Positions 1 to 64,000 of a stretch of 64,000 bases of DNA are shown here, in pieces. Position 1 is the first letter of the stretch. Every line of letters starts with the position of its first letter. The translations under genes and the position numbers were made by a program. Source of the stretch: Pseudanabaena yagii GIHE-NHR1 (GTDB lineage: Bacteria > Cyanobacteriota > Cyanobacteriia > Pseudanabaenales > Pseudanabaenaceae); NCBI RefSeq assembly GCF_012863495.1, contig NZ_JAAVJL010000001.1:1054001-1118000 (forward strand), written 5' to 3'. Under the pieces are notes generated by a model. It made no database searches, had not been told where the DNA came from, and saw nothing but the letters and a program-made list of their open reading frames with translations.

Positions 1-965
1 CTAGGAGAAATCTCACTTGCAATATGACTAAAAAAATCATTCTTAATGCTTTGGCTGAGATAGGCAGGCAAAATCATCACTGATGACGCAAAAATGATTG
101 GCATTACACCGCCTTGATTTAAACGTAATGGCAAATAAGAAGCTTGTTCGCGATAGAGTTTTCGTCCAACTTGACGACGTGCAGAAATAATCGGAATTCG
201 CCTTGTTCCTTCTTGTACAAACACAATGCCAATAATCATGAGCAAGAAGATCGCGAGTAACAAGATGACACCACCAACTCGCGAGCTATCTTTTTGAGCA
301 AGGGCGATCGTGTCTCCCAAGGATTTTGGTAAGTTTGCCACAATACTAATAAAAATTAGTAGGGAAGCGCCATTACCAACACCCTTTTCGGTAATCAATT
401 CGCCAGCCCACATCACAAACATAGAGCCAGCAGCAAGGGCAACTGTAGTCTGAAAAATGAAACTGGAAAAAATAACCCTACCATCGCCGAGGGAAATCCA
501 ATTCGCACTAGCTTCGGATAGTACACCTGAGTTTTGCACCCAAACTCCTAAACCCCAACTTTGGATAACTGCCCAAACAAAGGCAACATAGCGTGTGTAT
601 TGAGAAATTTTTCTTCTACCTGCTTCACCTTCATTCTTTTGAAGATTTTCTAAGCTAGGTAGTGCTGATGTCATCAGTTGCATGATGATCGAAGCGTTAA
701 TAAATGGCAAAATACCAAGGGCAAAAATACCCAACAGCGACAAACCGCCACCAGAGAAAATATCTAAGAAATTAACTACAGCATTATTTTTAACAATTTC
801 TGTAAATCGGAGGCGATCGACTCCTGGTAAGGGTAAATAAATTCCCAGTCTAACTAATATCAAAACGCCCACAGTAACTAGCAAACGTCCCCGCAATCCT
901 GCGGCTTGAGCCATTTGCAAAAAAGTTTCTTGGGCTGTCGGGGTCTTTCCTTTACTGACAACCAT
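1..965 (-). CDS. secY: Preprotein translocase subunit SecY (partial, runs off the left edge)
   Basis: Pore-forming subunit of the SecYEG translocon in plasma and thylakoid membranes. Reading from the ATG at 965 gives MVVSKGKTPTAQETFLQMAQ and then alternating hydrophobic segments. Family signatures are visible: a GGLSLLGIFALGILPFINAS plug/TM2 region and a RRIPIISARRQVG cytosolic loop. About 321 of the usual 430-440 residues are present; the C-terminus lies outside the window. It closes the spc-type run after rplO, but 181 bp and a terminator-like hairpin separate the two, so it may be partly uncoupled from the ribosomal genes. Confidence 0.95.
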   Translation of the reverse strand, partial: MVVSKGKTPTAQETFLQMAQAAGLRGRLLVTVGVLILVRLGIYLPLPGVDRLRFTEIVKNNAVVNFLDIFSGGGLSLLGIFALGILPFINASIIMQLMTSALPSLENLQKNEGEAGRRKISQYTRYVAFVWAVIQSWGLGVWVQNSGVLSEASANWISLGDGRVIFSSFIFQTTVALAAGSMFVMWAGELITEKGVGNGASLLIFISIVANLPKSLGDTIALAQKDSSRVGGVILLLAIFLLMIIGIVFVQEGTRRIPIISARRQVGRKLYREQASYLPLRLNQGGVMPIIFASSVMILPAYLSQSIKNDFFSHIASEISP

Positions 966-1093
966 AACTAAACTTACCTCAAGGCTAATGGTCTATAGGC
1001 TAGGGTAGGCGATGCATTGCACCACCTACCCTAGCTATGAAATATATTGTAGTTCGATGATGAACAGTGCAATCTATAGTTATCCAAAACGAA

Positions 1094-1144
1094 AAAAGAG
1101 AATATGTGGCGAAGCGTCTAGCACCTCGCCACATATTCTCTTTT
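1094..1144 (-). terminator. Hairpin between rplO and secY
   Basis: A 19-bp perfect stem with a 13-nt loop starts just past the rplO stop. Read on the minus strand it begins with A residues and ends in a T-run, the shape of an intrinsic terminator or attenuator. It would lower readthrough from the ribosomal genes into secY. Confidence 0.6.
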
Positions 1145-1146
1145 GC

Positions 1147-1593
1147 TTAGGCAGTAACTTCTACAGTGCCACCAGCAGCTTCGATTTTCGCTTTAGCCGA
1201 GGCAGTGATTGAATGTGCACGAACATTCAGTGCAACATTAACCTCACCTCTTCCTAAAATCCGCAAAGCTCCATCATTTTGAGTAACGATACCTGCGTCA
1301 ATTAAAGAATCAAGTGTTACTTCCGTACCTTTTGGTAATCCACTTAATTGATCGAGGTTCACAATTGTAAAATGCTTAGGATTGACAATTGTGAAGTGCT
1401 TAAGTTTGGGTACTCGTCTGTAAAGGGGAATTTGACCACCTTCAAATCCAGGTCTAGTGGGACGACCTGAACGAGATTTTTGACCGCGCATACCAAATCC
1501 ACCACTAGCACCTTGCCCTGCGGCAATACCACGCCCGATTCGACGCTTACGATGCTGTGAGCCTTCTTGAGGCTGAAGATCGTCAATTCTCAT
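1147..1593 (-). CDS. rplO: 50S ribosomal protein L15
   Basis: Large-subunit protein, 148 aa, normal bacterial length. The N-terminus [20 protein letters not shown] and the Gly/Arg-rich [19 protein letters not shown] stretch are diagnostic and bind 23S rRNA. Last ribosomal gene of the run, 54 bp after rpsE. Confidence 0.97.
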
Positions 1594-1647
1594 AGTTTTT
1601 TCTCATTTATCGTTGGTGCAATGACGGCGCTACGCACCGTTATTGCA

Positions 1648-2259
1648 TTAATTAAATAACTGCTCAAGTGTGATACCACGGGATCTGGCAACTTCACCAA
1701 AGGTACGCAATGTCGAGAGTGCATTAATAGCAGCACGAGCATTGTTTAATGGGCTGCTGGAGCCGAGTTGTTTCGCCAAAATATTTTTGACACCAGCCAG
1801 TTCAAGTACAGTTCTGACGGCTCCACCAGCGATTACCCCAGTACCAGGGGATGCAGGACGGATGATTACTTTTGCACCACCGCCAATACCATTGGTGGGA
1901 TGAGGAATGGAATTAGCTTTGGTTAGAGGTACGTCGATCGCATGTTTTCTGGCATCAGCGACACCTTTTTTAACAGCGTTAATAACATCAGCAGCTTTGC
2001 CAACGCCAACACCAACTTGTCCTTTCTCATTACCGACGACCACGATCGCACGGAAACTGAGTTTTTTACCACCTTTAACCACCTTGGTTACACGGCGGAT
2101 TTGGACAACTCGTTCTTGCCATTCAGATTCTTTCTCGGTACGAGCGCGATCGTTTTTCTTACTATCACGCTTACCTTTGCGTTTTTCTTCACGGCTATCG
2201 CCATTGTCGCCGCCGCCGTCGCGACCGCCACCTGGTTTGGATTCTCTATTCTTAGCCAT
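1648..2259 (-). CDS. rpsE: 30S ribosomal protein S5
   Basis: Small-subunit protein of the decoding-accuracy region, 203 aa. The S5 double-stranded RNA-binding fold starts near residue 48 ([20 protein letters not shown]) and the C-terminal domain carries [21 protein letters not shown]. The first ~45 residues are a highly charged Gly/Asp/Arg/Lys extension absent from the ~166-aa E. coli protein; I believe such extensions are common in cyanobacteria. The 38-bp spacing after rplR fits cotranscription. Confidence 0.97.
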
Positions 2260-2297
2260 AGTTTTTATATCTATTGATTCACTGGATGATTCATTGC

Positions 2298-2660
2298 TTA
2301 AAAATCGAGACCTGCTTCGCGGGCAGCTTCAGCGAGAGCTTGGACTCTACCGTGATAGAGGTTGCCACCGCGATCAAATACGACTTTGGTAATTCCCTTA
2401 GCGATCGCTCTTTCCGCAATCAAAGCACCGACTTTTGCCGAAGCTTCAGAGTTAGCTGTGGAACCAACTTTTTCACGGATATCCGATTCAAGGGTAGATG
2501 CAGCAACGAGAGTATGCTGTGCTACATCATCGATCACTTGCGCCACAATATGCTTGTTAGAGCGATAAATAGCTAAACGAGGACGTTCGGGGGTTCCTGT
2601 TAACCCTTTACGAATTCGCTTGTGGCGGCTTATGGTTGCTTGTCTACGACTGACACTCAT
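2298..2660 (-). CDS. rplR: 50S ribosomal protein L18
   Basis: 5S rRNA-binding protein, 120 aa. Typical start [20 protein letters not shown], the core [20 protein letters not shown], and C-terminus [20 protein letters not shown]. Lies between rplF and rpsE, the expected spc order. Confidence 0.97.
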
Positions 2661-2761
2661 ATTGTTCGTAACCTATCGACTTTGTATCGATTCTATCTAA
2701 AATTAAAGATTAAGAAAATTAAATAAAGAAGGCAGAAAAACTTTTGAAATAAAGTCTAATC

Positions 2762-3325
2762 TTACTTCTTACCAGTCTTACCAGCCTTACGTCTGACGAA
2801 TTCACCGAAGTAACGAATGCCCTTACCTTTGTAAACTTCAGGTGGACGTACAGCACGGATCTTGGCAGCTAAGTTACCGACGACTTCCTTGTCAATCCCT
2901 TCAACAACAATGAATGTACCTTGAGGGACTTTCTTGCCAGCAGCATCTTCCACAGCAAGAGAAATTCCTGAAGGAGGGACAATATCAACAGTATGGCTAT
3001 AGCCAACGGTTAGCACAATATTGCTACCATTCAGGTTGGCACGATAACCAACCCCTTGGATTTCTAGCTTGCGCTGAAAACCTGTAGATACACCTTCGAC
3101 CATATTGGCTACAAGGGTACGAAAGAGACCATGCTGTTGACGAGCAGGTCGAGATTCATTAACGCGATTGACAATCAAGGTGTTTTCTTCCTGAACCACT
3201 TCTACGGTGTTAGGTAATACGCGCTTCAGTTCACCTTTTGGTCCTTTGACTGTCACCTCTTGCCCTGCGATGGAGACCGCAACCTTAGGAGGCAGAGGAA
3301 TGGGACGTTTTCCAATACGAGACAT
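2762..3325 (-). CDS. rplF: 50S ribosomal protein L6
   Basis: Large-subunit protein, 187 aa. [12 protein letters not shown] is the classic N-terminus, and [19 protein letters not shown] is the conserved C-terminal L6 signature. Two tandem L6 folds by family. Followed by ~100 bp of AT-rich spacer before rplR. Confidence 0.97.
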
Positions 3326-3373
3326 ATCTGTTTTCCTTTGCTTGTGTGTTATTCCTGAATTAACAGTTCTGAG

Positions 3374-3775
3374 TTACCAGATATAGCAAAGAACTTCACC
3401 GCCGACCCCTTGTTTGCGAGCTTCGCGATCGGTCAAGATGCCTTTGGAGGTGGAAATAATGGCGATGCCGATTCCACCTAATACACGGGGTAGTTCCTTA
3501 GAGTTTGAGTAAACCCGTAAACCAGGTTTGCTAACGCGCTTGAGGCGCTTAATGATTGATTGACGGTTCTTGCCTTCGTACTTGAGAGAAACTACTAAGC
3601 GTCGATCAATATTTTCGCCAGTTTCTTCAAAGTCTGCAATAAAACCTTCTTGCTTAAGTACTCGAGCAATGCTTAATGTCAACTTTGTCGCAGGGATTGC
3701 GGTTGTTTGGTGCTTCGCAAGTGTGGCATTGCGAATGCGTGTAAGCATGTCCGAGATGGTGTCGTTGGTAGCCAT
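3374..3775 (-). CDS. rpsH: 30S ribosomal protein S8
   Basis: Primary 16S rRNA-binding protein, 133 aa. Starts [17 protein letters not shown]; the C-terminal signature [20 protein letters not shown] and the end GGEVLCYIW are diagnostic. It follows rplE directly; bacteria with rpsN in this operon carry it at this point, and it is absent here as usual in cyanobacteria. Confidence 0.97.
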
Positions 3776-3798
3776 CCTTATCTCCTAATTCGATCTAC

Positions 3799-4344
3799 TT
3801 ATGATTCTCTAAAGGGCATACCGACTGCTTTCAGGAGCGCACGTCCTTCTTCATCTGTGTTGGCAGTGGTGATGATGGAAATATCAAGCCCCCGAATTTG
3901 CTCAATACTGTCGTAGCTGATTTCGGGGAAGATAAGTTGCTCGCGAACACCGAGGGTATAGTTACCACGTCCATCAAAACTCTTGGGACTCACACCACGA
4001 AAATCACGGATGCGAGGCAAAGAGAAGTTGATCAAACGGTCTAAGAAATTGTTCATCTTGTCGCGGCGTAGAGTGACTACGATCCCGACAGGCATTCCTT
4101 GACGCAGTTTAAAACCTGCGATCGCTTTTTTTGCTCTTGTCACTACAGGCTTTTGACCAGCGATCGTCGCGATTTCGGTCAGGGAGGCTTCTAGGGACTT
4201 AGCATTCTGAGCAGCTTCACCCAGACCGCGATTGATGACAACCTTCTCAAATTTGGGAACTTGATGAATATTGGTGTACTTGAACTGTTCCATTAGCTTA
4301 GGAACAGCTTGCTTAGCATAGACTTCGGTGAACGGTGTTAGCAT
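3799..4344 (-). CDS. rplE: 50S ribosomal protein L5
   Basis: 5S rRNA-binding central protuberance protein, 181 aa. Conserved motifs [18 protein letters not shown], the [19 protein letters not shown] block and [20 protein letters not shown]. Close spacing (23 bp) to rpsH. Confidence 0.97.
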
Positions 4345-4391
4345 TTTATCTTCCTCGATGAATTTTCCTGGGCTTGGTCAGGTTTCTAGAA

Positions 4392-4775
4392 TTATTTCTT
4401 GTCAGTCTTGGCAGAATCAATGATTTCGCCAGTTTTCTTGAGCATTCTTACTTTTTTGCCATCTTCTGTGAAGGTAATAGCAGCACGACTAGCGGTCTTT
4501 TCCTTCTCGGAGTACAACAAAACTTTAGAACTGTGAATGGGAAACTCGCGGGTGATGATTTGTCCAGACTCGCCATCAGCTTGAGGCTTGACATGTTTAG
4601 TCTTGACATTTACACCTTCAACAATGATGGTGCTATCTTTAGGAAAAACTTGGAGAACTTTGCCAACAGTTCCTTTCGAGCTTCCTGAAATCACTTGAAC
4701 GAGGTCATCTTTCTTAACGTGAACCTTAAAAGATTTACGGTTTCCACGATATTGGGGCTTGGGTTTGAAGGGCAT
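4392..4775 (-). CDS. rplX: 50S ribosomal protein L24
   Basis: Assembly-initiator protein, 127 aa, slightly longer than the ~104-aa E. coli form. The KOW motif is clear: [19 protein letters not shown] followed by [20 protein letters not shown]. The start codon overlaps the rplN stop by one base, implying coupled translation. Confidence 0.96.
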
Positions 4776-5143
4776 TACAGTACCTCTGGCGCTAGGGAGA
4801 TAATTTTGGTGAAGTTTTTATCCCGCAACTCACGCGCAACTGGACCAAATACGCGCGTTCCTTTGGGGTTGCCGTCTTGGTTGATGATTACAGCAGCATT
4901 GTCGTCAAAACGAATTCTCATACCGCTTTCACGGTTGATTGATGCTTTGGTACGAACGATGACAGCACGGACAACATCAGATTTTTTAACTGGCATATTA
5001 GGCGCAGCGTCTTTAACAGTGGCGATAATTACATCTCCAACTGCACCGAACACACGGTTGCCGCCTGCCAGTACGCGGATACATAGGAGCTTCTTAGCAC
5101 CGCTATTATCCGCAACATTTAGATAAGACTCTTGTTGAATCAT
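4775..5143 (-). CDS. rplN: 50S ribosomal protein L14
   Basis: Subunit-interface protein, 122 aa, canonical length. [20 protein letters not shown] and the C-terminus [20 protein letters not shown] are family signatures. Three bases separate it from rpsQ; it overlaps rplX by one base. Confidence 0.98.
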
Positions 5144-5146
5144 GGC

Positions 5147-5398
5147 TTATGCTTCCGAGCTAGATGAGAGAATCTCTACAACTTCCCATCGCTTTGTACG
5201 GCTGAGGGGACGGGTTTCCCGAATTTTGACGCGATCGCCTTCACGGGTTTTATCTTCTTCATCGTGGGCTTTAAACTTAGTCGTTTTGACCACGATTTTT
5301 CCATACTTGGGGTGAGAAGTGCGGTTTTCAACTGCTACAACCACCGTCTTTTGCATTTTATCGCTGACGACAACGCCAACTTTTTCTTTTACTGCCAT
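5147..5398 (-). CDS. rpsQ: 30S ribosomal protein S17
   Basis: 16S rRNA-binding protein, 83 aa. [20 protein letters not shown] is the standard start, and [18 protein letters not shown] is the S17 signature. Sits between rpmC and rplN. Confidence 0.97.
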
Positions 5399-5455
5399 TG
5401 CTAGTTCCTATGTCTTTAAATCTTAAGTTTTTAAATTTGCTGTTAGATAGCTCTC

Positions 5456-5659
5456 TTAAGCTCTGGACAGGCGTTCACGCTCGACAGTCAGCAATTGTGA
5501 TAAGCGATGCTTTGCGTGTTTGAACTGATGAGGCTGCACGGGCTGTCTAGTTGCCTGCTTAAAGCGCAAATCAAATAGCTCTTTTTTGACGCTCAAGATC
5601 TGTGCTTTCAACTCATCATCAGATAGTTCTCTGGTTTCTTGGACTTTTGGGAGTGCCAT
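5456..5659 (-). CDS. rpmC: 50S ribosomal protein L29
   Basis: Exit-tunnel protein, 67 aa. I take the internal ATG at 5659 ([20 protein letters not shown]): this gives normal L29 length and places the start just downstream of the rplP stop at 5664. A longer frame reading back into rplP has no homology logic. Core [15 protein letters not shown] is diagnostic. Confidence 0.95.
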
Positions 5660-5663
5660 ATCT

Positions 5664-6077
5664 TTACTCCTTCTCACGGATAACAAATCTGGTTTTGATC
5701 GGCATCTTGGCAGCAGCCAAACGGATAGCCTCTCTTGCGGTCTCTTCAGCAACACCTGCGACTTCAAACATGATCCGCCCAGGCTTAACTACTGCTACCC
5801 AAAATTCTGGAGCACCTTTACCAGAACCCATACGGGTTTCAGCAGGGCGCATAGTTACAGGCTTGTCTGGGAAAATACGAATCCAGATTTTGCCACCGCG
5901 ACGGATGTAGCGGTTCATGGCACGACGGGCAGCTTCGATTTGGCGAGAAGTAATCCAAGAAGGCTCTAGAGCCTGCATGGCGTAATCACCAAAGTTGATT
6001 TCAGCTCCTCTGGTAGCGGGACCCGCCATCCGACCGCGTTGCTGCTTACGAAATTTTGTACGTTTAGGACTTAACAT
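5664..6077 (-). CDS. rplP: 50S ribosomal protein L16
   Basis: A-site/P-site proximal protein, 137 aa. Starts [17 protein letters not shown]; the signatures [17 protein letters not shown] and [17 protein letters not shown] are present. A 26-bp gap follows rpsC. Confidence 0.98.
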
Positions 6078-6103
6078 GGTTCAAAACTCTAGATGACAGA
6101 AGT

Positions 6104-6850
6104 TTATCCTTCAGCGCTAGAACGATCCTCAAATTGGGGACGACGTTGCTGGCGACGACGGGGTTGAGCGGCTGGAGCAGGAGCTTCTTCGCCTTCGATA
6201 ATTTCGCCTTTAAAGATCCAGACTTTGATGCCAATGACACCATAAATAGTTCTGGATGTTTTATAGCTGTAGTCAATGTCAGCACGGAGGGTATGTAGAG
6301 GTACGCGACCTTCACGAACCCACTCAGTTCTCGCAATTTCAGCGCCATTGAGACGACCACTGATTTGCACCTTGATACCTTCGATGCCTGCACGCTGCGC
6401 TCTTTGAATTGCTTGGCGAACGACACGACGGAAAGAAACACGACGTTCGATTTGTTGAGCAATGTATTCAGCAATCAGAGGTGCTTCTGCATCAACTCTG
6501 GTAACTTCGGTAACATTGATCCGAACTTGGCTGGTTCCTGTTTTTTTGAGGGAACCATCTTGTTCAAGGTACTTCACTAGACCGACACGCAATTGCTCGA
6601 TACCAGCACCACCACGACCAACAACTACACCAGGACGAGCGGTACGGATTTCGAGATCAACTTGATCGGCTTTGCGGTCAATCAAAATCTCAGCGATACC
6701 TGCATTGCTCAAGGTCTTTTCAATATACTTACGGATTTTGTTGTCTTCTTCAGCCAAGACACCGTAACGATTGACATCAGCATACCAACGAGAGAGGTGG
6801 GATTTGGTGATGCCGAGGCGTAACCCTGTTGGGTGAATCTTCTGACCCAT
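6104..6850 (-). CDS. rpsC: 30S ribosomal protein S3
   Basis: mRNA-entry and helicase-associated protein, 248 aa from the ATG at 6850 ([20 protein letters not shown]), two bases after the rplV stop. An upstream in-frame start at 6895 would overlap rplV and adds non-homologous residues. The KH domain with [13 protein letters not shown] and the C-terminal [15 protein letters not shown] block are clear. The tail is Pro/Arg-rich. Confidence 0.96.
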
Positions 6851-6852
6851 AC

Positions 6853-7209
6853 CTATTCTTCCTCCGATGGTTTGACGGTAATCGTAATATGACAAGTAGG
6901 CTTACGAATTTGGTAAGCACGACCTTGAGCGCGGGGACGGAAGCGCTTGAGGCTAGGTCCCATATCGGCGAAGGCTTGGTTAACTACTAGGGATGCGGGA
7001 TCAAGTCCAGCATTATGTTCAGCATTAGCTACGGCAGAACGCAATACCTTGGTGATTGGTTCGCAGGAGCGATAGGGCATGAACTCAAGAATCATTAATG
7101 CTTCACGGTAGCTACGACCACGGATTTGGTCGAGTACTCGGCGCACCTTGTGGGGGGACATCCGAATGTATTTAGCTACGGCAGGGATTTCGTTTTGGGC
7201 AAGGATCAT
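6853..7209 (-). CDS. rplV: 50S ribosomal protein L22
   Basis: Exit-tunnel protein, 118 aa. The start region [20 protein letters not shown] and the terminal [20 protein letters not shown] are typical, including the basic tip that reaches the tunnel. Two bases before rpsC. Confidence 0.97.
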
Positions 7210-7227
7210 TTTTATCTACCTGTCTAC

Positions 7228-7506
7228 CTATCTCTTGGCCTTTTTGTCGCTCTTGGCATGACCGCGGAAGGTGCGAGTAGGGGCAAACTCACCGAGTTTG
7301 TGTCCTACCATTTGCTCCGTGACATATACAGGAACGTGCTGTTTTCCGTTATGGCAGGCAATGGTATGCCCGATCATTTGAGGAAGAATTGTGGAAGCGC
7401 GAGACCATGTTTTAACAACTTGCTTTTCGCCTTTGGCGTTGAGCTTTTCGATTTTGGTCAGTAAGTGATCGGCAACAAAGGGACCTTTTTTTAGCGATCG
7501 CGTCAT
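7228..7506 (-). CDS. rpsS: 30S ribosomal protein S19
   Basis: Small-subunit head protein, 92 aa. [20 protein letters not shown] and the signature [18 protein letters not shown] are conserved. Stands between rplB and rplV as expected. Confidence 0.98.
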
Positions 7507-7570
7507 AATTTGTATTCTCTAAATAAGTCTTCGAGCTAAGTAACCACTTCGCAGTTGCTTAGCAAAAAAA

Positions 7571-8437
7571 TTAAGCGTTACGTCCGCCCTTACCGCGCTT
7601 CGAGGACTTGCGACGGCGACGAACAATGAGAGCATCACTGAGTTTGCCCTTCTTACGAGTCTTGTAACCCAAGGTTGGTTTACCCCAAGGTGTAACAGGA
7701 CCACTACGTCCGATGGGGGCACAACCTTCACCACCACCATGGGGGTGATCGACTGGGTTCATGACCATACCACGAACTTTAGGACGACGGTTCAACCAAC
7801 GGCTACGACCTGCTTTACCAAGACTGGTGTTGCTATGATCGAGGTTACCAACTTGTCCGATAGTCGCAAAGCAATCCTTACGAATCAAGCGAACTTCGCT
7901 AGAAGGAAGCTTAAGAGTAACAAAATCACCTTCTTTTGCTGCGATTTGAGCACCAGCTCCAGCAGAACGAACAATTTGACCACCCTTTCCAGGTACTAGT
8001 TCAACGTTGTGAACAATTGTACCGAGAGGAATGTTTGCCAGAGGCATAGCGTTGCCGATTTCAAAAGGAACGCTACCTGTACCTGCTTGGATTTTATTGC
8101 CAACGGCAATACCCTTGGGAGCAAGAATGTATCTCTTTTCACCGTCTTCGTACTGCAATAGAGCAATGCGAGAGGTACGGTTGGGATCGTACTCGATCGC
8201 AATGACTTCAGCGATGATGTCACGTTTGTTACGTTTGAAATCGATAATCCGATAAAGACGCTTGTGACCGCCGCCACGTCTACGGCTAGTAATTACACCC
8301 CGGTTATTACGTCCACGCTTGCGATGGACATGGGTGGTTAAAGACTTTTCGGGTTCTGATTTGGTGATTTCCGCAAAGTCCGAGACAACGGTTTGTCTGG
8401 TACTAGCGGTATACGGTTTATATGCACGAACGCCCAT
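7571..8437 (-). CDS. rplB: 50S ribosomal protein L2
   Basis: Peptidyl-transferase-centre protein, 288 aa. Starts [20 protein letters not shown]; the conserved C-terminal [18 protein letters not shown] contains the functionally important His. The C-terminus is Lys/Arg-rich, as in the family. Confidence 0.98.
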
Positions 8438-8482
8438 AATTGTCTGATGTTGTTAAAGAACAGTTCTCTGGTTTTGTTTTTT

Positions 8483-8519
8483 GTTCAACATGAATAACTG
8501 AAAGTTATTCATGTTGAAC
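8483..8519 (-). repeat. Perfect 17-bp hairpin between rplW and rplB
   Basis: GTTCAACATGAATAACT pairs perfectly with its complement around a 3-nt loop. It starts two bases after the rplW stop, inside the ribosomal operon. No T-run follows on the minus strand, so simple intrinsic termination is unlikely; an RNA-stability or processing element is possible. Confidence 0.6.
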
Positions 8520-8521
8520 TT

Positions 8522-8836
8522 TTACACATCTGGGAACAAATCGATTTTGCTGCCTTCAGCGAGGGTGACGATCGCTCTTTTGATTTGAGCGCGTTTGCCT
8601 GCGAACTTACCAATCCGACGCGCCTGTGCGGGTGGGTTATGGGTGTTCACTTTCTTAACCTTGACTGAGAACAAACTCTCAATTGCAGCTTTGATTTCAG
8701 GCTTAGTGGCATCATGCACAACATCAAAGGTGTACTTGTTGCTTTCTAATTGTCTGGTTGCCTTTTCATTGAGCAGAGGGCGACGAATGAGATCGGGCAA
8801 GCGACGGGGATCGAATTGGGTTGGGATCTTAGCCAT
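8522..8836 (-). CDS. rplW: 50S ribosomal protein L23
   Basis: Exit-site protein that docks SRP and trigger factor, 104 aa. The core [20 protein letters not shown] and [20 protein letters not shown] is the L23 fold signature. 28 bp after rplD. Confidence 0.96.
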
Positions 8837-8864
8837 GGTGTTTATTTCTTCTACTTAGATTCCG

Positions 8865-9536
8865 TTATTCTGCATCTTCGACCGTAACGATCTCAGTTGC
8901 TAGCTTCGCATCGCCACCATACACTTCATGAATCTTGGCGATCGCCGAGCGCGTTGCCACAATTTTCTCAGCATTAACGATGTCGAAAATATTCAATTGA
9001 TCAGCCGCAAGCAACTGCAAGTTACGAATATTGCGAGCAGACAAAACAATGTTTTCTTCTTTTTGATCAATGATGACCAAAACCTTGCTGCCAGCTACTA
9101 CACCCCAACGCTCAAGAGCTTGAGTGAGTTCCTTGGTCTTAGGCTGTAAGAGATTTACGGCAAAATCTTCAACTACGATCAAATCTGCTGCGCGACCAGT
9201 GAATGCGGTGCGAAGAGCAAGACGACGCTCTTTGCGGTTCATCTTGGTATCGTAATCTCTAGGTTTTGGTCCAAAAATAGCACCACCACCACGGGTTAGA
9301 GGAGAACGAGTCGAACCTGCACGGGCGCGACCAGTACCCTTTTGTCTAAAAGGCTTACGACCACCACCACGAACTTCAGCGCGGGTCTTGCTGCTGGCTG
9401 TGCCTTGGCGGGCATTAGCGAGCTGTCTGACGAGGGCACGGTGTACTAGACCCTTTGCAGTTGCTTCTTTAGCAACACGCAATTCCAGATCTACCTCACC
9501 GATTTCCTTCCCTGTCCAATCTTTTACTATAGGCAT
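8865..9536 (-). CDS. rplD: 50S ribosomal protein L4
   Basis: Tunnel-wall protein, 223 aa. The tunnel-loop sequence [20 protein letters not shown] and [20 protein letters not shown] are characteristic. In enterobacteria L4 autoregulates the S10 operon; whether it does so here cannot be told from sequence. Confidence 0.97.
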
Positions 9537-9577
9537 AACTTAAACTCTCTCGATCTCACGAACAAACTACTTAGTTC

Positions 9578-10219
9578 TTACTTAGCCTTGCCGACAATTA
9601 CGGTAGGAATGACATTAAGCAATGCACCAGCTTTACCGGGTACTGCTCCTTTAATTAGCAGCACGTTGTTCGCTGCATCGACCTTGACTATAGTTAGTTT
9701 CTTTACGGTGATTTGCTTACCGCCAAGACGACCAGCCATGCGCTTACCAGGATAAACACGACCAGGAGTTGTACCTGCGCCTGTCGAACCAGGTTGTCTG
9801 TGGTTTTTAGAACCGTGAGCCATCGGACCGCGACCAAAGTTGTGGCGCTTTTGATAACCAGCGAAACCTTTACCAATGCTAGTTCCAATTACATCAACGA
9901 TGTCGCCATCCTTGAACTGACTTACATCTAGGGTTTGTCCGATGGTGTAGTTGCTCACATCGTCCAAACGATATTCACGTAGGTGCTTAACAGGTTCTGC
10001 ACCTGATGCTTTCAAATGTCCCAATTCTGGCTTAGTTAAAAGCTTCTCACGAGTCTTACCATAACCAACTTGAATAGCTTTATAGCCTTCTTTGGTATCA
10101 GTCTTGACCTGTGTAACAGTGATGGGACCTGCATGGACAACGGTTACAGGAACAGCGTTGCCATCCGAATCGAATACTTGGGTCATCCCAAGTTTTGTGC
10201 CGAGAATTCCGACAGTCAT
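9578..10219 (-). CDS. rplC: 50S ribosomal protein L3
   Basis: Early-assembly protein, 213 aa and first gene of the run. [20 protein letters not shown] is the classic start; [20 protein letters not shown] is the L3 signature. The transcript must start in the 644-bp space upstream. Confidence 0.98.
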
Positions 10220-10863
10220 TAAAGTTAGCTCCGCTTGCTTGTGGCTGCAAATTAAATGGATTTTTCTTGCAGATTTTTGACAGGCTCAAAAGAGATCGGT
10301 TTCGATCTTAGTAAGAAGTATTTTTGTTGAAGACTGTTTAAGGGACTTCGAGACGACTTACGGCAGATGTCTAACCAATTTTGTTAGACTTGAGAAACAC
10401 AATCTCTTGGGTGGTCGTTATAAGCTAAAGAACTATAAGTTTGATTTAGCTTACTTATACCAATTGCGCGACTCAGACTTAAGAAACAAAGCCTACGCTT
10501 TTTTCTCAGTTTCTGTTTTTAGTCACGATTAGCAATCCTAACTCTAAGCGAGATGTTTTGTCTATAGTTTTTCAAAGTTTTTTGCAAAACTAAGATTACA
10601 ATGCCCTTGGGAAGTATTTGGTAGCATATAGACACAAGAATTTCTGATCGTTATCTGGGCTGGGGATTTCTGGGTACTATATTCATGGTGTGATGCCCAA
10701 CTCAGTGAAGGTGGTAAGCAACTTGATAGCGAGGCAAAATTTGCTTAGGAGAGTATTTCTCATAATTATCTGGAACGTAATGTTCTTTGCAACATCCTGC
10801 AAGATTTTATGATTTTGTTGATTATTTACATGGACGCTATGGCTTAACAGGTGTAATTAGGAA
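10220..10863. other. Divergent intergenic region, rplC / phytochrome kinase
   Basis: 644 bp of mainly AT-rich sequence between divergent genes. It must contain the promoter and long 5' leader of the ribosomal operon on the minus strand and the kinase promoter on the plus strand. I see no convincing -35/-10 pair with good spacing and no small coding frame. Confidence 0.6.
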
Positions 10864-13629
10864 ATGGAAATAGTACAAGGTCTATCTTCGGATCTTTCTG
10901 GAAACACGTCACTGGTTTATCAAAACTGCGATCGCGAACAAATTCATTTACTAGGACATATCCAGTCTCATGGTGTTCTAATAGCTATCAATGAGTCAAA
11001 TTTGACGATCGCACAGGTTAGTGCCAATACTATTCAATTTTTCAACCTTCCTGCTAACTCACTAATTGCTCACCCACTGAATGTTCTCTTTTCACAAGAA
11101 CAGATCAATACCCTATTGTCTTTTTGGGCGCATAAAGATCTAGAAGCCTTTAACCCCATTAAGCTAACCGTTACTATCAAGAGGAAGAAGCGTATATTTC
11201 AAGGGGTGATGCATCGTTCTGATGGGCTATTAGTTTTGGAACTAGAGCCTTTGCCTAAGGATATAGACTCTAGTTTGGGATTTTACTACTTAGCGAAGGC
11301 GGCAGCGATGAATGTTCGTCAAGCTGAGGGCTTTGATGAGATGTCAAACTTACTAGTTCAGGAAATTCGCAAGATTACTGGATTTGATCGTGTACTCATC
11401 TATAAATTTGATCCTGATCATAGTGGAGTCGTCATTGCTGAAGCTAAAGCTCATAATTTAGAACCATTACTTGGATTACATTATCCTTCTTTTGATATTC
11501 CCGAAATCCCTCGCAACCTTTACTGTAAAAATTGGCTAAGACTCATTGCAGATTTGGAAGATGAGTCTGTTCCTCTAATTCCCTTCAATAATCCACTGAC
11601 ACAAGCACCTCTCGATTTGAGTTATAGCACTTTGAGAAGTGTCTCTAAATTCCATATTCAATACTTGCGAAAGATGAGGGTTTCAGCATCTTTCAGTATC
11701 TCCTTAATTAATACTGACAAACTATGGGGATTGGTAGTTTGCCATCATTATGCTCCTAAATATGTTGACTATGAGACTAGAAAAACCTGTGAATTTCTGG
11801 GACAGATCATGTCGGTCGAAATTGTTAATAAGCATGAGCAGTACCTGAAGAAAGCCCAAGCAAAAATTAAGAGTATTCAATCCAAGCTGAAACAAAATAT
11901 TCTGAGTAGCTATCAATCCCTTAGCTCCACTTTCACTCAAGATATCGATGATTTGTTGAAGTTAGTGAATGCTCAGGGGGCAGTAATTTATCTTGATGGT
12001 TGTATCTCGGAGTTTGGTCAATGTCCTACTCAAAACTTTACGCGATCGCTAATCGCGTGGTTAGAATCTAAGTCTCAAGATATTTTTCATACAACCTGTT
12101 TAAGTAAAGACTTCCCTGAGGCAATAGAGTTTCAAGAGCAAGCAAGTGGACTGTTATCTATTTCCATTAAACTAAATCACACTTCTTATCATATTATTTG
12201 GTTCCGTCCAGAAGTAGTTCAAACGGTTAATTGGGCAGGAGATCCGACTAAATTATTAGATATTGATGATGATCTTGACCCATCACCACGACGTTCCTTT
12301 GAACTATGGAAGGAGGCAGTAAAAGCTAACTCTTTACCTTGGGATGAGGTCGAAATGGAAGCAGCTTTAGAATTGAGAAGTACTCTCATGCTTGCCGCCT
12401 TAGAGTTTTCGCAGCAAGCTCTTAAACAAGAGGCAGAACGCTCCAAAGTAGCTAGTCAAGCTAAAAGCAACTTTTTGGCAAGAATGAGTCACGAACTGAG
12501 AACCCCTCTAAATGCGATCTTAGGATGTACTCAACTAATGTCCCACGAAGAATCTCTCACCAACGATCTTGGAGAATATGTAAATATCATTAGCTATAGT
12601 AGCGAACATCTTCTAAACTTAATTGATGATGTTTTAGAAGTGTCGAAGATCGAAGCAGGTAAGGTTCTACTCGAAGAGACAGAATTTGACTTGTTCTTGT
12701 TGTTGCATAATCTGCAAGAAATGCTGCAAATCAAGGCAAAAGATAAGAACTTACAACTAATTTTTGCAATTCATCCGAATTTGCCGAAATATGTCAAAGC
12801 CGATGAACGGAAGATTCGACAAATTTTGTTAAATCTACTTGGAAATGCCCTCAAGTTTACCAATCTAGGTTATGTAATTCTGCGTGTCACATTAGGTGAT
12901 CCAGAGATGGTAGGTTCTAAGGTAATGCTCCATTTTGAAGTAGAGGATACTGGATGTGGAATTTCTCCCGAAGAAATTAGTAACTTATTTGAGGCTTTTG
13001 TTCAGACTGCTTCAGGTAGAGAATCACAGACAGGAACTGGTTTGGGATTAGTAATTAGTCAACAGTTTGCCAGATTTCTAGGTGGACAGATTAAGGTAAG
13101 TAGTACTTTAGGGAAAGGAACTATCTTTCATTTTGAGATTGCTGTTCAACCTGTATCTAATTTAGGACAGGAAATAAATCATAGAACTGAACCTTCAAAA
13201 CTTCCTAGACCAATTACAGAAATCAGACAAGAAAAGTCCAATATTGACATTAATAGCACTTTGCGAATTCTTTTAGTTGAGGATAATACCTTTAATCAGA
13301 TGATTGCTTTGCGACTTTTGAGTAAGTTGGGATATCAGGCTGATTGTGCTATGAATGGATTAGAAGTTTTAAAGGCGCTGGAAAGTAAACCCTATGATGT
13401 GATCTTGATGGATGTACAGATGCCAGAGATGGATGGATTAGAAGCAACTCGCAGAATTCGCCTAATCGAGAAAGATAGTGATTCAGGCAATAAAATTAAA
13501 ATTGTCGCTATGACAGCAAATGCAATGAAGGAAGATCGTGAAAAATGTCTATTAATTGGTATGGATGATTTTATTAGCAAGCCTGTACGAATTGAAGATT
13601 TAAGAACTGTATTGAAAAAGTTTGCTTAA
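10864..13629 (+). CDS. Bacteriophytochrome-type hybrid histidine kinase
   Basis: Red/far-red photoreceptor kinase, 921 aa. Order: PAS (~18-130), GAF (~150-320), PHY (~330-510), HisKA with phospho-His 543 in MSHELRTPLN, HATPase (N661, D695, GTGLGLV at 724-730), and a receiver with Asp850 (MDVQMPEMDG) and Lys906. The bilin site shows D211-I-P, His264 and the PHY-tongue motif PRRSF at 475-479. The cyanobacterial GAF attachment Cys is replaced by Phe263 (SKFH), while Cys22 in NCDREQIHLLG sits at the biliverdin attachment site of bacteriophytochromes. This predicts biliverdin binding, as in the CphB/BphP class. Receiver and kinase are fused, so the final output partner is unknown. It ends three bases from the convergent acyltransferase remnant. 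Confidence 0.93.
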   Translation: MEIVQGLSSDLSGNTSLVYQNCDREQIHLLGHIQSHGVLIAINESNLTIAQVSANTIQFFNLPANSLIAHPLNVLFSQEQINTLLSFWAHKDLEAFNPIKLTVTIKRKKRIFQGVMHRSDGLLVLELEPLPKDIDSSLGFYYLAKAAAMNVRQAEGFDEMSNLLVQEIRKITGFDRVLIYKFDPDHSGVVIAEAKAHNLEPLLGLHYPSFDIPEIPRNLYCKNWLRLIADLEDESVPLIPFNNPLTQAPLDLSYSTLRSVSKFHIQYLRKMRVSASFSISLINTDKLWGLVVCHHYAPKYVDYETRKTCEFLGQIMSVEIVNKHEQYLKKAQAKIKSIQSKLKQNILSSYQSLSSTFTQDIDDLLKLVNAQGAVIYLDGCISEFGQCPTQNFTRSLIAWLESKSQDIFHTTCLSKDFPEAIEFQEQASGLLSISIKLNHTSYHIIWFRPEVVQTVNWAGDPTKLLDIDDDLDPSPRRSFELWKEAVKANSLPWDEVEMEAALELRSTLMLAALEFSQQALKQEAERSKVASQAKSNFLARMSHELRTPLNAILGCTQLMSHEESLTNDLGEYVNIISYSSEHLLNLIDDVLEVSKIEAGKVLLEETEFDLFLLLHNLQEMLQIKAKDKNLQLIFAIHPNLPKYVKADERKIRQILLNLLGNALKFTNLGYVILRVTLGDPEMVGSKVMLHFEVEDTGCGISPEEISNLFEAFVQTASGRESQTGTGLGLVISQQFARFLGGQIKVSSTLGKGTIFHFEIAVQPVSNLGQEINHRTEPSKLPRPITEIRQEKSNIDINSTLRILLVEDNTFNQMIALRLLSKLGYQADCAMNGLEVLKALESKPYDVILMDVQMPEMDGLEATRRIRLIEKDSDSGNKIKIVAMTANAMKEDREKCLLIGMDDFISKPVRIEDLRTVLKKFA

Positions 13630-13632
13630 TGG

Positions 13633-14278
13633 TTATGCCCCCATAGCGATCGCTATCCAGCGTTTTGATTTGACTATTTTCCAGATGCTGATCCCGATAA
13701 GCCATGATATGGTTGCAGCAAGGGGCACAAACAAGATGCCGCCAACTATTTCTAGGGGTGCAATTGCTCTTAAGATCCATACATGAACTAGGTAAGTGGT
13801 AAAACTTGCATTGGAGAAGATCTTAGGAAGATGTTTCCTTTGACCTCGAAATTGCCACGAAATTGACCATAGTAGGAAGGTCAAGGTAATCAGAATTATT
13901 GTAGGACGGGTGTAATGTCCAACTGCCTCGGCAGAGTTTTTTAAGATGGCAGTCCAATAGAATTCACTTAACTCCAAAGTTGCCGCGATCGCAAATAGAT
14001 ACCCCCATGTACGCGATTGGTATTTTGAGACAAGCTGATCAATCCATTCCTGATTTTTAGCGAGCCAGATACCTATTTGAAAATAGGGTAACCAATAAAT
14101 CACATGATTACCATCAGGTAAAAAAGTGGTCATGTTTAAGTCAAAAGTGGCGAAAAGCCATCGGCAACTAAATAGCAAAAAAGTAATAGTTAGTAATATG
14201 CCTAGATGCCGTGCCGTGAATGCAATATGTCGAAGTAACGGATAGCTCACATAACATTGCAAAATGATGCCTAAGAAG
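13633..14278 (-). pseudogene. Acyltransferase 3 family protein, C-terminal part (IS-disrupted)
   Basis: 3' part of a membrane O-acyltransferase gene (OafA/YrhL-like family), cut off by the IS at 14279. It contains several hydrophobic helices (HLGILLTITFLLFSCRWLF; WISWLIGISIWK-type C-terminus). Joining 15734-15334 to 14269-13633, i.e. removing the IS and one 9-bp repeat, gives an uninterrupted 345-residue frame reading ...YHLYFLG-IILQCYVSYP... An internal ATG at 14262 could start a fragment, but function without the N-terminal catalytic region is unlikely. Confidence 0.85.
14270..14278. repeat. 9-bp target-site duplication, left copy
   Basis: CCTAAGAAG directly abuts the left end of the IS903-like element and is repeated exactly at 15334-15342. 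Confidence 0.93.
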
Positions 14279-15333
14279 GGCGTTGTTGCATAAAAAGGGG
14301 AAGAGAAGGTAAATTAGATAAAAATCAGGAGATGGAGTCCCAGCAAATGACACAGAAACATGAGATCCGCAACTGGACAGAGTATAACGCAGGGCTAAAA
14401 CAAAGAGGAAGCCTGACTTTTTGGATGAGCGAAGAAGTAATTGAAGGATGGTTAAATCAAACATTAAGTGGCAAACGGGGAGCTTCCAAAGATTACAGTG
14501 ATATAGCAATAGCGACATTTATCACGGTCAAAGCGGTATATCAGCAAGCAGGAAGACAAACGCAAGGACTGTTAGAGTCAATATTTGCCTTGATGGGAAT
14601 AGATTTACCAGTACCAGACCACAGCACCGTGTCAAGACGGACAGCAAGTTTAAGTGTGACCTTACCAGTAATCCCGAAACAGGGAGCAGTGCATGTAGTA
14701 GTTGATTCGACAGGGATCAAAGTATACGGCGAAGGGGAATGGAAAACACGGCAGCATGGAATTAGTAAGAGACGGACATGGCGCAAATTACACCTAGGAG
14801 CCGATGAATCAACAGGAGAAATACTGGCTGCGGTCGTCACCACGAATGATTGCCACGATGGAGAAGTACTCGCCGATATTCTCGATGCGATTGATGCTGA
14901 AATTGCTCAAGTTTCCGCAGATGGAGCTTATGACCATCGTCATTGTTATGACGAGATTGCCCAACATGGTGCTAAAGCCGTGATTCCTCCGCGCAAAGAT
15001 GCCAAAATCTGGCAGCATGGCAATACCAATGCTCCACCACATCCGCGTGACCAAAATCTCCGTTATATCCGTAAACATGGGCGTAAAAAATGGAAACGTG
15101 ACTCAGGTTATCATCGGCGCTCTTTGGCAGAAACTACGATGTTTCGTTTCAAAAAAATCTTTGGTGCTACTTTATGTTCTCGTAAATTTGACAATCAGGC
15201 GGTTGAGTTGTTCATCAAATGTGCTGCTCTTAATCGCATGATTCAACTGGCTAAACCTCTCTCCTCTCCTGTTGTTCGTTAATTTTCTAAGATCCTCCAT
15301 CTTTTGGCTTCTTTTTATTCATGCAACAAAGCC
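14279..15333 (+). mobile_element. IS5-family (IS903-group) insertion sequence, complete
   Basis: 1055 bp, bounded by inverted repeats beginning GGCGTTGTTGCATAAAAA (left) and GGCTTTGTTGCATGAATA (right, complement). The ends, the 9-bp target duplication and the length all match the IS903 group. It carries one transposase gene on the plus strand, opposite to the gene it interrupts. The intact duplication and ends imply a recent simple insertion. Confidence 0.95.
14332..15282 (+). CDS. IS5-family transposase (IS903 group)
   Basis: DDE transposase, 316 aa (or 311 from the second ATG), intact. The catalytic triad appears as Asp125 (VVVDSTGIKVYG), Asp197 (SADGAYDH) and Glu267 (HRRSLAETTMFRFK). The spacing and the YREK-like context fit IS5. 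Both inverted repeats flank it closely, so it is probably active. Confidence 0.95.
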   Translation: MESQQMTQKHEIRNWTEYNAGLKQRGSLTFWMSEEVIEGWLNQTLSGKRGASKDYSDIAIATFITVKAVYQQAGRQTQGLLESIFALMGIDLPVPDHSTVSRRTASLSVTLPVIPKQGAVHVVVDSTGIKVYGEGEWKTRQHGISKRRTWRKLHLGADESTGEILAAVVTTNDCHDGEVLADILDAIDAEIAQVSADGAYDHRHCYDEIAQHGAKAVIPPRKDAKIWQHGNTNAPPHPRDQNLRYIRKHGRKKWKRDSGYHRRSLAETTMFRFKKIFGATLCSRKFDNQAVELFIKCAALNRMIQLAKPLSSPVVR

Positions 15334-15734
15334 CCTAAGAAGTAAAGATGATAATCACCCATCCCCGTTGAAAGAGCTTGCCAAATTTGTTGCGTTCTCT
15401 CTTGCCAATCACCCGATAGAAATTGCGATCGCCCAACAACATTGAGTAAGGTGAAGAGTATATAAGGTGGAATAATTCGCCATAGGCGGCGTTGGCAAAA
15501 TATTTTTAAATCAAAAGACCGTTTATCTTCGGATTTGGCGAGGGCAAATCCAGATAGAATCACAAATATGGGAACAGTAAAACGTCCAACTTGATTAATG
15601 AACGTGTCAATAAAGATTTCAGGATTGATGGTAACTGTATCTTTGACCCCAAACCACCAGTGATGGGAAGCATGAATAGCAATCACAATCGTAGTAGCGA
15701 TCGCTCGTAATAGATCAGATAATTCCCATGTCAT
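15331..15734 (-). pseudogene. Acyltransferase 3 family protein, N-terminal part (IS-disrupted)
   Basis: 5' part of the interrupted gene. It starts MTWELSDLLRAIATTIVIAI and carries the family motif region AIHASHHWWFG (catalytic His region of acyltransferase 3) and VPIFVILSGFALAKS, the typical FFxxSGF-like motif. The reading frame runs into the IS end and stops after a few foreign residues. Confidence 0.87.
15334..15342. repeat. 9-bp target-site duplication, right copy
   Basis: Second copy of CCTAAGAAG, directly after the right IS end. Confidence 0.93.
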
Positions 15735-15752
15735 GATTTTTCAATCTAATAA

Positions 15753-16544
15753 TTAAATTGAGCGATATTGCTGCATGGTTAGTTTTTCTGTCCATGTCTG
15801 CATAAAAGGAATTGCTGAGGCGAAAGTCAAATCATACTTAAGCGGCGTAATTGTAATGTAATTGTCTCTAATTGCTTGAATATCCGTATCTGATTCGGCT
15901 TCTTCCTCAATAATTACTCCCGATAGCCAATAGTAAGTTTTGCCTCTAGGATCAATACGCTTCTCAAATTGATCGCGATAGCGGCGAATACCTAAGCGAG
16001 TAACGACCGCACCACAAATATCTTCCTCAGCGATCGCAGGAATATTCACGTTTAATAAAATTGGTTCTTCGAGAGGATAGTCGGAGATCGCCTGTACCAT
16101 TTTTTTCGCAAAGTTAGCCGCAGCGCTATAGTCTAAATGGGTAAAGCTAGAAAGACTGAAGGCAATACTTGGTAAACCTTCCAATACACCTTCCATTGCG
16201 GCTGATACTGTACCAGAGTACAAAACATCAGTTCCTAAATTAGCCCCCCGATTAATTCCTGATAAGACTAGATCGGGGCGCTCAACTAAAAGCGCATCGA
16301 GTGCTAGTTTCACCGTGTCTGAAGGTGTTCCTGAACAAGCCCAAGCTTCAATCCCATCAGGATATAAACCAGAAATTTGATCAACCCGTAACGGCTCTTG
16401 TAAAGTAAGAGCATGACCAGTTGCCGAGCGCTCACGATCTGGGCAAACTACTGTAATCCGATGTTCAGTATCACTAAGTGCCTCAGCTAAAGCTCTTACC
16501 CCAGGAGCGTAAATGCCGTCATCATTACTAATAAGAATATTCAT
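15753..16544 (-). CDS. surE: 5'/3'-nucleotidase SurE
   Basis: Metal-dependent nucleoside monophosphate phosphatase, 263 aa. MNILISNDDGIYAPGVRALA contains the metal-binding DD of the family, and VLSGINRGANLGTDVLYSGT is the second SurE signature. It is 18 bp downstream of the acyltransferase start region and transcribed away from psbA-hisH in the same direction. Confidence 0.96.
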   Translation of the reverse strand: MNILISNDDGIYAPGVRALAEALSDTEHRITVVCPDRERSATGHALTLQEPLRVDQISGLYPDGIEAWACSGTPSDTVKLALDALLVERPDLVLSGINRGANLGTDVLYSGTVSAAMEGVLEGLPSIAFSLSSFTHLDYSAAANFAKKMVQAISDYPLEEPILLNVNIPAIAEEDICGAVVTRLGIRRYRDQFEKRIDPRGKTYYWLSGVIIEEEAESDTDIQAIRDNYITITPLKYDLTFASAIPFMQTWTEKLTMQQYRSI

Positions 16545-16576
16545 ACTTTAATTGTTCAAGGTTTCACTCAATCAAC

Positions 16577-16603
16577 AGAGGGGGGCGCTAAGCGCCCCCC
16601 TCT
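16577..16603. repeat. GC-rich palindrome between the DUF2808 gene and surE
   Basis: AGAGGGGGGCGC pairs with its exact complement around TAA. On the plus strand it is followed by a T-run; on the minus strand, where the genes lie, it is not. Confidence 0.6.
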
Positions 16604-16635
16604 AAATTTTTTGCTATTTAGCACAATCAATATTT

Positions 16636-17163
16636 CTAGTCAAGGGTAATCACCCAAGAGCCAATATATACAGGTACAGGTACATCCGCACGCATCACTC
16701 TGCCATCAAATTGATAAAACCCACTATAGTCAGGATTCCGTACATTGGACAAAACAGCTCTCAGTGCTGTTTTGGAAGGAATAGCTTCTTTAGGGACTAT
16801 CGTAATGCGGCGAGTTTCTTTATCCCAATTTACTGACTCAAGCTCTAAATCTTTACCTCCACGACATTGATCAGTTACACGCAACTTGATGTCTGATGTA
16901 TCAAAGCTACCGTTGAAATGATCGGGGTAAGTAATGATGATTTCAGAAACTTTAAACTTTTGTGGCTTAACTTCTAGATAATAGCGATCGGTGCGATTAC
17001 TGGTGCCATTGTCAAGGCAGTAGTCAAGTGCATTATCTTTGATGCCACCGAATAGAATAAATCCAGCATTAGATTGGGCGCGTACTAACGACGGCGAAAC
17101 AACTGCACAAGCCACAGCTAGACAGGAAACAATACCCAGTTTTTTGATCATTTGGATCTTCAT
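16636..17163 (-). CDS. DUF2808 secreted protein
   Basis: 175-aa exported protein of a cyanobacterial family of unknown function. Residues 1-30 form a signal peptide (KKLGIVSCLAVACAVVSPSL, cleaved near RAQ-SN). The mature part shows the family pattern: YYLEVKPQKFKVSEIIITYP, then a CRGGKDLELESVNWD segment and PVPVYIGSWVITLD at the end. Likely periplasmic. It stands between hisH and surE with no obvious functional link. Confidence 0.8.
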   Translation of the reverse strand: MKIQMIKKLGIVSCLAVACAVVSPSLVRAQSNAGFILFGGIKDNALDYCLDNGTSNRTDRYYLEVKPQKFKVSEIIITYPDHFNGSFDTSDIKLRVTDQCRGGKDLELESVNWDKETRRITIVPKEAIPSKTALRAVLSNVRNPDYSGFYQFDGRVMRADVPVPVYIGSWVITLD

Positions 17164-17189
17164 AAATCTTACGATACTTTACTATTATG

Positions 17190-17813
17190 CTACGCACTAA
17201 GCATTCTGACGAAGTTTGATAGTAAATGTATCCCGTCAGTGGATGATTTTTCAGGATGAAATTGCACTGCCATGACATTATCTTTCGCGATCGCCACTGT
17301 CACAGTCTGGCTACCATGGGTTGTCGTTGCCGCAGTCACCTTATTATCAACAGGCGCAGTGTAGTAGGAATGCACAAAATACATCCAAGGGCTATTGCCC
17401 AAGTCCTGCCAAAGTGGACAATCAGCCTGAGTAAGCGCTAACTGATTCCAGCCCATATGGGGAATAGTCACATTTGGCTCATGAAGAAACCTTTTAACCT
17501 GACCTTGAATAATTCCTAATCCTGATTCTTGTCCCTCTTCGCTACTTTCAAACAAGATCTGCATCCCTAAGCAAATTCCTAAAAAAGGCTTACCCGAAGC
17601 GATCGCCTCCTTAATTGGTTGCTCTAGATGGTTAGCCCTTAATTTATGCATTGCGGGATCGAAAGATCCCACCCCCGGTAAAACAATACCATCGGCGTTA
17701 GATAGTTCTAGAGGATCATTAGTAACTATTGGGGTTGCCCCTGCAATCTCTAATCCCTTACAGGCTGAGTGCAAGTTGCCCATATCGTAGTCGATCACTG
17801 CCACAACTGGCAT
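17190..17813 (-). CDS. hisH: Imidazole glycerol phosphate synthase subunit HisH
   Basis: Glutaminase subunit that feeds ammonia to HisF in histidine biosynthesis, 207 aa. I start at the ATG at 17813 (MPVVAVIDYDMGNLHSACKG); the longer frame to 17888 adds unrelated residues. Class-I glutamine amidotransferase features are clear: nucleophile Cys in GKPFLGICLGMQILFE and the His/Glu pair in VAVQFHPEKSS-type AVQFHPEKSS. No other his gene is nearby. Confidence 0.96.
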   Translation of the reverse strand: MPVVAVIDYDMGNLHSACKGLEIAGATPIVTNDPLELSNADGIVLPGVGSFDPAMHKLRANHLEQPIKEAIASGKPFLGICLGMQILFESSEEGQESGLGIIQGQVKRFLHEPNVTIPHMGWNQLALTQADCPLWQDLGNSPWMYFVHSYYTAPVDNKVTAATTTHGSQTVTVAIAKDNVMAVQFHPEKSSTDGIHLLSNFVRMLSA

Positions 17814-17888
17814 GATATTACTCCTAATTAATAATCTTGCAAGAAGTTTGTGCTTCCTTGATTCTTTAATTAAGCGATCATAAAGCAC

Positions 17889-17918
17889 AAAAAAGCAACC
17901 CCTAGGGGTTGCTTTTTT
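17889..17918 (-). terminator. psbA intrinsic terminator
   Basis: A near-perfect palindrome: AAAAAAGCAACCCC, TA centre, GGGGTTGCTTTTTT. Placed 25 bp past the psbA stop with a T-run on the minus strand, so it ends the psbA message before hisH. Confidence 0.85.
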
Positions 17919-17943
17919 GTTTGTAGAGAGTAAATCTCGAAGA

Positions 17944-19026
17944 TTAACCGTTGATAGCAGGAGCGCTCATAGCTACAGGAGCTACATCAACAGCAGCCAA
18001 ATCGAGTGGGAAGTTGTGAGCATTACGCTCGTGCATTACTTCCATACCCAAGTTTGCTCGGTTGATTACGTCTGCCCAGCTAGGTACTACACGACCTTGG
18101 CTATCAGAGATAGATTGGTTGAAGTTAAATCCATTCAAGTTGAATGCCATGGTGCTTACGCCCAATGCGGTGAACCAAATGCCGACTACTGGCCATAGTG
18201 CCAAGAAGAAGTGCAATTGACGGCTGTTGTTGAAGGATGCGTATTGGAAAATCAAACGACCGAAGTAGCCGTGAGCTGCAACGATGTTGTAGGTTTCTTC
18301 TTCTTGTCCGAATTTGTAGCCTGCGTTTTGGCTTTCGTTTTCGGTGGTTTCACGAATCAAGCTGGAAGTTACCAAGGAACCGTGCATTGCACTGAACAAG
18401 GAACCACCGAACACACCTGCTACTCCCAACATGTGGAAAGGATGCATCAAGATGTTGTGTTCTGCTTGGAATACGATCATGAAGTTGAATGTACCAGAGA
18501 TTCCCAAAGGCATACCGTCTGAGAAGGAGCCTTGTCCGATTGGGTAGATCAAGAATACTGCGGTTGCTGCGGCTACGGGTGCGGAGTATGCTACTGCGAT
18601 CCATGGACGCATTCCGAGACGGTAGGATAGTTCCCATTCACGTCCCATGTAGCAGAAAATTCCGATCAAAAAGTGGAAAATTACCAATTGGTAAGGACCA
18701 CCGTTGTATAGCCATTCATCAAGGCTATCTGCTTCCCAAATGGGGTAAAAGTGCAGGCCAATTGCGTTGGAGGAAGGTACAACTGCGCCAGAAATCATGT
18801 TGTTACCGAATAGCAAGCTGCCTGCTACTGGTTCACGGATACCGTCAATATCGACAGGAGGGGCTGCGATGAAGGCGATGATGAAGCAAATTGTGGCGGA
18901 GAGTAAGCAAGGGATCATGATTACGCCGAACCAACCTACATACAGGCGGTTTTCGGTGCTGGTGATCCAATTGCAAAACTGATCCCACAGTGACGCGCTT
19001 TCACGTCTTTGTACTGCTGTTGTCAT
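17944..19026 (-). CDS. psbA: Photosystem II D1 protein
   Basis: Reaction-centre core protein of the thylakoid membrane, 360 aa, full length. Ligands and hallmarks are in place: Tyr161 region, [16 protein letters not shown] with the chlorophyll/iron His residues, and the C-terminal [13 protein letters not shown] followed by a 16-residue extension removed after Ala344. Residue 130 is Glu ([11 protein letters not shown]), the form typical of high-light D1 copies rather than Gln130. An AGGA lies 12 bases before the ATG. Monocistronic, with its own promoter and terminator. Confidence 0.99.
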
Positions 19027-19095
19027 GATTGCAAATAATCCTATTGGGAATGAATAAGTTATGAAAATTTATATATAAGCTTGCGCTTATTAATT

Positions 19096-19124
19096 AGATT
19101 AGGGTAAGTGTTGAGTATTGTAAA
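19096..19124 (-). promoter_or_regulatory. psbA promoter (-35/-10)
   Basis: On the minus strand TTTACA (19124-19119) and TAATCT (19101-19096) are separated by 17 bp, about 70 bp before the start codon. The TTTACA hexamer is typical of cyanobacterial psbA promoters. Confidence 0.65.
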
Positions 19125-19192
19125 TAGTTGGAATCTTAAATCTATCTATAGTTGAATGTGCAATTTGGCAACCCCTAAATATTCAGATGTAA

Positions 19193-20089
19193 TTAGAAAT
19201 TACCGAGCATCTTTACTTCGGTTTCCAGTACCACCCCATAGCGATCGCTGATTACAGTTTTAATGTGTTCTATGAGACTAAAAATATCTTGGGCTTTTGC
19301 GTTGCCAAGGTTAACGATGAAGTTAGCGTGTAACTCCGAAATTTGGGCATTACCAATTTGATAACCCTTCAGTCCTGCATCTTGAACCAGCTTGGCAGCG
19401 AATTGAGGTAGAGGATTACGAAATACACTACCGCAATTGGGTAAATGATATGGCTGGGTAGTATGCCTTGCCTTGAGCTTGGCTTCAGTATCCGCAGCGA
19501 TCGCTTCTGGTTTACCACCGATTTGAAATTTGAGGGTTGCACCTGTCACTAGATATAGTGATTCTTGTAAAGCTGAAGTGCGATAACTGAAATTCAAATC
19601 CTTTGGATAAATCAGCTTAGTTTCACCAGTTAATGTCACTGTCTGCACCTCCACAACACAATCAGCAGCACATCCGCCCTGCGCCCCTGCATTCATGACT
19701 ACCAATCCCCCCACAGTGCCCGGAATACCAACCGCCCATTCAAAGCCAGCCCAACCATGACTGGCAACTTGCATAGCTAAACGAGCAACAGGCTCACCTG
19801 CGGCGGCAGTAACCTGCCCAGTTTGTTCATCAAACTCGATGCCCCGCAAATGTCTAGTACAAATTACTAGTCCTTCTAAACCATCGTCACTGATTAGAAG
19901 GTTGCTGCCTGCACCAATAATTGTGAGCGGTAACTGGCGATCGCTTGCCCATGCCAAACTAGCCGCCAACTCATCATTAGAGCGTGGCGAGATGAAATAT
20001 TCAGCCGCGCCTCCAACTTTCATAGAGGTCAATCCCGCAAGGGAAACATGAGCACGGATTGGCGGTTGGTCTGGTAAATCGATAGACAT
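19193..20089 (-). CDS. murB: UDP-N-acetylenolpyruvoylglucosamine reductase MurB
   Basis: FAD enzyme of peptidoglycan precursor synthesis, ~298 aa. The frame opens with TTG at 20137, but the first ATG is at 20089 (MSIDLPDQPPIRAHVSLAGL), which I prefer. FAD-binding blocks PLTIIGAGSNLLISDDGLEG and WAVGIPGTVGGLVVMNAGAQ are present, and the catalytic Ser lies in NCGSVFRNP. It follows murC closely (64 bp), a common cyanobacterial murC-murB pair. Confidence 0.95.
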   Translation of the reverse strand: MSIDLPDQPPIRAHVSLAGLTSMKVGGAAEYFISPRSNDELAASLAWASDRQLPLTIIGAGSNLLISDDGLEGLVICTRHLRGIEFDEQTGQVTAAAGEPVARLAMQVASHGWAGFEWAVGIPGTVGGLVVMNAGAQGGCAADCVVEVQTVTLTGETKLIYPKDLNFSYRTSALQESLYLVTGATLKFQIGGKPEAIAADTEAKLKARHTTQPYHLPNCGSVFRNPLPQFAAKLVQDAGLKGYQIGNAQISELHANFIVNLGNAKAQDIFSLIEHIKTVISDRYGVVLETEVKMLGNF

Positions 20090-20152
20090 AGAAAGATTTA
20101 GTTCTAATGATAGAAAAGCTTGCAATCTGCAAACCAATCTCAGAATTTAAGC

Positions 20153-21535
20153 TCAGGCTTTGATAGCTGTTGCTATTTCCTGCATAGTGGGGGCAATTAC
20201 CTGATTGAGATTACCAGCACCGAGAAATACAGCTAAGTCGCCCGACTTTAGGTTTTCCACTAAAAAGTCTTGCACATCCTTAAGCGTTTGCTGGTAGTGA
20301 ACCTGATCGCGGATATTTGCGATCGCTTTTGCCATCTGCTCACCCGTGATCTTGCCATCATTAGGTTCACTTGCTGCGTAGATATCTGTGACCACTACTA
20401 CATCAGCATCACCAAAGGACTGACTAAACTCATCCAAAAATCTAAGGGTGCGACTATAGCGGTGGGGCTGAAAAATGGCAATCACACGGCTATTCGTATT
20501 TTGCTGTCTTGCCGAAGCAAGAGTAGCAATAATTTCGCTAGGGTGATGAGCATAGTCATCAACAAAGGTAATCCCATCTTGTATACCCTTAATCTCAAAC
20601 CGTCTGCTTGCGCCCACAAAATCAGGTAGCGCATCAGCGATCGCTTGCCATTCCACACCAACATAACGCGCTACAGCGATCGCCGCTAGAGCATTACTCA
20701 AATTATGTTTACCAAGCAATCCCAAAGAAAGTTTGCCTAAGGTTTGCCCACGCTCAATTACCACTGCTTGCGTATCAGACGGAGTGTACTGCACATCCGT
20801 CACCGTATAGTCAGCACTTGGATCGCTCAGGCTATAGGTAATATCAGACTTGATATGAGCTTTGACTGTTGGGCAATCAAGACAACCAATCATTACTTCA
20901 CAACGCTTTGCAAAGGCTTGAAAAATCTCAATTACCTGTTCAAGACTGTTGTAGTGATCGGGATGATCTAGCTCGATATTAGTAATTACACCAATATGAG
21001 ATAAAAACTTCACCAGAGTGCCGTCGGATTCATCAGCCTCGGCGACCAAATATTTACCATTGCCGAGCCGCGCATTGCCCTGCCATGCGCTCACCTCACC
21101 GCCAATAATAATGCTGGGATCAACTCCAGCTTTAAGTAATAAAAAGCCAACTAAGCTACTGGTTGTGGTTTTACCATGAGTACCTGCGATCGAAATACCT
21201 TGAAACTGCTCGATCAAAGCTGCCAATAAATCTGAACGATGTAAAATTGGCAGTCCATTAGCTAGGGCTACTTGAAATTCGGGATTCTGTTGATTGATTG
21301 CTGTAGAACAGACAACTTGAGGCGCATTTGCCAAATCGATGTTGTCTGCGTGATGCCCTTTAAAGACCTTGACACCGAGATCCTGTAGTTTTTGAGTGAT
21401 GCGATTGCTACTAAGATCTGAGCCAGAAACCGTAAAGCCTTGCTTTGCCAAGATATAGGCGATCGCTGACATGCCGATCCCACCAATACCCACAAAATGA
21501 AACGGTCTACCGCTGAAATCAACTGGATTCAGCAT
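20153..21535 (-). CDS. murC: UDP-N-acetylmuramate-L-alanine ligase MurC
   Basis: Mur ligase adding L-Ala to UDP-MurNAc, 460 aa. N-terminal Rossmann motif HFVGIGGIGMSAIAYILA, the ATP-binding loop AGTHGKTTTSSLVGF, the central NALAAIAVARYVGVEW and the C-terminal DDYAHHPSEI are all diagnostic of MurC. First gene of the murC-murB pair. Confidence 0.97.
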   Translation of the reverse strand: MLNPVDFSGRPFHFVGIGGIGMSAIAYILAKQGFTVSGSDLSSNRITQKLQDLGVKVFKGHHADNIDLANAPQVVCSTAINQQNPEFQVALANGLPILHRSDLLAALIEQFQGISIAGTHGKTTTSSLVGFLLLKAGVDPSIIIGGEVSAWQGNARLGNGKYLVAEADESDGTLVKFLSHIGVITNIELDHPDHYNSLEQVIEIFQAFAKRCEVMIGCLDCPTVKAHIKSDITYSLSDPSADYTVTDVQYTPSDTQAVVIERGQTLGKLSLGLLGKHNLSNALAAIAVARYVGVEWQAIADALPDFVGASRRFEIKGIQDGITFVDDYAHHPSEIIATLASARQQNTNSRVIAIFQPHRYSRTLRFLDEFSQSFGDADVVVVTDIYAASEPNDGKITGEQMAKAIANIRDQVHYQQTLKDVQDFLVENLKSGDLAVFLGAGNLNQVIAPTMQEIATAIKA

Positions 21536-21611
21536 TTATACTTTTTACCTACCAAATAACGAGCCTAATAATAACAGATTACAATGTGGTACAGCAAAGC
21601 TAGGCTTATGG

Positions 21612-22304
21612 TTAAACCATCAAAGCTTCCAAGCCTTCAGGGTTCAGAATACATAAAACATCGCGATCGGGGATACGCTGAATCAAACTTTTGCGCTCTA
21701 GCTTACCAAGTACACGAGTTACAGTTTCCCTAGCTAAACCACTTAAACTACTGAGTTCGCGATGAGGTAAGTTGGGTATTTCTACACCACTAGTCCCCTT
21801 AGTACCCTGACCTTCTGCTAAAAACAAAAGCACATCAGCAACTCGTGAAGTGCTATCTGCTTCCCGCAACCGTAAACGACGATTGACTTGGCGTAAGCGC
21901 TTCGCCATTAACCTTGCCAGATGAATACCTGCGGCTGGTTCTGTCTCAATCAAATGTACAAAGTCAGAGGCAGGAAGGCTACCAATTGTTGTGGGTGTCA
22001 GCGTAATCACATCCGTTGAGCGTGGTACTTGATCGAGGGGAGCCATCTCACCAAACATTTCGCCAAATCCAAGAATGTTGAGAGTGATTTCTTTGCCATC
22101 AAGATTATAGGTACGAATTTTTGCCCAGCCACTCAAAATAAAGTAAACCGAGTTACCCCAGTCATTTTCCAGCAAAATCACCTGATCGGCTGGATGGGTG
22201 CGCGTAACCATATGGGCAGTGGCCCTTATCACTGCCTCATCAGGCAACCCCATAAAAAATGGGGCAGACATAATTTTTTGCTGAAGATCAGTTCCATCCC
22301 GCAT
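21612..22304 (-). CDS. Crp/Fnr-family transcriptional regulator
   Basis: Cyclic-nucleotide-type regulator, 230 aa. N-terminal cNMP-binding domain ~15-130; the phosphate-binding cassette reads G85-E86...R95-S96-T97 (FGEMAPLDQVPRSTDV), which keeps the Arg-Ser pair that holds cAMP in CRP. Dimer helix ~115-150 and C-terminal winged helix with LSSLSGLARETVTRVLGKLE. It is not NtcA, whose sequence differs. Target genes are not evident. Confidence 0.88.
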   Translation of the reverse strand: MRDGTDLQQKIMSAPFFMGLPDEAVIRATAHMVTRTHPADQVILLENDWGNSVYFILSGWAKIRTYNLDGKEITLNILGFGEMFGEMAPLDQVPRSTDVITLTPTTIGSLPASDFVHLIETEPAAGIHLARLMAKRLRQVNRRLRLREADSTSRVADVLLFLAEGQGTKGTSGVEIPNLPHRELSSLSGLARETVTRVLGKLERKSLIQRIPDRDVLCILNPEGLEALMV

Positions 22305-22657
22305 AGTAGCTGCTCGTAGCCCCTAAAAACTTTGCTGTAAATGTTATTATCTGGAAAAATTCATTGTCAGTAACTACTTTATCTGAGTTTGGAACAAAGA
22401 CATTGCCAATCAGCACAATGACTTAGCTATCTCAGTAATTATTATAGTTAGGACTCATACAATGCTAATGAGTTTACTGGGTTTTGAGGAGATTTGGTAC
22501 GGGCTTCGCCCGCACCAAATCTCCTCAATGAGTAATTCCTAATAGTCTGAGATATAGCGTTTCGCAGCCTAGTAAATTACGGGTTTGTTTACCTGACGAA
22601 TGCATGGGAACAAGCCTCTATAGCTCGCTTGCTTGAAAATCGCTATAAATATTTATT
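22305..22657. other. Intergenic region upstream of the Crp-family gene
   Basis: 353 bp without a coding frame, AT-rich except for the hairpin at 22484-22527. It should hold the regulator's promoter; no clear CRP-like operator palindrome is seen. Confidence 0.5.
22484..22527. repeat. Long hairpin with GGGC-TTC-GCCC core
   Basis: About 20-bp stem (TTGAGGAGATTTGGT, one mismatch, then CGGGC) around a TTC loop. Flanking AGGACTCAT / ATGAGT...CCT sequences extend the inverted symmetry. One of the variable-arm hairpin elements of this window. Confidence 0.65.
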
Positions 22658-23143
22658 TTAGTTATTCAGTATCTTATGTAGTCTTGATGCGAGGGCTTTG
22701 ATGATTCCTTGAGGATGAAGTTCATCTGGGGGAATAATCGATGCTTCAATATCAGCAACTACTTCCGAGGGTAGGTCTAATATTCTAACCAATCTTTGGT
22801 AAGCTGCAGCTTCATCAAGATTGACCCTTGGCTCATCAGGATTACGACGACTAGCCTGAATCACTTGGTATCCTAGCCTCAGAGTTAGTTTGCGATCTTC
22901 AATACTCTTAATATGTGGCACAACTTCTTCTAAAGGTATGTTTTGCCCTAAATATTCTCTGAGACGACTTTTGAGAGAGTTACGCTCTGCGTCAGTCTTG
23001 GCAAACAAGGCAGCAAATTCATCCAGCATGAGGCGAATTTCATCGGGTTCAAGCTTGCCATCAGCCCAAGCCATTGCCGCAACTGCACGAAGAATATCCA
23101 TCTGACGGGGACTAATCGGAGGTGGGAGTTCTTGAAGTGTCAT
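22658..23143 (-). CDS. TerB-like family protein
   Basis: 161-aa helical protein. The stretch MDILRAVAAMAWADGKLEPD matches the TerB/DjlA-type motif with acidic metal-binding residues (ADGKLEPDE). No tellurite genes are nearby, so a resistance role is not supported; TerB-like domains are usually general membrane-stress or signalling modules. Function unknown. Confidence 0.75.
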   Translation of the reverse strand: MTLQELPPPISPRQMDILRAVAAMAWADGKLEPDEIRLMLDEFAALFAKTDAERNSLKSRLREYLGQNIPLEEVVPHIKSIEDRKLTLRLGYQVIQASRRNPDEPRVNLDEAAAYQRLVRILDLPSEVVADIEASIIPPDELHPQGIIKALASRLHKILNN

Positions 23144-23256
23144 AGATTTACCCGCAAGTCAAATTTGTTTGCCAAATATGGACAAATCATAGGGCAAAGC
23201 ATAGGGATGATTTTGTTAAAACATTCCGTATTTCATCAATATTAACGACCAGCCCC

Positions 23257-23325
23257 AGTTACATCCTGTTGAAGCTTATTTTGAAAGCATGGCAAAGCCG
23301 CGCTTTCAAAAATTTATCTGTTTTT
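23257..23325. repeat. Hairpin with conserved tail (minus orientation)
   Basis: TTTTGAAAGC...GGCAAAGCC...GCTTTCAAAA hairpin next to AGTTACATCCTGTTGAAGCT, the reverse complement of the tail found beside hairpins at 38563, 46193 and 55148. Confidence 0.6.
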
Positions 23326-23348
23326 TAATTCAGCGAAACTTGCTGTAA

Positions 23349-23879
23349 CTAAGAATTTGTTGATGAAATCTTTTGCTGAAGTAAAGTTGTGTTGATCGCG
23401 CTGAGATTTATTTGAATTTCGAGACGTTGCTTTTCATCTCGAAATAGTAAAACCGTGTCGCCATTAGGTTGAGTGAGGCTACCAAATTGTGGATCATCTA
23501 ACTGAATCTTTTGATAGACAATTTTAGGCAACGTAACACGAAGTTGATAACTTCTGCCTGATGATGGCAATACGTCTAACTGTTGGTTAAATAGATCGAG
23601 CTGGAGGTAGCCAACCGAGATATTGCGCTCGTCGGGGCTATTGGGCTTGTACCAATAGAGGGTAATACCACGGAAGCTAGGGTTTTGAATCGTGAAGGTT
23701 TCGTCGAGAGCTTGTTTGCTCCAATCGATCGCTTCGCGATTGGTATTGTCGTTAATGGGGCGTTGTTGCCAAATAATTTCTTGTCCCGCAAGGGATACCC
23801 ACCATTGGGCAATGCGGGCAAGATTTGCCTCAGCATCAGGATCAGTGCTGCCAAGTTGCCAAGTAATGGTTGATTCCAT
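23349..23879 (-). CDS. Conserved hypothetical protein
   Basis: 176 aa, soluble, no signal peptide or membrane segment. It begins MESTITWQLGSTDPDAEANL and is rich in Gln and aromatic residues (WVSLAGQEIIWQQRP; GITLYWYKPNSPDERN), with alternating hydrophobic strands suggesting a beta-rich fold. I do not recognise the family. Divergent from tatA with a 23-bp hairpin between them. Confidence 0.7.
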   Translation of the reverse strand: MESTITWQLGSTDPDAEANLARIAQWWVSLAGQEIIWQQRPINDNTNREAIDWSKQALDETFTIQNPSFRGITLYWYKPNSPDERNISVGYLQLDLFNQQLDVLPSSGRSYQLRVTLPKIVYQKIQLDDPQFGSLTQPNGDTVLLFRDEKQRLEIQINLSAINTTLLQQKISSTNS

Positions 23880-23912
23880 TATTTTTTAGGTGCGCTTATT
23901 TGTCATTACAGC

Positions 23913-23961
23913 AAAGAATTTTTTGAAAGACTGACTTTGTCAGTCTTTCAAAAAATTCTTT
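23913..23961. repeat. 23-bp perfect hairpin between divergent genes
   Basis: Arms starting AAAGAATTTTTTGAAAGACT pair without mismatch around a TTT loop. It lies between two divergent start codons, so it cannot be a terminator for either annotated gene. Confidence 0.75.
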
Positions 23962-24028
23962 GTAGGGCTTTTGTTTACAAAAGGCTGTATAAAAGGATAG
24001 CAGATACGCTTGAGGAGATGTAAGGGCA

Positions 24029-24208
24029 ATGTTTGGAATCGGTTGGCCAGAGTTAGTTGTAATTTCGCTTGTGGGTGTAGCAATTTTTGGAGCTAAGCGT
24101 ATCCCTGAGATCGGACGCAGTGTGGGGCAAGCTCTCCGAGGGTTTCAAGATGAGATAAAGGGACAAGGTGAAGCCGAAGTGTCAAATACATCAGACAAAG
24201 ACAATTAG
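24029..24208 (+). CDS. tatA: Sec-independent protein translocase TatA/E-type subunit
   Basis: 59-aa protein too short for most gene callers. It reads MFGIGWPELVVISLVGVAIF and continues GAKRIPEIGRSVGQALRGFQ: the TatA/TatB pattern of one N-terminal membrane helix, an FGxxxxPE...G hinge and an amphipathic helix, then a short acidic tail. The start follows GAGGAGATGTAAGGGCA, a good ribosome-binding site. It builds the twin-arginine export pore; a Tat-like lipoprotein is encoded at 52926-54002. Confidence 0.9.
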   Translation: MFGIGWPELVVISLVGVAIFGAKRIPEIGRSVGQALRGFQDEIKGQGEAEVSNTSDKDN

Positions 24209-24255
24209 AGAAACTTTTGAAGGCGCTGCAAAGCAGTGCTTTCAAAAGTTTCTCT
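24207..24255 (+). repeat. Hairpin at the tatA stop codon
   Basis: AGAGAAACTTTTGAA...GCGCTGC-AAA-GCAGTGC...TTCAAAAGTTTCTCT with one mismatch. It starts inside the stop codon, suggesting 3'-end protection or termination, though no T-run follows. Confidence 0.65.
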
Positions 24256-24332
24256 GCACTAATTTAAATAGGCTGCACTCAATTAATTGTTTGTGTGCGA
24301 TAAGGGACTTGCTATTAATCAAAGTACCTGTG

Positions 24333-24376
24333 GCTTCGACTCCGCTCAGCCAACGTTAGCTGAGCGAAGTCGAAGC
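24333..24376. repeat. GCTTCGACTTCGCTCAGC-type inverted repeat
   Basis: 18-bp arms GCTTCGACTCCGCTCAGC and GCTGAGCGAAGTCGAAGC (one mismatch). A second copy of the same arm sequence is at 50885-50935. Confidence 0.7.
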
Positions 24377-24421
24377 TAGATAACTTTGGTGGGACATTTT
24401 TTATCCGCAAGAGCCTAAGTT

Positions 24422-25003
24422 TTAGTTGACTTTAGCAAAAGCTTCCTGTGAGGTAGTTTGAAATTGGTTAAGAAGCTCGACATAAGTTTCGCCTTGGGCA
24501 ATTAGTTGAATGAGGCGATCGCTCGGCAGATCATCGATAAAATCTTCATCTAAAGCATCTGCTTGGGATAGATACATATCTTTGTCACAGAGCGCTCTTA
24601 CTGGTGTTGAGAGATTAATCTTGAGATGTTGTGGGGGAATATTGGGTAACTTGCTTGCCCATTCGATCGCTACAACACCGAGGGGAAAATCTTCGCCACG
24701 CCAATATTCTTCTAAGTGAAGGCTAGGGACTTGAGATGGTTCTAGGCGATAGAGATCGATGTGATACAGTGGCAGTCGCCCTTCGGTATATTCATCGATG
24801 AGGGTAAAGGTAGGGCTAGCGATCGTGGTGCTAATACCAAGAGCATGACCAAAAGCCTGCATAAAAGTAGTTTTGCCACTACCCAGATTTCCCTCTAGCA
24901 AAATGATTGTACCTGCGGGAACAAGTTGGGCAAGTTGGGTTGCGATCGCTTGGGTCTCATCTAGATTCTTGGCATAAAGGTCAATCTTTAAAGTCTCAGT
25001 CAT
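24422..25003 (-). CDS. tsaE: tRNA threonylcarbamoyladenosine biosynthesis ATPase TsaE
   Basis: P-loop partner of TsaD/TsaB in t6A37 formation, 193 aa. Walker A is GNLGSGKTTFMQAF with Lys44, followed by TTIASPTFTLIDEY and HIDLYRL, both TsaE hallmarks. About 45 residues at the C-terminus (from ~148) extend past the E. coli protein and have no family signature that I recognise. Confidence 0.93.
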   Translation of the reverse strand: MTETLKIDLYAKNLDETQAIATQLAQLVPAGTIILLEGNLGSGKTTFMQAFGHALGISTTIASPTFTLIDEYTEGRLPLYHIDLYRLEPSQVPSLHLEEYWRGEDFPLGVVAIEWASKLPNIPPQHLKINLSTPVRALCDKDMYLSQADALDEDFIDDLPSDRLIQLIAQGETYVELLNQFQTTSQEAFAKVN

Positions 25004-25112
25004 ATATTCAGGTAGACTTTTGTACTAGGGAAAGAGTTTATTGCTATTAGTTAAAAGCAAACTCTATCAATACCTTGTTTTTTATTATTGTGCGAATTTC
25101 GGCAAAGCTTTT

Positions 25113-25625
25113 ATGGATACGGATACTCCTCAGTCACTGGCTCATCTTGATCAAAGTGGTAATGCTCAAATGGTGGATGTGACTCATAAACCACCAACAG
25201 TAAGACGGGCGATCGCAGTATGCGAAATATCCATGAAAACAACGACCTTGGACGCAATCCAAGCAGGAAACTTACCGAAAGGGGACGTTTTAGGTACGGC
25301 AAGATTGGCAGGGATTATGGCAGCCAAGCAAACTGCCAATTTAATCCCAATGTGTCATCCTCTGAATTTAACTGGTGTCGATGTCAAAATTATCTTAGAT
25401 GAAAATATTCCAGGCTATCAAATTGAAGCAGAGGTCAAGACTAAGGCTGAGACTGGGGTAGAAATGGAGGCATTAACTGCTGTTACCATCGCGGCTCTCA
25501 CCATTTACGATATGGCTAAATCCTTAGAAAAGACGATGGTTATCTCCAATGCAAGGTTACTGCACAAGAGTGGGGGAAAGTCAGAAGACTTCAATTTACC
25601 GAGAGGAGCATTTTGCGATCTTTAA
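25113..25625 (+). CDS. moaC: Cyclic pyranopterin monophosphate synthase MoaC
   Basis: Second step of molybdenum cofactor synthesis, 170 aa from the ATG at 25113 ([20 protein letters not shown]); an earlier in-frame start at 25041 adds hydrophobic residues with no homology. Motifs [31 protein letters not shown] and the [18 protein letters not shown] block are those of MoaC. No other mo genes are in the window. Confidence 0.96.
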
Positions 25626-25635
25626 AAGCAAACTC

Positions 25636-25830
25636 TTAGGCAGTTTTGTGTCCTGCGATCGCAATTAGTTCTCGGACTTGAGATTCAGGCAATTGGGTCT
25701 CGATATTGACAGTTTTGGAGGCAGGATCACCTGTAACTATTGCTGATGTATCGGCAGATTGGATCGCTTTGGAAATTGTTTCGATACAACTAGCACAACC
25801 GATGGAGGGAACTGACAACTTTAAAGACAT
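25636..25830 (-). CDS. Copper chaperone Atx1 (HMA domain)
   Basis: 64-aa metallochaperone with a single heavy-metal-associated fold. The copper site is Cys12-x-x-Cys15 (SIGCASC), and His61 in IAGHKTA matches the extra ligand described for Synechocystis Atx1. It would carry Cu(I) to the CtaA/PacS ATPases that load plastocyanin in thylakoids. Convergent with moaC, ten bases apart. Confidence 0.88.
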   Translation of the reverse strand: MSLKLSVPSIGCASCIETISKAIQSADTSAIVTGDPASKTVNIETQLPESQVRELIAIAGHKTA

Positions 25831-26055
25831 AGTAAGGCAGAACTCTAAAAGAAAATAAATACTCTTAGATTATAAATCTCTATGTAAGCAGGTTGGCATA
25901 CATTACTTCTTCCCCTTAAACTGACGTTAACTATACAATTCAAAATCTGTGTTGCACGCTGCGCTTATGACACAGGTTTTTGTTCTGTTTTTTAATATGC
26001 TCAGCAACTTACTTTTCACTGTAGAATTAATACAACCGCGATATTTGGTATAAGG

Positions 26056-28869
26056 ATGTGGCTATCTATGCAAAATATCCTAGATCATATTCAATGCGGA
26101 ATTTTTGTTTTGACCGTTGAGTCAAATCCAGATCAATCAACTATCAGCAATCTGGAGTTCACACTGCGCTTTGAAACTACCAATCTTGCTTTTGTACATC
26201 TGGTATTTGGGGAACGAATTGTCGATCAAACAGTTAATCTGATTGGGTTAACGGTTCATGAGTGTTTGCCTTTAGAATTTGTCAATTCCTTAAATACACA
26301 TATTAATCAATGCTTGCGATCGCAACAAAAAGTTGAGTATGAAGCACATCTTGATCTGATTACTAATCGGGTTTTATTAATTTCGTTATCACTTAAAACT
26401 GACAATAATGATCATACGCAAAAGATAATCGGTACTTGTCAAGACATCACAAATTTGTCGCGCTCTAAAACTCATGTTAGATATGCCAATGATCAAAAAT
26501 TCGGTCATTTGGTAAATTCTGTTTCCGATGCTTTTGTAGTAGTTGATCATGAGGGGATTGTTCGCTACGTTAACCGAGCCGCCGAAGAAATGTTTGGATG
26601 TAAGTCGGAAGATATTATTGGTGAAAGTTTTGGCCTGCCTATAGTTGCAGGAGAGAGTACAGATATAGACATTCTCAATCAAGGTAAGACGACCTCGGCG
26701 GAAATGCGAGTATCAGAAACCATTGATGAAGATCGCAGGGTATATGTAGTTGCCTCTTTACGTGATGTTTCTGAGCGCAATCGTGTCGAAGAATCTCTAA
26801 AATTACGCGAACGGGCGATCGCGGCAAGTTCTAATGGGATAGTAATTACCGATGCCACGCAACCAGACAATCCCATGATCTATGTAAATCCTAGCTTTGA
26901 GCGGATTACAGGTTATAGCGCGGCAGAAGTAATTGGACGTGATTGTAAATTTCTTCAAGGTGGCGATCGCAATCAGATTGGGCTCTTAGATTTACGCCAA
27001 GCTATTAAGGAACAGCGGGAATGTCATGCTGTACTACTTAACTATCGCAAGGATGGAACACCATTTTGGAATGATTTATATATTGCACCAGTATTTAACG
27101 ATCATGGAGATCTAACCAACTATATTGGCATTCAAACCGACATCACCGAACAAGTCAAATCCACGCAAAGATTACTAGAAAGTGAAGAACGTTTACGGAC
27201 AGTCCTGACATCAATTAAGGAAGGGATCACCTTTAGTGATGACTCAGGCTATTTCTCAATTTTTAATGCTGGGATGGAGAACCTCACGGGATACACGATC
27301 GCTGAGGCAAATGCTAGTCATGACTTTACTAATTTTTTATATCCTGATCGGAGTGAGCATGACAAGGCTTTACAACGCTTACAACAATTACAAGAAACTG
27401 GTCGCGCAACTACTGTTGAAACTCGAATCTGTCATAAAGATGGCACATTTAAAGATGTTTTAGTTTCGACAAGAATCATGCTCTATAAGGGGAAACGCAT
27501 GTATTTGAGTAGTTACTATGACATTACCGAACGGAAGAGAGTTGAGACACAACTGCGCTATCAAAGTGAAAGAGAACGGTTATTAAATGCAATTTTACTT
27601 AAAATTCAGCGAGAGTTGAATCTCGAACAAATTTTAGCAATCACAGTTAAAGAAGCTCAAGAATTATTACGCATTGATCGAGTCGCGATCTATCAGTTTA
27701 ATCAAGATTGGAGCGGTACATTTGTCGTTGAAGCAGTTAATGATTCATCATTATCAATCCTTGGGAAAACCATCAATGATCCATGCTTCAACCAAGAGAA
27801 TATTCAAAAATATTATAAACAACCAATATCAAGTATTAATGATGTTGAGAATGCCGAAATTAGCCCATGCCACAAAGATCTTTTACAGCAATTTCAAGTC
27901 AAAGCTAATATTGTCGTTACGATTTCCTTTGGAGATACCCTATGGGGATTACTAATTGCTCATCAGTGCTTAGAAACACGTCTGTGGGAAGAATTTGAGA
28001 TTGATTTACTAAGGCAATTAGCAAATCATGTGGCGATCGCGATTCAGCAGGTCAAATTATTTGAGCGCGTGCAAGACCTTAATAAAAATCTCGAATGCCA
28101 AGTTGCTGAGCGCACTCAACAACTAGAGCAAAGTCTGAGCCAGCTTGAAAGAGCTTTACTCAAAGAAAAAGAACTAAATGAACTCAAATCTCAATTTATT
28201 TCTAGAGCCTCCCATGAGTTTCGGACTCCTCTTGCTACCATTCAAACCGCTAGTGACCTATTACGCAACTATGGACATAAAATGTCCAATGAGAAAAAGC
28301 TGGAAAGAATTGATAAGATTCAACGCGAAGTCAAGGGGATGACTAGCCTTTTAGAAGAAGTATTAGTCATTGGTAAAACTGAATCTGGAAAGTTTGAACT
28401 ACGCGGAGAGACGATTAACTTAGAAGCTTTTTGTTTAGAGATTATTGAGCAAGCAAAGCTATTAGGCAATGGCAAGCATCATGTCATATTTAAAAATATT
28501 AATGCGCCGACAAATATCGTAATTGATACTAAGTTCTTCAAACAAATTATTTCTAATCTATTATCAAATGCAATTAAATATTCGCCTAATAGTACTGAAG
28601 TTAATTTTACGATTTCGCAAACTAGCGATCGCGTACCTAAACTATTATTAGAATTTCAAGACTATGGAATAGGCATTCCTGAAATTGATCAAGAAAAGGT
28701 TTTTGAGCATTTTTATCGTGCTCATAATGTTGGTATGATTGCAGGAACTGGGTTAGGCATGGCAATTATCAAAAATTCCATTGACATTCTCGGTGGCACA
28801 GTTCAACTTACCAGTGTTGAAAATAAGGGGACAACTGTCCGAGTGAAGTTGCCAATATCTATGGGTTAG
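26056..28869 (+). CDS. PAS-LOV-PAS-GAF sensor histidine kinase
   Basis: 937 aa, soluble. Order: PAS-like N-terminus (~1-135), PAS (~145-240), LOV (~255-365), PAS (~375-495), GAF (~510-670), coiled coil, HisKA with His720 (SRASHEFRTPLATIQ) and HATPase (GTGLGMAIIK near the end). The LOV domain shows G294-R-D-C297-K-F-L-Q, the flavin-adduct motif, plus NYRKDGTPFWND (N329, N339) and Q360 (YIGIQTDIT), all FMN contacts, so blue-light sensing is predicted. The GAF domain lacks a bilin Cys in the usual place. A start at 26068 is possible because AAGGA lies 11 bases before it. The receiver protein is encoded 61 bp downstream. Confidence 0.9.
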   Translation: MWLSMQNILDHIQCGIFVLTVESNPDQSTISNLEFTLRFETTNLAFVHLVFGERIVDQTVNLIGLTVHECLPLEFVNSLNTHINQCLRSQQKVEYEAHLDLITNRVLLISLSLKTDNNDHTQKIIGTCQDITNLSRSKTHVRYANDQKFGHLVNSVSDAFVVVDHEGIVRYVNRAAEEMFGCKSEDIIGESFGLPIVAGESTDIDILNQGKTTSAEMRVSETIDEDRRVYVVASLRDVSERNRVEESLKLRERAIAASSNGIVITDATQPDNPMIYVNPSFERITGYSAAEVIGRDCKFLQGGDRNQIGLLDLRQAIKEQRECHAVLLNYRKDGTPFWNDLYIAPVFNDHGDLTNYIGIQTDITEQVKSTQRLLESEERLRTVLTSIKEGITFSDDSGYFSIFNAGMENLTGYTIAEANASHDFTNFLYPDRSEHDKALQRLQQLQETGRATTVETRICHKDGTFKDVLVSTRIMLYKGKRMYLSSYYDITERKRVETQLRYQSERERLLNAILLKIQRELNLEQILAITVKEAQELLRIDRVAIYQFNQDWSGTFVVEAVNDSSLSILGKTINDPCFNQENIQKYYKQPISSINDVENAEISPCHKDLLQQFQVKANIVVTISFGDTLWGLLIAHQCLETRLWEEFEIDLLRQLANHVAIAIQQVKLFERVQDLNKNLECQVAERTQQLEQSLSQLERALLKEKELNELKSQFISRASHEFRTPLATIQTASDLLRNYGHKMSNEKKLERIDKIQREVKGMTSLLEEVLVIGKTESGKFELRGETINLEAFCLEIIEQAKLLGNGKHHVIFKNINAPTNIVIDTKFFKQIISNLLSNAIKYSPNSTEVNFTISQTSDRVPKLLLEFQDYGIGIPEIDQEKVFEHFYRAHNVGMIAGTGLGMAIIKNSIDILGGTVQLTSVENKGTTVRVKLPISMG

Positions 28870-28930
28870 GGGAAGTGGAGCCAAATACTACTTATTCCAA
28901 TCTAAAAAACTTGATAGAAAAAACACAATC

Positions 28931-30652
28931 ATGACAACGATTTTAGTGATCGAAGATGTAGAAGCTTTACGCGAAGAGATCATGGAGACGCTCTCCTATG
29001 AGGGATTTGATGTGTTAGGGGCGGAAAATGGAGTTGTGGGGGTACAAACTGCTAAAACCTATCTGCCAAATTTAATTATCTGCGATATCGCCATGCCAGA
29101 GCTGGATGGCTATGGGACTCTCATGGCACTACGCCAAGAGCCAAAAACATCAATGATTCCGTTTATTTTTTTAACGGCGATGACTGATAAGGCGGATATG
29201 CGCCAAGCGATGCAATTGGGGGCGGACGACTATCTCACTAAGCCATTTACCTCTTCAGAACTATTAGGAGCGATCGCCTCCCGCTTACAGAAATACAACA
29301 CTGTGAGAGAGCATTATTACGATGAAATCAAAGCTGTTGGTGCAAGATTTGAATATTTGTCTCACCACGATGGACTCACCCAGCTACCTAATCGGATTTT
29401 GTTTCATGAGTCTTTAACCCAAGCAGTACTGCACGCCAAAATCAATAATAAGTCCCTAGCTTTACTCTTCTTAGATATGGACAACTTCAATATCATTAAC
29501 AACACCCTTGGTAATGATATTGGAGACCAACTGTTCAAAGCGATCGCTGAACGACTGAGGCGTTATACTGCCCCCTGCGATATGGTGGCTCGCATACAGG
29601 GCGATGAGTTTGCAATGATCATCTCTGATGTATCTGATCCGATGAGCATCAAAATTGAAAGTCAAAAAATCTTAGATCTGTTAAGTCGTCCCTACAATTT
29701 GTATGGACATGAAGTTTTTATCACTAGTAGTATTGGGATTACTATTTTTCCTGATGATCACCAAGAAGCAGAAGGATTAATCAAAAATGCTGAACTAGCG
29801 ATGTACTATGCCAAAACCCATGGCAGAAATAGCTACAAGTTATATAGTTCAGAGCTAAATATCCAATCTTCCGAATATATGGCTTTAGCCAATAGCCTCC
29901 ATCGCGCAATCGATCGCTATGAGTTCCGAGTATTTTATCAACCTCTAGTTGATCTAAAGTCTGGACAGATCGTTGGTGCTGAAGCTCTAGCAAGGTGGCA
30001 GCATCCTGATCTAGGGATCATTATGCCTAGCAAATTTATTCCCATTGCTGAGCAGACAGGCTTGATTCTCCGCTTAAGTGAGTTAATTCTCCGTGAAGTT
30101 TGTGAGCAAATGCGATCATGGCGAGACAGTGGGATCAACTATGGTTTTGTTGCTGTGAACTTATCAGGTCAGCATTTTCGCCCAGATAACAACTTGCTCG
30201 AAATCATTGGCAAGATTTTGCAAGAAAGTAATACCGATCCACAACATTTAGAACTAGAACTCACCGAAAGTATCATCATGCAAAATGCTGAATTTACGAT
30301 TGGGGTGTTGTCACAATTGCAAACTATGGGTGTCAAAGTTGCGATCGATGACTTTGGTACGGGCTATTCATCCCTTAGCTATCTCAAACATTTTCCAGTG
30401 AATACCCTCAAAATCGATCGCTGTTTTATCCAAGATGTCACCACAGATCGCCACGATGCCACAATTTCTTTAGCAATTATTGATCTTGCCCATAGTTTGT
30501 CATTGCAAGTTATTGCTGAAGGTGTAGAAACTGCGGAACAAATGCAGTTTTTAAAAGAGCATGGGTGCGATCAAATGCAAGGCTATTTCTTTAGTCCGCC
30601 CTTACCTGCACCTGAATTTGAAAAGATGTTAGTTGATGGCAAAAGTTTGTAG
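28931..30652 (+). CDS. Response regulator with GGDEF and EAL domains
   Basis: 573-aa c-di-GMP enzyme. Receiver 1-120 with phospho-Asp52 (ICDIAMPELDG) and Lys104; GGDEF 140-305; EAL 320-570. The GGDEF active-site motif reads Q223-G-D-E-F, with the first Gly lost. The EAL domain is complete by motif: E351-A-L, N410, ELTES, DDFGTGYSSL (D473/D474), LKID and AEGVET. Net phosphodiesterase activity is therefore more likely, with the GGDEF part weak or regulatory. Position after the LOV kinase implies phosphorylation by it. Confidence 0.93.
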   Translation: MTTILVIEDVEALREEIMETLSYEGFDVLGAENGVVGVQTAKTYLPNLIICDIAMPELDGYGTLMALRQEPKTSMIPFIFLTAMTDKADMRQAMQLGADDYLTKPFTSSELLGAIASRLQKYNTVREHYYDEIKAVGARFEYLSHHDGLTQLPNRILFHESLTQAVLHAKINNKSLALLFLDMDNFNIINNTLGNDIGDQLFKAIAERLRRYTAPCDMVARIQGDEFAMIISDVSDPMSIKIESQKILDLLSRPYNLYGHEVFITSSIGITIFPDDHQEAEGLIKNAELAMYYAKTHGRNSYKLYSSELNIQSSEYMALANSLHRAIDRYEFRVFYQPLVDLKSGQIVGAEALARWQHPDLGIIMPSKFIPIAEQTGLILRLSELILREVCEQMRSWRDSGINYGFVAVNLSGQHFRPDNNLLEIIGKILQESNTDPQHLELELTESIIMQNAEFTIGVLSQLQTMGVKVAIDDFGTGYSSLSYLKHFPVNTLKIDRCFIQDVTTDRHDATISLAIIDLAHSLSLQVIAEGVETAEQMQFLKEHGCDQMQGYFFSPPLPAPEFEKMLVDGKSL

Positions 30653-30798
30653 AGTCTTTATTTGATTAGATTTTGATGGAGCTTTTTTTGAGATTTTGGG
30701 TACTTTAAAAATGATTACTATGAAATCTTCACAAATTAGGGATTTTATTAGGTATGCTAGCGAGTAAAATTTTGTAGAGTTCTTTCAAACCATACTTC

Positions 30799-31869
30799 AT
30801 GAGTACATCTAAACGCGCTTTAATTACAGGCATTACTGGTCAAGATGGATCTTATTTATCAGAACTTTTACTAGCTAAAGGATACGAAGTCCATGGCATC
30901 ATCCGCCGTTCTTCAACGATCAATACCGATCGCATTGATCATATGTATCAAGATCCCCATCTACCAGAGACTAAATTATTTTTGCACTATGGCGATTTAA
31001 CTGATGGCACAACATTAGGGCGTATTTTAGAAGCTGTACAACCTCATGAAGTCTATAACCTCGGAGCACAATCCCATGTACGTGTCAGTTTTGACTCTCC
31101 TGAATATACCGTTGATGCTGTAGGCATGGGAACTCTGAGACTCTTAGAAGCTCTGCGCGATTATCAGCAACGTAATGATAAGGAGATTCGCTTTTATCAA
31201 GCAGGTTCTTCTGAGATGTATGGGTTAGTGCAAGCTGTCCCCCAAAGTGAAACCACTCCTTTTTATCCTCGCAGCCCCTACGCTTGCGCTAAGGTATACG
31301 CCCATTGGCAAACAGTAAACTATCGCGAATCCTATGGATTATTTGCTTGCAATGGTATTTTATTTAATCACGAGTCTCCAAGACGTGGCGAAACCTTTGT
31401 CACCCGCAAAATTACAAGGGCGATCGCGCGTATCGTTGCAGGTCAACAGAAAAAGCTGTATTTAGGTAATCTTGACTCCAAGCGTGACTGGGGCTATGCC
31501 AAAGACTATGTTGAGGCAATGTGGTTAATGTTGCAGCAAGATCAACCCGATGACTATGTGATTTCGACTGGCGAAACCCATTCAGTGAGAGAGTTTCTTG
31601 AAGAATCATTTGCCTATGTCAATCTCAAATGGGAAGACTATGTAGAAATCGATCCCCGTTATTTCCGACCTGCGGAAGTCGATCTGTTATTAGGTGATTG
31701 CACTAAGGCAAAACAAAAACTGGGTTGGGAACCCAAAGTAACCTTCAAGGGATTAGTTGAGCTAATGGTTGATGCCGATTTAGAAGCATTGGGCTTGCCT
31801 AATCCTAAAGGTACTGAAGCTAAGGACATTGCTACCTTGAGAAAGGCTGGGCAGCCTTCAACTTGGTAA
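30799..31869 (+). CDS. gmd: GDP-mannose 4,6-dehydratase
   Basis: First enzyme of GDP-L-fucose (and GDP-rhamnose-type) synthesis, 356 aa, usual length. Extended [23 protein letters not shown], active-site SSEMYG...[15 protein letters not shown] (Tyr-Lys) and [13 protein letters not shown]. Ends at a hairpin that begins in its stop codon. The next gene uses its product. Confidence 0.97.
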
Positions 31870-31903
31870 TTTAAAAGCCCTACAAAGTAGGGCTTTTAAA
31901 TTA
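31867..31903 (+). terminator. Hairpin at the gmd stop codon
   Basis: 17-bp perfect stem TAATTTAAAAGCCCTAC with an AAA loop. It starts in the stop codon and lies before the fucose-synthase gene; the T-rich 3' arm makes it a possible weak terminator. Confidence 0.6.
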
Positions 31904-31945
31904 CTTTAAATCTTTACAAATTGTTTTCATTTCAAAGAAATTTCT

Positions 31946-32917
31946 ATGCCAGAACCTCAAGCAACTTTTCAACTAAAAAAGGATCAATTCAAAGATCAAA
32001 AGATTCTCGTCACTGGTGGTGCTGGTTTTCTAGGCAAGCAGGTGATCTCTCAACTCGTTGCCTCAGGCGCTAATCCAGAGTTAATCACCGTACCTAGATC
32101 AAAAGAGCATGATTTGCGATCGTTAGCAGTTTGCGAAAAAGTCGTTCAAGGTCAGGATTTAATCATCCACCTTGCTGCACATGTTGGCGGCATTGGACTC
32201 AATCGCGAAAAACCTGCTGAATTGTTTTACGACAACTTGATGATGGGTGTGCAATTAATTCATTCGGCATATCAAGCTGGTGTCCAAAAATTTGTCTGTG
32301 TTGGCACAATCTGCGCCTATCCTAACTTTACCCCCATCCCTTTCAAAGAGTCTGACCTCTGGAATGGCTATCCTGAAGTTACTAATGCCCCCTATGGCGT
32401 AGCCAAAAAAGCGTTGCTCGTACAATTGCAGTCCTATCGACAACAATATGGGTTTAATGGTGTTTACCTTCTACCTGTGAATCTATACGGGCCTGAAGAT
32501 AATTTTGATCCCCGTAGCTCCCATGTGATTCCTGCACTGATTCGTAAGGTTTATGAGGCTCAACAAAGAGGTGATCGCACTATTTCGGTATGGGGCGATG
32601 GTACACCTACTAGAGAGTTTGTCTATTCTGAAGATGCAGCGCGTGGCATTGTCTTAGCCTCAGGTATTTATAACGAATCTGAGCCAGTCAATATTGGCAC
32701 TGGTTCTGAGATATCGATTAAGGACTTGATTCATTTAATTGCTGAGTTAATGGGCTACGAGGGCGAGATTGTCTGGGAAACCGACAAACCCAATGGTCAG
32801 CCCCGTCGTTGTCTTGATGTTGAACGCGCAAAACAAGCCTTTGGATTCACCGCACAGGTAGGTTTCCGACAAGGTTTAAACCAAACGATCGCTTGGTATC
32901 GCCAGCACGCTGCATAA
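31946..32917 (+). CDS. fcl: GDP-L-fucose synthase
   Basis: Epimerase-reductase that finishes GDP-L-fucose, 323 aa. SDR motifs [40 protein letters not shown] (the GDP-fucose synthase signature), and the active-site [20 protein letters not shown] with Tyr-Lys. Paired with gmd, indicating fucosylated surface polysaccharide or glycan. Confidence 0.95.
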
Positions 32918-32955
32918 TTTTTTTATTTGTCCATATGGGCAAACAAAAAAATTAT
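32914..32955. repeat. AT-rich hairpin at the fucose-synthase stop
   Basis: ATAATTTTTTTATTTGTCC pairs with its near-complement around an ATAT centre, overlapping the stop codon. Confidence 0.55.
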
Positions 32956-32987
32956 CAAAAAAATTTGCTTTTTTACGATTCCAACTC

Positions 32988-33015
32988 TTGCATATGTACC
33001 AAGCTTTGGTATGAT
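32988..33015 (+). promoter_or_regulatory. Putative tRNA-Ser promoter
   Basis: TTGCAT and TATGAT with a 16-bp spacer, ending 56 bp before the mature tRNA. Confidence 0.5.
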
Positions 33016-33071
33016 TAAAATCCGCACGATGAAATAAGCAACTTATTTAAAGTTACTGTGACATTAAGCGA

Positions 33072-33158
33072 GGAGAGATGGCCGAGTGGTTGAAGGCGCA
33101 GCACTGGAAATGCTGTTTAGGGGAAACTTTAACGAGGGTTCGAATCCCTCTCTCTCCG
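33072..33158 (+). tRNA. tRNA-Ser (anticodon GGA)
   Basis: 87 nt with a long variable arm, a class II tRNA. The acceptor stem GGAGAGA pairs with TCTCTCC followed by discriminator G; the anticodon loop CTGGAAA gives GGA; T-loop TTCGAAT is present. CCA is not encoded. Confidence 0.95.
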
Positions 33159-33160
33159 TT

Positions 33161-33197
33161 AAAAAAATGACCCATGCTAAGCGTGGGTCATTTTTTT
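33161..33197 (+). terminator. tRNA-Ser terminator
   Basis: A-run, 17-bp stem (AATGACCCATGC / GCGTGGGTCATT) and T-run, two bases after the tRNA. It overlaps the stop codon of the convergent CHAT gene and may serve both. Confidence 0.85.
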
Positions 33198-34653
33198 ATA
33201 ACCAATTACCGACCAAAATAAAGGAAGCCCAAAAGTATGGATGCTTCAAATTGATGTCATCAGAAACCTGATTTAGAGGTATTGCTGGCAAGTTACCAAT
33301 CCCTTTGATCTTTCCTGCTTCAATTGTTACCCTACCTTCTAAGAGATCTAATTGTGCTTGCTGAATGGCGATCGCCTTACTCTTGGCTGTTGGATAATAA
33401 TTGTAAAAAGATAACATTAATGCGGGTGTTCCTGCATCGCTGACAGTCCATAGTGATGAGAGAATACTCTTTGCTCTATAAATTAGCATAGTTCCACTCA
33501 AGCCTAAATTTTGTCCAACGGCTGTCTGACATGCGCTCAGTGCAAGCATTTCTATTTTGTTTTCTCCTAACCTTATTGTTTTAATATCTTCTAGAGATAG
33601 GCGGTTTTGCCAAAATTGAATGAATGCACCTTCAGGAGTATTACTTAAAAATTGAGCATGAGTTGCTAAATGGACAATATCATAATTAGTATTGTTCGCA
33701 TTTTGCTGTTTTTTGAGGTTCTCAATCGTAAATTCTTCATCGAGAAAGACTCTTTCATTGCCACCAAACATCTTTAAAGCAGTTTGAGTTTCTACTGCTA
33801 CATTCGGCAAAGCAGAAAAGCCTTGCATTGCTTTTGTCAAGCCCATTATGAGTATTTTGGAACGTCGGCGATCGCGTAACTGTAGGTCATCCCGCAAGTC
33901 CTTTATTACTAATCTCATGGATGGTACTGTTGCTGTGGCATATTTCTGCACTAGGAACTTATTGCCATCATGCAAAGCTCCTATGGGAATCGCTCTTAAT
34001 GGTCCATCCATCACAAAAACGAGAGTCTTAGCTTTTGCTTCAGTCAATTCTACTTCGATCGGTCTAATCAACCAGTTGTAGAGCTTCTGGGCTGATGGTA
34101 AATAATCTTCACTACTAGGATCGCGAATAGAGTTCAGAAGCTCGACTAATGTGTCTGTCAAATCCTGTTGATTAACATTAGTAACAACTTTGCGGAATTC
34201 TTTCCCTGACGGTAGAACAACTAAAATTTTTATCCGATCTTCCAAAATCTCTGGGTAGATCACAACTGTTTGACTATTAGTCGCTGTTGATATGCTCGCG
34301 ATTGTTTGTTGTAACAACTCACTGTCAATTGGAGGGAAATCAGAAGGAGAACAATTCCCTGTATATCCGCATATTAAGCTAGTTTGTGAGTTATCTAGCT
34401 GTTCTATACTGCGAGGCTGGTTTGTAGATTGAGATAGATTACACATCGAGCCTGTAAGGCGATCGCATGTTAACGAATCTGATTTGGGTAAAGTGTCAAC
34501 AGGTCCTGATTTTGTAATTGAAGTTCCAGGACTAGGAGCTATAAACGGAGAGAATGATTGAGACTTAATTGACTGAATTGATGGTATCAGGAAAAAACCT
34601 ATTCCCCCAACCAAAACAAGTCCTAATTTTTGGGCAAACGAATATAATTTCAT
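33196..34653 (-). CDS. Secreted CHAT-domain protein 1
   Basis: 485 aa. Signal-like N-terminus (LGLVLVGGIGFFLIPSIQS), then an N-terminal module with C63-x7-C71 and C95-x5-C101, a middle region with VLPSGKEFRKV, and a CHAT (caspase-like) domain from ~190. The peptidase dyad is His332 (HLATHAQF) and Cys375 (LALSACQTAVG). The protein ends HPYFWASFILVGNWL, identical in its two paralogues here. CHAT proteins are clan CD cysteine peptidases; the substrate is unknown. Six bases separate it from the porin gene upstream, so the two are surely cotranscribed. No TPR repeats are seen. Confidence 0.85.
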   Translation of the reverse strand: MKLYSFAQKLGLVLVGGIGFFLIPSIQSIKSQSFSPFIAPSPGTSITKSGPVDTLPKSDSLTCDRLTGSMCNLSQSTNQPRSIEQLDNSQTSLICGYTGNCSPSDFPPIDSELLQQTIASISTATNSQTVVIYPEILEDRIKILVVLPSGKEFRKVVTNVNQQDLTDTLVELLNSIRDPSSEDYLPSAQKLYNWLIRPIEVELTEAKAKTLVFVMDGPLRAIPIGALHDGNKFLVQKYATATVPSMRLVIKDLRDDLQLRDRRRSKILIMGLTKAMQGFSALPNVAVETQTALKMFGGNERVFLDEEFTIENLKKQQNANNTNYDIVHLATHAQFLSNTPEGAFIQFWQNRLSLEDIKTIRLGENKIEMLALSACQTAVGQNLGLSGTMLIYRAKSILSSLWTVSDAGTPALMLSFYNYYPTAKSKAIAIQQAQLDLLEGRVTIEAGKIKGIGNLPAIPLNQVSDDINLKHPYFWASFILVGNWL

Positions 34654-34659
34654 GAGTTT

Positions 34660-36480
34660 CTAAAATCTGAAAGTAGTGCGAATAGTACCAATCGTAATCG
34701 TGTCACTACCTGCTGTTTGAATAGGGTGAAACACAAAAATTAGTCCAGGGGTAATGCTGATGTTATCGGTCAATCGATGCACGTAGAAAAGTTCTAAATG
34801 GGTAGTAGTATCAGGCTGTCCGCCAATAGCAGCACCGCTTGTATTAGGAAAGCCAAGAGCACCAGGGATATTAGCATCGTAGCCATTACGAGATATTAAA
34901 TTGCTACTAGTTATTTTGGGCGGTTGTCCAATGTAAATACCAGCGAGATTACCCTGTTTAAACAGATCGGGAAAGTTCAGATAAACCATCCAATTATTTG
35001 TCTCAACCGTACCCGAATTGTCATTGAAAAACTTCCTATTACTATCTCTAATATTTACCGCATTAGAGTTGGTATAGCCACCCCAAGCGCCCAATGTAAC
35101 ATAAGGACTAATACGCCAGTTGATGGTTGCACCGATCGCATCTGTTAAAAATATAGTGGGATCAAAAAATGGGAAGGTGATTACATAATCGCCTATTCCT
35201 GTGTTGAGATTACCGTTGTTGGAAAATGAATGCAGATAATAGAGCGCAACATCAACTGAATTGGTGGGAGAGAGAGTTGCTTGCAACCCAGTTACATAAG
35301 AACCTCCTATCAGCCCTCCGTTAACTGGGTTTGCAGGATCGTTAGCTGCATAGACACCTTGTAAACTAACGCGATCGCTAATTTGCCAATCAAACCCAAT
35401 TCCTGCAGATCCACCACCAAGCCCTAAGATAGGATTACGCTGGGCAAAGGCAGATATGGAACCAGTACCTGAATTCTCAATGCGATTCGCACCACGAAAT
35501 ACACTAATTGGACTTACCCCAGCCGCACCAACAATAAAAGATAGATTATCGCTTGCTTTGAAACGATAGGAAAGATCAGAAATTTTAATTTGGTTATTTG
35601 TATCACCTTCATATCCTAATAAGGTATAACCACGTTGTAAGATTTGCTCAGAATTATTACCAAGATTGAGGTTTGCTGAGTTTAAGCCAACAACCAAAAG
35701 GTTACGACTTGCAGAGTCAAACTGAGTAAATAAACTAAGACTGATGTTATAACCAAATGTTAAATTTGTACTTAAATCTGGCTTACCATTGTTAAGCTGC
35801 GGACGAGTTTTGAAATCAGCAGAATTAGGTAATCTTCCTTGCAATCCGAAAACAGCTTGTCCAAATAGTTTGGTGGTTGGTGAAAATTGTTGTGTCTCTA
35901 ATTTAGATATTTTCTCTTCTAACGAAACTATTCGCCCACGCAAAATAGATAACTCGGTTGCAAACTCCTCTTGCAGTTTCTGAATAGTATTAACATCATC
36001 TTTGCTGACTTTACTGGCTAAACCAGCAGCGACTATTTCATTAATTTTATCTAAGCACCCATTTAAACCTGCTGCGAATTCATGCCGTGAAATTGTTCGC
36101 TGTCCTAAAAATTTACTATCTGGGTAGCCTGAAATACATCCATAACGTGCGACTAAAGATTGCAATGCAGTAAATGCCCAATCATTTGGTCGCACATCAC
36201 TCAATTGAGACACTGGTGTAATCTCAGATTGCGAAAGATTATTTTCGGGATTAAAAGGAGCTATTTTATTTAGAGTAAGCTGGGTATTTAATTTTTGATT
36301 ATTAGAATCTTTTAAAACCTTTGATGGAGCTTTAGCATCTATCTTTTCTGTGGAGATTGGCTTAGCAATTACTTGTGAGGAAAGACTTATTATTACAAAT
36401 GCAGATACTATCCCCCATTGCCAGCCTCTAGAAAAAATCTTAATCAATAGAAAAATATTGATGCCAAGCGCATAATTCAT
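34660..36480 (-). CDS. SLH-OprB family porin (iron-uptake porin type) 1
   Basis: 606-aa outer-membrane porin. Hydrophobic leader 1-40; SLH domain ~91-150 (SQLSDVRPNDWAFTALQSLV; GYPDSKF), which anchors to peptidoglycan; coiled coil ~160-198; then an OprB-type beta-barrel from ~200 to the terminal Phe (TIRTTFRF). Barrel motifs such as NWMVYLNFPDLFKQGNLAGI recur in the second porin of this block. Such porins dominate the cyanobacterial outer membrane and pass ions including iron. It is first in a two-gene unit with CHAT protein 1. Confidence 0.88.
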   Translation of the reverse strand: MNYALGINIFLLIKIFSRGWQWGIVSAFVIISLSSQVIAKPISTEKIDAKAPSKVLKDSNNQKLNTQLTLNKIAPFNPENNLSQSEITPVSQLSDVRPNDWAFTALQSLVARYGCISGYPDSKFLGQRTISRHEFAAGLNGCLDKINEIVAAGLASKVSKDDVNTIQKLQEEFATELSILRGRIVSLEEKISKLETQQFSPTTKLFGQAVFGLQGRLPNSADFKTRPQLNNGKPDLSTNLTFGYNISLSLFTQFDSASRNLLVVGLNSANLNLGNNSEQILQRGYTLLGYEGDTNNQIKISDLSYRFKASDNLSFIVGAAGVSPISVFRGANRIENSGTGSISAFAQRNPILGLGGGSAGIGFDWQISDRVSLQGVYAANDPANPVNGGLIGGSYVTGLQATLSPTNSVDVALYYLHSFSNNGNLNTGIGDYVITFPFFDPTIFLTDAIGATINWRISPYVTLGAWGGYTNSNAVNIRDSNRKFFNDNSGTVETNNWMVYLNFPDLFKQGNLAGIYIGQPPKITSSNLISRNGYDANIPGALGFPNTSGAAIGGQPDTTTHLELFYVHRLTDNISITPGLIFVFHPIQTAGSDTITIGTIRTTFRF

Positions 36481-36663
36481 TTTGCTTGCTCCAAAAAGCC
36501 TATATAGTTATTTGCAGATTTATATCACTTTGTCAAAAAATCTAACAACTCAATTAAAAGATATTGAGATATTTTAACAAGAATTATTAGATTAGAAAAC
36601 AACAATTTACAATAAAACAATATAAAAACGTCAATTCTGAGTAAAATTGTAAATTTTATACAT

Positions 36664-36705
36664 ACATAAGTAAAAGTCTTGGTTAACCAAGACTTTTACT
36701 TATGT
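36664..36705. repeat. Perfect 42-bp palindrome
   Basis: ACATAAGTAAAAGTCTTGG followed by TTAA and its complement. It sits between the CHAT-2 stop and the porin-1 start, where it may separate two transcripts. Confidence 0.7.
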
Positions 36706-36754
36706 AATTTCAATTATCACAAACTCGCACCAAATCAAAAACCAATCCAATTTA

Positions 36755-38230
36755 TTAGAGCCAATTACCAACCAAAATAAAGGAAGCCCAAAAGTATGGA
36801 TGCTTCAAATTGATGTCACCAGAAACCTGACTTAGAGAGATTGCTGGCAAATTACCAATCCCTTTGATCTTTCCTCCTTCAATTTTCACTCTGCCTTCTA
36901 AGAGATCTAATTGTGCTTGCTGAATAGCGATCGCTTTACTCTTCGCCTTAGGATAGTAATTGTAAAAATCCAACATTAACGGTGTTGTACCTGCATCACT
37001 CACTGTCCATAATGACGCGAGAACACTCTTTGCTCGATAAATTAGAGCTGTTCCACTAAGCCCCAAGTTTTTTCCTACTGCGGTCTGACATGCACTTAGA
37101 GTAAGCATTTCAATTGGCTCTTCTCCCATTCTGATTGTACGAAGATCACTTAATTTAAGTTTCTCATTCCAAAACTGAATAAATGCACCATCAGAGACAT
37201 CGCTTAGAAATTGAGCATGAGAAGCTATATGTACAATTCCATAATTTTTTGTATTTTGCTGCTTCTTAAGATTTTCAATTGTAAATTTCTCATCAAGAAA
37301 TATATCTGCATTTTCAGTCAGTATTTTCGAGGAAATAAGCTTGGTTTCTACTTCTACGTTCGGTAAAGCTACAAAATCTTTGGTAGCTTTTGTTAATCCC
37401 ATGACGAGTATTTTTGAGTTGCGGCGATCAGGTATTTTCAAATTTGCTAATCCCATTGATGGCACTGTTGCCGTGGCATATTTCTGAACTAGAAACTGAT
37501 TGCCATCATGCAATGCTCCTATGGGAATTGCGCGCAACGATCCATCCATCACAAAAATCAAGGTTTTAACTTTTGCACCTTTTAAGTCACTATCAAGTGG
37601 GCGAATTATCCAGTTATATAGTTTCTGAGAGGACTCTAAATAGTCATTGCTACTAGGATCACGAATGGAATCTAGAAAACTTTGGACTGTTTCCGTTAGT
37701 TCATCTCGCTTAACATTAGGACTCACTTTACGAATCTCTTTACCAGATGGAGGGACAACGATAAGCTCAATGTGATCATCAAAAATAATAGGATAAATTA
37801 CCCAAGACTGGCTATCAGTGATTTTTGAAGCTGTTTGTACATCTTCTTGAATTGAATTAAAGCTGACAGAAGGGGCTGATGAACATGTTTTAGAATACGC
37901 ACATAGGGCATTAGTGATATTTGTATCAATTTTAGGAATATCACTAGTCTCCTTAGGTGGCAATTCAATAGGATTACAGAATACCCCTACTAAGCGCTCA
38001 CAATTTGCCTCGACAGGAACAATGTCAACAGTATTAGTTGGGATATTAGTATTAGTGGGAATATCAGTAGTGGGAATATGAGGTGGTGGCGGTGGTGGTG
38101 GACCAAATGTACTCTGAGCGATCGCCTTTCCTCCAAAGCCTAACACTAAACTTATAGTTAATAAACACTGTCCAGAGAAAGACAATAACTTCAAAGGTAT
38201 TCGTTTATCCCCATAAATTTGATAAGCCAT
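36755..38230 (-). CDS. Secreted CHAT-domain protein 2
   Basis: 491 aa from the ATG at 38230, chosen because GGAGGT lies seven bases upstream; the frame also opens at a TTG at 38245. Signal peptide (LLTISLVLGFGGKAIAQ-S), a polyproline run, then C77-x7-C85 and C110-x5-C116, VPPSGKEIRKV, and a CHAT domain with His338 (HIASHAQF) and Cys381 (LTLSACQTAVG). Same C-terminal 15 residues as its paralogues. It has no porin immediately upstream, unlike the other two. Confidence 0.85.
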   Translation of the reverse strand: MAYQIYGDKRIPLKLLSFSGQCLLTISLVLGFGGKAIAQSTFGPPPPPPPHIPTTDIPTNTNIPTNTVDIVPVEANCERLVGVFCNPIELPPKETSDIPKIDTNITNALCAYSKTCSSAPSVSFNSIQEDVQTASKITDSQSWVIYPIIFDDHIELIVVPPSGKEIRKVSPNVKRDELTETVQSFLDSIRDPSSNDYLESSQKLYNWIIRPLDSDLKGAKVKTLIFVMDGSLRAIPIGALHDGNQFLVQKYATATVPSMGLANLKIPDRRNSKILVMGLTKATKDFVALPNVEVETKLISSKILTENADIFLDEKFTIENLKKQQNTKNYGIVHIASHAQFLSDVSDGAFIQFWNEKLKLSDLRTIRMGEEPIEMLTLSACQTAVGKNLGLSGTALIYRAKSVLASLWTVSDAGTTPLMLDFYNYYPKAKSKAIAIQQAQLDLLEGRVKIEGGKIKGIGNLPAISLSQVSGDINLKHPYFWASFILVGNWL

Positions 38231-38237
38231 ACGATTT

Positions 38238-38243
38238 ACCTCC
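38238..38243 (-). promoter_or_regulatory. Shine-Dalgarno site of CHAT protein 2
   Basis: GGAGGT on the minus strand, seven bases before ATG 38230; it decides against the upstream TTG start. Confidence 0.75.
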
Positions 38244-38245
38244 AA

Positions 38246-38672
38246 AATTGGACAACAACATAGATAAATTCAAATTACTTAGCTCATGAATTATCAATCA
38301 TATTGTGGGAATATATATGCTTAGTATGCCCCCTTTAGTTTTATTTATAATCATGATACGTAATTAATAGATGCTATTTTTTGACAGTGAAATATGGTCA
38401 AAATCAAAGTAACTGAAGCAATCAAACTTATGTGATATATGACTATCTAAACGCATAAAAAGTTGCAGTAAATTTATCAAAAATTTTCCAGTATTTTAGG
38501 AAATAATCCAAAATGGCGCTTTTAAAGCACTATCAAGCAACACAGCACATTGATCTAAATTAACAGAGAGACTTTTGAAAGCGCGGCAAAGCCGCGCTTT
38601 CAAAAGTCTCTCTGTATTACTTCAAGCTTTCACAGGCTGTAAGTTAAGAAAAAAGTATTGAAAATTTAATTT
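38246..38672. other. Intergenic region between CHAT genes 3 and 2
   Basis: 427 bp, AT-rich, no coding frame. It contains the 25-bp hairpin element at 38563 and probably the promoter of CHAT protein 2. I see no remnant of a porin gene. Confidence 0.5.
38563..38643. repeat. 25-bp perfect hairpin plus conserved tail
   Basis: Arms ACAGAGAGACTTTTGAAAGC-GCGGC with loop AAA, no mismatch (38563-38615), followed by TTCAAGCTTTCACAGGCTGT (38621-38640). Member of the tail-flanked family. Confidence 0.75.
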
Positions 38673-40148
38673 TTATAACCAGTTACCAACCAAAATGAAA
38701 GAAGCCCAGAAGTATGGATGCTTCAAATCAATATCTCCTGTTATCTGACTTAAGGATATTGATGGTAAATTACTAATGCCTTTAATTTGACCTGATTCAA
38801 TTCTAACCCTTCCTTCTAAGAGATCTAATTGTGCTTGCTGAATAGCGATCGCTTTACTCTTTGCTTTGGGATAATAATTGTAGAAAGAAAGCATCAATGG
38901 GGTGGTTCCCGCGTCACTTACTGACCAGAGTGAAGCTAATACACTGTTTGCCCCATAAGTTAGAGCCGTACCACCAAGACCTAGATTTTTCCCAACCGCA
39001 GTCTGACAAGCACTCAGTGTTAGCATATCAATTCTCTCTTTACCAGATCTAAGTGTGCGAAGATCATCAAGAGATAGAGTCTGATTCCAAAATTGAATGA
39101 ACGCTCCTTTGCTCGTATTACTCAAAAACTGAGCGTGAGAAGCAATATGGACAATTCCATATTCTTTCTTGTTTTGTTGATTCTTTAAAGTTTCAATCGT
39201 AAATTTATCATCCAGAAATAAATCCCCCCCATCTGGCAAAAGTTTAGAGGTAATTACATTAGTTTCTACCTCTACATTTGGCAAAGCCGAAAATCCCTGC
39301 TTGGCTTGGGTTAATCCCATTACGAGTATTTTTGAATTACGGCGATCGGGGATTTGTAAATTTGCTAATCCCATTGATGGTACTGTTGCTGTGGCATATT
39401 TCTGAACTAGAAATTGCTTTCCATCATGCAATACTCCTATGGGAATTGCACGAAGCGGACCATTCATTACAAAGATTAACGTCTTAATATTTGTTGCTTG
39501 TAAATCTTGATCAATTGGTCGAATCAGCCAATTGTAGAGTTTTTGGGCTGGCGGTAAGTAATCCAGACTAGTAGAATCTTGAAGTGCGTCTAGTAAATCT
39601 TGGACTGTAGCCGTCAGTAAATTAGGTTGGGTAACATTGACAGCAATTTTACTGCCTTCCTTAAGGAATGACTGTTTTTGACCAATGTCTTGCAGGGGAA
39701 CGCTTTTACGAATTTCCTTCCCTGAAGATGGGACGATGACAATTTCTACATGGTCATCAAAAGTATCCAGATAGATCAAAGCGGTTGGGCTACCTGTTGC
39801 TTGCTCGGAGCTTTGAATTGTCTTTTGAATAGACTCAAAATCTATCGTAGGCGTAGAAGGACAGATGCCAGCATAGCCACAAATAGCTTGCGTTTCTTGG
39901 TCGTCAATTTTGCGAAGGACAATATCTATTGGTTTCTTCGGCGTACCACTACAGATACTATTAGTAAGGCGATCACAAAGTCCCCCATCTGGAGGGAAAA
40001 CTATAGGTGGTTGCGGCAACTTAGGTGGATTTGAATCAATCGGGAAATCGTACTGAGCAATACTGCGCTGTACCTCGGAATTCACACTACAAAATATAGC
40101 GATTGCAGCTATAAACCCAACTTTAACAAACAAAGAAGTTTTTTTCAT
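38673..40148 (-). CDS. Secreted CHAT-domain protein 3
   Basis: 491 aa. Signal peptide (VGFIAAIAIFCSVNSEVQ; cleavage near IAQ-YD), C58-x7-C66 and C90-x5-C96, VPSSGKEIRK, and a CHAT domain with His339 and Cys381. A ~22-residue insertion (about 149-171) after the SGKEIRK segment is absent from the other two copies. The NLQIPDRRNSKILVMGLT stretch is nearly shared with CHAT 2. It lies 56 bp after porin 2 on the same strand. Confidence 0.85.
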   Translation of the reverse strand: MKKTSLFVKVGFIAAIAIFCSVNSEVQRSIAQYDFPIDSNPPKLPQPPIVFPPDGGLCDRLTNSICSGTPKKPIDIVLRKIDDQETQAICGYAGICPSTPTIDFESIQKTIQSSEQATGSPTALIYLDTFDDHVEIVIVPSSGKEIRKSVPLQDIGQKQSFLKEGSKIAVNVTQPNLLTATVQDLLDALQDSTSLDYLPPAQKLYNWLIRPIDQDLQATNIKTLIFVMNGPLRAIPIGVLHDGKQFLVQKYATATVPSMGLANLQIPDRRNSKILVMGLTQAKQGFSALPNVEVETNVITSKLLPDGGDLFLDDKFTIETLKNQQNKKEYGIVHIASHAQFLSNTSKGAFIQFWNQTLSLDDLRTLRSGKERIDMLTLSACQTAVGKNLGLGGTALTYGANSVLASLWSVSDAGTTPLMLSFYNYYPKAKSKAIAIQQAQLDLLEGRVRIESGQIKGISNLPSISLSQITGDIDLKHPYFWASFILVGNWL

Positions 40149-40204
40149 AAATATCTTCTATCCAATAGTCGCAATTTATTTAGAAGGCGCATTTTGATAT
40201 TTGT

Positions 40205-41869
40205 TTAGAATGAGATAGTTGTGCGAAGCGTACCTATCGTAATTGCATCACTGGTTGCTGTTTGGAGAGGATTGAAGACGAAGATTAAACCAGGAGTAAT
40301 CGTAATATGATCTGTCAGTCGATAGCGATAGAATAGCTCAACATGGGTAGTTGTATCAGGCTGACCACCTGCACCGAAAGTAGGCAAACCAATAGCACTA
40401 GGCAGATTCCTTTCTTCTAAAGTACTGCTCGTAATTTTTGGAGGTTGTCCCACATAAATACCAGCCAGATTTCCCTGCTTAAATAAATCAGGGAAATTGA
40501 GATAAACCATCCAGTTCCTAGTGTCCACTGTCCCTGAAGTTCCAATCACTGCACTAGAAGATGTATATCCACCCCAAGTTCCTACGGTTACATAGGGATT
40601 GATCCGCCAGTTAAGGGTTGCACCAATTGCATCAGTTAAAAAGTTAAAGGCGCTAGAGGAGGTAATTACACTATCACCAATACCCGTCTTAAGAGAACCG
40701 CCATTTGTATAAGCATGAAGATAATAAAGCGCCACATCAACATTATCTGTAGGCATCAATGTAGTTTGTAAACCAGTGACATAGGAGCCACCAAATAATC
40801 CACCATCATTAGGATTCGCAGGATCGCCAGCAGCGTATACTCCCTGTAAACTGATGCGATCGCTCAACTGCCAGTCAAATCCTACACCCGCAGTTCCAGA
40901 TCCCAACCCTAAAATGGGATTCCGTTGAGCAAAGGCAGATAGCGGGCCTGCTCCAGAACTTTCAAAACGGTTAGGTCCTCGGAATACAGCACTAGGACTT
41001 ACTCCTGCGGCTCCGATAATTAAAGCAGCATTATCACTAACTTTAAATCTATAGGACAAATCAGAGAGTGAGAATTGATTATTACTACTGCCTTCGTAGC
41101 CAAGTAATGTATAGGCATCCCGTAAGGGCAAACCTGAGAAAAGGGATAAATTACTAGAACTCAAGCTAACTAATAAAAGATTGCGATTGGCAAAGTCAAA
41201 CTGAGTGAGAAATGTTAGCCCAAGACTATAACCAAATGTTAAATTGATACCTTTGTCAGATTCATCATCAACATTACGAATACCATCTCTAGGTAAAACA
41301 TCCGAAATGTTAGCAAAGCGTCCTTGTAAACCCAAGATAGCTTGCCCATAGAGTTTGGTAGTTGGGGAAAATTGCTGGGCTTCTAGTTTAGTAGTTTTGG
41401 TCGCTAATTTATCTAGGCGATCGCGTAAGGTCGATAGCTCAGTGGCAAATTCTTCTTGCAGTTTTTTGATAGTAGCGATATCCGCTTGACTAACTTTATC
41501 TGCAAAACCTGTAGCCATGATCTCATTGATTTTAGCTAAGCAAGCATTAATCCCTGATGCAAATTCATATCTTGATATGGATTGCTGACCACGAAATGTC
41601 CGATCAGGATAACCCGCAATACATCCATAGCGCTCAACTAAAGTTTGCAATGCCGTAAATGACCAATCCTGCGATCGCACATCACTCAACTGAGAAACTG
41701 ATGTCACTTGCTCTGTATTTACAGGGGCATTCACAGTTTCCAAATTCTGAGTCTTGATAGGCTTTAACTGAGATTGGGCGATCGCTGGTTTGTCAAATCC
41801 CATGAGAGATAAGCCTATGTATAGTAAACCTACCCCAGCCACAAAAAATAGCCTGAATATTATTTGCAT
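40205..41869 (-). CDS. SLH-OprB family porin (iron-uptake porin type) 2
   Basis: 554-aa outer-membrane porin. Signal peptide ending KPAIAQ-SQ (~32), SLH domain ~59-118 (SQLSDVRSQDWSFTALQTLV; GYPDRTF), coiled coil ~125-166, and an OprB barrel to the terminal Phe (RTTISF). Closely related to porin 1 throughout the barrel. It heads the unit with CHAT protein 3. Confidence 0.88.
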   Translation of the reverse strand: MQIIFRLFFVAGVGLLYIGLSLMGFDKPAIAQSQLKPIKTQNLETVNAPVNTEQVTSVSQLSDVRSQDWSFTALQTLVERYGCIAGYPDRTFRGQQSISRYEFASGINACLAKINEIMATGFADKVSQADIATIKKLQEEFATELSTLRDRLDKLATKTTKLEAQQFSPTTKLYGQAILGLQGRFANISDVLPRDGIRNVDDESDKGINLTFGYSLGLTFLTQFDFANRNLLLVSLSSSNLSLFSGLPLRDAYTLLGYEGSSNNQFSLSDLSYRFKVSDNAALIIGAAGVSPSAVFRGPNRFESSGAGPLSAFAQRNPILGLGSGTAGVGFDWQLSDRISLQGVYAAGDPANPNDGGLFGGSYVTGLQTTLMPTDNVDVALYYLHAYTNGGSLKTGIGDSVITSSSAFNFLTDAIGATLNWRINPYVTVGTWGGYTSSSAVIGTSGTVDTRNWMVYLNFPDLFKQGNLAGIYVGQPPKITSSTLEERNLPSAIGLPTFGAGGQPDTTTHVELFYRYRLTDHITITPGLIFVFNPLQTATSDAITIGTLRTTISF

Positions 41870-41986
41870 CTGTATACAGCAATCCTAATTTAATGTATTG
41901 GGAGATTTTGGCTTTTGTAGGCAACAAACTCTTACTTCACTAGTATGAAAAACACCATACAGTCTATTTAGTTTTTATCTAATCTG

Positions 41987-42033
41987 GAGAAAACATTGAA
42001 AAGCCTGATTAGCAAGCTTTTCAATGTTTTCTC
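41987..42033. repeat. Hairpin upstream of porin 2 and the hydrolase
   Basis: About 18-bp perfect stem GAGAAAACATTGAAAAGC with a ~11-nt loop, between divergent start codons. Confidence 0.6.
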
Positions 42034-42123
42034 TGGCTTTTAATAGAGAGGAAAGCGTTATATGCGCTGGTATTCTACAGTAAGAATTTCAAAATGCCGC
42101 ATCTAAATTATGAGGAAGCATAT

Positions 42124-43179
42124 ATGCTTTACACACCACCTTGGCATCTGACTAATGGGTTACTGATGACGCTGTATGTAGCGTTAAGAGTTAGCCAAAA
42201 GTGGGAAAACTTTACGGTTGAACCAGAACCTATTTATCAAGAACATATTTTTATAGGTGCAAATGGAGTTCCTATTTTTGGTAAATACGCAATTCCTCCC
42301 AATGCGAAAGGAACTATAGTGGGAACCTATGGCATTACAGGCGACCTCGATAATCAATGGTTTCTCAAAATTCTTGGTCGTAAGGCTTTTGCCAAAGGAT
42401 ATGCCGTAGTTTTATTTGATTGGCGCGCCCATGGTAAAACTGCCGAGCTTTCTCCGACCCTGACATCAGATGGACTCTATGAAGGCGAAGATTTTATTCG
42501 CATTGCTAATACTACGAAACAATTAGGATGTCCATCACCATTTTGGCTAACAGGATATTCGCTCGGTGGACAGTTGGCTCTATGGGGAATTAAGGCTGGT
42601 GAAACGATCGCTAGTTGGGGTAGTGATATAGCAATTACATCTAAGGATATTGCGGGCGTTGCAGTGATTTGTCCTAGTGTGGACTCAAATCGATCGCTTA
42701 CTTATTTAGTTAAGGATGAATTAGGTAGATTCTTAGAAAAGGCGATCGCTCGCGAACTGAAGAAATTGGCTAGAGGTATGGCAAAAATACATCCTGAAAC
42801 AATTGATCGAGATGCCGTAGAGCGGGCTAATAGTATTTGGGGATTTGATAATGAGTTGACGATCGCAAAACTAGGATTTTCCACGGTAGAGGAATATTAC
42901 GATGCTAGTTGTCCTTTATATTTCATGCCACATTTACAAAAGCCCACACTCATCCTATATGCCCAAGATGATCCGATGTTTGACCCATCAATTGTTGCAG
43001 ATTTAGAAAAAATTGCTCAAGAAAATTCTGCGATTAAACTGATGGTCACACAATATGGTGGTCATGTTGGTTATGTCAGTAGCAAAAAATGTCAACACCA
43101 ATATGGCGATCGCGATCGTTGGTGGGCATGGAACCGCATTTTTGAATGGATTGAATCCTACTCCATTCCCAGTGAATGA
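42124..43179 (+). CDS. Alpha/beta hydrolase (YheT-like)
   Basis: 351 aa from the ATG at 42124, preferred because GAGGAA lies seven bases before it; an ATG at 42094 adds ten residues. Serine hydrolase motifs: nucleophile in LTGYSLGGQLALWG, Asp in LILYAQDDPMFDPS, His in QYGGHVGYVS. N-terminal PPWHLTNGLLMTLYVA resembles the membrane-associated entry of YheT-like hydrolases. Substrate unknown, probably a lipid ester. Confidence 0.8.
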   Translation: MLYTPPWHLTNGLLMTLYVALRVSQKWENFTVEPEPIYQEHIFIGANGVPIFGKYAIPPNAKGTIVGTYGITGDLDNQWFLKILGRKAFAKGYAVVLFDWRAHGKTAELSPTLTSDGLYEGEDFIRIANTTKQLGCPSPFWLTGYSLGGQLALWGIKAGETIASWGSDIAITSKDIAGVAVICPSVDSNRSLTYLVKDELGRFLEKAIARELKKLARGMAKIHPETIDRDAVERANSIWGFDNELTIAKLGFSTVEEYYDASCPLYFMPHLQKPTLILYAQDDPMFDPSIVADLEKIAQENSAIKLMVTQYGGHVGYVSSKKCQHQYGDRDRWWAWNRIFEWIESYSIPSE

Positions 43180-43181
43180 GT

Positions 43182-43300
43182 ATCTTGCTAATGAAAGAGC
43201 AACCCTTCGGGTTGCTCTTTCATCAACGTCAGTTCGGGTTAAGCTGGTAAATTTCAAAGCCCATTTCAAATTATCCAGAACTGACGTTTCATTAGCAAGA
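43182..43300. repeat. Three-arm nested inverted repeat
   Basis: Outer arms TCTTGCTAATGAAA / TTTCATTAGCAAGA enclose a hairpin GAAAGAGCAACCC-TTCG-GGTTGCTCTTTC (43191-43223) and a second pair AACGTCAGTTC / GAACTGACGTT (43225-43235, 43278-43288). It fills the whole space between convergent genes. Confidence 0.75.
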
Positions 43301-43305
43301 TGAAT

Positions 43306-44673
43306 TTAAGAAATTAGAGTTTTGGTAGTATCCTGCTCAACTATTGGTTGAGCAATTAAACCAGCTAAGCGTTTTGACTGCGAAAAAACACGATAGTTGT
43401 CTAGATTCACATCAGGAAAATCATTTTCCAGATTTTTCATTTTCACTAAGCTATAGTCTGTATCTTCATCAAAAATTGCCAAGGTGACATTTAAAACATC
43501 TAAAAAGCTAATAAAATAGCGACATTCAACTTCATCATAGTTACCATAAAACTTGATTAGTTCCGCGATATAACTTTCTAGATACAAACGACTTGTGGGA
43601 CAGATCAGTACAACTTTCAGTAATAGAACCACATATCCTAGAAAGTTATTGCCCTCTAAGGACAACTGTAAAAACTCAGATGGCTGGCGACGCTCATTTA
43701 ATAACAGATATTGTAAAACTCGATTGCAGGCTACGTGCAATAAGCTACCCTTCATAAATTGGTCATTTTGATGTTCTTGAAAACGCCTAAACTTTTGGAC
43801 TACAGTTAAGCGCATGATTTCAGGAATCTCTAAGTCATCTCTCGAAATACCTAAATAGTCGAGTAGATAATCTTTAAATTCCGCAAAAGTCATATCATCA
43901 ACTTGGTTGCGAAACCTCTTAGCGATCCCTCTTAAGTCTTCATGACCATGCTTATTCAATACTTTTTTAATTAAAATCAGCACGCCATCCCCTAACGTAG
44001 TCGGATTTTGACGTTGGCTAGAAGATCCAGATTTAGACTCAATCCTAGCTGTATATAGGGCTAAATCAAACTTAAATTGCTTTTTGATTTTACGCGCCAA
44101 AATTTCTGCATATTGGCGTTGTTCTGGCGGCTTATTAAAATCTGTATATTCTGAAACGAGCAAGTAAGAGGAAAAGCGTTCGCTCCAATTATGATAGCTT
44201 TTGTATACTCCCGATCTCCCTGAGAGCGATCGCAAAGTTTTATATTCTTCAGATTGAACAAAGTTTTGCAGCCATTGCCTTAGCTTTTTGAGTTTATAAA
44301 TCCTAGTAGGAATACTAATAGAATGTGACAAAAAAAGATCAACTAATTTCTGGCAGGCGCTAATATTACCATTGAGTGCCCAGTTGTTATTGAGGATATA
44401 GCAACAGCGCAAAAGTGTATTTTTAAACTCATGTTCTTTGCTATAAAAAATGATTTCACCTAAAGCATTATAGGCATTAACATTATCAATCTCTTCATAA
44501 TTAATAAACAGCCTTTCAAATTGCCTTAAAATATCATCAACTTGATAATGTTTGATAATTGCCAAAAAGAAATTATAGATATACTGTTGGGCTTGCTCAA
44601 GACTACCCGAAGTTATATCTGTAACTTGTTCTTGAAAATGTTCAGATTCGTATTGGTTATAAAACTGTGCCAT
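43306..44673 (-). CDS. Conserved hypothetical protein, 455 aa
   Basis: Large, mostly helical soluble protein with many Leu/Tyr/Phe residues (QAQQYIYNFFLAIIKHYQVD; RLFINYEEIDNVNAYNALGE). No signal peptide, membrane segment or motif I recognise. A basic Ser/Gln linker (SKSGSSSQRQNPTTLGDG) divides an N-terminal ~220-residue part from a C-terminal one, so two domains are likely. Helical-repeat scaffolding is possible but not shown. Confidence 0.75.
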   Translation of the reverse strand: MAQFYNQYESEHFQEQVTDITSGSLEQAQQYIYNFFLAIIKHYQVDDILRQFERLFINYEEIDNVNAYNALGEIIFYSKEHEFKNTLLRCCYILNNNWALNGNISACQKLVDLFLSHSISIPTRIYKLKKLRQWLQNFVQSEEYKTLRSLSGRSGVYKSYHNWSERFSSYLLVSEYTDFNKPPEQRQYAEILARKIKKQFKFDLALYTARIESKSGSSSQRQNPTTLGDGVLILIKKVLNKHGHEDLRGIAKRFRNQVDDMTFAEFKDYLLDYLGISRDDLEIPEIMRLTVVQKFRRFQEHQNDQFMKGSLLHVACNRVLQYLLLNERRQPSEFLQLSLEGNNFLGYVVLLLKVVLICPTSRLYLESYIAELIKFYGNYDEVECRYFISFLDVLNVTLAIFDEDTDYSLVKMKNLENDFPDVNLDNYRVFSQSKRLAGLIAQPIVEQDTTKTLIS

Positions 44674-45530
44674 ACCGATATATTCCTAAGCAACAGTAAA
44701 ATCTCTCAAACATTAGGTTTGATCAATATTATACTAATCAAAAAAAGATGTGTTGAAGAATTGACTCAAAAATTCATCTAAAAGTTTCTTTGATTATGGG
44801 AGAACAATTCTCCTAAAAGTTTTAGGCAAAAGAAAACAGGATAAATCTTGCAAAGATTTTAGAACCAATAATTTTGTAGATTTTAATGGCAACCCTTTTC
44901 CTTAGAATAAGGTTTGGATATTTTTAGTTTGTCGAAGATAAACCAAAAATATTAAAAATCTAATAATTATGTTTATGGCTTTTTGATTTTGTCACTATAG
45001 CAGTCCTAAATCATTTGTAGATTTTGGGGTTTGTGGAAGTGCACCCCTTCGGGGTGTACTTCCACAAACCATTTAGAATTGCTATAGCTATGTGGTTATG
45101 ACAAAATTACGCCAAATTTACTACTAGACTACGAGGACGCACTACTTAGGATATGTTGTATAACACAATTCAATAATGATCAGGTATTTACTCAATGTAT
45201 TTGCCTAAAAAAATTGCACTGATGCGTTAAACAACCAAGAGAAAAAAGAATTTTCAAGTTCTTTGAAACGAATGAACTTTACATAGAACTTAAAAATAAT
45301 ACTACTATCATAGTTACCGAAATATTACTAGATCAATTGAGAATTTTTAAGAATAATAAATCAAACTATCTAATGTCACGCTAAAACCACTGAAAGTATT
45401 GCAAAGTTTCAATCTTACTTACACCAAATTATTTCAAGTCCCATAAATTTGCCAAATAAGGTACATAGACGGTATATAAGCTGTATAACTTTGCTATCGC
45501 TAACCTCAAGAATCTAAACTAAATATTAAG
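44674..45530. other. 857-bp AT-rich gap
   Basis: No credible coding frame on either strand. It holds the hairpin at 45028-45070 and CTATAG-containing flanks. It must include promoters of the divergent genes at each side; an uncharacterised small RNA cannot be excluded. Confidence 0.5.
45028..45070. repeat. Hairpin with CACCCC-TTC-GGGGTG core
   Basis: Stem GGTTTGTGGAAGT, one mismatch, CACCCC around TTC. Outside it, CTATAGCA...CCTAAAT and ATTTAGAATTGCTATAG form an imperfect second pair of arms. Confidence 0.65.
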
Positions 45531-46154
45531 ATGCCAGCTTTTAAAATTTTTGATAATGATATTGATTTTGAAACCCTACAAGAATATCTCAGTTGTGAAG
45601 CGATCGCAGTTGATACGGAGACGATGGGTTTAATTCCTAGGCGCGATCGCTTATGTTTAATCCAAATTTGTAACGATGCAGAAATTGTGAGCTTGGTCAG
45701 AATTGGACTAGGCATCAAAGAAGCTCCCAACCTGAAGTATTTGATGGAATCGCCTGAGCTGACTAAGGTGTTTCACTTTGCTAGATTTGATGTCGCCATG
45801 ATGGAAGCCCATCTAGGGATTGCCACCCATCCAATTTTCTGTACCAAAATTGCTAGCAAACTGGCAAGAACATACACTGACAAACATGGACTAAAGGAAC
45901 TCGTTCGCGAATTAGAGAAGGTGGAACTAGATAAAACATCTCAATCTTCGGACTGGGGGAATGTACACGCACTATCTGAGGATCAATTGAAGTACGCAGC
46001 TAATGATGTGCGCTATCTTTTGCCTGTATATCGCAAATTGATCGACATGTTAATTCGCGAAAATCGCTACGAATTAGCCAAAGCCTGTTTTGCTCATATT
46101 CCTACAATCGTATATTTAGACTTGCTCGGCTATGCGGATGTGTTTGCCCATTAA
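45531..46154 (+). CDS. Ribonuclease D-like 3'-5' exonuclease
   Basis: 207-aa DEDDy exonuclease: Exo I VDTETMGL (Asp, Glu), Exo II HFARFDVAMM, Exo III KYAANDVRYLLPVY with Tyr. It lacks the HRDC domains of E. coli RNase D (~375 aa), so it is a stand-alone catalytic domain, the usual cyanobacterial form. Probably trims tRNA or other structured RNA 3' ends. Confidence 0.88.
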   Translation: MPAFKIFDNDIDFETLQEYLSCEAIAVDTETMGLIPRRDRLCLIQICNDAEIVSLVRIGLGIKEAPNLKYLMESPELTKVFHFARFDVAMMEAHLGIATHPIFCTKIASKLARTYTDKHGLKELVRELEKVELDKTSQSSDWGNVHALSEDQLKYAANDVRYLLPVYRKLIDMLIRENRYELAKACFAHIPTIVYLDLLGYADVFAH

Positions 46155-46192
46155 ACAACGCCTATAAACCTTGGGGATGGCAATTTCCGATC

Positions 46193-46301
46193 AACCAAAC
46201 CAAGAAAAATTTTGAAAACGTTGCTTCGCAACGTTTTCAAAATTTTTCTTGGTTTGGTTTTGAGCGCAAAGCGCTGTAGTACAAGCTTCAACAGTCTGTA
46301 A
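46193..46301. repeat. 32-bp perfect hairpin plus tail
   Basis: Arms of 32 bp without mismatch (start AACCAAACCAAGAAAAATTT) around a TTC loop, 46193-46259, then ACAAGCTTCAACAGTCTGTA at 46281. The longest perfect stem in the window. Confidence 0.8.
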
Positions 46302-46418
46302 AACTATGATTGTACTTTTTGCGACTACGATAAAAACCAAAAGCATAAAGAATTATTAGTTCAGACAAAGCAGTCAAATTATTTTGCTGTATCAAGATTA
46401 CGAGCTATACCTCTATTT

Positions 46419-47753
46419 ATGCAAAATCACACCATTAAAGGATTTCGAGCCAGTTTTTTAGATGCGATCGCCGATCCATTTTATGCCCCAGAGGCTAGCT
46501 GTATTCGATATTTTCCCGATGGTTTGTTAGTTGTTGAACAGGGCAAGGTAAAGGAGCTAGGAAATTATACGGATCTCCAAGATAAATATAGAGATCTGCC
46601 CATTACCCATTATCCCGATCGCCTCATTGTCTCAGGATTTATCGATACGCATATTCACTTTCCTCAAACAGAAATGATTGCTTCCTATGGTGAGCAGTTA
46701 TTGGAATGGCTGAGTACTTACACTTTTCCCACTGAAAAGAAATTTGCCGATCGCAATTATGCATCGAAAATCGCTTCTACATTTCTGGATGAGTTACTGC
46801 GAAATGGCACAACTACGGCTCTAGTATTTACAACCATTTTTCCGCAATCAGCAGATGCTTTTTTTGAAGAAGCACAGCGACGTAATTTGCGGATGATTGC
46901 AGGGAAAGTGATGATGGATCGCCATGCCCCAGACTTTTTGACCGATACTGCCGAGTCATCTTACATAGAAACAAAACAGTTAATCGAGAAATGGCATAAA
47001 TGCGATCGCCTACTCTATGCAGTCACTCCAAGATTTGCCGTTACTTCTACTCCAGAGCAATTAAGTAATGTCAGCAAACTATTGACTGAATTTCCTGATG
47101 TGTATTTGCACACGCATCTATCGGAAAATGTCAAAGAAGTTGCCTATGTTGAGGAAGTTTTTCCTGAGAGTGCAGGTTATTTAGATGTTTATGATCAGGC
47201 AGGCTTAGTAGGTGAAAAATCGGTTTTTGCTCATGGGGTGCAGCTTACTGATCAGGAATTCGCGAGACTATCTGAGGCAAAAGCAGCGATCGCTTTTTGT
47301 CCAACTTCAAATATGTTTTTAGGAAGTGGGCTTTTTAAAATTGAAAAGGCAAAGTCGCAGGAAACTCCAGTAAAAGTGGGTCTAGGTACTGATGTGGGTG
47401 CAGGAACGAGCTTTTCAATGTTAAAGACTGCTTGCGCCGCCTATCAAGTCGCACAGTTGCGATCGCAAAAGTTATCCGCTTTTCAAGCTCTATTTCTCGC
47501 CACCTTGGGCGGCGCAAAAGCATTATGTCTTGAGGATAAATTAGGAAATTTCGAGATCGGCAAGGAAGCTGATTTTGTAGTGCTAAATCTGCGCTCAACA
47601 CCAATTATGGCGTTAAGAAATAAACCTATCGATTTAGAGCATCCACCCACCCTCGCGGAAATATCCGATCAGTTATTTGCCACGCTCATTATGGGAGATG
47701 ATCGTGCGATCGCTGCAACCTACATCATGGGCGAATTAGCCCACCAAAAATAA
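46419..47753 (+). CDS. guaD: Guanine deaminase
   Basis: Amidohydrolase converting guanine to xanthine, 444 aa. Metal ligands: DTHIHFPQ (HxH), HTHLSE, FAHGVQL and GLGTDVGAGTS (Asp). The FPQ after HIH and the TDVGAGTS motif are specific to guanine deaminase in this superfamily. Monocistronic; three hairpins follow. Confidence 0.93.
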   Translation: MQNHTIKGFRASFLDAIADPFYAPEASCIRYFPDGLLVVEQGKVKELGNYTDLQDKYRDLPITHYPDRLIVSGFIDTHIHFPQTEMIASYGEQLLEWLSTYTFPTEKKFADRNYASKIASTFLDELLRNGTTTALVFTTIFPQSADAFFEEAQRRNLRMIAGKVMMDRHAPDFLTDTAESSYIETKQLIEKWHKCDRLLYAVTPRFAVTSTPEQLSNVSKLLTEFPDVYLHTHLSENVKEVAYVEEVFPESAGYLDVYDQAGLVGEKSVFAHGVQLTDQEFARLSEAKAAIAFCPTSNMFLGSGLFKIEKAKSQETPVKVGLGTDVGAGTSFSMLKTACAAYQVAQLRSQKLSAFQALFLATLGGAKALCLEDKLGNFEIGKEADFVVLNLRSTPIMALRNKPIDLEHPPTLAEISDQLFATLIMGDDRAIAATYIMGELAHQK

Positions 47754-47874
47754 AAGGCGCTATGCGCCTTTTATTTTTGGTGAGCTTTGAGAGAGAGTTT
47801 GCCATAGCAAACCCTCTCTCAAAGCTCACTTTAACTCGCGTTAAGAAAGATAAAAGGCTCTAAGCGCCTTTTAT
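47742..47874. repeat. Three consecutive hairpins between guaD and asnS
   Basis: First: CACCAAAAATAAAAGGCGC / complement, loop TAT (47742-47782), overlapping the guaD stop. Second: GTGAGCTTTGAGAGAG...GTTTGC (47780-47829). Third: ATAAAAGGC...GCCTTTTAT (47850-47874), ending at the asnS stop. The first and third are variants of one sequence, and both have T-rich 3' arms suited to terminating the two convergent genes. Confidence 0.75.
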
Positions 47875-49275
47875 TTAAAACTCTGCGCTTTGAGGAAAAC
47901 GAGGGAATGGAATCACATCGCGGATATTGCCCATGCCTGTAATGAACTGAACTAAACGCTCAAAACCTAGACCGAATCCAGCGTGAGGCACAGTACCATA
48001 ACGACGTAAATCGAGATACCACCAGTAATCCTCAGGGTTTAGCCCCACACTGCGAATTCTTGCTTCCAAGACCTCAAGGCGTTCCTCACGCTGCGAACCA
48101 CCAATGATTTCGCCGACCCCAGGCGCAAGAATATCCATAGCTCGCACAGTTTGGCGATCGCTTGCCGATTCATCATTTACGCGCATATAAAACGCCTTGA
48201 TCCCCAAGGGATAATCCATCACAATGACGGGCTTTTGGAAATGCTCCTCAGCGAGAAACCTTTCATGCTCCGATTGTAAATCTAAGCCCCATGACACAGG
48301 AAACTCAAAGGTTTTGCTGCTCTTTTCGAGAATCGCGATCGCCTCAGTGTAGGTAATCCGCTCAAACTGCTCATCGACAATCTTGCGAGCATTTGCCATC
48401 ACCTGATTATTTACCCGCTCTTGGAAAAACTCCATATCTTCGGGACAGGTTTCCAACACATAATTGAAAATATATTTGAGGAAATCCTCAGCAAGATCCG
48501 CATCGCCTTCAAGATCGCAAAAGGCGACTTCTGGCTCAATCATCCAAAACTCGGCAAGGTGTCGCGAAGTATTCGAGTTTTCAGCACGGAACGTGGGGCC
48601 AAAGGTATAGACATTAGAAAAGGCAGTTGCCATAATTTCTGCCTCTAGCTGACCACTCACCGTCAAGAAGGCGGGCTTACCAAAAAAGTCCTGCGAAAAA
48701 TCCACAGGCTTTCCCGATGTCGCCAATTTATTTAAGTCAAAAGTGGTCACACCAAACATTTCGCCAGCCCCTTCGCAGTCACTGGCGGTCACAATTGGCG
48801 TATGTACCCACAAAAAACCACGCTCTTGGAAAAATTTATGGATGGCAAAAGCACAGGCATTTCGCACCCGAAATACTGCCCCAAACATATTTGTTCGGGG
48901 ACGTAAATGGGCGATCGTCCGTAAAAATTCGATCGAGTGACGTTTTTTTTGTAAAGGGTAGGTCTCAGGATCGGCAGTGCCAAATAGCGCGATCGCATTA
49001 GCCTGCATTTCCACCCTTTGACCTTTACCCATAGACTCCACTAGAGTCCCTGATACCTCAATGGATGCACCTGTAGTTATTTGTTTAATTAGCGTTTCAT
49101 AGCCATCAATTGTCTGAGGTAAAACAATTTGTAGCCCTTGTAGCGACGAGCCATCATTTAACTCCAAGAAGGCTATTCCCTTACCTTCTCGTTTAGTCCT
49201 CACCCAACCACGAAGTGTGTATGAGTCATTAGTCTGACCATCACGTAACAGGTCAATAATTCTTGCAGATGTCAT
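47875..49275 (-). CDS. asnS: Asparagine-tRNA ligase
   Basis: Class IIb aminoacyl-tRNA synthetase, 466 aa. OB-fold anticodon domain ~15-100 ([20 protein letters not shown]), then the catalytic core with motif 2 [20 protein letters not shown] and motif 3 [20 protein letters not shown]. The [15 protein letters not shown] context distinguishes AsnRS from AspRS. Encodes direct Asn-tRNA(Asn) charging. Confidence 0.97.
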
Positions 49276-49490
49276 ACGCTAGAAATAACCGCTAGAAATA
49301 ACTGTGAATAGGCTATGGAGCTATGAAATTAATCAGTGAAATTAATGATTACAAAGCTCAGGCAAGTATCCTAACACTTCAGAGCATGACATCGATAGAA
49401 ACCCCTAGATGTTCCCCTTGAGAACGATTCCCCAGTAATTAAAGCTTGACATTAGCTTGCGAATTAACGTGAAAATTAGGTTGAAGTGGC

Positions 49491-49700
49491 TTAATTCTGA
49501 TATGCCATTTCACGGATCAATGGTAGGCGATCGCTAATGTAGTGACTGAGATCATTTTGCTGATGAGAATCGAGAGCAGAGCGTTGTTTGACTTGATCAA
49601 CTAACCAGCTCATGAGACCGTCATCATCAAGATTCAAAAGGAGATTAGGCTGTGCTTGGTTAACTGAGTCCCAGAAGAGACGTATAATAGCAGGTGACAT
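49491..49700 (-). CDS. Small hypothetical protein
   Basis: 69 aa, acidic to neutral, helical (IIRLFWDSVNQAQPNLLLNL; LMSWLVDQVKQRSALDSHQQ). No recognised domain. The coherent composition, ATG start and position in its own transcription unit favour a real gene; I recall similar short proteins in cyanobacteria but cannot name a family. Confidence 0.6.
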   Translation of the reverse strand: MSPAIIRLFWDSVNQAQPNLLLNLDDDGLMSWLVDQVKQRSALDSHQQNDLSHYISDRLPLIREMAYQN

Positions 49701-50113
49701 GTTTGTTTACCTTAACCTTAATATTTTCCTAACAATCTATAGGTTAGTACATTTCTACGTGAGTACTGTCAAAATTCACACAAAATGAAATAAAAAACAC
49801 CTCCCCCAAGATTGATTGAGATACCTGACAGTAACAAGAGAGCGTAGAAACTATACTGGCAAAGAGTTTTTACTTTTGGTGTCGCAGATAACTTCTATAA
49901 ATATCTACACAAAACGTGTCATTAATTCATTCATAATTGGTCGTCTTCAGTAGGATCGGGGTGTGATTGTAGTGATCCCCGTATGTAGTGTTTTGCGCTT
50001 TCATCAAAACTAGATTTTTATATTAAGAAGGGTGACTCTGTGAGTCACCCTTCTTAATATAAAAAAACTGCTATCTTTAGCACTACCCATCTTGGAGAGG
50101 TATCGTTGGAATT
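49701..50113. other. Divergent intergenic region upstream of pgl
   Basis: 413 bp without a gene, containing the hairpin at 50015-50065. Promoters for the small gene and for pgl should be here. Confidence 0.5.
50015..50065. repeat. 24-bp perfect hairpin in a divergent region
   Basis: TTTTTATATTAAGAAGGGTG-ACTC pairs exactly with its complement around TGT. The arms run T-first and A-last, the reverse of an intrinsic terminator, and both neighbouring genes point away from it. Confidence 0.75.
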
Positions 50114-50830
50114 ATGGCTAGGCAAGTAGAAATTTGGAACGATCGCGCAGAAATTGCCAACCGATCATTGATGCTATGTCAAATCGCCTATGATGAGGCG
50201 ATCGCAAAGGGTGAAAGATTTACCATTGTTGCCGCAGGTGGTAGCACCCCTAAGGTTTTATATGAACTCTTAGCCAGTAAGGAATGGGACTGGTCAAAGG
50301 TGCATGTTTTTTGGGGAGATGAACGCTATGTCCCTCCAACCGATCCCCAAAGCAATGAGGGCATGACCCGCCAAGCATGGCTTGATCGCGTAGCAATCCC
50401 TGCGGCAAATATCCATGCGATTCCGACGGACAAAGATGATCCTGCGATCGCTGCTGCCCAATATGAGCAACATATTCAAGAATTTTTTGGCGTGAGTGCA
50501 AGTGAAATCCCTCAATTTGATCTAGTTTTACTAGGGATGGGTGACGATGGTCATACCGCTTCGTTATTTCCCCACACCCCCGCCCTTAAAGTTGGCGATC
50601 GCCTTGTCACAGTTGGCTCAAAAGATGGGCAGCCAAGGATCACCTTGACAGTACCACTCATTAATCGGGCTAAAGAAATTATTTTTATGATTGAGGGGGC
50701 AGCTAAAGCTAAAGCACTCAAGGCAGTGCTAGCACCTAGTGGGGATGTAAACCAATATCCTTCACGTTTAATTACTGGTAATACGATTTGGCTATGCGAT
50801 CGTACAGCCATGAATCAAAAGCAGCCATAA
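50114..50830 (+). CDS. pgl: 6-phosphogluconolactonase
   Basis: Second step of the oxidative pentose phosphate pathway, 238 aa. Motifs FTIVAAGGSTPKVLYELLAS, the VFWGDERYVPPTDPQSNEGM active-site segment, and DLVLLGMGDDGHTASLFPHT are diagnostic of the DevB/Pgl type. No zwf or gnd adjacent. Confidence 0.96.
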   Translation: MARQVEIWNDRAEIANRSLMLCQIAYDEAIAKGERFTIVAAGGSTPKVLYELLASKEWDWSKVHVFWGDERYVPPTDPQSNEGMTRQAWLDRVAIPAANIHAIPTDKDDPAIAAAQYEQHIQEFFGVSASEIPQFDLVLLGMGDDGHTASLFPHTPALKVGDRLVTVGSKDGQPRITLTVPLINRAKEIIFMIEGAAKAKALKAVLAPSGDVNQYPSRLITGNTIWLCDRTAMNQKQP

Positions 50831-50884
50831 AAGAAGAGGCGATGCCAAGCATCGTCTTAATCCTTTATCGCAATAAAAACTACA

Positions 50885-50935
50885 GCTTCGACTTCGCTCA
50901 GCTAACTTACACCGAGGGCTGAGCGAAGTCGAAGC
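50885..50935. repeat. GCTTCGACTTCGCTCAGC inverted repeat, second copy
   Basis: 18-bp perfect arms separated by ~15 nt; same arm sequence as 24333-24376. Confidence 0.7.
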
Positions 50936-50963
50936 CCATCTACAAGTTATTTAAAACAGCTAT

Positions 50964-51206
50964 ATGTCAAAGCTCAATCCCCAACAATACGAGCGGCTCA
51001 GACGTGAAGCCAAATCCCCTTATCGGGGTTTACGCATATTTATATATATTGCTTTTGCAGGATCGGGACTAATTGGCGCAATTATTTTTTTAGCAAGGCT
51101 CATCGCAGGCAATGGCGAGCTAGAAGCCAATTTAGGAAACCTTACCTTACAAATTGGTGTCCTAGCGTTAATGATATGGCTCTATCGAATTGATCGCAGT
51201 AAATAG
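50964..51206 (+). CDS. DUF3493-type small membrane protein
   Basis: 80 aa with two membrane helices (~24-46, ~56-73) after a basic N-terminus (QQYERLRREAKSPYRGLRIF). The pattern matches the plant/cyanobacterial DUF3493 family. Topology is two-pass; function unknown, possibly thylakoid-linked because plant homologues are plastid proteins. Confidence 0.7.
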   Translation: MSKLNPQQYERLRREAKSPYRGLRIFIYIAFAGSGLIGAIIFLARLIAGNGELEANLGNLTLQIGVLALMIWLYRIDRSK

Positions 51207-51804
51207 AAAAGTTCTGAACTATATCTTAAAAATACAAGTACAACATTACCATTCCTATAATTTGGAGCAGTATAAATGCCATAAAATGCTTGATCTTGCC
51301 TCACAATGATTTTAGATCATGTTGTTATAATGTCTGGATATTTAGAAATCTCCTTTGAAATCTAATTTAAAATAGGATTTTCTATTTGCCTTCTTTGGCA
51401 ACCATAGCAATCCTAAATAATTCATAGTTTTTGACTAGCTATAAAAGAGCATCTAGCATTGTGAAACTTTTATAGTGAAACTGGGTTTTCTATATATATA
51501 AATCCTGTCTGTATCACAAAGCAATTGTATTTATTACAGCGTTTTGTATTAATCCAATAGCCTAAGAATTTTTGATACTTAGGCAAATCTATTATTTCAA
51601 AAATCTCTTTGTCTGTCTTTTGCTTGCAAAAGTCTATAAGAGTTACCAGTTATAGCATTTTGCAAATGATTACATAGTTATTTGCAAGCCAATCTCAATC
51701 CTAGAAATAGTTTTGAGTTTTCATTTCGCTTTAGGCAAAATGAAAATCGCTATAGTTTAATTTGATATTTTTTAATTTAGTAATATTAAAGTTTCATATT
51801 AGGT
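51207..51804. other. 598-bp AT-rich gap
   Basis: No coding frame. Contains the CTATAG-type repeat at 51715-51755, a related CATAGCAATCCTAAAT segment near 51410, and the promoter of the ComFB gene. Confidence 0.5.
51715..51755. repeat. CTATAG-type inverted repeat, copy 1
   Basis: GTTTTCATTTCGCTTTAGGC then AAAATGAAAATCGCTATAG. Shares the CAAAATGAAAA(T/C)CGCTATAG half with copies at 54033 and 57141. Confidence 0.6.
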
Positions 51805-51819
51805 TTGGGACGGCTTGAT

Positions 51820-52866
51820 ATGCAAAGTTGCAAGAATGCCATTGAGGAATTGGTAATTACGGAAATTGATTTCCAAATTTCGCATCTACCACAATATCGA
51901 CGAGACCAGATTAATGTCAGCGAAGTTGCTGCCTATGCACTCAATCGGCTACCTCCAATGTATGCAACATCCAAATCAGGATGGATGCGACAACGCAAAA
52001 AAGCCGCCACGGAAATGCGGTCACAGATAGAGTCAGCCGTGCGTCGCGCCCTTACTAGCGTCAAGCCAGATGCCCTGCGAGATTCTCGCCCTTTGCCATC
52101 CCAAGAGGTGGCAAATCATGCCCGATCGCTTGCCGATCTCCAACAAATCTTAGGTGCTGAAAATGCTTCTTGGTTAGATATTCCCACAGCATTGGAGAAT
52201 GCGTTACTAACGATCAAGCTCAAAAGCTCAGTTAGTAACACTTACATGGTGCTGAGTAAGCGAGAGGCGATCACCGGCAAAGATGAAACTGTTTTTGATC
52301 GCAAACCACCAGAAATTTCTTGGAAAGGGAGACAAATGCGAACATCGACCAGTTTGGCGCAGGATGCTCAAAAGGCAAGAGACTTTCAAACTTATATGGT
52401 GGATGTCAATTATCAGTTCAGCAATGTTTTAGAAAAACTGGTACTTTCCCTTGCCTATCATCAAATTCAAAAGCTACATCCTGCGATCGCGGAAACGGTT
52501 GATTTAGGTGAAGCAACTGCCTATGTTTTAAATCGTCTCCCCACGATGTACGCCACTACCGAGAAGGGATATCGAGAATTACGATTGCGGGCAAGGGAAG
52601 TGTATGGCAAAGAAGTGGTTGCAGTCCTGAAGGAGGCGATCGCTGTCTGTGTCGAAACTCCCAACTTACAAAAAGTGCCATTGCCTCTTGCCCGTTTTGA
52701 AGCAGAGCTAGAGGAAGCTCTAGAGCAAATACGCTGGATTCTGCAACGTGATGATATTAACTGGCGCAATGCTCCCTTTATCGTTGAGGAATGTTTACAA
52801 AAAGCGGTGAGTCATGAGCTTGAATGGCGCAAACGCAGCGACTATAACTATCCCCATCATGTCTAA
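51820..52866 (+). CDS. Double ComFB-domain protein
   Basis: 348 aa from ATG 51820; a TTG at 51805 is an alternative. It carries two ComFB-like domains: first about residues 5-80 (NVSEVAAYALNRLPPMYATS), second about 203-278 (DLGEATAYVLNRLPTMYATT), joined by a ~110-residue linker. ComFB-type proteins are reported cyclic dinucleotide receptors in cyanobacteria, with LNRLPPxY as part of the conserved core. The presence of a REC-GGDEF-EAL gene in the window is suggestive but the genes are 21 kb apart. Confidence 0.8.
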   Translation: MQSCKNAIEELVITEIDFQISHLPQYRRDQINVSEVAAYALNRLPPMYATSKSGWMRQRKKAATEMRSQIESAVRRALTSVKPDALRDSRPLPSQEVANHARSLADLQQILGAENASWLDIPTALENALLTIKLKSSVSNTYMVLSKREAITGKDETVFDRKPPEISWKGRQMRTSTSLAQDAQKARDFQTYMVDVNYQFSNVLEKLVLSLAYHQIQKLHPAIAETVDLGEATAYVLNRLPTMYATTEKGYRELRLRAREVYGKEVVAVLKEAIAVCVETPNLQKVPLPLARFEAELEEALEQIRWILQRDDINWRNAPFIVEECLQKAVSHELEWRKRSDYNYPHHV

Positions 52867-52925
52867 AGTAGCGTCAGGCTGACCATTTCACGTCATTTGC
52901 GCTGTGCTTTGCACGGCACAAATGG

Positions 52926-54002
52926 CTACGAAGCTCGCATTTTTGTCCACAGGTCTTTGTATTGCTGAATTGTGGGTTGTGACAATGGTGCTAGTATTTC
53001 ACTTTTAGCTAAAATCTCTTGCGGGAAAAATTTGATGGGATCGGCTTTGACACTGGCAGGCACTTGCTCTAGCTCACTAGATGGACTGACTGCATCGGTT
53101 AAGGCTGTAATTTGAGCAGCGATCACAGGGGTCAGGCAAAAATTCATCCATGCGGCGGCTGTAACTGGCACTTCTCCCGTTGGCATTACCCACATATCGC
53201 TCCATAGCGCTGTTCCGTCCTGAGGAATTACCACTTTAAGGTTGGGGTTTTGGCGTTGTGCTTTGTACATATCGCTCGTCCAACCTACCGCTACTAAAGC
53301 ATCATCCGCTAATAGCGACTGTAAGTAGTTATCAGAGGTATAGGTTAAAACTTGCGAATGTAGACTTTTGAGTTCTTGGGTCAACTTGGCGAAGATTTCC
53401 TGATTTTCTGCTAGGTTCTCCTGTTGGTAGGATTGACCGATTTTTTTTAAGACGAGACCAATCACTTCACGAGCATCATCGGGTAAGGTCAGTTTCAGCT
53501 TCAGTTCCGATCGCCAAAGATCAGACCATTGCGTAATATTAAATTTGAGTTTATCACTGCGGTAAGCGATCGCTGTTGCGCCCCAACGATAGGGAATCCC
53601 CCAGACTTGGTTGTTGCGAGTCACACTTTTTTGCCAAATTGGGCTAAGTTTTTGCCATTGAGGAATTTTGGCTAACAAGTCAGGAGCAATTGGCTGAATC
53701 AATGACTGAGCGATCGCTAAATCCAACCAAGCATCACCGAGGCTCGTCAGATGTGGTGCTTTATCTTTAGAATTTGGATAACTTTGTAGCTCTTGCCAAA
53801 GTTTCGATGGTAAATTCTCAGCTTTAAACTCCGTCTTGAGTTGCGATGTAGATTCAAATTGGTTAATTACCTTGCTAGGGATTGCGCCCAGTAGCCCTGT
53901 AATTTTTAGGCGATCGCGTTGATCGAAAGGATTTGACAATTGACATCCCCCAATGGAAGCGATCGCTGCGCCACCTAAAACTAGAAACTTACGTCTATCC
54001 AT
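52926..54002 (-). CDS. Extracellular solute-binding lipoprotein (spermidine/putrescine type)
   Basis: 358 aa. N-terminus MDRRKFLVLGGAAIASIGGC has a twin-Arg/KFL Tat-like motif and a lipobox ending at Cys20. The mature part is a two-lobe type 2 periplasmic binding protein (IPYRWGATAIAYRSDKLKFN; WTSDMYKAQRQNP) like PotD-type polyamine or Fe-binding proteins. No permease or ATPase gene is adjacent, so the transport partner is unknown. Confidence 0.82.
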   Translation of the reverse strand: MDRRKFLVLGGAAIASIGGCQLSNPFDQRDRLKITGLLGAIPSKVINQFESTSQLKTEFKAENLPSKLWQELQSYPNSKDKAPHLTSLGDAWLDLAIAQSLIQPIAPDLLAKIPQWQKLSPIWQKSVTRNNQVWGIPYRWGATAIAYRSDKLKFNITQWSDLWRSELKLKLTLPDDAREVIGLVLKKIGQSYQQENLAENQEIFAKLTQELKSLHSQVLTYTSDNYLQSLLADDALVAVGWTSDMYKAQRQNPNLKVVIPQDGTALWSDMWVMPTGEVPVTAAAWMNFCLTPVIAAQITALTDAVSPSSELEQVPASVKADPIKFFPQEILAKSEILAPLSQPTIQQYKDLWTKMRAS

Positions 54003-54032
54003 GAATCTTCTAAACCTACAGCACTTGCATAA

Positions 54033-54072
54033 CTATAGAGTTTTTCATTTTGCTTACACAAAATGAAAAATC
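54033..54072. repeat. CTATAG-type inverted repeat, copy 2
   Basis: CTATAGAGTTTTTCATTTTG, short loop, CAAAATGAAAAATC. Confidence 0.6.
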
Positions 54073-54132
54073 AAATCCAGAGAAATTTTGGAAAAGTCCG
54101 AGAGCGAACCTTTCCAAAATTTCTCTGGATTT
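54073..54132. repeat. 22-bp perfect inverted repeat
   Basis: AAATCCAGAGAAATTTTGGA-AA and its exact complement, separated by 16 nt. Confidence 0.65.
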
Positions 54133-54154
54133 AATAACTCCTCAATTAAAACAG

Positions 54155-54189
54155 AAAAAGAGTGAAACGCTAAGCGTTCCACTCTTTTT
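54155..54189 (-). terminator. Terminator of the coiled-coil gene
   Basis: AAAAAGAGTG...AACGC-TAA-GCGTT...CACTCTTTTT. On the minus strand it ends in a T-run, 18 bp past the stop at 54207. Confidence 0.75.
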
Positions 54190-54206
54190 CCTAAAAGTGT
54201 TTAAGC

Positions 54207-54974
54207 TTATTTCACGAATGGGCGCATTAGCAGATAGCCAGCACCAAAGGAAGTCAGCACGATCGCGACAATTGTTAAGGTTAAAACCCAACCACTTAAT
54301 CCTGTCGATTCACTAGCCTCTTCCATAGCCTCAGTGCGAAGAGGTCGAGAAGATACTTCTTCTCGAATTTCTAGCTTCGGTAATACTTTAGGAATCGGTG
54401 CGGGTGTTGGGGCAGGATTCGGCGCATCAAAAGCAGCAAAAGAACTGTCGTAATACAACGTATCACCTAATACTGGTTCATTAGCAGCTTGCGGCGCTGA
54501 GTCCGTAGCTAGTTGTCTGGCTCTAGAAATAGCCTCTTGAATAGCATTAGTTGTTTGCTGTACCGCAGCCTTACGAGGACTAGCTGGAGCAGGCTTATCA
54601 GCAGTGCGGGGTTTCGCCGCAGGTGGACGACCCTGTGGATTGCTCCGAGATGGTGCAGGATTAATCTGGGAAGAAGCCCGAATACCAGCTAAAACTTCTG
54701 AGAGTTTAGACTCTGGCAAATTTGATTGTGTGAGAATCGACTGCACTCGATCCGTGGCTTGGGCGATCGCCTCAAACTCTTGCAATAGCATTTGATTTTG
54801 CTTAGCTAGCTGCTCATTTTGCAACTGAAAAAAAGATAGCTTTGCTTGAGTCGATTGCAACTCCGCAGCCAGTTCTCGATACACAGTAACAGGGACTGAG
54901 GCCTGATAACCAGATGGGGCGGTCTGATAACCAGATTGAGAGTTTGTAGGTTTAGAGACTGGATTGGCTTGCAT
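54207..54974 (-). CDS. Hypothetical coiled-coil protein with C-terminal membrane anchor
   Basis: 255 aa from ATG 54974, with AAGG upstream; a GTG at 54986 is an alternative. Order: low-complexity Ser/Pro/Gln head, coiled coil about residues 30-75 (VYRELAAELQSTQAKLSFFQ), Pro/Ala-rich linker, and one C-terminal helix WVLTLTIVAIVLTSFGAGYL. Tail-anchored topology with the bulk in the cytoplasm is likely. Family not recognised. Confidence 0.72.
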   Translation of the reverse strand: MQANPVSKPTNSQSGYQTAPSGYQASVPVTVYRELAAELQSTQAKLSFFQLQNEQLAKQNQMLLQEFEAIAQATDRVQSILTQSNLPESKLSEVLAGIRASSQINPAPSRSNPQGRPPAAKPRTADKPAPASPRKAAVQQTTNAIQEAISRARQLATDSAPQAANEPVLGDTLYYDSSFAAFDAPNPAPTPAPIPKVLPKLEIREEVSSRPLRTEAMEEASESTGLSGWVLTLTIVAIVLTSFGAGYLLMRPFVK

Positions 54975-55104
54975 AGGCGATAGCACCTTAGACTGTAAAA
55001 AATTTAGTCGCGACTATAGCATATGATTAACTGATTTGTTTAACTAAAGCTCAAAATTTAGCAATTACCATTATCCAAATTAGTTTTACAGAGATTTACA
55101 CCAC

Positions 55105-55149
55105 CTCAAAATCTCAATACAGCGCAAAGCGCTGTATTGAGATTTTGAG
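55105..55149. repeat. 21-bp perfect hairpin
   Basis: CTCAAAATCTCAATACAGCG-C, loop AAA, exact complement. Its 3' arm overlaps the next hairpin by two bases. Confidence 0.7.
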
Positions 55150-55223
55150 AGATTTTTGAAAGCTCGGCTTCGCCGAGCTTTCAAAAATCTCTCTTTACTA
55201 CTTCAAACTTCAACAGGCTGTAA
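55148..55223. repeat. 21-bp perfect hairpin plus conserved tail
   Basis: AGAGATTTTTGAAAGCTCGG-C, loop TTC, complement (55148-55192), then ACTTCAAACTTCAACAGGCT. Confidence 0.72.
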
Positions 55224-55322
55224 GTAGCTAGGAAAATTAAATATAAAAACAAAAAACTGTGGCATAAACTGCACATGCACCACAGTTTTTAAATCTGTTT
55301 TTTAATTATGTTCCGCTACTTA
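55222..55322. repeat. MITE-like repeat, copy C
   Basis: Terminal inverted repeats AAGTAGCTAGGAAAATTAAA and TTTAATTATGTTCCGCTACT flank an inner hairpin ACTGTGG...CCACAGT. Same termini as copies at 59815, 60538 and 62035. Confidence 0.65.
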
Positions 55323-55370
55323 ATGCTTGAAGGGTTGGATTTTATTTTGGCAAATAATAGAGATTAAATC

Positions 55371-56051
55371 ATGCTTCTATTACAGTTCAGCACTTCCCAC
55401 TATTGCCGCAAAGCACGTCTAGCTCTTGGCTATAAACAAATTCCCTATCAAGTCGAAAACCTGACTCCCGGTTTACATATTTTCAGGGTTAAGCCACTAT
55501 CAGGTAAAAAGACTGTGCCTGTATTACTTCCCCAACAAAAAAATTGTCCTGCCGTAGTTGCTGATTCCACTGAAATTATTCGCTTTCTCGAAGCCTATCA
55601 GCCTAATCCCCCACTTTATTTAGAAGATGATCTGCAACAACAAGAAGCCTTAAGATTGGAAGATTATTTTGATGAATCCATTGGTACGGCAGCAAGGTTT
55701 GTGTATTACCAGTTTCGTGCTAATGATGGTAAGCAAATCGATCCTTCATGGATGAGTCAGATGGTAATTGCCATCGTCCGATCGCAATATGGCATTAATG
55801 CAGACTCGGCAAAATTAGCAGCTCAAAGGATCGATGAAGCGATCGCAATGTTAAGTAAGTTTTGGCAAGATGGCTACTTAGTAGGCGATCGCTTTAGTGT
55901 CGCTGACTTAGCGGCAGCAGCATTACTTTCTCCCTTAGGCTTAATTCCCACCTATCGTCGTGACTATCCTTGGCTGTTTGAACGCATCACCGAAATTCAT
56001 CAGCTTTGTCACGAACCTTTACCAAAAAATTGGGAAGCTGGGCTTAAATAA
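55371..56051 (+). CDS. Glutathione S-transferase family protein
   Basis: 226 aa. N-terminal thioredoxin-like part (LLLQFSTSHYCRKARLALGY; cis-Pro region KKTVPVLLP; ADSTEIIRFLE) and an all-helical C-terminal domain (YLVGDRFSVADLAAAALLSP). The Ser/Tyr/Cys residues in STSHYC are candidates for the catalytic residue. Substrate unknown. Confidence 0.87.
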   Translation: MLLLQFSTSHYCRKARLALGYKQIPYQVENLTPGLHIFRVKPLSGKKTVPVLLPQQKNCPAVVADSTEIIRFLEAYQPNPPLYLEDDLQQQEALRLEDYFDESIGTAARFVYYQFRANDGKQIDPSWMSQMVIAIVRSQYGINADSAKLAAQRIDEAIAMLSKFWQDGYLVGDRFSVADLAAAALLSPLGLIPTYRRDYPWLFERITEIHQLCHEPLPKNWEAGLK

Positions 56052-56084
56052 TTTGCATAAGTTCTCGCAAACATAGCATTACCA

Positions 56085-56137
56085 AACCCCAGAAGAGAGT
56101 TGCGGCGCAAAGCGCCGCAACTCTCTTCTGGGGTTTA
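56085..56137. repeat. 25-bp perfect hairpin
   Basis: AAACCCCAGAAGAGAGTTGC-GGCGC, loop AAA, exact complement. Its AGAAGAGAGTTGC arm is shared with the hairpin at 59729. Confidence 0.75.
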
Positions 56138-56176
56138 TACCGATTCAATAAATCAACGATAAAAGCCAAAGTAAAC

Positions 56177-56225
56177 TAGAGAAAGTTTTGAAAGCGCAGC
56201 TAAGCTGCGCTTTTAAAACTTTCTC
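56177..56225. repeat. AGAGAAAG-type hairpin
   Basis: AGAGAAAGTTTTGAAAGCGC-AGC with near-perfect complement (one G-T) around a 2-3 nt loop. Confidence 0.65.
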
Positions 56226-56430
56226 TGGGTTTTAATTCCGCACAATATGCTGCATCAATCAGTCAAGTGTAAAAAAATGCAACATAAGGATCAATGACAA
56301 ATTGGTGTTAACTTATTGGTGTTACTTTAGAGAATATCCAAAAGTTATCTAAAAACGGTATTCTTCATCTGCTCAGCGTGAAAACAAGTGTTTTTTAGAT
56401 TTCTTAGAGAAGATTAGTGCGAGTAGTCAT

Positions 56431-57081
56431 ATGGCTGTTAATGTTAGTGAATCTTTGTTTGAGCAGATTCTCGAATATCTCCGAGCAAGGACAGAAGCAA
56501 GCGATCGCGTTGCTCAAAATCTGCTTAAAACATTAGAAACCCTGATATCCAGTAGTGAATCCTCAAGGTCTAGCGCCAAGTCTTATGGTGAGCCACCTGA
56601 GGATCTCGCCCCACAATTCGGACAAAAACTATTTGATGCATGGAAAGAGTTAGCGGATCTCCAAGTTGGCGAAAATTATTGGAGCTATCCTGTCATGTTT
56701 GAGGATATTGCCGAAATCATGGAAATATCCGTTGATCGGTTTGTCCAATATCTTGCCAATGTGCAGATCGGGAGTTTACAGCTTATTCAAGGTAGGGGAT
56801 ATAACTATCAAGTGAATGGACAACAGGCTGCATCACTGACCTTTCACTCTGCCCCAACTCTCAAAAAGGCAGCGATCCCCAGTGTGTCCGACAAAAAACA
56901 GGATGCCGTCGCCAAAAATAAAACTTTTAAAGTTGGCGATCGCGTCTGTGTAAATGCTAATCGTCAGCAATATGCCAATCATAAGGGAATCGTTGAGCAG
57001 GTGATTAGTGTCAGTTGCCGTGTCAAATTAGATAATGGCTGGACAGCATTTTTACCAAATCATTGTTTAGATCATATTTAG
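56431..57081 (+). CDS. Hypothetical protein with C-terminal SH3/KOW-like domain
   Basis: 216 aa. N-terminal helical part (LFEQILEYLRARTEASDRVA), a central region with EIMEISVDRFVQYLANVQ resembling a winged or helix-turn-helix fold, and a C-terminal beta module FKVGDRVCVNANRQQYANHK with a Gly-Ile-Val turn as in KOW or SH3 folds. A nucleic-acid-binding role is possible. Followed by two more genes in the same direction. Confidence 0.7.
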   Translation: MAVNVSESLFEQILEYLRARTEASDRVAQNLLKTLETLISSSESSRSSAKSYGEPPEDLAPQFGQKLFDAWKELADLQVGENYWSYPVMFEDIAEIMEISVDRFVQYLANVQIGSLQLIQGRGYNYQVNGQQAASLTFHSAPTLKKAAIPSVSDKKQDAVAKNKTFKVGDRVCVNANRQQYANHKGIVEQVISVSCRVKLDNGWTAFLPNHCLDHI

Positions 57082-57124
57082 ATTTTAGGATGGTTGGCAC
57101 TTTGCACCCATCCTAAAATCTAAA
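57078..57124 (+). terminator. Hairpin at the stop codon of the preceding gene
   Basis: TTAGATTTTAGGATGG and complement CCATCCTAAAATCTAA around ~14 nt, starting in the stop codon. Confidence 0.55.
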
Positions 57125-57140
57125 ATATTACTCTGTTTGT

Positions 57141-57173
57141 GTTTTGCTATCGGCAAAATGAAAACCGCTATAG
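57141..57173. repeat. CTATAG-type repeat, copy 3
   Basis: GTTTTGCTATCGGCAAAATG then AAAACCGCTATAG, just upstream of the next gene. Confidence 0.55.
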
Positions 57174-57183
57174 CTGGTCATGT

Positions 57184-57705
57184 ATGGAAAATATCACCTT
57201 TGAAGAAGCGATCGCATATACCGAAGATTTACTCTCCCACAGCAATCTTGATGAGGCTAAACTAGAATCCCAAATTGCCGCACTTGTGCAAACCGTTAAT
57301 GGTGCAAGAGGTTTTTTTGTGTGCTTTTTAACTGGAGAATGGACAATCGCGGATGCACCCAGCGCTCCTGTAATTCGTGCATTGCAATCGACTCCTGATG
57401 CGATCGCGGAACTCCTTGTCAAAAATCTAGCCATGTCCACAGCAATGGCAATTACCCACCGCCGAGCAGGAAATACTGAACAAGCAGAAGGTTCCGATCG
57501 CGTGGCTAAGCGTACCGCACTTTTGATTGAGAAGGTAGATATTCTAGAAGTGCGAGCAATTGCTACACAGGTTCATGATACCGCGCTTGCAAATACTGGT
57601 GAATATGTCGCTTTTCTCGAAAAATGGGGATATGACGCTGAGCAAAAACAAGCGATCGCTAATGTATTAGCCCAAATATTAGACCAAGTACGCGCTAATG
57701 ATTGA
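57184..57705 (+). CDS. Conserved hypothetical protein, 173 aa
   Basis: Starts at ATG 57184 (MENITFEEAIAYTEDLLSHS). Helical, no membrane segment; conserved-looking core NGARGFFVCFLTGEWTIADA and LVKNLAMSTAMAITHRRAGN. I do not recognise a family. Its last 8 bases overlap the start of the DUF309 gene, implying translational coupling and a shared role. Confidence 0.75.
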   Translation: MENITFEEAIAYTEDLLSHSNLDEAKLESQIAALVQTVNGARGFFVCFLTGEWTIADAPSAPVIRALQSTPDAIAELLVKNLAMSTAMAITHRRAGNTEQAEGSDRVAKRTALLIEKVDILEVRAIATQVHDTALANTGEYVAFLEKWGYDAEQKQAIANVLAQILDQVRAND

Positions 57706-58084
57706 ATCAAACACCGTCGATCCTTTATTTGCCGAGGCGATCGCTCAGTTTAATAATGGAGATTATTACGCCTGTCACGATACATTAGAAGCGATTTGGA
57801 ATGATGCTTGGCAAAGCGATCGGGCTTTTTATCAGGGGATTTTACAAATTGCCGTCGGTCTATATCATCTCCAAAATCACAATTGGCATGGAGCCACAAT
57901 TCTCTTAGGAGAAGGTACAAGTCGCTTACCTGCATATCTTCCAGATTATCAATCCATAGATGTCGAGACTTTACTGGAAGACAGTTTAGAAATCTTACGC
58001 GCTGTCCAGATAAGTGGCAAAGAAGGAATTGGTGATATCTTAAAAAGAATTGAGCAAGGTGATTTAAAAATCCCTAAAATCTAG
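57698..58084 (+). CDS. DUF309 family protein
   Basis: 128 aa. The motif NGDYYACHDTLEAIWNDAWQ and GILQIAVGLYHLQNHNWHGA (His/Glu-rich helices) is the DUF309 signature. Soluble; function unknown. Translation overlaps the gene before it. Confidence 0.87.
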   Translation: MIESNTVDPLFAEAIAQFNNGDYYACHDTLEAIWNDAWQSDRAFYQGILQIAVGLYHLQNHNWHGATILLGEGTSRLPAYLPDYQSIDVETLLEDSLEILRAVQISGKEGIGDILKRIEQGDLKIPKI

Positions 58085-58112
58085 ATATGCGGCGCAAAGC
58101 ACCGCATATCTA
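58082..58112. repeat. Short hairpin between convergent genes
   Basis: TAGATATGCGG and complement around CGCAAAGCA, filling the 28-bp gap between the two stop codons. Confidence 0.6.
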
Positions 58113-59630
58113 CTAATGTATATCGTAACCAAATAAATTAGGATCAGCTCCATCAAGCTTAATGTCAGCTAAACCATACTCTGCCCAACGCCTTGTAACC
58201 ATATCCGCCACATCAGGATCGCTCTCTAAAGGATCACCCCAATCGCGATCGGTTTCAGGATAAATTTTGGTAGTGGCATCAATGCCCATGCGTCCGCCTA
58301 GTCCTTCCTTCTCACAGGCAAAGTCGAGGGAATCGAAGGGGTTGTCGGGCAGAATAAACACATCACGGGTGGGGTCAACCTTGGAACTGAGCGCCCAAAC
58401 CACTAAACGCGGATCGCGAATATTGATCGTATGGTCAACCACGATCACAAATTTGGTGTAGGTAAACTGAGGCAAGGCACTCCAAAAGGCAAGAGCGGCG
58501 CGGCGTGCTTGTCCGGGGTAAGCCTTTTTAATGGAAATAATTGCTGCTTTATAGGACAGCGCTTCCATTGGCAGGAAGAAATCGGTAATTTCTGAAACTT
58601 GCTGGCGGAGGATGGGGGTATAGATCCGATTTAGAGCGATCGCCATCATTGCTTCTTCCTTGGGAGGCAAGCCGCTAAAGGTGGTGAGATAGATGGGATC
58701 TTTGCGATGAGTCATGCAATGGAAGCGAATCAGAGGCGCTTGATCATTAATGCCTCCGTAATAGCCCATGTGATCGCCAAAAGGGCCATCGGTTCCCACT
58801 TCATGGGGTGTAATCGTTCCTTCCAAAACATATTCCGCACAGGCAGGAACTTCTAAATCGAGGGTTTTACATTTGGTAAGCTGTACGCCTTCATTGCCAT
58901 AGAGTCCTGCAAAAATCCATTCCGATAAATCCACAGGAATCGGCGTTGCAGCCGCCATGATTAAGACTGGATCAACCCCGATCGCGATCGCAATTTCGAG
59001 TTTCTTGCCCGCCTCAGTCGCCTTGCGTAAATGCCTCGCACCACCACGCACTGACAGCCATTGCACCGTCATCGTTTTTTTGGACTGCTGCTGCAAACGG
59101 TAAACCCCCACATTCGGAATCCCATTCTCAACATCCTTCGTAATCACTAGCGCCAGCGTCACTGCACGACCACCATCTTTAGGATAGGGTTTGAGAATGG
59201 GAATCTGATCAAGATCTACATCATCACCTTGCAATACTATTTCTTGACAGGGTGCATTCCCAAAGAGAAGCTTCTGGGGACGTGACTTCACCACATCAAA
59301 GAGAATCTTCCCAAATTCGATCGCCTGTGAAATTTTCTTCGGTGGCTTTGGGCTTTGTAATTTGCCCAATTTCTCACCTAGAACTTCTAGTTCTGATTGT
59401 TCTTTCATACCCATTGCCCAGCAGACGCGCTCTACTGTGCCCAATAAATTCACAGCAACTGGTACGTTATAGCCTTTGACATTCTCAAATAGCAGTGCGG
59501 GTCCCCCCGATTGCAATAGGCGATTACTAATCTCAGCAATTTCTAACTGGGAATCAACTTGGGCTTTGACACGATGTAGTTGTTTGCGCTCTTCGAGCAG
59601 TTTGAGAAACGATCGCAGGTCACGGGTCAT
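58113..59630 (-). CDS. ubiD: UbiD-family decarboxylase
   Basis: 505-aa prenyl-FMN-dependent (de)carboxylase. Features: MTRDLRSFLKLLEERKQLHR start, EVGTDGPFGDHMGYYGGIND signature and a central VYRLQQQSKKTMTVQWLSVR block. In cyanobacteria the usual candidate role is 4-hydroxybenzoate decarboxylation in plastoquinone synthesis. The UbiX partner is not in the window. Confidence 0.92.
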   Translation of the reverse strand: MTRDLRSFLKLLEERKQLHRVKAQVDSQLEIAEISNRLLQSGGPALLFENVKGYNVPVAVNLLGTVERVCWAMGMKEQSELEVLGEKLGKLQSPKPPKKISQAIEFGKILFDVVKSRPQKLLFGNAPCQEIVLQGDDVDLDQIPILKPYPKDGGRAVTLALVITKDVENGIPNVGVYRLQQQSKKTMTVQWLSVRGGARHLRKATEAGKKLEIAIAIGVDPVLIMAAATPIPVDLSEWIFAGLYGNEGVQLTKCKTLDLEVPACAEYVLEGTITPHEVGTDGPFGDHMGYYGGINDQAPLIRFHCMTHRKDPIYLTTFSGLPPKEEAMMAIALNRIYTPILRQQVSEITDFFLPMEALSYKAAIISIKKAYPGQARRAALAFWSALPQFTYTKFVIVVDHTINIRDPRLVVWALSSKVDPTRDVFILPDNPFDSLDFACEKEGLGGRMGIDATTKIYPETDRDWGDPLESDPDVADMVTRRWAEYGLADIKLDGADPNLFGYDIH

Positions 59631-59728
59631 AGGGCTATGGGGAATACTTAGGCAATTAGTCAGTACCCTATTGTAACTAAATGTTACGTTTATTTCCCGT
59701 TAATCATCTGTTATGGCTCTAGCCAAGT

Positions 59729-59781
59729 AAAAACCAGAAGAGAGTTGCAGTGCAAAGCACTGCAACTCTCTTCTGGTTTTT
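59729..59781. repeat. 25-bp perfect hairpin
   Basis: AAAAACCAGAAGAGAGTTGC-AGTGC, loop AAA, exact complement ending in T-run. Upstream of ubiD, so not its terminator. Confidence 0.75.
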
Positions 59782-59814
59782 GTTTTTGTCCTAACATGAC
59801 TAGCTACTTAAGAT

Positions 59815-59914
59815 AAGTAGCTGGGCATAATTAAAAGTCAGATTCAAAAGCTATGGCGCACGCACAGCGTGCGCCATAGCTTTTGTTTTTTTATATTTAA
59901 TTGCGCCTAGCTAC
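59815..59914. repeat. MITE-like repeat, copy A
   Basis: Ends AGTAGCTGGGCATAATTAA and TTAATTGCGCCTAGCTAC enclose a 19-bp perfect hairpin CAAAAGCTATGGCGCACGC (59845-59885). Confidence 0.7.
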
Positions 59915-59928
59915 CTATGCCTAGCTAC

Positions 59929-60393
59929 CTATATAGATGTGTCCGTATAAACCCAGTAACTATAACTACAACTCTTATCTTCAAAATTAAAGTTGTAGCA
60001 GTCTTTTTCAATGGAGAAATATTCTGCGGGACAGTCTGCTTCTGCAATATTGGAGGATATGGTTAAGTTGAGACTAAACTTTCCATCTAAATCAGAGTAA
60101 TTCTTAAAGTACTCTGGGAAATAAGCTGGTCGTTTTACAATATCGCGAACTAACTGGGTGCAAGGTATACTCTTTACCTTTTTTGGCTGACTAGTTCTTG
60201 AAAGACTGCCTCCACTGGCACTAATCTCAATGAATTCGCGCCCATTATAAAGAGTTAGGGGATCATTATCGTAGTAGAACAAACCCTGAAATGCTCCTTT
60301 TTCCGTCCACCAAACTAACTCGAGTATTTTTTGAGTTTCAGGAAACGTAACTAGAGTAAAACGCCCTTCTTCTGGTAGGTTTTGACTATTCAT
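59929..60393 (-). CDS. Hypothetical protein, 154 aa
   Basis: Starts MNSQNLPEEGRFTLVTFPET. Cysteine-containing C-terminal part (ADCPAEYFSIEKDCYNFNFE; KSCSYSY) and many Tyr/Phe residues suggest a beta-rich fold, but no signal peptide is seen. Family not recognised; the 3' end touches a dispersed repeat, so the terminal residues may be recent. Confidence 0.6.
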   Translation of the reverse strand: MNSQNLPEEGRFTLVTFPETQKILELVWWTEKGAFQGLFYYDNDPLTLYNGREFIEISASGGSLSRTSQPKKVKSIPCTQLVRDIVKRPAYFPEYFKNYSDLDGKFSLNLTISSNIAEADCPAEYFSIEKDCYNFNFEDKSCSYSYWVYTDTSI

Positions 60394-60537
60394 CGCTGAT
60401 ATAGCAGTATTTCAATCCGCTAGTAACTCATTTTACAATATAGTGCTTCCATGAAGTATGGGTTTGTTTGCCTGTCTTCGGTGGATCTGTATCGCGATTG
60501 CCTGAAAAGCACTATATCTAGATCCAGACTATTCTTT

Positions 60538-60620
60538 AAGTAGATAGAACCAATTAAAAAATAGACCCAAGATATGGCGTAAGTTGCTCTTACGCCATAT
60601 CTTGGGGTTTTATATTTAAT
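60538..60620. repeat. MITE-like repeat, copy D
   Basis: Left end AGTAGATAGAACCAATTAAA, inner 18-bp hairpin CCCAAGATATGGCGTAAG (60566-60606), right end partly decayed (TATATTTAATGG). Confidence 0.55.
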
Positions 60621-60636
60621 GGTGCAATGAAAACAT

Positions 60637-61086
60637 TTAACAGTCACGATCAGAAACTAATCCATCGGGTAAAACTGTCTTACACAACTTTGCTTTTGCT
60701 AGTTGCGAGTCCGAAATGGTTGCACTGGTGAGATCAGCTTCTGTCAGATCAGTCTTATCGAAAATTGCATTCGTAAAATCAGTAAGCAACAATTTCGTAT
60801 GCTTGAAATTAACATGGCTAAGATTCGCTCCATTCAGATTAGCGCGACTCAGATTTGAGAAAGTAATGCTAGAGCCAATTAAATTAGCTCTACTCAGATC
60901 AGAAGACAATATAAACGTATAGTCTAATTTGCTAACGGGTAAATATGCCCCAGTCAAATCGCAAACTTGGCAGGTTTGCATAGTTTGTAACTTGACAATA
61001 TGGCTAGGGTTCGCGGCTATTGCTGGTAAGGGAAACAAAAGCAAAATGATAAGTAGCGCGATCGCCGAATAGATGCGATATTTCAT
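60637..61086 (-). CDS. Secreted pentapeptide-repeat protein
   Basis: 149 aa from ATG 61086 (MKYRIYSAIALLIILLLFPL), chosen for its signal peptide, cleaved near AIAA-NP. The rest is pentapeptide repeats of the A(D/N)LXX type (SRANLIGSS, SRANLNGANLSHVNF, DKTDLTEADLTSATI), giving a right-handed beta-helix. Two Cys pairs (QTCQVC and the C-terminal LCKT...DRDC) may be oxidised. Such proteins are abundant in cyanobacteria; function unknown. Confidence 0.83.
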   Translation of the reverse strand: MKYRIYSAIALLIILLLFPLPAIAANPSHIVKLQTMQTCQVCDLTGAYLPVSKLDYTFILSSDLSRANLIGSSITFSNLSRANLNGANLSHVNFKHTKLLLTDFTNAIFDKTDLTEADLTSATISDSQLAKAKLCKTVLPDGLVSDRDC

Positions 61087-61128
61087 AGCTAAAGTTCTCT
61101 TAGAGTTAAATTTTAGAGATTTTGGGTA

Positions 61129-61165
61129 TTGTGGAAGATCGCCCCAAAGGATCACTCTTCCACAA
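61129..61165. repeat. Degenerate hairpin upstream of the pentapeptide gene
   Basis: TTGTGGAAG / CTTCCACAA outer arms with a mismatched GC-rich interior around CAAAG. Confidence 0.45.
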
Positions 61166-61197
61166 AATATTTTTGATTAAAGCGTAAATCACCATAT

Positions 61198-61989
61198 TTA
61201 ATCAATCGTCACAATGACGGGAGTATGATCGCTCGGTTGCGTTAACTTACGTGGCTCAACATCGATTTCACAAGCAGTTGCCCTTTCGTAGAGAGATTCC
61301 GTCAAAAAATGATAATCAATTCGCCAGCCACGATTACGTGAAAAACCTCCAGAACGATAATCCCACCAGCTATAGTACCCGCCATCCGATTCAAACTTCC
61401 GAAATACATCCTTAAATCCCAGATTCAAGACTTCTGCTAGAGCCTCTCGCTCAATATCCGTGGACATTACCTTTTTCTCGCGTCCCTTAGGATCATAAAT
61501 GTCGATATCAGCGATCGCCACGTTAAAATCGCCGCAAATCAGGACATTAGCATTTTTGCTGAGCAAAGTTTGCAAATATTCTTTTAAGAGCTTCAGCCAG
61601 CGTAACTTGTAGGCATATTTATCACTATCGACCTCAGAGCCATTGGGGACATACATATTCACAATTTGGACATCGCCAAATTTAGCCGCAATCAAACGCT
61701 TTTGGTCATCTAGGCTAGGGTCAGCAATTTCTCCCAATACCGAAACAAAGCCAGTTTGAATATTTTCTAAAGGCGATCGCGAAATTATTGCTACTCCGTT
61801 ATAGGATTTCTGACCATAAATATAGGTTTGATAGCCCAAATCGGTAAAAGGCTGATGGGGAAAGTCCGCATCAATTACCTTGGTCTCTTGTAAACACAAC
61901 AGATCGACATCAGGATTTGCCTGTAACCAATCACAAACATGATTGATCCTTGTGCGAACTGAGTTGACGTTCCAAGTTGCGATTTTCAT
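61198..61989 (-). CDS. xthA: Exodeoxyribonuclease III
   Basis: Base-excision-repair AP endonuclease/3'-exonuclease, 263 aa from ATG 61989 (MKIATWNVNSVRTRINHVCD); the longer frame to 62097 crosses a repeat element. Motifs DLLCLQETKV (Glu), ICGDFNVAIADIDIYDPKG (Asp-x-Asn) and QPSDHTPVIVTID (Asp-His) are the full EEP active site. Confidence 0.95.
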   Translation of the reverse strand: MKIATWNVNSVRTRINHVCDWLQANPDVDLLCLQETKVIDADFPHQPFTDLGYQTYIYGQKSYNGVAIISRSPLENIQTGFVSVLGEIADPSLDDQKRLIAAKFGDVQIVNMYVPNGSEVDSDKYAYKLRWLKLLKEYLQTLLSKNANVLICGDFNVAIADIDIYDPKGREKKVMSTDIEREALAEVLNLGFKDVFRKFESDGGYYSWWDYRSGGFSRNRGWRIDYHFLTESLYERATACEIDVEPRKLTQPSDHTPVIVTID

Positions 61990-62034
61990 TAAATCCCTAA
62001 ATCTCTGTTGCCAATCAAAAATTTTCATAAAATT

Positions 62035-62133
62035 AAGTGTCTGGGCAAAATTAACAATCAGAGTTAAAACCTGTGGCGCACGCGCAACGTGCGCCACAGG
62101 TTTTAGTTTTTGATAATTATGTCCAGCTATTTA
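62035..62133. repeat. MITE-like repeat, copy B
   Basis: Ends AAGTGTCTGGGCAAAATTAA and TAATTATGTCCAGCTATTTA with a 17-bp hairpin AAAACCTGTGGCGCACG inside (62066-62104). Confidence 0.65.
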
Positions 62134-62226
62134 GCAAGGTAGCACAAATGCTAAGCCCCTAATCTAGCAATGTGGCACAATGTGAACAGCCCAATTTAGA
62201 TTTTGTAAATTTTGAGTTTGCCCAAC

Positions 62227-62490
62227 ATGATTTCTCACAACTACATTGCCGAATTAATTCGTACTGCTTTACCCAATGCCAAAGTTCAGGTTGAAGATCC
62301 TAATCATGATGGTCAACACTTTGCTGCGATCGTGGTTGCTGAACAGTTTGAAGGCTTATCAATGATTAAGCAACACAAATTAGTATATGGCGCAATTCAA
62401 GAACATCTCGACACTGGCGCAATCCATGCCCTACAGCTAAAAACCTATAGCCTCTCTCAATGGGAAAAGATGCAAGTTCAAGTTCTCTAA
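62227..62490 (+). CDS. BolA/IbaG family protein
   Basis: 87 aa from ATG 62227 (MISHNYIAELIRTALPNAKV); a TTG at 62212 is an alternative. BolA fold features: DGQHFAAIVVAEQFEGLSMI and KQHKLVYGAIQEHL with the conserved His residues that share Fe-S ligands with monothiol glutaredoxins. No glutaredoxin gene is adjacent here. Confidence 0.88.
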   Translation: MISHNYIAELIRTALPNAKVQVEDPNHDGQHFAAIVVAEQFEGLSMIKQHKLVYGAIQEHLDTGAIHALQLKTYSLSQWEKMQVQVL

Positions 62491-62495
62491 AAATC

Positions 62496-62550
62496 AAAAC
62501 CCAAGCTAAAGGTGGCGGCGCAAAGCACCGCCACCTTTAGCTTGGGTTTT
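62496..62550 (+). terminator. Hairpin after the bolA-like gene
   Basis: AAAACCCAAGCTAAAGGTGG and complement with one internal mismatch, loop AAA, ending TTTT, six bases past the stop. Confidence 0.7.
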
Positions 62551-62747
62551 ATGTCCGAAGTAAGCTTAGATAAAAATCTACAATAGAAGAGTTGCGGCGC
62601 AACTCTGTTTCAGATTTTGTTATCTTTAGAAATTTCCCAATCTTGACTTAATAATTGGTAGTCCTAAAAAGGAAAGGATGAACGAGCAGGCAAAGAAGCG
62701 TTGTAGTAATGAATAAAATTCCAAATCGCACCAATGTGGTTTAGAAG

Positions 62748-63412
62748 TTACGCATTGACAGAAGGGAGAAGATTTGCAGGTAGGAGATAACTATAATCAG
62801 CTAAATTTTCCACGATAAAAGAGCGAATAACATCATTAAACAAATTACGTTTGAGAGCATAGCAATTCGCAATCAAGTTGTGGATACAACGCAACTGCAA
62901 ATGGACAAAAGCGGAAATAGCCGCAAAGATATGATTGGAGATAGCCAGAGTCTGTCTAACGAAAAAACGCTCAATATTAGCAACCTGTTTAATGGCTCTA
63001 TGGAAAGATTCAATTTGCCAATGCCGAGCATGGATGTCCATAAATTGAGTGCGCGTAATCTCAGCAATTTTGTCAGGGTTTGGTCGGTAGATGATGTAGT
63101 GACGGAATTCGTTTTTGAAAACCGTTCTAAACACCTTGACTAAACCAAACCCCTTAAGATGCATCTCTAATCCAGTATAGGGAATTTCGCAGTTTGCTAC
63201 CTGAGCATATACGGTTACATCTGCGGTCAAGGAGAGTGAGCGATTTTTTTCAATGCCAAACAGAAACCCAAGTCCATAGTGTTTGATGTACTCAAGATTA
63301 TCGACACTTGCATACCAACTATCACCTGTGACAAATGCTGGTTTCAGTCCCCATGCGATGACTTCGGCAAGCATCTCCCGAAAATATTCATTCTTGGTCT
63401 TGCCCTCTTCTT
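62748..63412 (-). pseudogene. IS4/IS701-like transposase, C-terminal part
   Basis: C-terminal part of a DDE transposase. It reads KTKNEYFREMLAEVIAWGLK, then the second catalytic Asp in FVTGDSWYAS and the Glu in HWQIESFHRAIKQ (YREK-like). A free-standing start at 63374 exists, but the fragment lacks the first catalytic Asp, so it is inactive alone. Confidence 0.87.
63405..63412. repeat. 8-bp target duplication of the MITE, left copy
   Basis: CTCTTCTT, repeated exactly at 63511-63518. Confidence 0.85.
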
Positions 63413-63510
63413 GGCATTGGTCAGCTAAGCAGGGATAGGGTCTGAAACGACCATTTCATGCCGACAAAATTGACGCAAATACGCCAATCACGCTTTAACT
63501 AACCAGTGCC
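63413..63510. mobile_element. 98-bp MITE inside the transposase gene
   Basis: Imperfect inverted ends GGCATTGGTCAGCTAAGC and GGCACTGGTTAGTTAAAGC (complement) with an 8-bp target duplication. Deleting element plus one duplicate (106 bp) rejoins the transposase frame. The GGCACTG end and 8-bp duplication resemble IS6-family ends, but the mobilising element is not in the window. Confidence 0.82.
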
Positions 63511-63915
63511 CTCTTCTTTGTTATAAATACGGTAATTGACAGGAAAAGCACGTCCGTCAATATCGGTGTAGTACAGGGTGATGAGATTAATCCCCTTCAC
63601 TACTTTCTTGTGTTTCCCTGACCAGAAATAGCTGATTAGCGGTGCTTTGCTGGTATTACTGTAGGGTTTATCTAGCACTGTATCATCGACACTCAGTACT
63701 CCTCCCTCTTTCTTGATGTTTGGCTCTACACTTTGGTAGAGGTCTTTTCCTGTATAGTTTTCCCGTAGCAAAAATCGGTTCACACTATCATGAGACACTT
63801 CTTTGATGATCTCGCCTAACCTCACACAACTTACCTGCTTTGGTTCTGGCAGTAAAAACAAGATGTACTTGTTCATGTCACATTTGGCTGTTGATGGTTT
63901 GCTGATTTCCCTCAT
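63499..63915 (-). pseudogene. IS4/IS701-like transposase, N-terminal part
   Basis: First ~130 residues of the transposase from ATG 63915 (MREISKPSTAKCDMNKYILF), with the first catalytic Asp in VLSVDDTVLDKP (77/78). It reads ...NYRIYNKEEG, then three MITE-derived residues and a stop. Without the MITE the full protein would be 353 aa. Confidence 0.87.
63511..63518. repeat. 8-bp target duplication of the MITE, right copy
   Basis: CTCTTCTT, adjoining the right MITE end. Confidence 0.85.
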
Positions 63916-64000
63916 TTTTGCTATGGCTATTGCTGGCTATTTCTATGCCTATTTTCTCCCTTCTGTCAATGCGTAACTTCTATGCCCCCTCAAAAAAATC

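Follow-up and report, generated by a model that had tools for sequence, protein, structure and literature searches.

A porin–CHAT peptidase gene pair conserved within the genus Pseudanabaena

Most discussion of CHAT peptidases treats them as cytoplasmic enzymes of CRISPR-linked and defence systems. In Pseudanabaena yagii GIHE-NHR1, three CHAT genes with signal-peptide-like starts lie in one block with two genes for outer-membrane porins of the SLH-OprB class. This raises the question of whether porin and peptidase belong together, and what an exported CHAT might do beside a porin. We analysed the block within a 64,000-nucleotide stretch of the genome, hereafter the window, together with its relatives.

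Layout of the block

The open reading frame list confirmed the five minus-strand genes in the placement given by an earlier note, namely porin2, CHAT3, CHAT2, porin1 and CHAT1 (Table 1). The porin comes first in both pairs, with gaps of 56 bp (porin2–CHAT3) and 6 bp (porin1–CHAT1), as that note had also read, and the two pairs stand on either side of the solitary CHAT2. The start of CHAT2 was set at an ATG preceded by GGAGG (491 aa); the list carries a longer TTG form (36755–38245, 496 aa). Perfect inverted repeats bracket CHAT2, one on each side, while a further repeat at the CHAT1 stop codon, which the terminator scan did not list, is probably the CHAT1 terminator, judging from its arms and T-rich end.

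Table 1. Features of the porin–CHAT block and its borders (window coordinates).
Feature	Coordinates	Strand	Description
porin2	40205..41869	-	554 aa; SLH-OprB (por_somb) outer-membrane porin by class; first gene of pair A; in the paired-porin clade (100/100)
CHAT3	38673..40148	-	491 aa; predicted exported clan-CD peptidase; second gene of pair A; H338 and C381
inverted repeat, perfect	38563..38615	.	25-nt arms, 3-nt loop; CHAT3/CHAT2 interval; terminator-like on both strands
CHAT2	36755..38230	-	491 aa; predicted exported CHAT, solitary, without its own porin
palindrome, perfect	36663..36706	.	22-nt arms; CHAT2/porin1 interval
porin1	34660..36480	-	606 aa; SLH-OprB (por_somb) porin; first gene of pair B
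CHAT1	33196..34653	-	485 aa; predicted exported clan-CD peptidase; second gene of pair B, 6 bp past porin1
inverted repeat	33160..33198	.	19-nt arms (95%), T-rich end; at CHAT1 stop codon
tRNA-Ser(GGA)	33072..33158	+	bounds the module; also found at the relatives' empty sites
alpha/beta hydrolase	42094..43179	+	conserved outer flank, divergent from porin2; context only

The CHAT and porin proteins

All three CHAT proteins match the Pfam CHAT profile PF12770 (E 3.6e-59 to 9e-57; 193–201 bits against a cut-off of 24), and each contains the dyad motifs HAQF and SACQTAVG that had been noted earlier. Residues H338 and C381 (CHAT3 numbering) are invariant in 13/13 CHATs of the paired lineage and in 70/70 aligned CHATs. 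By profile and intact dyad the proteins are classed as CHAT peptidases, with predicted proteolytic activity. No TPR family was found in any of the three (Pfam, E 0.01). By eye, one TPR-like hairpin is retained in three genus relatives. The common C-terminus on which the earlier note had drawn is indeed present in the three CHATs, but near-identical ends occur in relatives across the genome and the genus (P478, W481 and F484 invariant, H477 and W490 nearly invariant among 70 aligned CHATs); since this end is general to the CHAT branch, it was dropped as evidence for the block.

An AF2 model of CHAT3 reached pLDDT 84 and pTM 0.82; an earlier model from 13 rows was poor (pLDDT 44.8) and was set aside. 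The model matches Csx29 (Z 28.0 over 329 residues, 3.2 Å; 11–13% identity of the Csx29 chains to CHAT3), separase (Z 25.5) and gingipains (Z 18.4–18.8, gingipain R 18.8; about 10% identity), so the predicted fold is that of CHAT peptidases, separase and gingipains. A sequence search of solved structures returned no match for CHAT3 or for a 70-row profile; the tie to these three rests on the predicted model.

Signal-peptide-like N-termini, claimed earlier for all three CHATs, were recovered by a crude home-made rule, not a trained predictor, which flags 3/3 of them, against 3 of the 33 remaining window ORFs that are 200 aa or longer. Predicted export is also supported by kinship: the window CHATs fall in an exported branch whose other members include the C-terminal parts of two-partner-secretion (TPS) exoproteins. 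They share a family-level clade with these fusions (100/99, branching order inside the clade left open), and identity over the CHAT domain is 45–52% for the eight genus and family TPS-fusion rows aligned. In the fusions (PF05860 N-terminal, PF12770 C-terminal), whose export follows by prediction from the TPS domain, the CHAT makes up the end of a large exoprotein, whereas in the window it is made as a separate protein of about 490 aa, its gene following that of a porin. The locus and its relatives are sequence evidence that cyanobacteria have an exported CHAT branch.

Both porins exceed the curated Pfam cut-offs for SLH plus OprB and score 426 and 420 bits against the NCBIfam por_somb family 'iron uptake porin' (NF033921). 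They have the architecture of SomA/SomB, Slr1908 and Slr1841, yet belong to a separate clade kept beside a peptidase gene. Their outer-membrane location and peptidoglycan binding are predicted by analogy with Synechocystis relatives, for which the available part of PMC8707739 reports SLH porins in the outer membrane and an SLH domain that binds peptidoglycan. Paired and unpaired porins are both variable in the part that precedes the SLH motif; no pair-specific N-terminal insert was seen, and such an insert was rejected as a cleavage site. The dN/dS values, 0.17–0.28 for CHAT (10 comparisons) and 0.13–0.25 for porin (7 comparisons), make both genes look constrained.

Conservation and history of the pair

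Short CHAT genes of this type occur in 10/26 Pseudanabaena genomes, and the same porin stands immediately upstream in 10/10 carriers, with gaps of 6–56 bp. In a tree with 24 unpaired rows, all paired porins fall into a single clade (100/100), and porins of the paired type (at least 722 bits; the next porin tier starts from 654 bits) were found in exactly those ten genomes. A CHAT neighbour was seen at 0/20 unpaired genus porins fetched (the downstream side of one, L175, ends at a contig edge) and at 0/10 unpaired porins of the own genome. The porin and CHAT trees have in common the groups G027/G012/G026 and G030/G022/G014. The protease–porin module proposed in the earlier note is supported by the ten paired carriers, the dedicated porin clade and these common main groups; at the level of sequence it is well supported, and the pair is not a local accident. 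Its reach is narrower than that note had looked for: co-occurrence is conserved within one genus, but 0/26 short CHAT loci outside it have a porin neighbour, five of these loci being cut at the 5' end and the search having run from CHAT to porin neighbour, not from porin to CHAT.

At its usual site the pair is flanked by the hydrolase gene, GDP-sugar genes (by eye) and the tRNA gene, and empty sites with the same flanks were found in 4/13 pair-less genomes examined. One pair copy lies elsewhere, beside a Mutator-family transposase, and falls in the G030/G022/G014 group. Twelve plasmid records were matched, none with a place covering 80% of CHAT3. A mobile island was considered and rejected: no direct repeat of at least 10 bp joins the two junction stretches and no integrase was noticed among the block ORFs, the tRNA-Ser flank being only suggestive.

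Another locus of the own genome, L072, has a porin followed after about 350 bp by a 539-aa CHAT. This type of CHAT has no porin neighbour at 15 other genus loci (L073, L074, L098–L110), and the L072 porin lies beside an ABC uptake set, so the pairing looks like chance and was not counted as a second independent one.

Linkage alone can make adjacent porin and CHAT genes come and go together. The two might therefore be functionally independent, the CHAT using a strong porin promoter and the linkage being inherited in one genus. The restriction to that genus, the existence of solitary CHAT2-type genes and the unconserved L072 neighbourhood would all fit, and yet the pair occupies two kinds of site, with two copies in the window, and keeps its order and spacing despite synonymous divergence of more than 1 per site, while the paired porins, a clade of their own, were not found without a CHAT in 26 genomes. 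We regard mere linkage as a rather unlikely account.

For the two pairs of the window the earlier note saw duplication in place, which the CHATs favour and the porins do not show. The window CHATs form one subclade in an 83-row tree (100/95) and a 15-row tree (81/94), while a 12-row CHAT tree instead joins CHAT3 with the G018 CHAT (87/94). Porin2 likewise groups with the G018 porin in three trees (90/96, 95/96, 87/96), and a tree with porin1 and porin2 joined is not rejected (p-AU 0.394). Duplication in place is thus partly supported, and its timing within this lineage, first read from the CHAT tree, is one possibility. CHAT2 is closest to a CHAT that stands alone at the G014 tRNA-Ser site and has a near-copy in G013; both genomes also carry pairs elsewhere, as does the window genome. 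Standing alone as they do, CHAT2 and this relative indicate that such a CHAT can exist without an adjacent porin.

Possible roles of the pair

In these filamentous cyanobacteria, a pore gene locked to the gene of an exported caspase-like protease suggests that the protease works on the outer wall of the cell rather than inside it. Our main reading, to which we give a probability of about 0.4, is that the CHAT is a peptidase of the periplasm, devoted to the SLH-OprB porin beside it, and that it acts on this porin or on the tether between porin and peptidoglycan; the module itself is well supported, and its target we infer. The unit would be a two-gene envelope module, in which a dedicated SLH-OprB porin is followed 6–56 bp on by a CHAT with an intact dyad and no TPR array. 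Both proteins would be made from one mRNA and the CHAT freed into the periplasm, where the porin partner may direct it, a task that falls to the TPR sensor in cytoplasmic TPR-CHATs. Its most likely substrate would be the porin itself, cut around the SLH domain through which the barrel is tied to peptidoglycan, or else proteins docked at that region. In response to an envelope or nutrient cue, cutting could then set the number of porins anchored or open, and with it the hold on the outer membrane. The tandem array of the window would supply two diverged porin–CHAT pairs and one unpaired CHAT. A peptidase at the SLH region would be expected to have an effect, since SLH binds peptidoglycan and loss of Slr1908 leads to hypervesiculation, according to the part of PMC8707739 available.

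Alternatively, the CHAT may digest periplasmic or surface proteins or peptides, and what this releases (peptides, amino acids, iron, copper) would enter through the porin. In other bacteria, uptake systems are supplied by secreted gingipains in this way, and the CHAT model also matches gingipains; the por_somb family is named for iron uptake, and three other own-genome porins lie near uptake genes (NMT1_2, a Bmp substrate-binding protein, an ABC permease/ATPase set). Clan CD enzymes, however, are usually specific processors rather than general digesters, and no transporter gene is present among the window ORFs adjoining the block, whose flanks are those described above. Although Slr1908 matters for iron uptake (PMC8707739, in the available part), we consider such scavenging unlikely.

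Within the genus, the near relatives of the window CHATs form the C-terminal domain of TPS exoproteins, and a TpsB gene adjoins some of them. For caspase-like C-terminal domains of polymorphic toxins, a role as toxin has been proposed besides that of releasing peptidase (PMC3482391, in the part available). That the CHAT is a stand-alone TPS-type effector against competitors, predators or phage at the cell surface, with the porin as anchor or guarded receptor, is nevertheless improbable: PF05860 is absent from the three window CHATs, no ShlB was found among 7 window proteins scanned and no TPS or TpsB match in the pair loci L061–L071 (E 1e-4, two references each), no immunity-like partner was seen, and PADLOC gave only weak partial BovA matches for the CHATs (16–25 bits, best 25.1, over about 75–90 residues), a marginal PDC-S32 match for CHAT2 (11.6 bits) and none for either porin.

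Csx29, the TPR-CHAT of Craspase, has a TPR array and acts in the cytoplasm; the window CHATs resemble it in predicted clan-CD fold and His-Cys dyad. The cyanobacterial HetF is a putative protease working with the divisome (PMC8406250, in the part available). The window CHATs differ from both in their signal-peptide-like start, lack of a Pfam TPR and porin partner. Gingipains are exported clan-CD peptidases, as the window CHATs are predicted to be, with another domain layout and secretion, and we know of no porin gene pair for them. The pairing was not found in the available parts of PMC8707739 or PMC9705863, and 'CHAT' is absent from the text of PMC9705863. A literature search whose coverage left out most subscription journals did not find 'CHAT domain' together with porin, nor, within the same limited coverage, with hemagglutinin (in cyanobacteria), filamentous hemagglutinin or two-partner secretion. 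That no paper was found describing the porin–CHAT pair is weak evidence for the novelty of this genus-restricted system.

In its widest form, which is speculative and which we rather doubt, the Pseudanabaena CHAT branch would be a porin-dedicated caspase-like switch, part of a large exported cyanobacterial CHAT branch on the surface and in the periplasm and delivered as TPS tails or as free enzymes, that cuts the outer membrane–peptidoglycan tether and so controls porin supply and vesicle release from a place outside the cytoplasm. The available part of PMC8707739 leaves open how SLH binding is modulated and how this bears on vesicle release, and a peptidase gene fixed behind an SLH porin is a direct candidate for such modulation. 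The locus names a concrete candidate partner for a CHAT, an outer-membrane porin from the class believed to fasten that membrane to peptidoglycan.

Linkage of porin and CHAT genes

The window contains five genes on one strand in the order porin2, CHAT3, CHAT2, porin1, CHAT1, a reading of the earlier note with which the open reading frames and Pfam agree. Relative to CHAT3, identity is 63% for CHAT2 and 59% for CHAT1; the two porins share 66% identity. We infer three transcription units, comprising porin2-CHAT3, CHAT2 by itself, and porin1-CHAT1. A promoter scan gave fewer promoter-like sites than shuffled sequence and thus did not help to define these units.

Features of the porin-CHAT block and its flank (window coordinates)
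Feature	Position	Strand	Remarks
CHAT1	33196-34653	-	Pfam CHAT
Inverted repeat, 95%	33160-33198		End of CHAT1
porin1	34660-36480	-	Pfam SLH + OprB; NCBIfam por_somb
Perfect inverted repeat	36663-36706		Between CHAT2 and porin1
CHAT2	36755-38230	-	Pfam CHAT; start codon chosen from sequence
Perfect inverted repeat	38563-38615		Between CHAT3 and CHAT2
CHAT3	38673-40148	-	Pfam CHAT
porin2	40205-41869	-	Pfam SLH + OprB; NCBIfam por_somb
21-nt inverted repeat, 95%	41987-42033		Divergent region porin2/hydrolase; possible terminator or regulatory site
455-aa protein	43306-44673	-	Adjoins the hydrolase; same in many genus loci seen; unmatched in both Pfam and NCBIfam at E 0.01

The conservation search covered 38 genomes of the order, 26 of them from Pseudanabaena. 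The short CHAT of the window is present in ten of the 26 (the window's own genome and compared genomes G012, G013, G014, G018, G022, G025, G026, G027, and G030), and in all ten a porin lies directly upstream on the same strand, with gaps of 6-56 bp (47 bp in G013). The G013 and G014 copies are near-identical, and G013 was excluded from the trees as a near-copy. When the 26 genomes were searched with porin2, paired-type porins scored at least 722 bits and amounted to 11 genes, confined to exactly the ten CHAT carriers, while the next porin tier began at 654 bits. The ten paired porins in a 34-row tree form a single clade (branch supports 100/100) against 24 unpaired ones. No CHAT neighbour was found at the 20 fetched unpaired porins of the genus (locus L175 is cut downstream) or at the ten fetched from the window's own genome. 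The groups G027/G012/G026 and G030/G022/G014 are common to the porin and CHAT trees, the internal branching of the latter trio differing between them; a grouping of CHAT3 with G018, matching the porin tree, appears in the 12-row CHAT tree only. The expectation that a porin would precede such CHATs in other genomes holds within the genus but not at the 26 short CHAT loci examined outside it, where none shows an SLH-OprB hit up to two open reading frames away (21 full tests; L118, L120, L128, L136, and L143 have the 5' side cut by a contig end).

The window's own genome also carries another SLH-OprB porin followed, after about 350 bp, by a different exported CHAT (L072:7219-14880), where a set of ABC uptake genes ends. 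This adjacency is probably due to chance, since 15 further loci with that type of CHAT in the genus showed no such porin neighbour.

History of the site

In the window, G012, G022, G025, and G030, the module is flanked by tRNA-Ser(GGA) on one side and an alpha/beta hydrolase gene on the other; the tRNA was not found within the fetched piece of G027, and the contig ends in G018. The hydrolase neighbourhood was inspected in 13 of the 16 pair-less genus genomes, four of which (G011, G015, G017, and G021) share these flanks but lack the pair, while the remaining nine show different neighbours or a contig end at the hydrolase. In G014 and G013 the pair is located away from the tRNA-Ser site (L063:5358-7035 and L064:89-511), beside a zinc-ribbon-like open reading frame without a Pfam name, and in G014 also beside a Mutator-family transposase, which suggests that an insertion sequence moved it.

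The tRNA-Ser site of G014 keeps a solitary CHAT, which is the one closest to CHAT2 (100/100 in the 83-row tree and 100/99 in the 15-row tree). Duplication in place, as proposed earlier, is favoured by the CHATs, which form one subclade together with this solitary CHAT (100/95 and 81/94, respectively), but not by the porins, as porin2 clusters with the porin of G018 and not with porin1 (90/96, 95/96, and 87/96 in three trees). Neither constraint was rejected, whether porin1 was placed with porin2 (p-AU 0.394) or CHAT3 with G018 (p-AU 0.349). The pairing across genomes does not depend on the time of duplication or on the counts of two-partner secretion (TPS) proteins.

The CHAT protein and its secreted relatives

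The predicted model of CHAT3, built from 70 rows, has a pLDDT of 84 and a pTM of 0.82; most of residues 73-491 is confident, while 11-67 and 170-173 are not. VIA-align matched it to Csx29 (Z 28.0; 329 residues, 3.2 Å), separase (Z 25.5), and gingipain R (Z 18.8). His338 and Cys381 are invariant in 70 aligned CHATs. Four extra cysteines N-terminal to the CHAT domain are kept in 9 of 12 compared CHATs and are absent from those of G027, G012, and G026, which by eye have a TPR-like hairpin instead.

The signal-peptide-like N-termini noted earlier for CHAT1-CHAT3 were flagged by our own crude rule. In all, it picked out 12 of 13 paired-lineage CHATs (the sole exception being the solitary CHAT of G014), 16 of 17 signal-peptide CHATs of 511-551 aa, 14 of the 21 short CHATs from elsewhere, and 3 of 33 further open reading frames in the window. 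The rule is insensitive, because it flagged just 6 of 10 paired porins.

The 83-row tree was hand-chosen from 166 matches, excluding near-copies and fragments. In it the paired CHATs form one clade (100/100) nested in a family-level clade (100/99), which also holds signal-peptide CHATs of 511-551 aa and the CHAT ends of long frames. Among 18 long frames of the genus fetched whole or nearly so, 16 combine an N-terminal TPS secretion domain with a C-terminal CHAT (L217 is cut; L212 has no TPS match), the largest being 5111 aa (L216); a match to TpsB (ShlB/FhaC), the outer-membrane partner, lies beside the frame in 7 of the 18 pieces, and for L078 the fusion is borne out by Pfam. In the sister group, which comes from other cyanobacteria, long frames occur together with short CHATs 436-630 aa in length, a few of them cut. 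For 14 long frames outside the genus, selected for length, CHAT is at the end in all 14 and the TPS domain is found in 13 (L156 is cut), with Pfam support for two. At E 1e-75 or better, the CHAT profile matched at least 43 of the 146 genomes searched across the phylum (best 11 or fewer candidates per genome), while CHAT3 alone at E 1e-98 matched at least 4 of 386, all matches listed belonging to this genus (best four or fewer per genome). Twelve plasmid records match CHAT3, none over 80% of its length.

CHAT lies at the extreme C-terminus of large TPS exoproteins across cyanobacteria (L203-L220, L078, L112, L114, L115, and L144-L157). In G021 the TPS and CHAT parts occupy two neighbouring frames by Pfam (L076:7103-12564), and the gene may have been split or disrupted. 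In G024 two giant frames adjoin each other on the same strand (L113:1-14999); one holds a TPS start and the beginning of a CHAT, the other the end of a CHAT. The fetched piece truncates both, and the arrangement suggests tandem duplication of exoproteins. The whole genome G000 has a large complement of 39 CHAT matches in 5.57 Mb, many of them in frames roughly 800-1250 aa long. Outside cyanobacteria, Pfam shows genes for a TPS exoprotein, ShlB/FhaC, and a TPR-CHAT protein standing consecutively on the same strand in Candidatus Accumulibacter (L095:2668-11179), which places a CHAT next to an outer-membrane secretion barrel.

Possible roles of the pair

Among the papers available to our literature search, none deals with a TPS exoprotein that ends in CHAT, and none mentions a "CHAT domain" alongside a porin, filamentous hemagglutinin, or two-partner secretion. 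HetF, the single studied cyanobacterial CHAT among these papers, is regarded as a putative divisome protease (PMC8406250). A putative conflict-system protein from a multicellular bacterium is also credited with a CHAT domain (PMC10907252). Orthocaspases of cyanobacteria, the subject of a further survey, belong to another domain family, and CHAT occurs once in the text available, as an accessory domain (PMC8283722).

The dN/dS ratios are 0.17-0.28 for CHAT (10 comparisons) and 0.13-0.25 for the porin (7 comparisons), rough values as several dS exceed 1, and both partners look maintained as proteins. That the two merely hitchhike as functionally independent genes is rather unlikely. The por_somb assignment of both porins carries the family title "iron uptake porin", and in Synechocystis Slr1908 is important for iron uptake (PMC8707739); joint scavenging of peptides or metals by CHAT and porin is nevertheless unlikely. 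Caspase-like domains of polymorphic toxins are treated as release peptidases and possible toxins, in a text whose available part does not use the term CHAT (PMC3482391), and a role of the paired CHAT as a surface effector appears quite improbable.

A free CHAT with a signal peptide would remain in the periplasm. This follows from the type II secretion system being, to our knowledge, generally absent from cyanobacteria. Peptidoglycan binding has been reported for the SLH domain of Synechocystis porins, and strains that lose Slr1908 release more vesicles (PMC8707739). For a predicted periplasmic peptidase encoded behind a dedicated SLH-OprB porin, the simplest target would be the porin itself or its tether.
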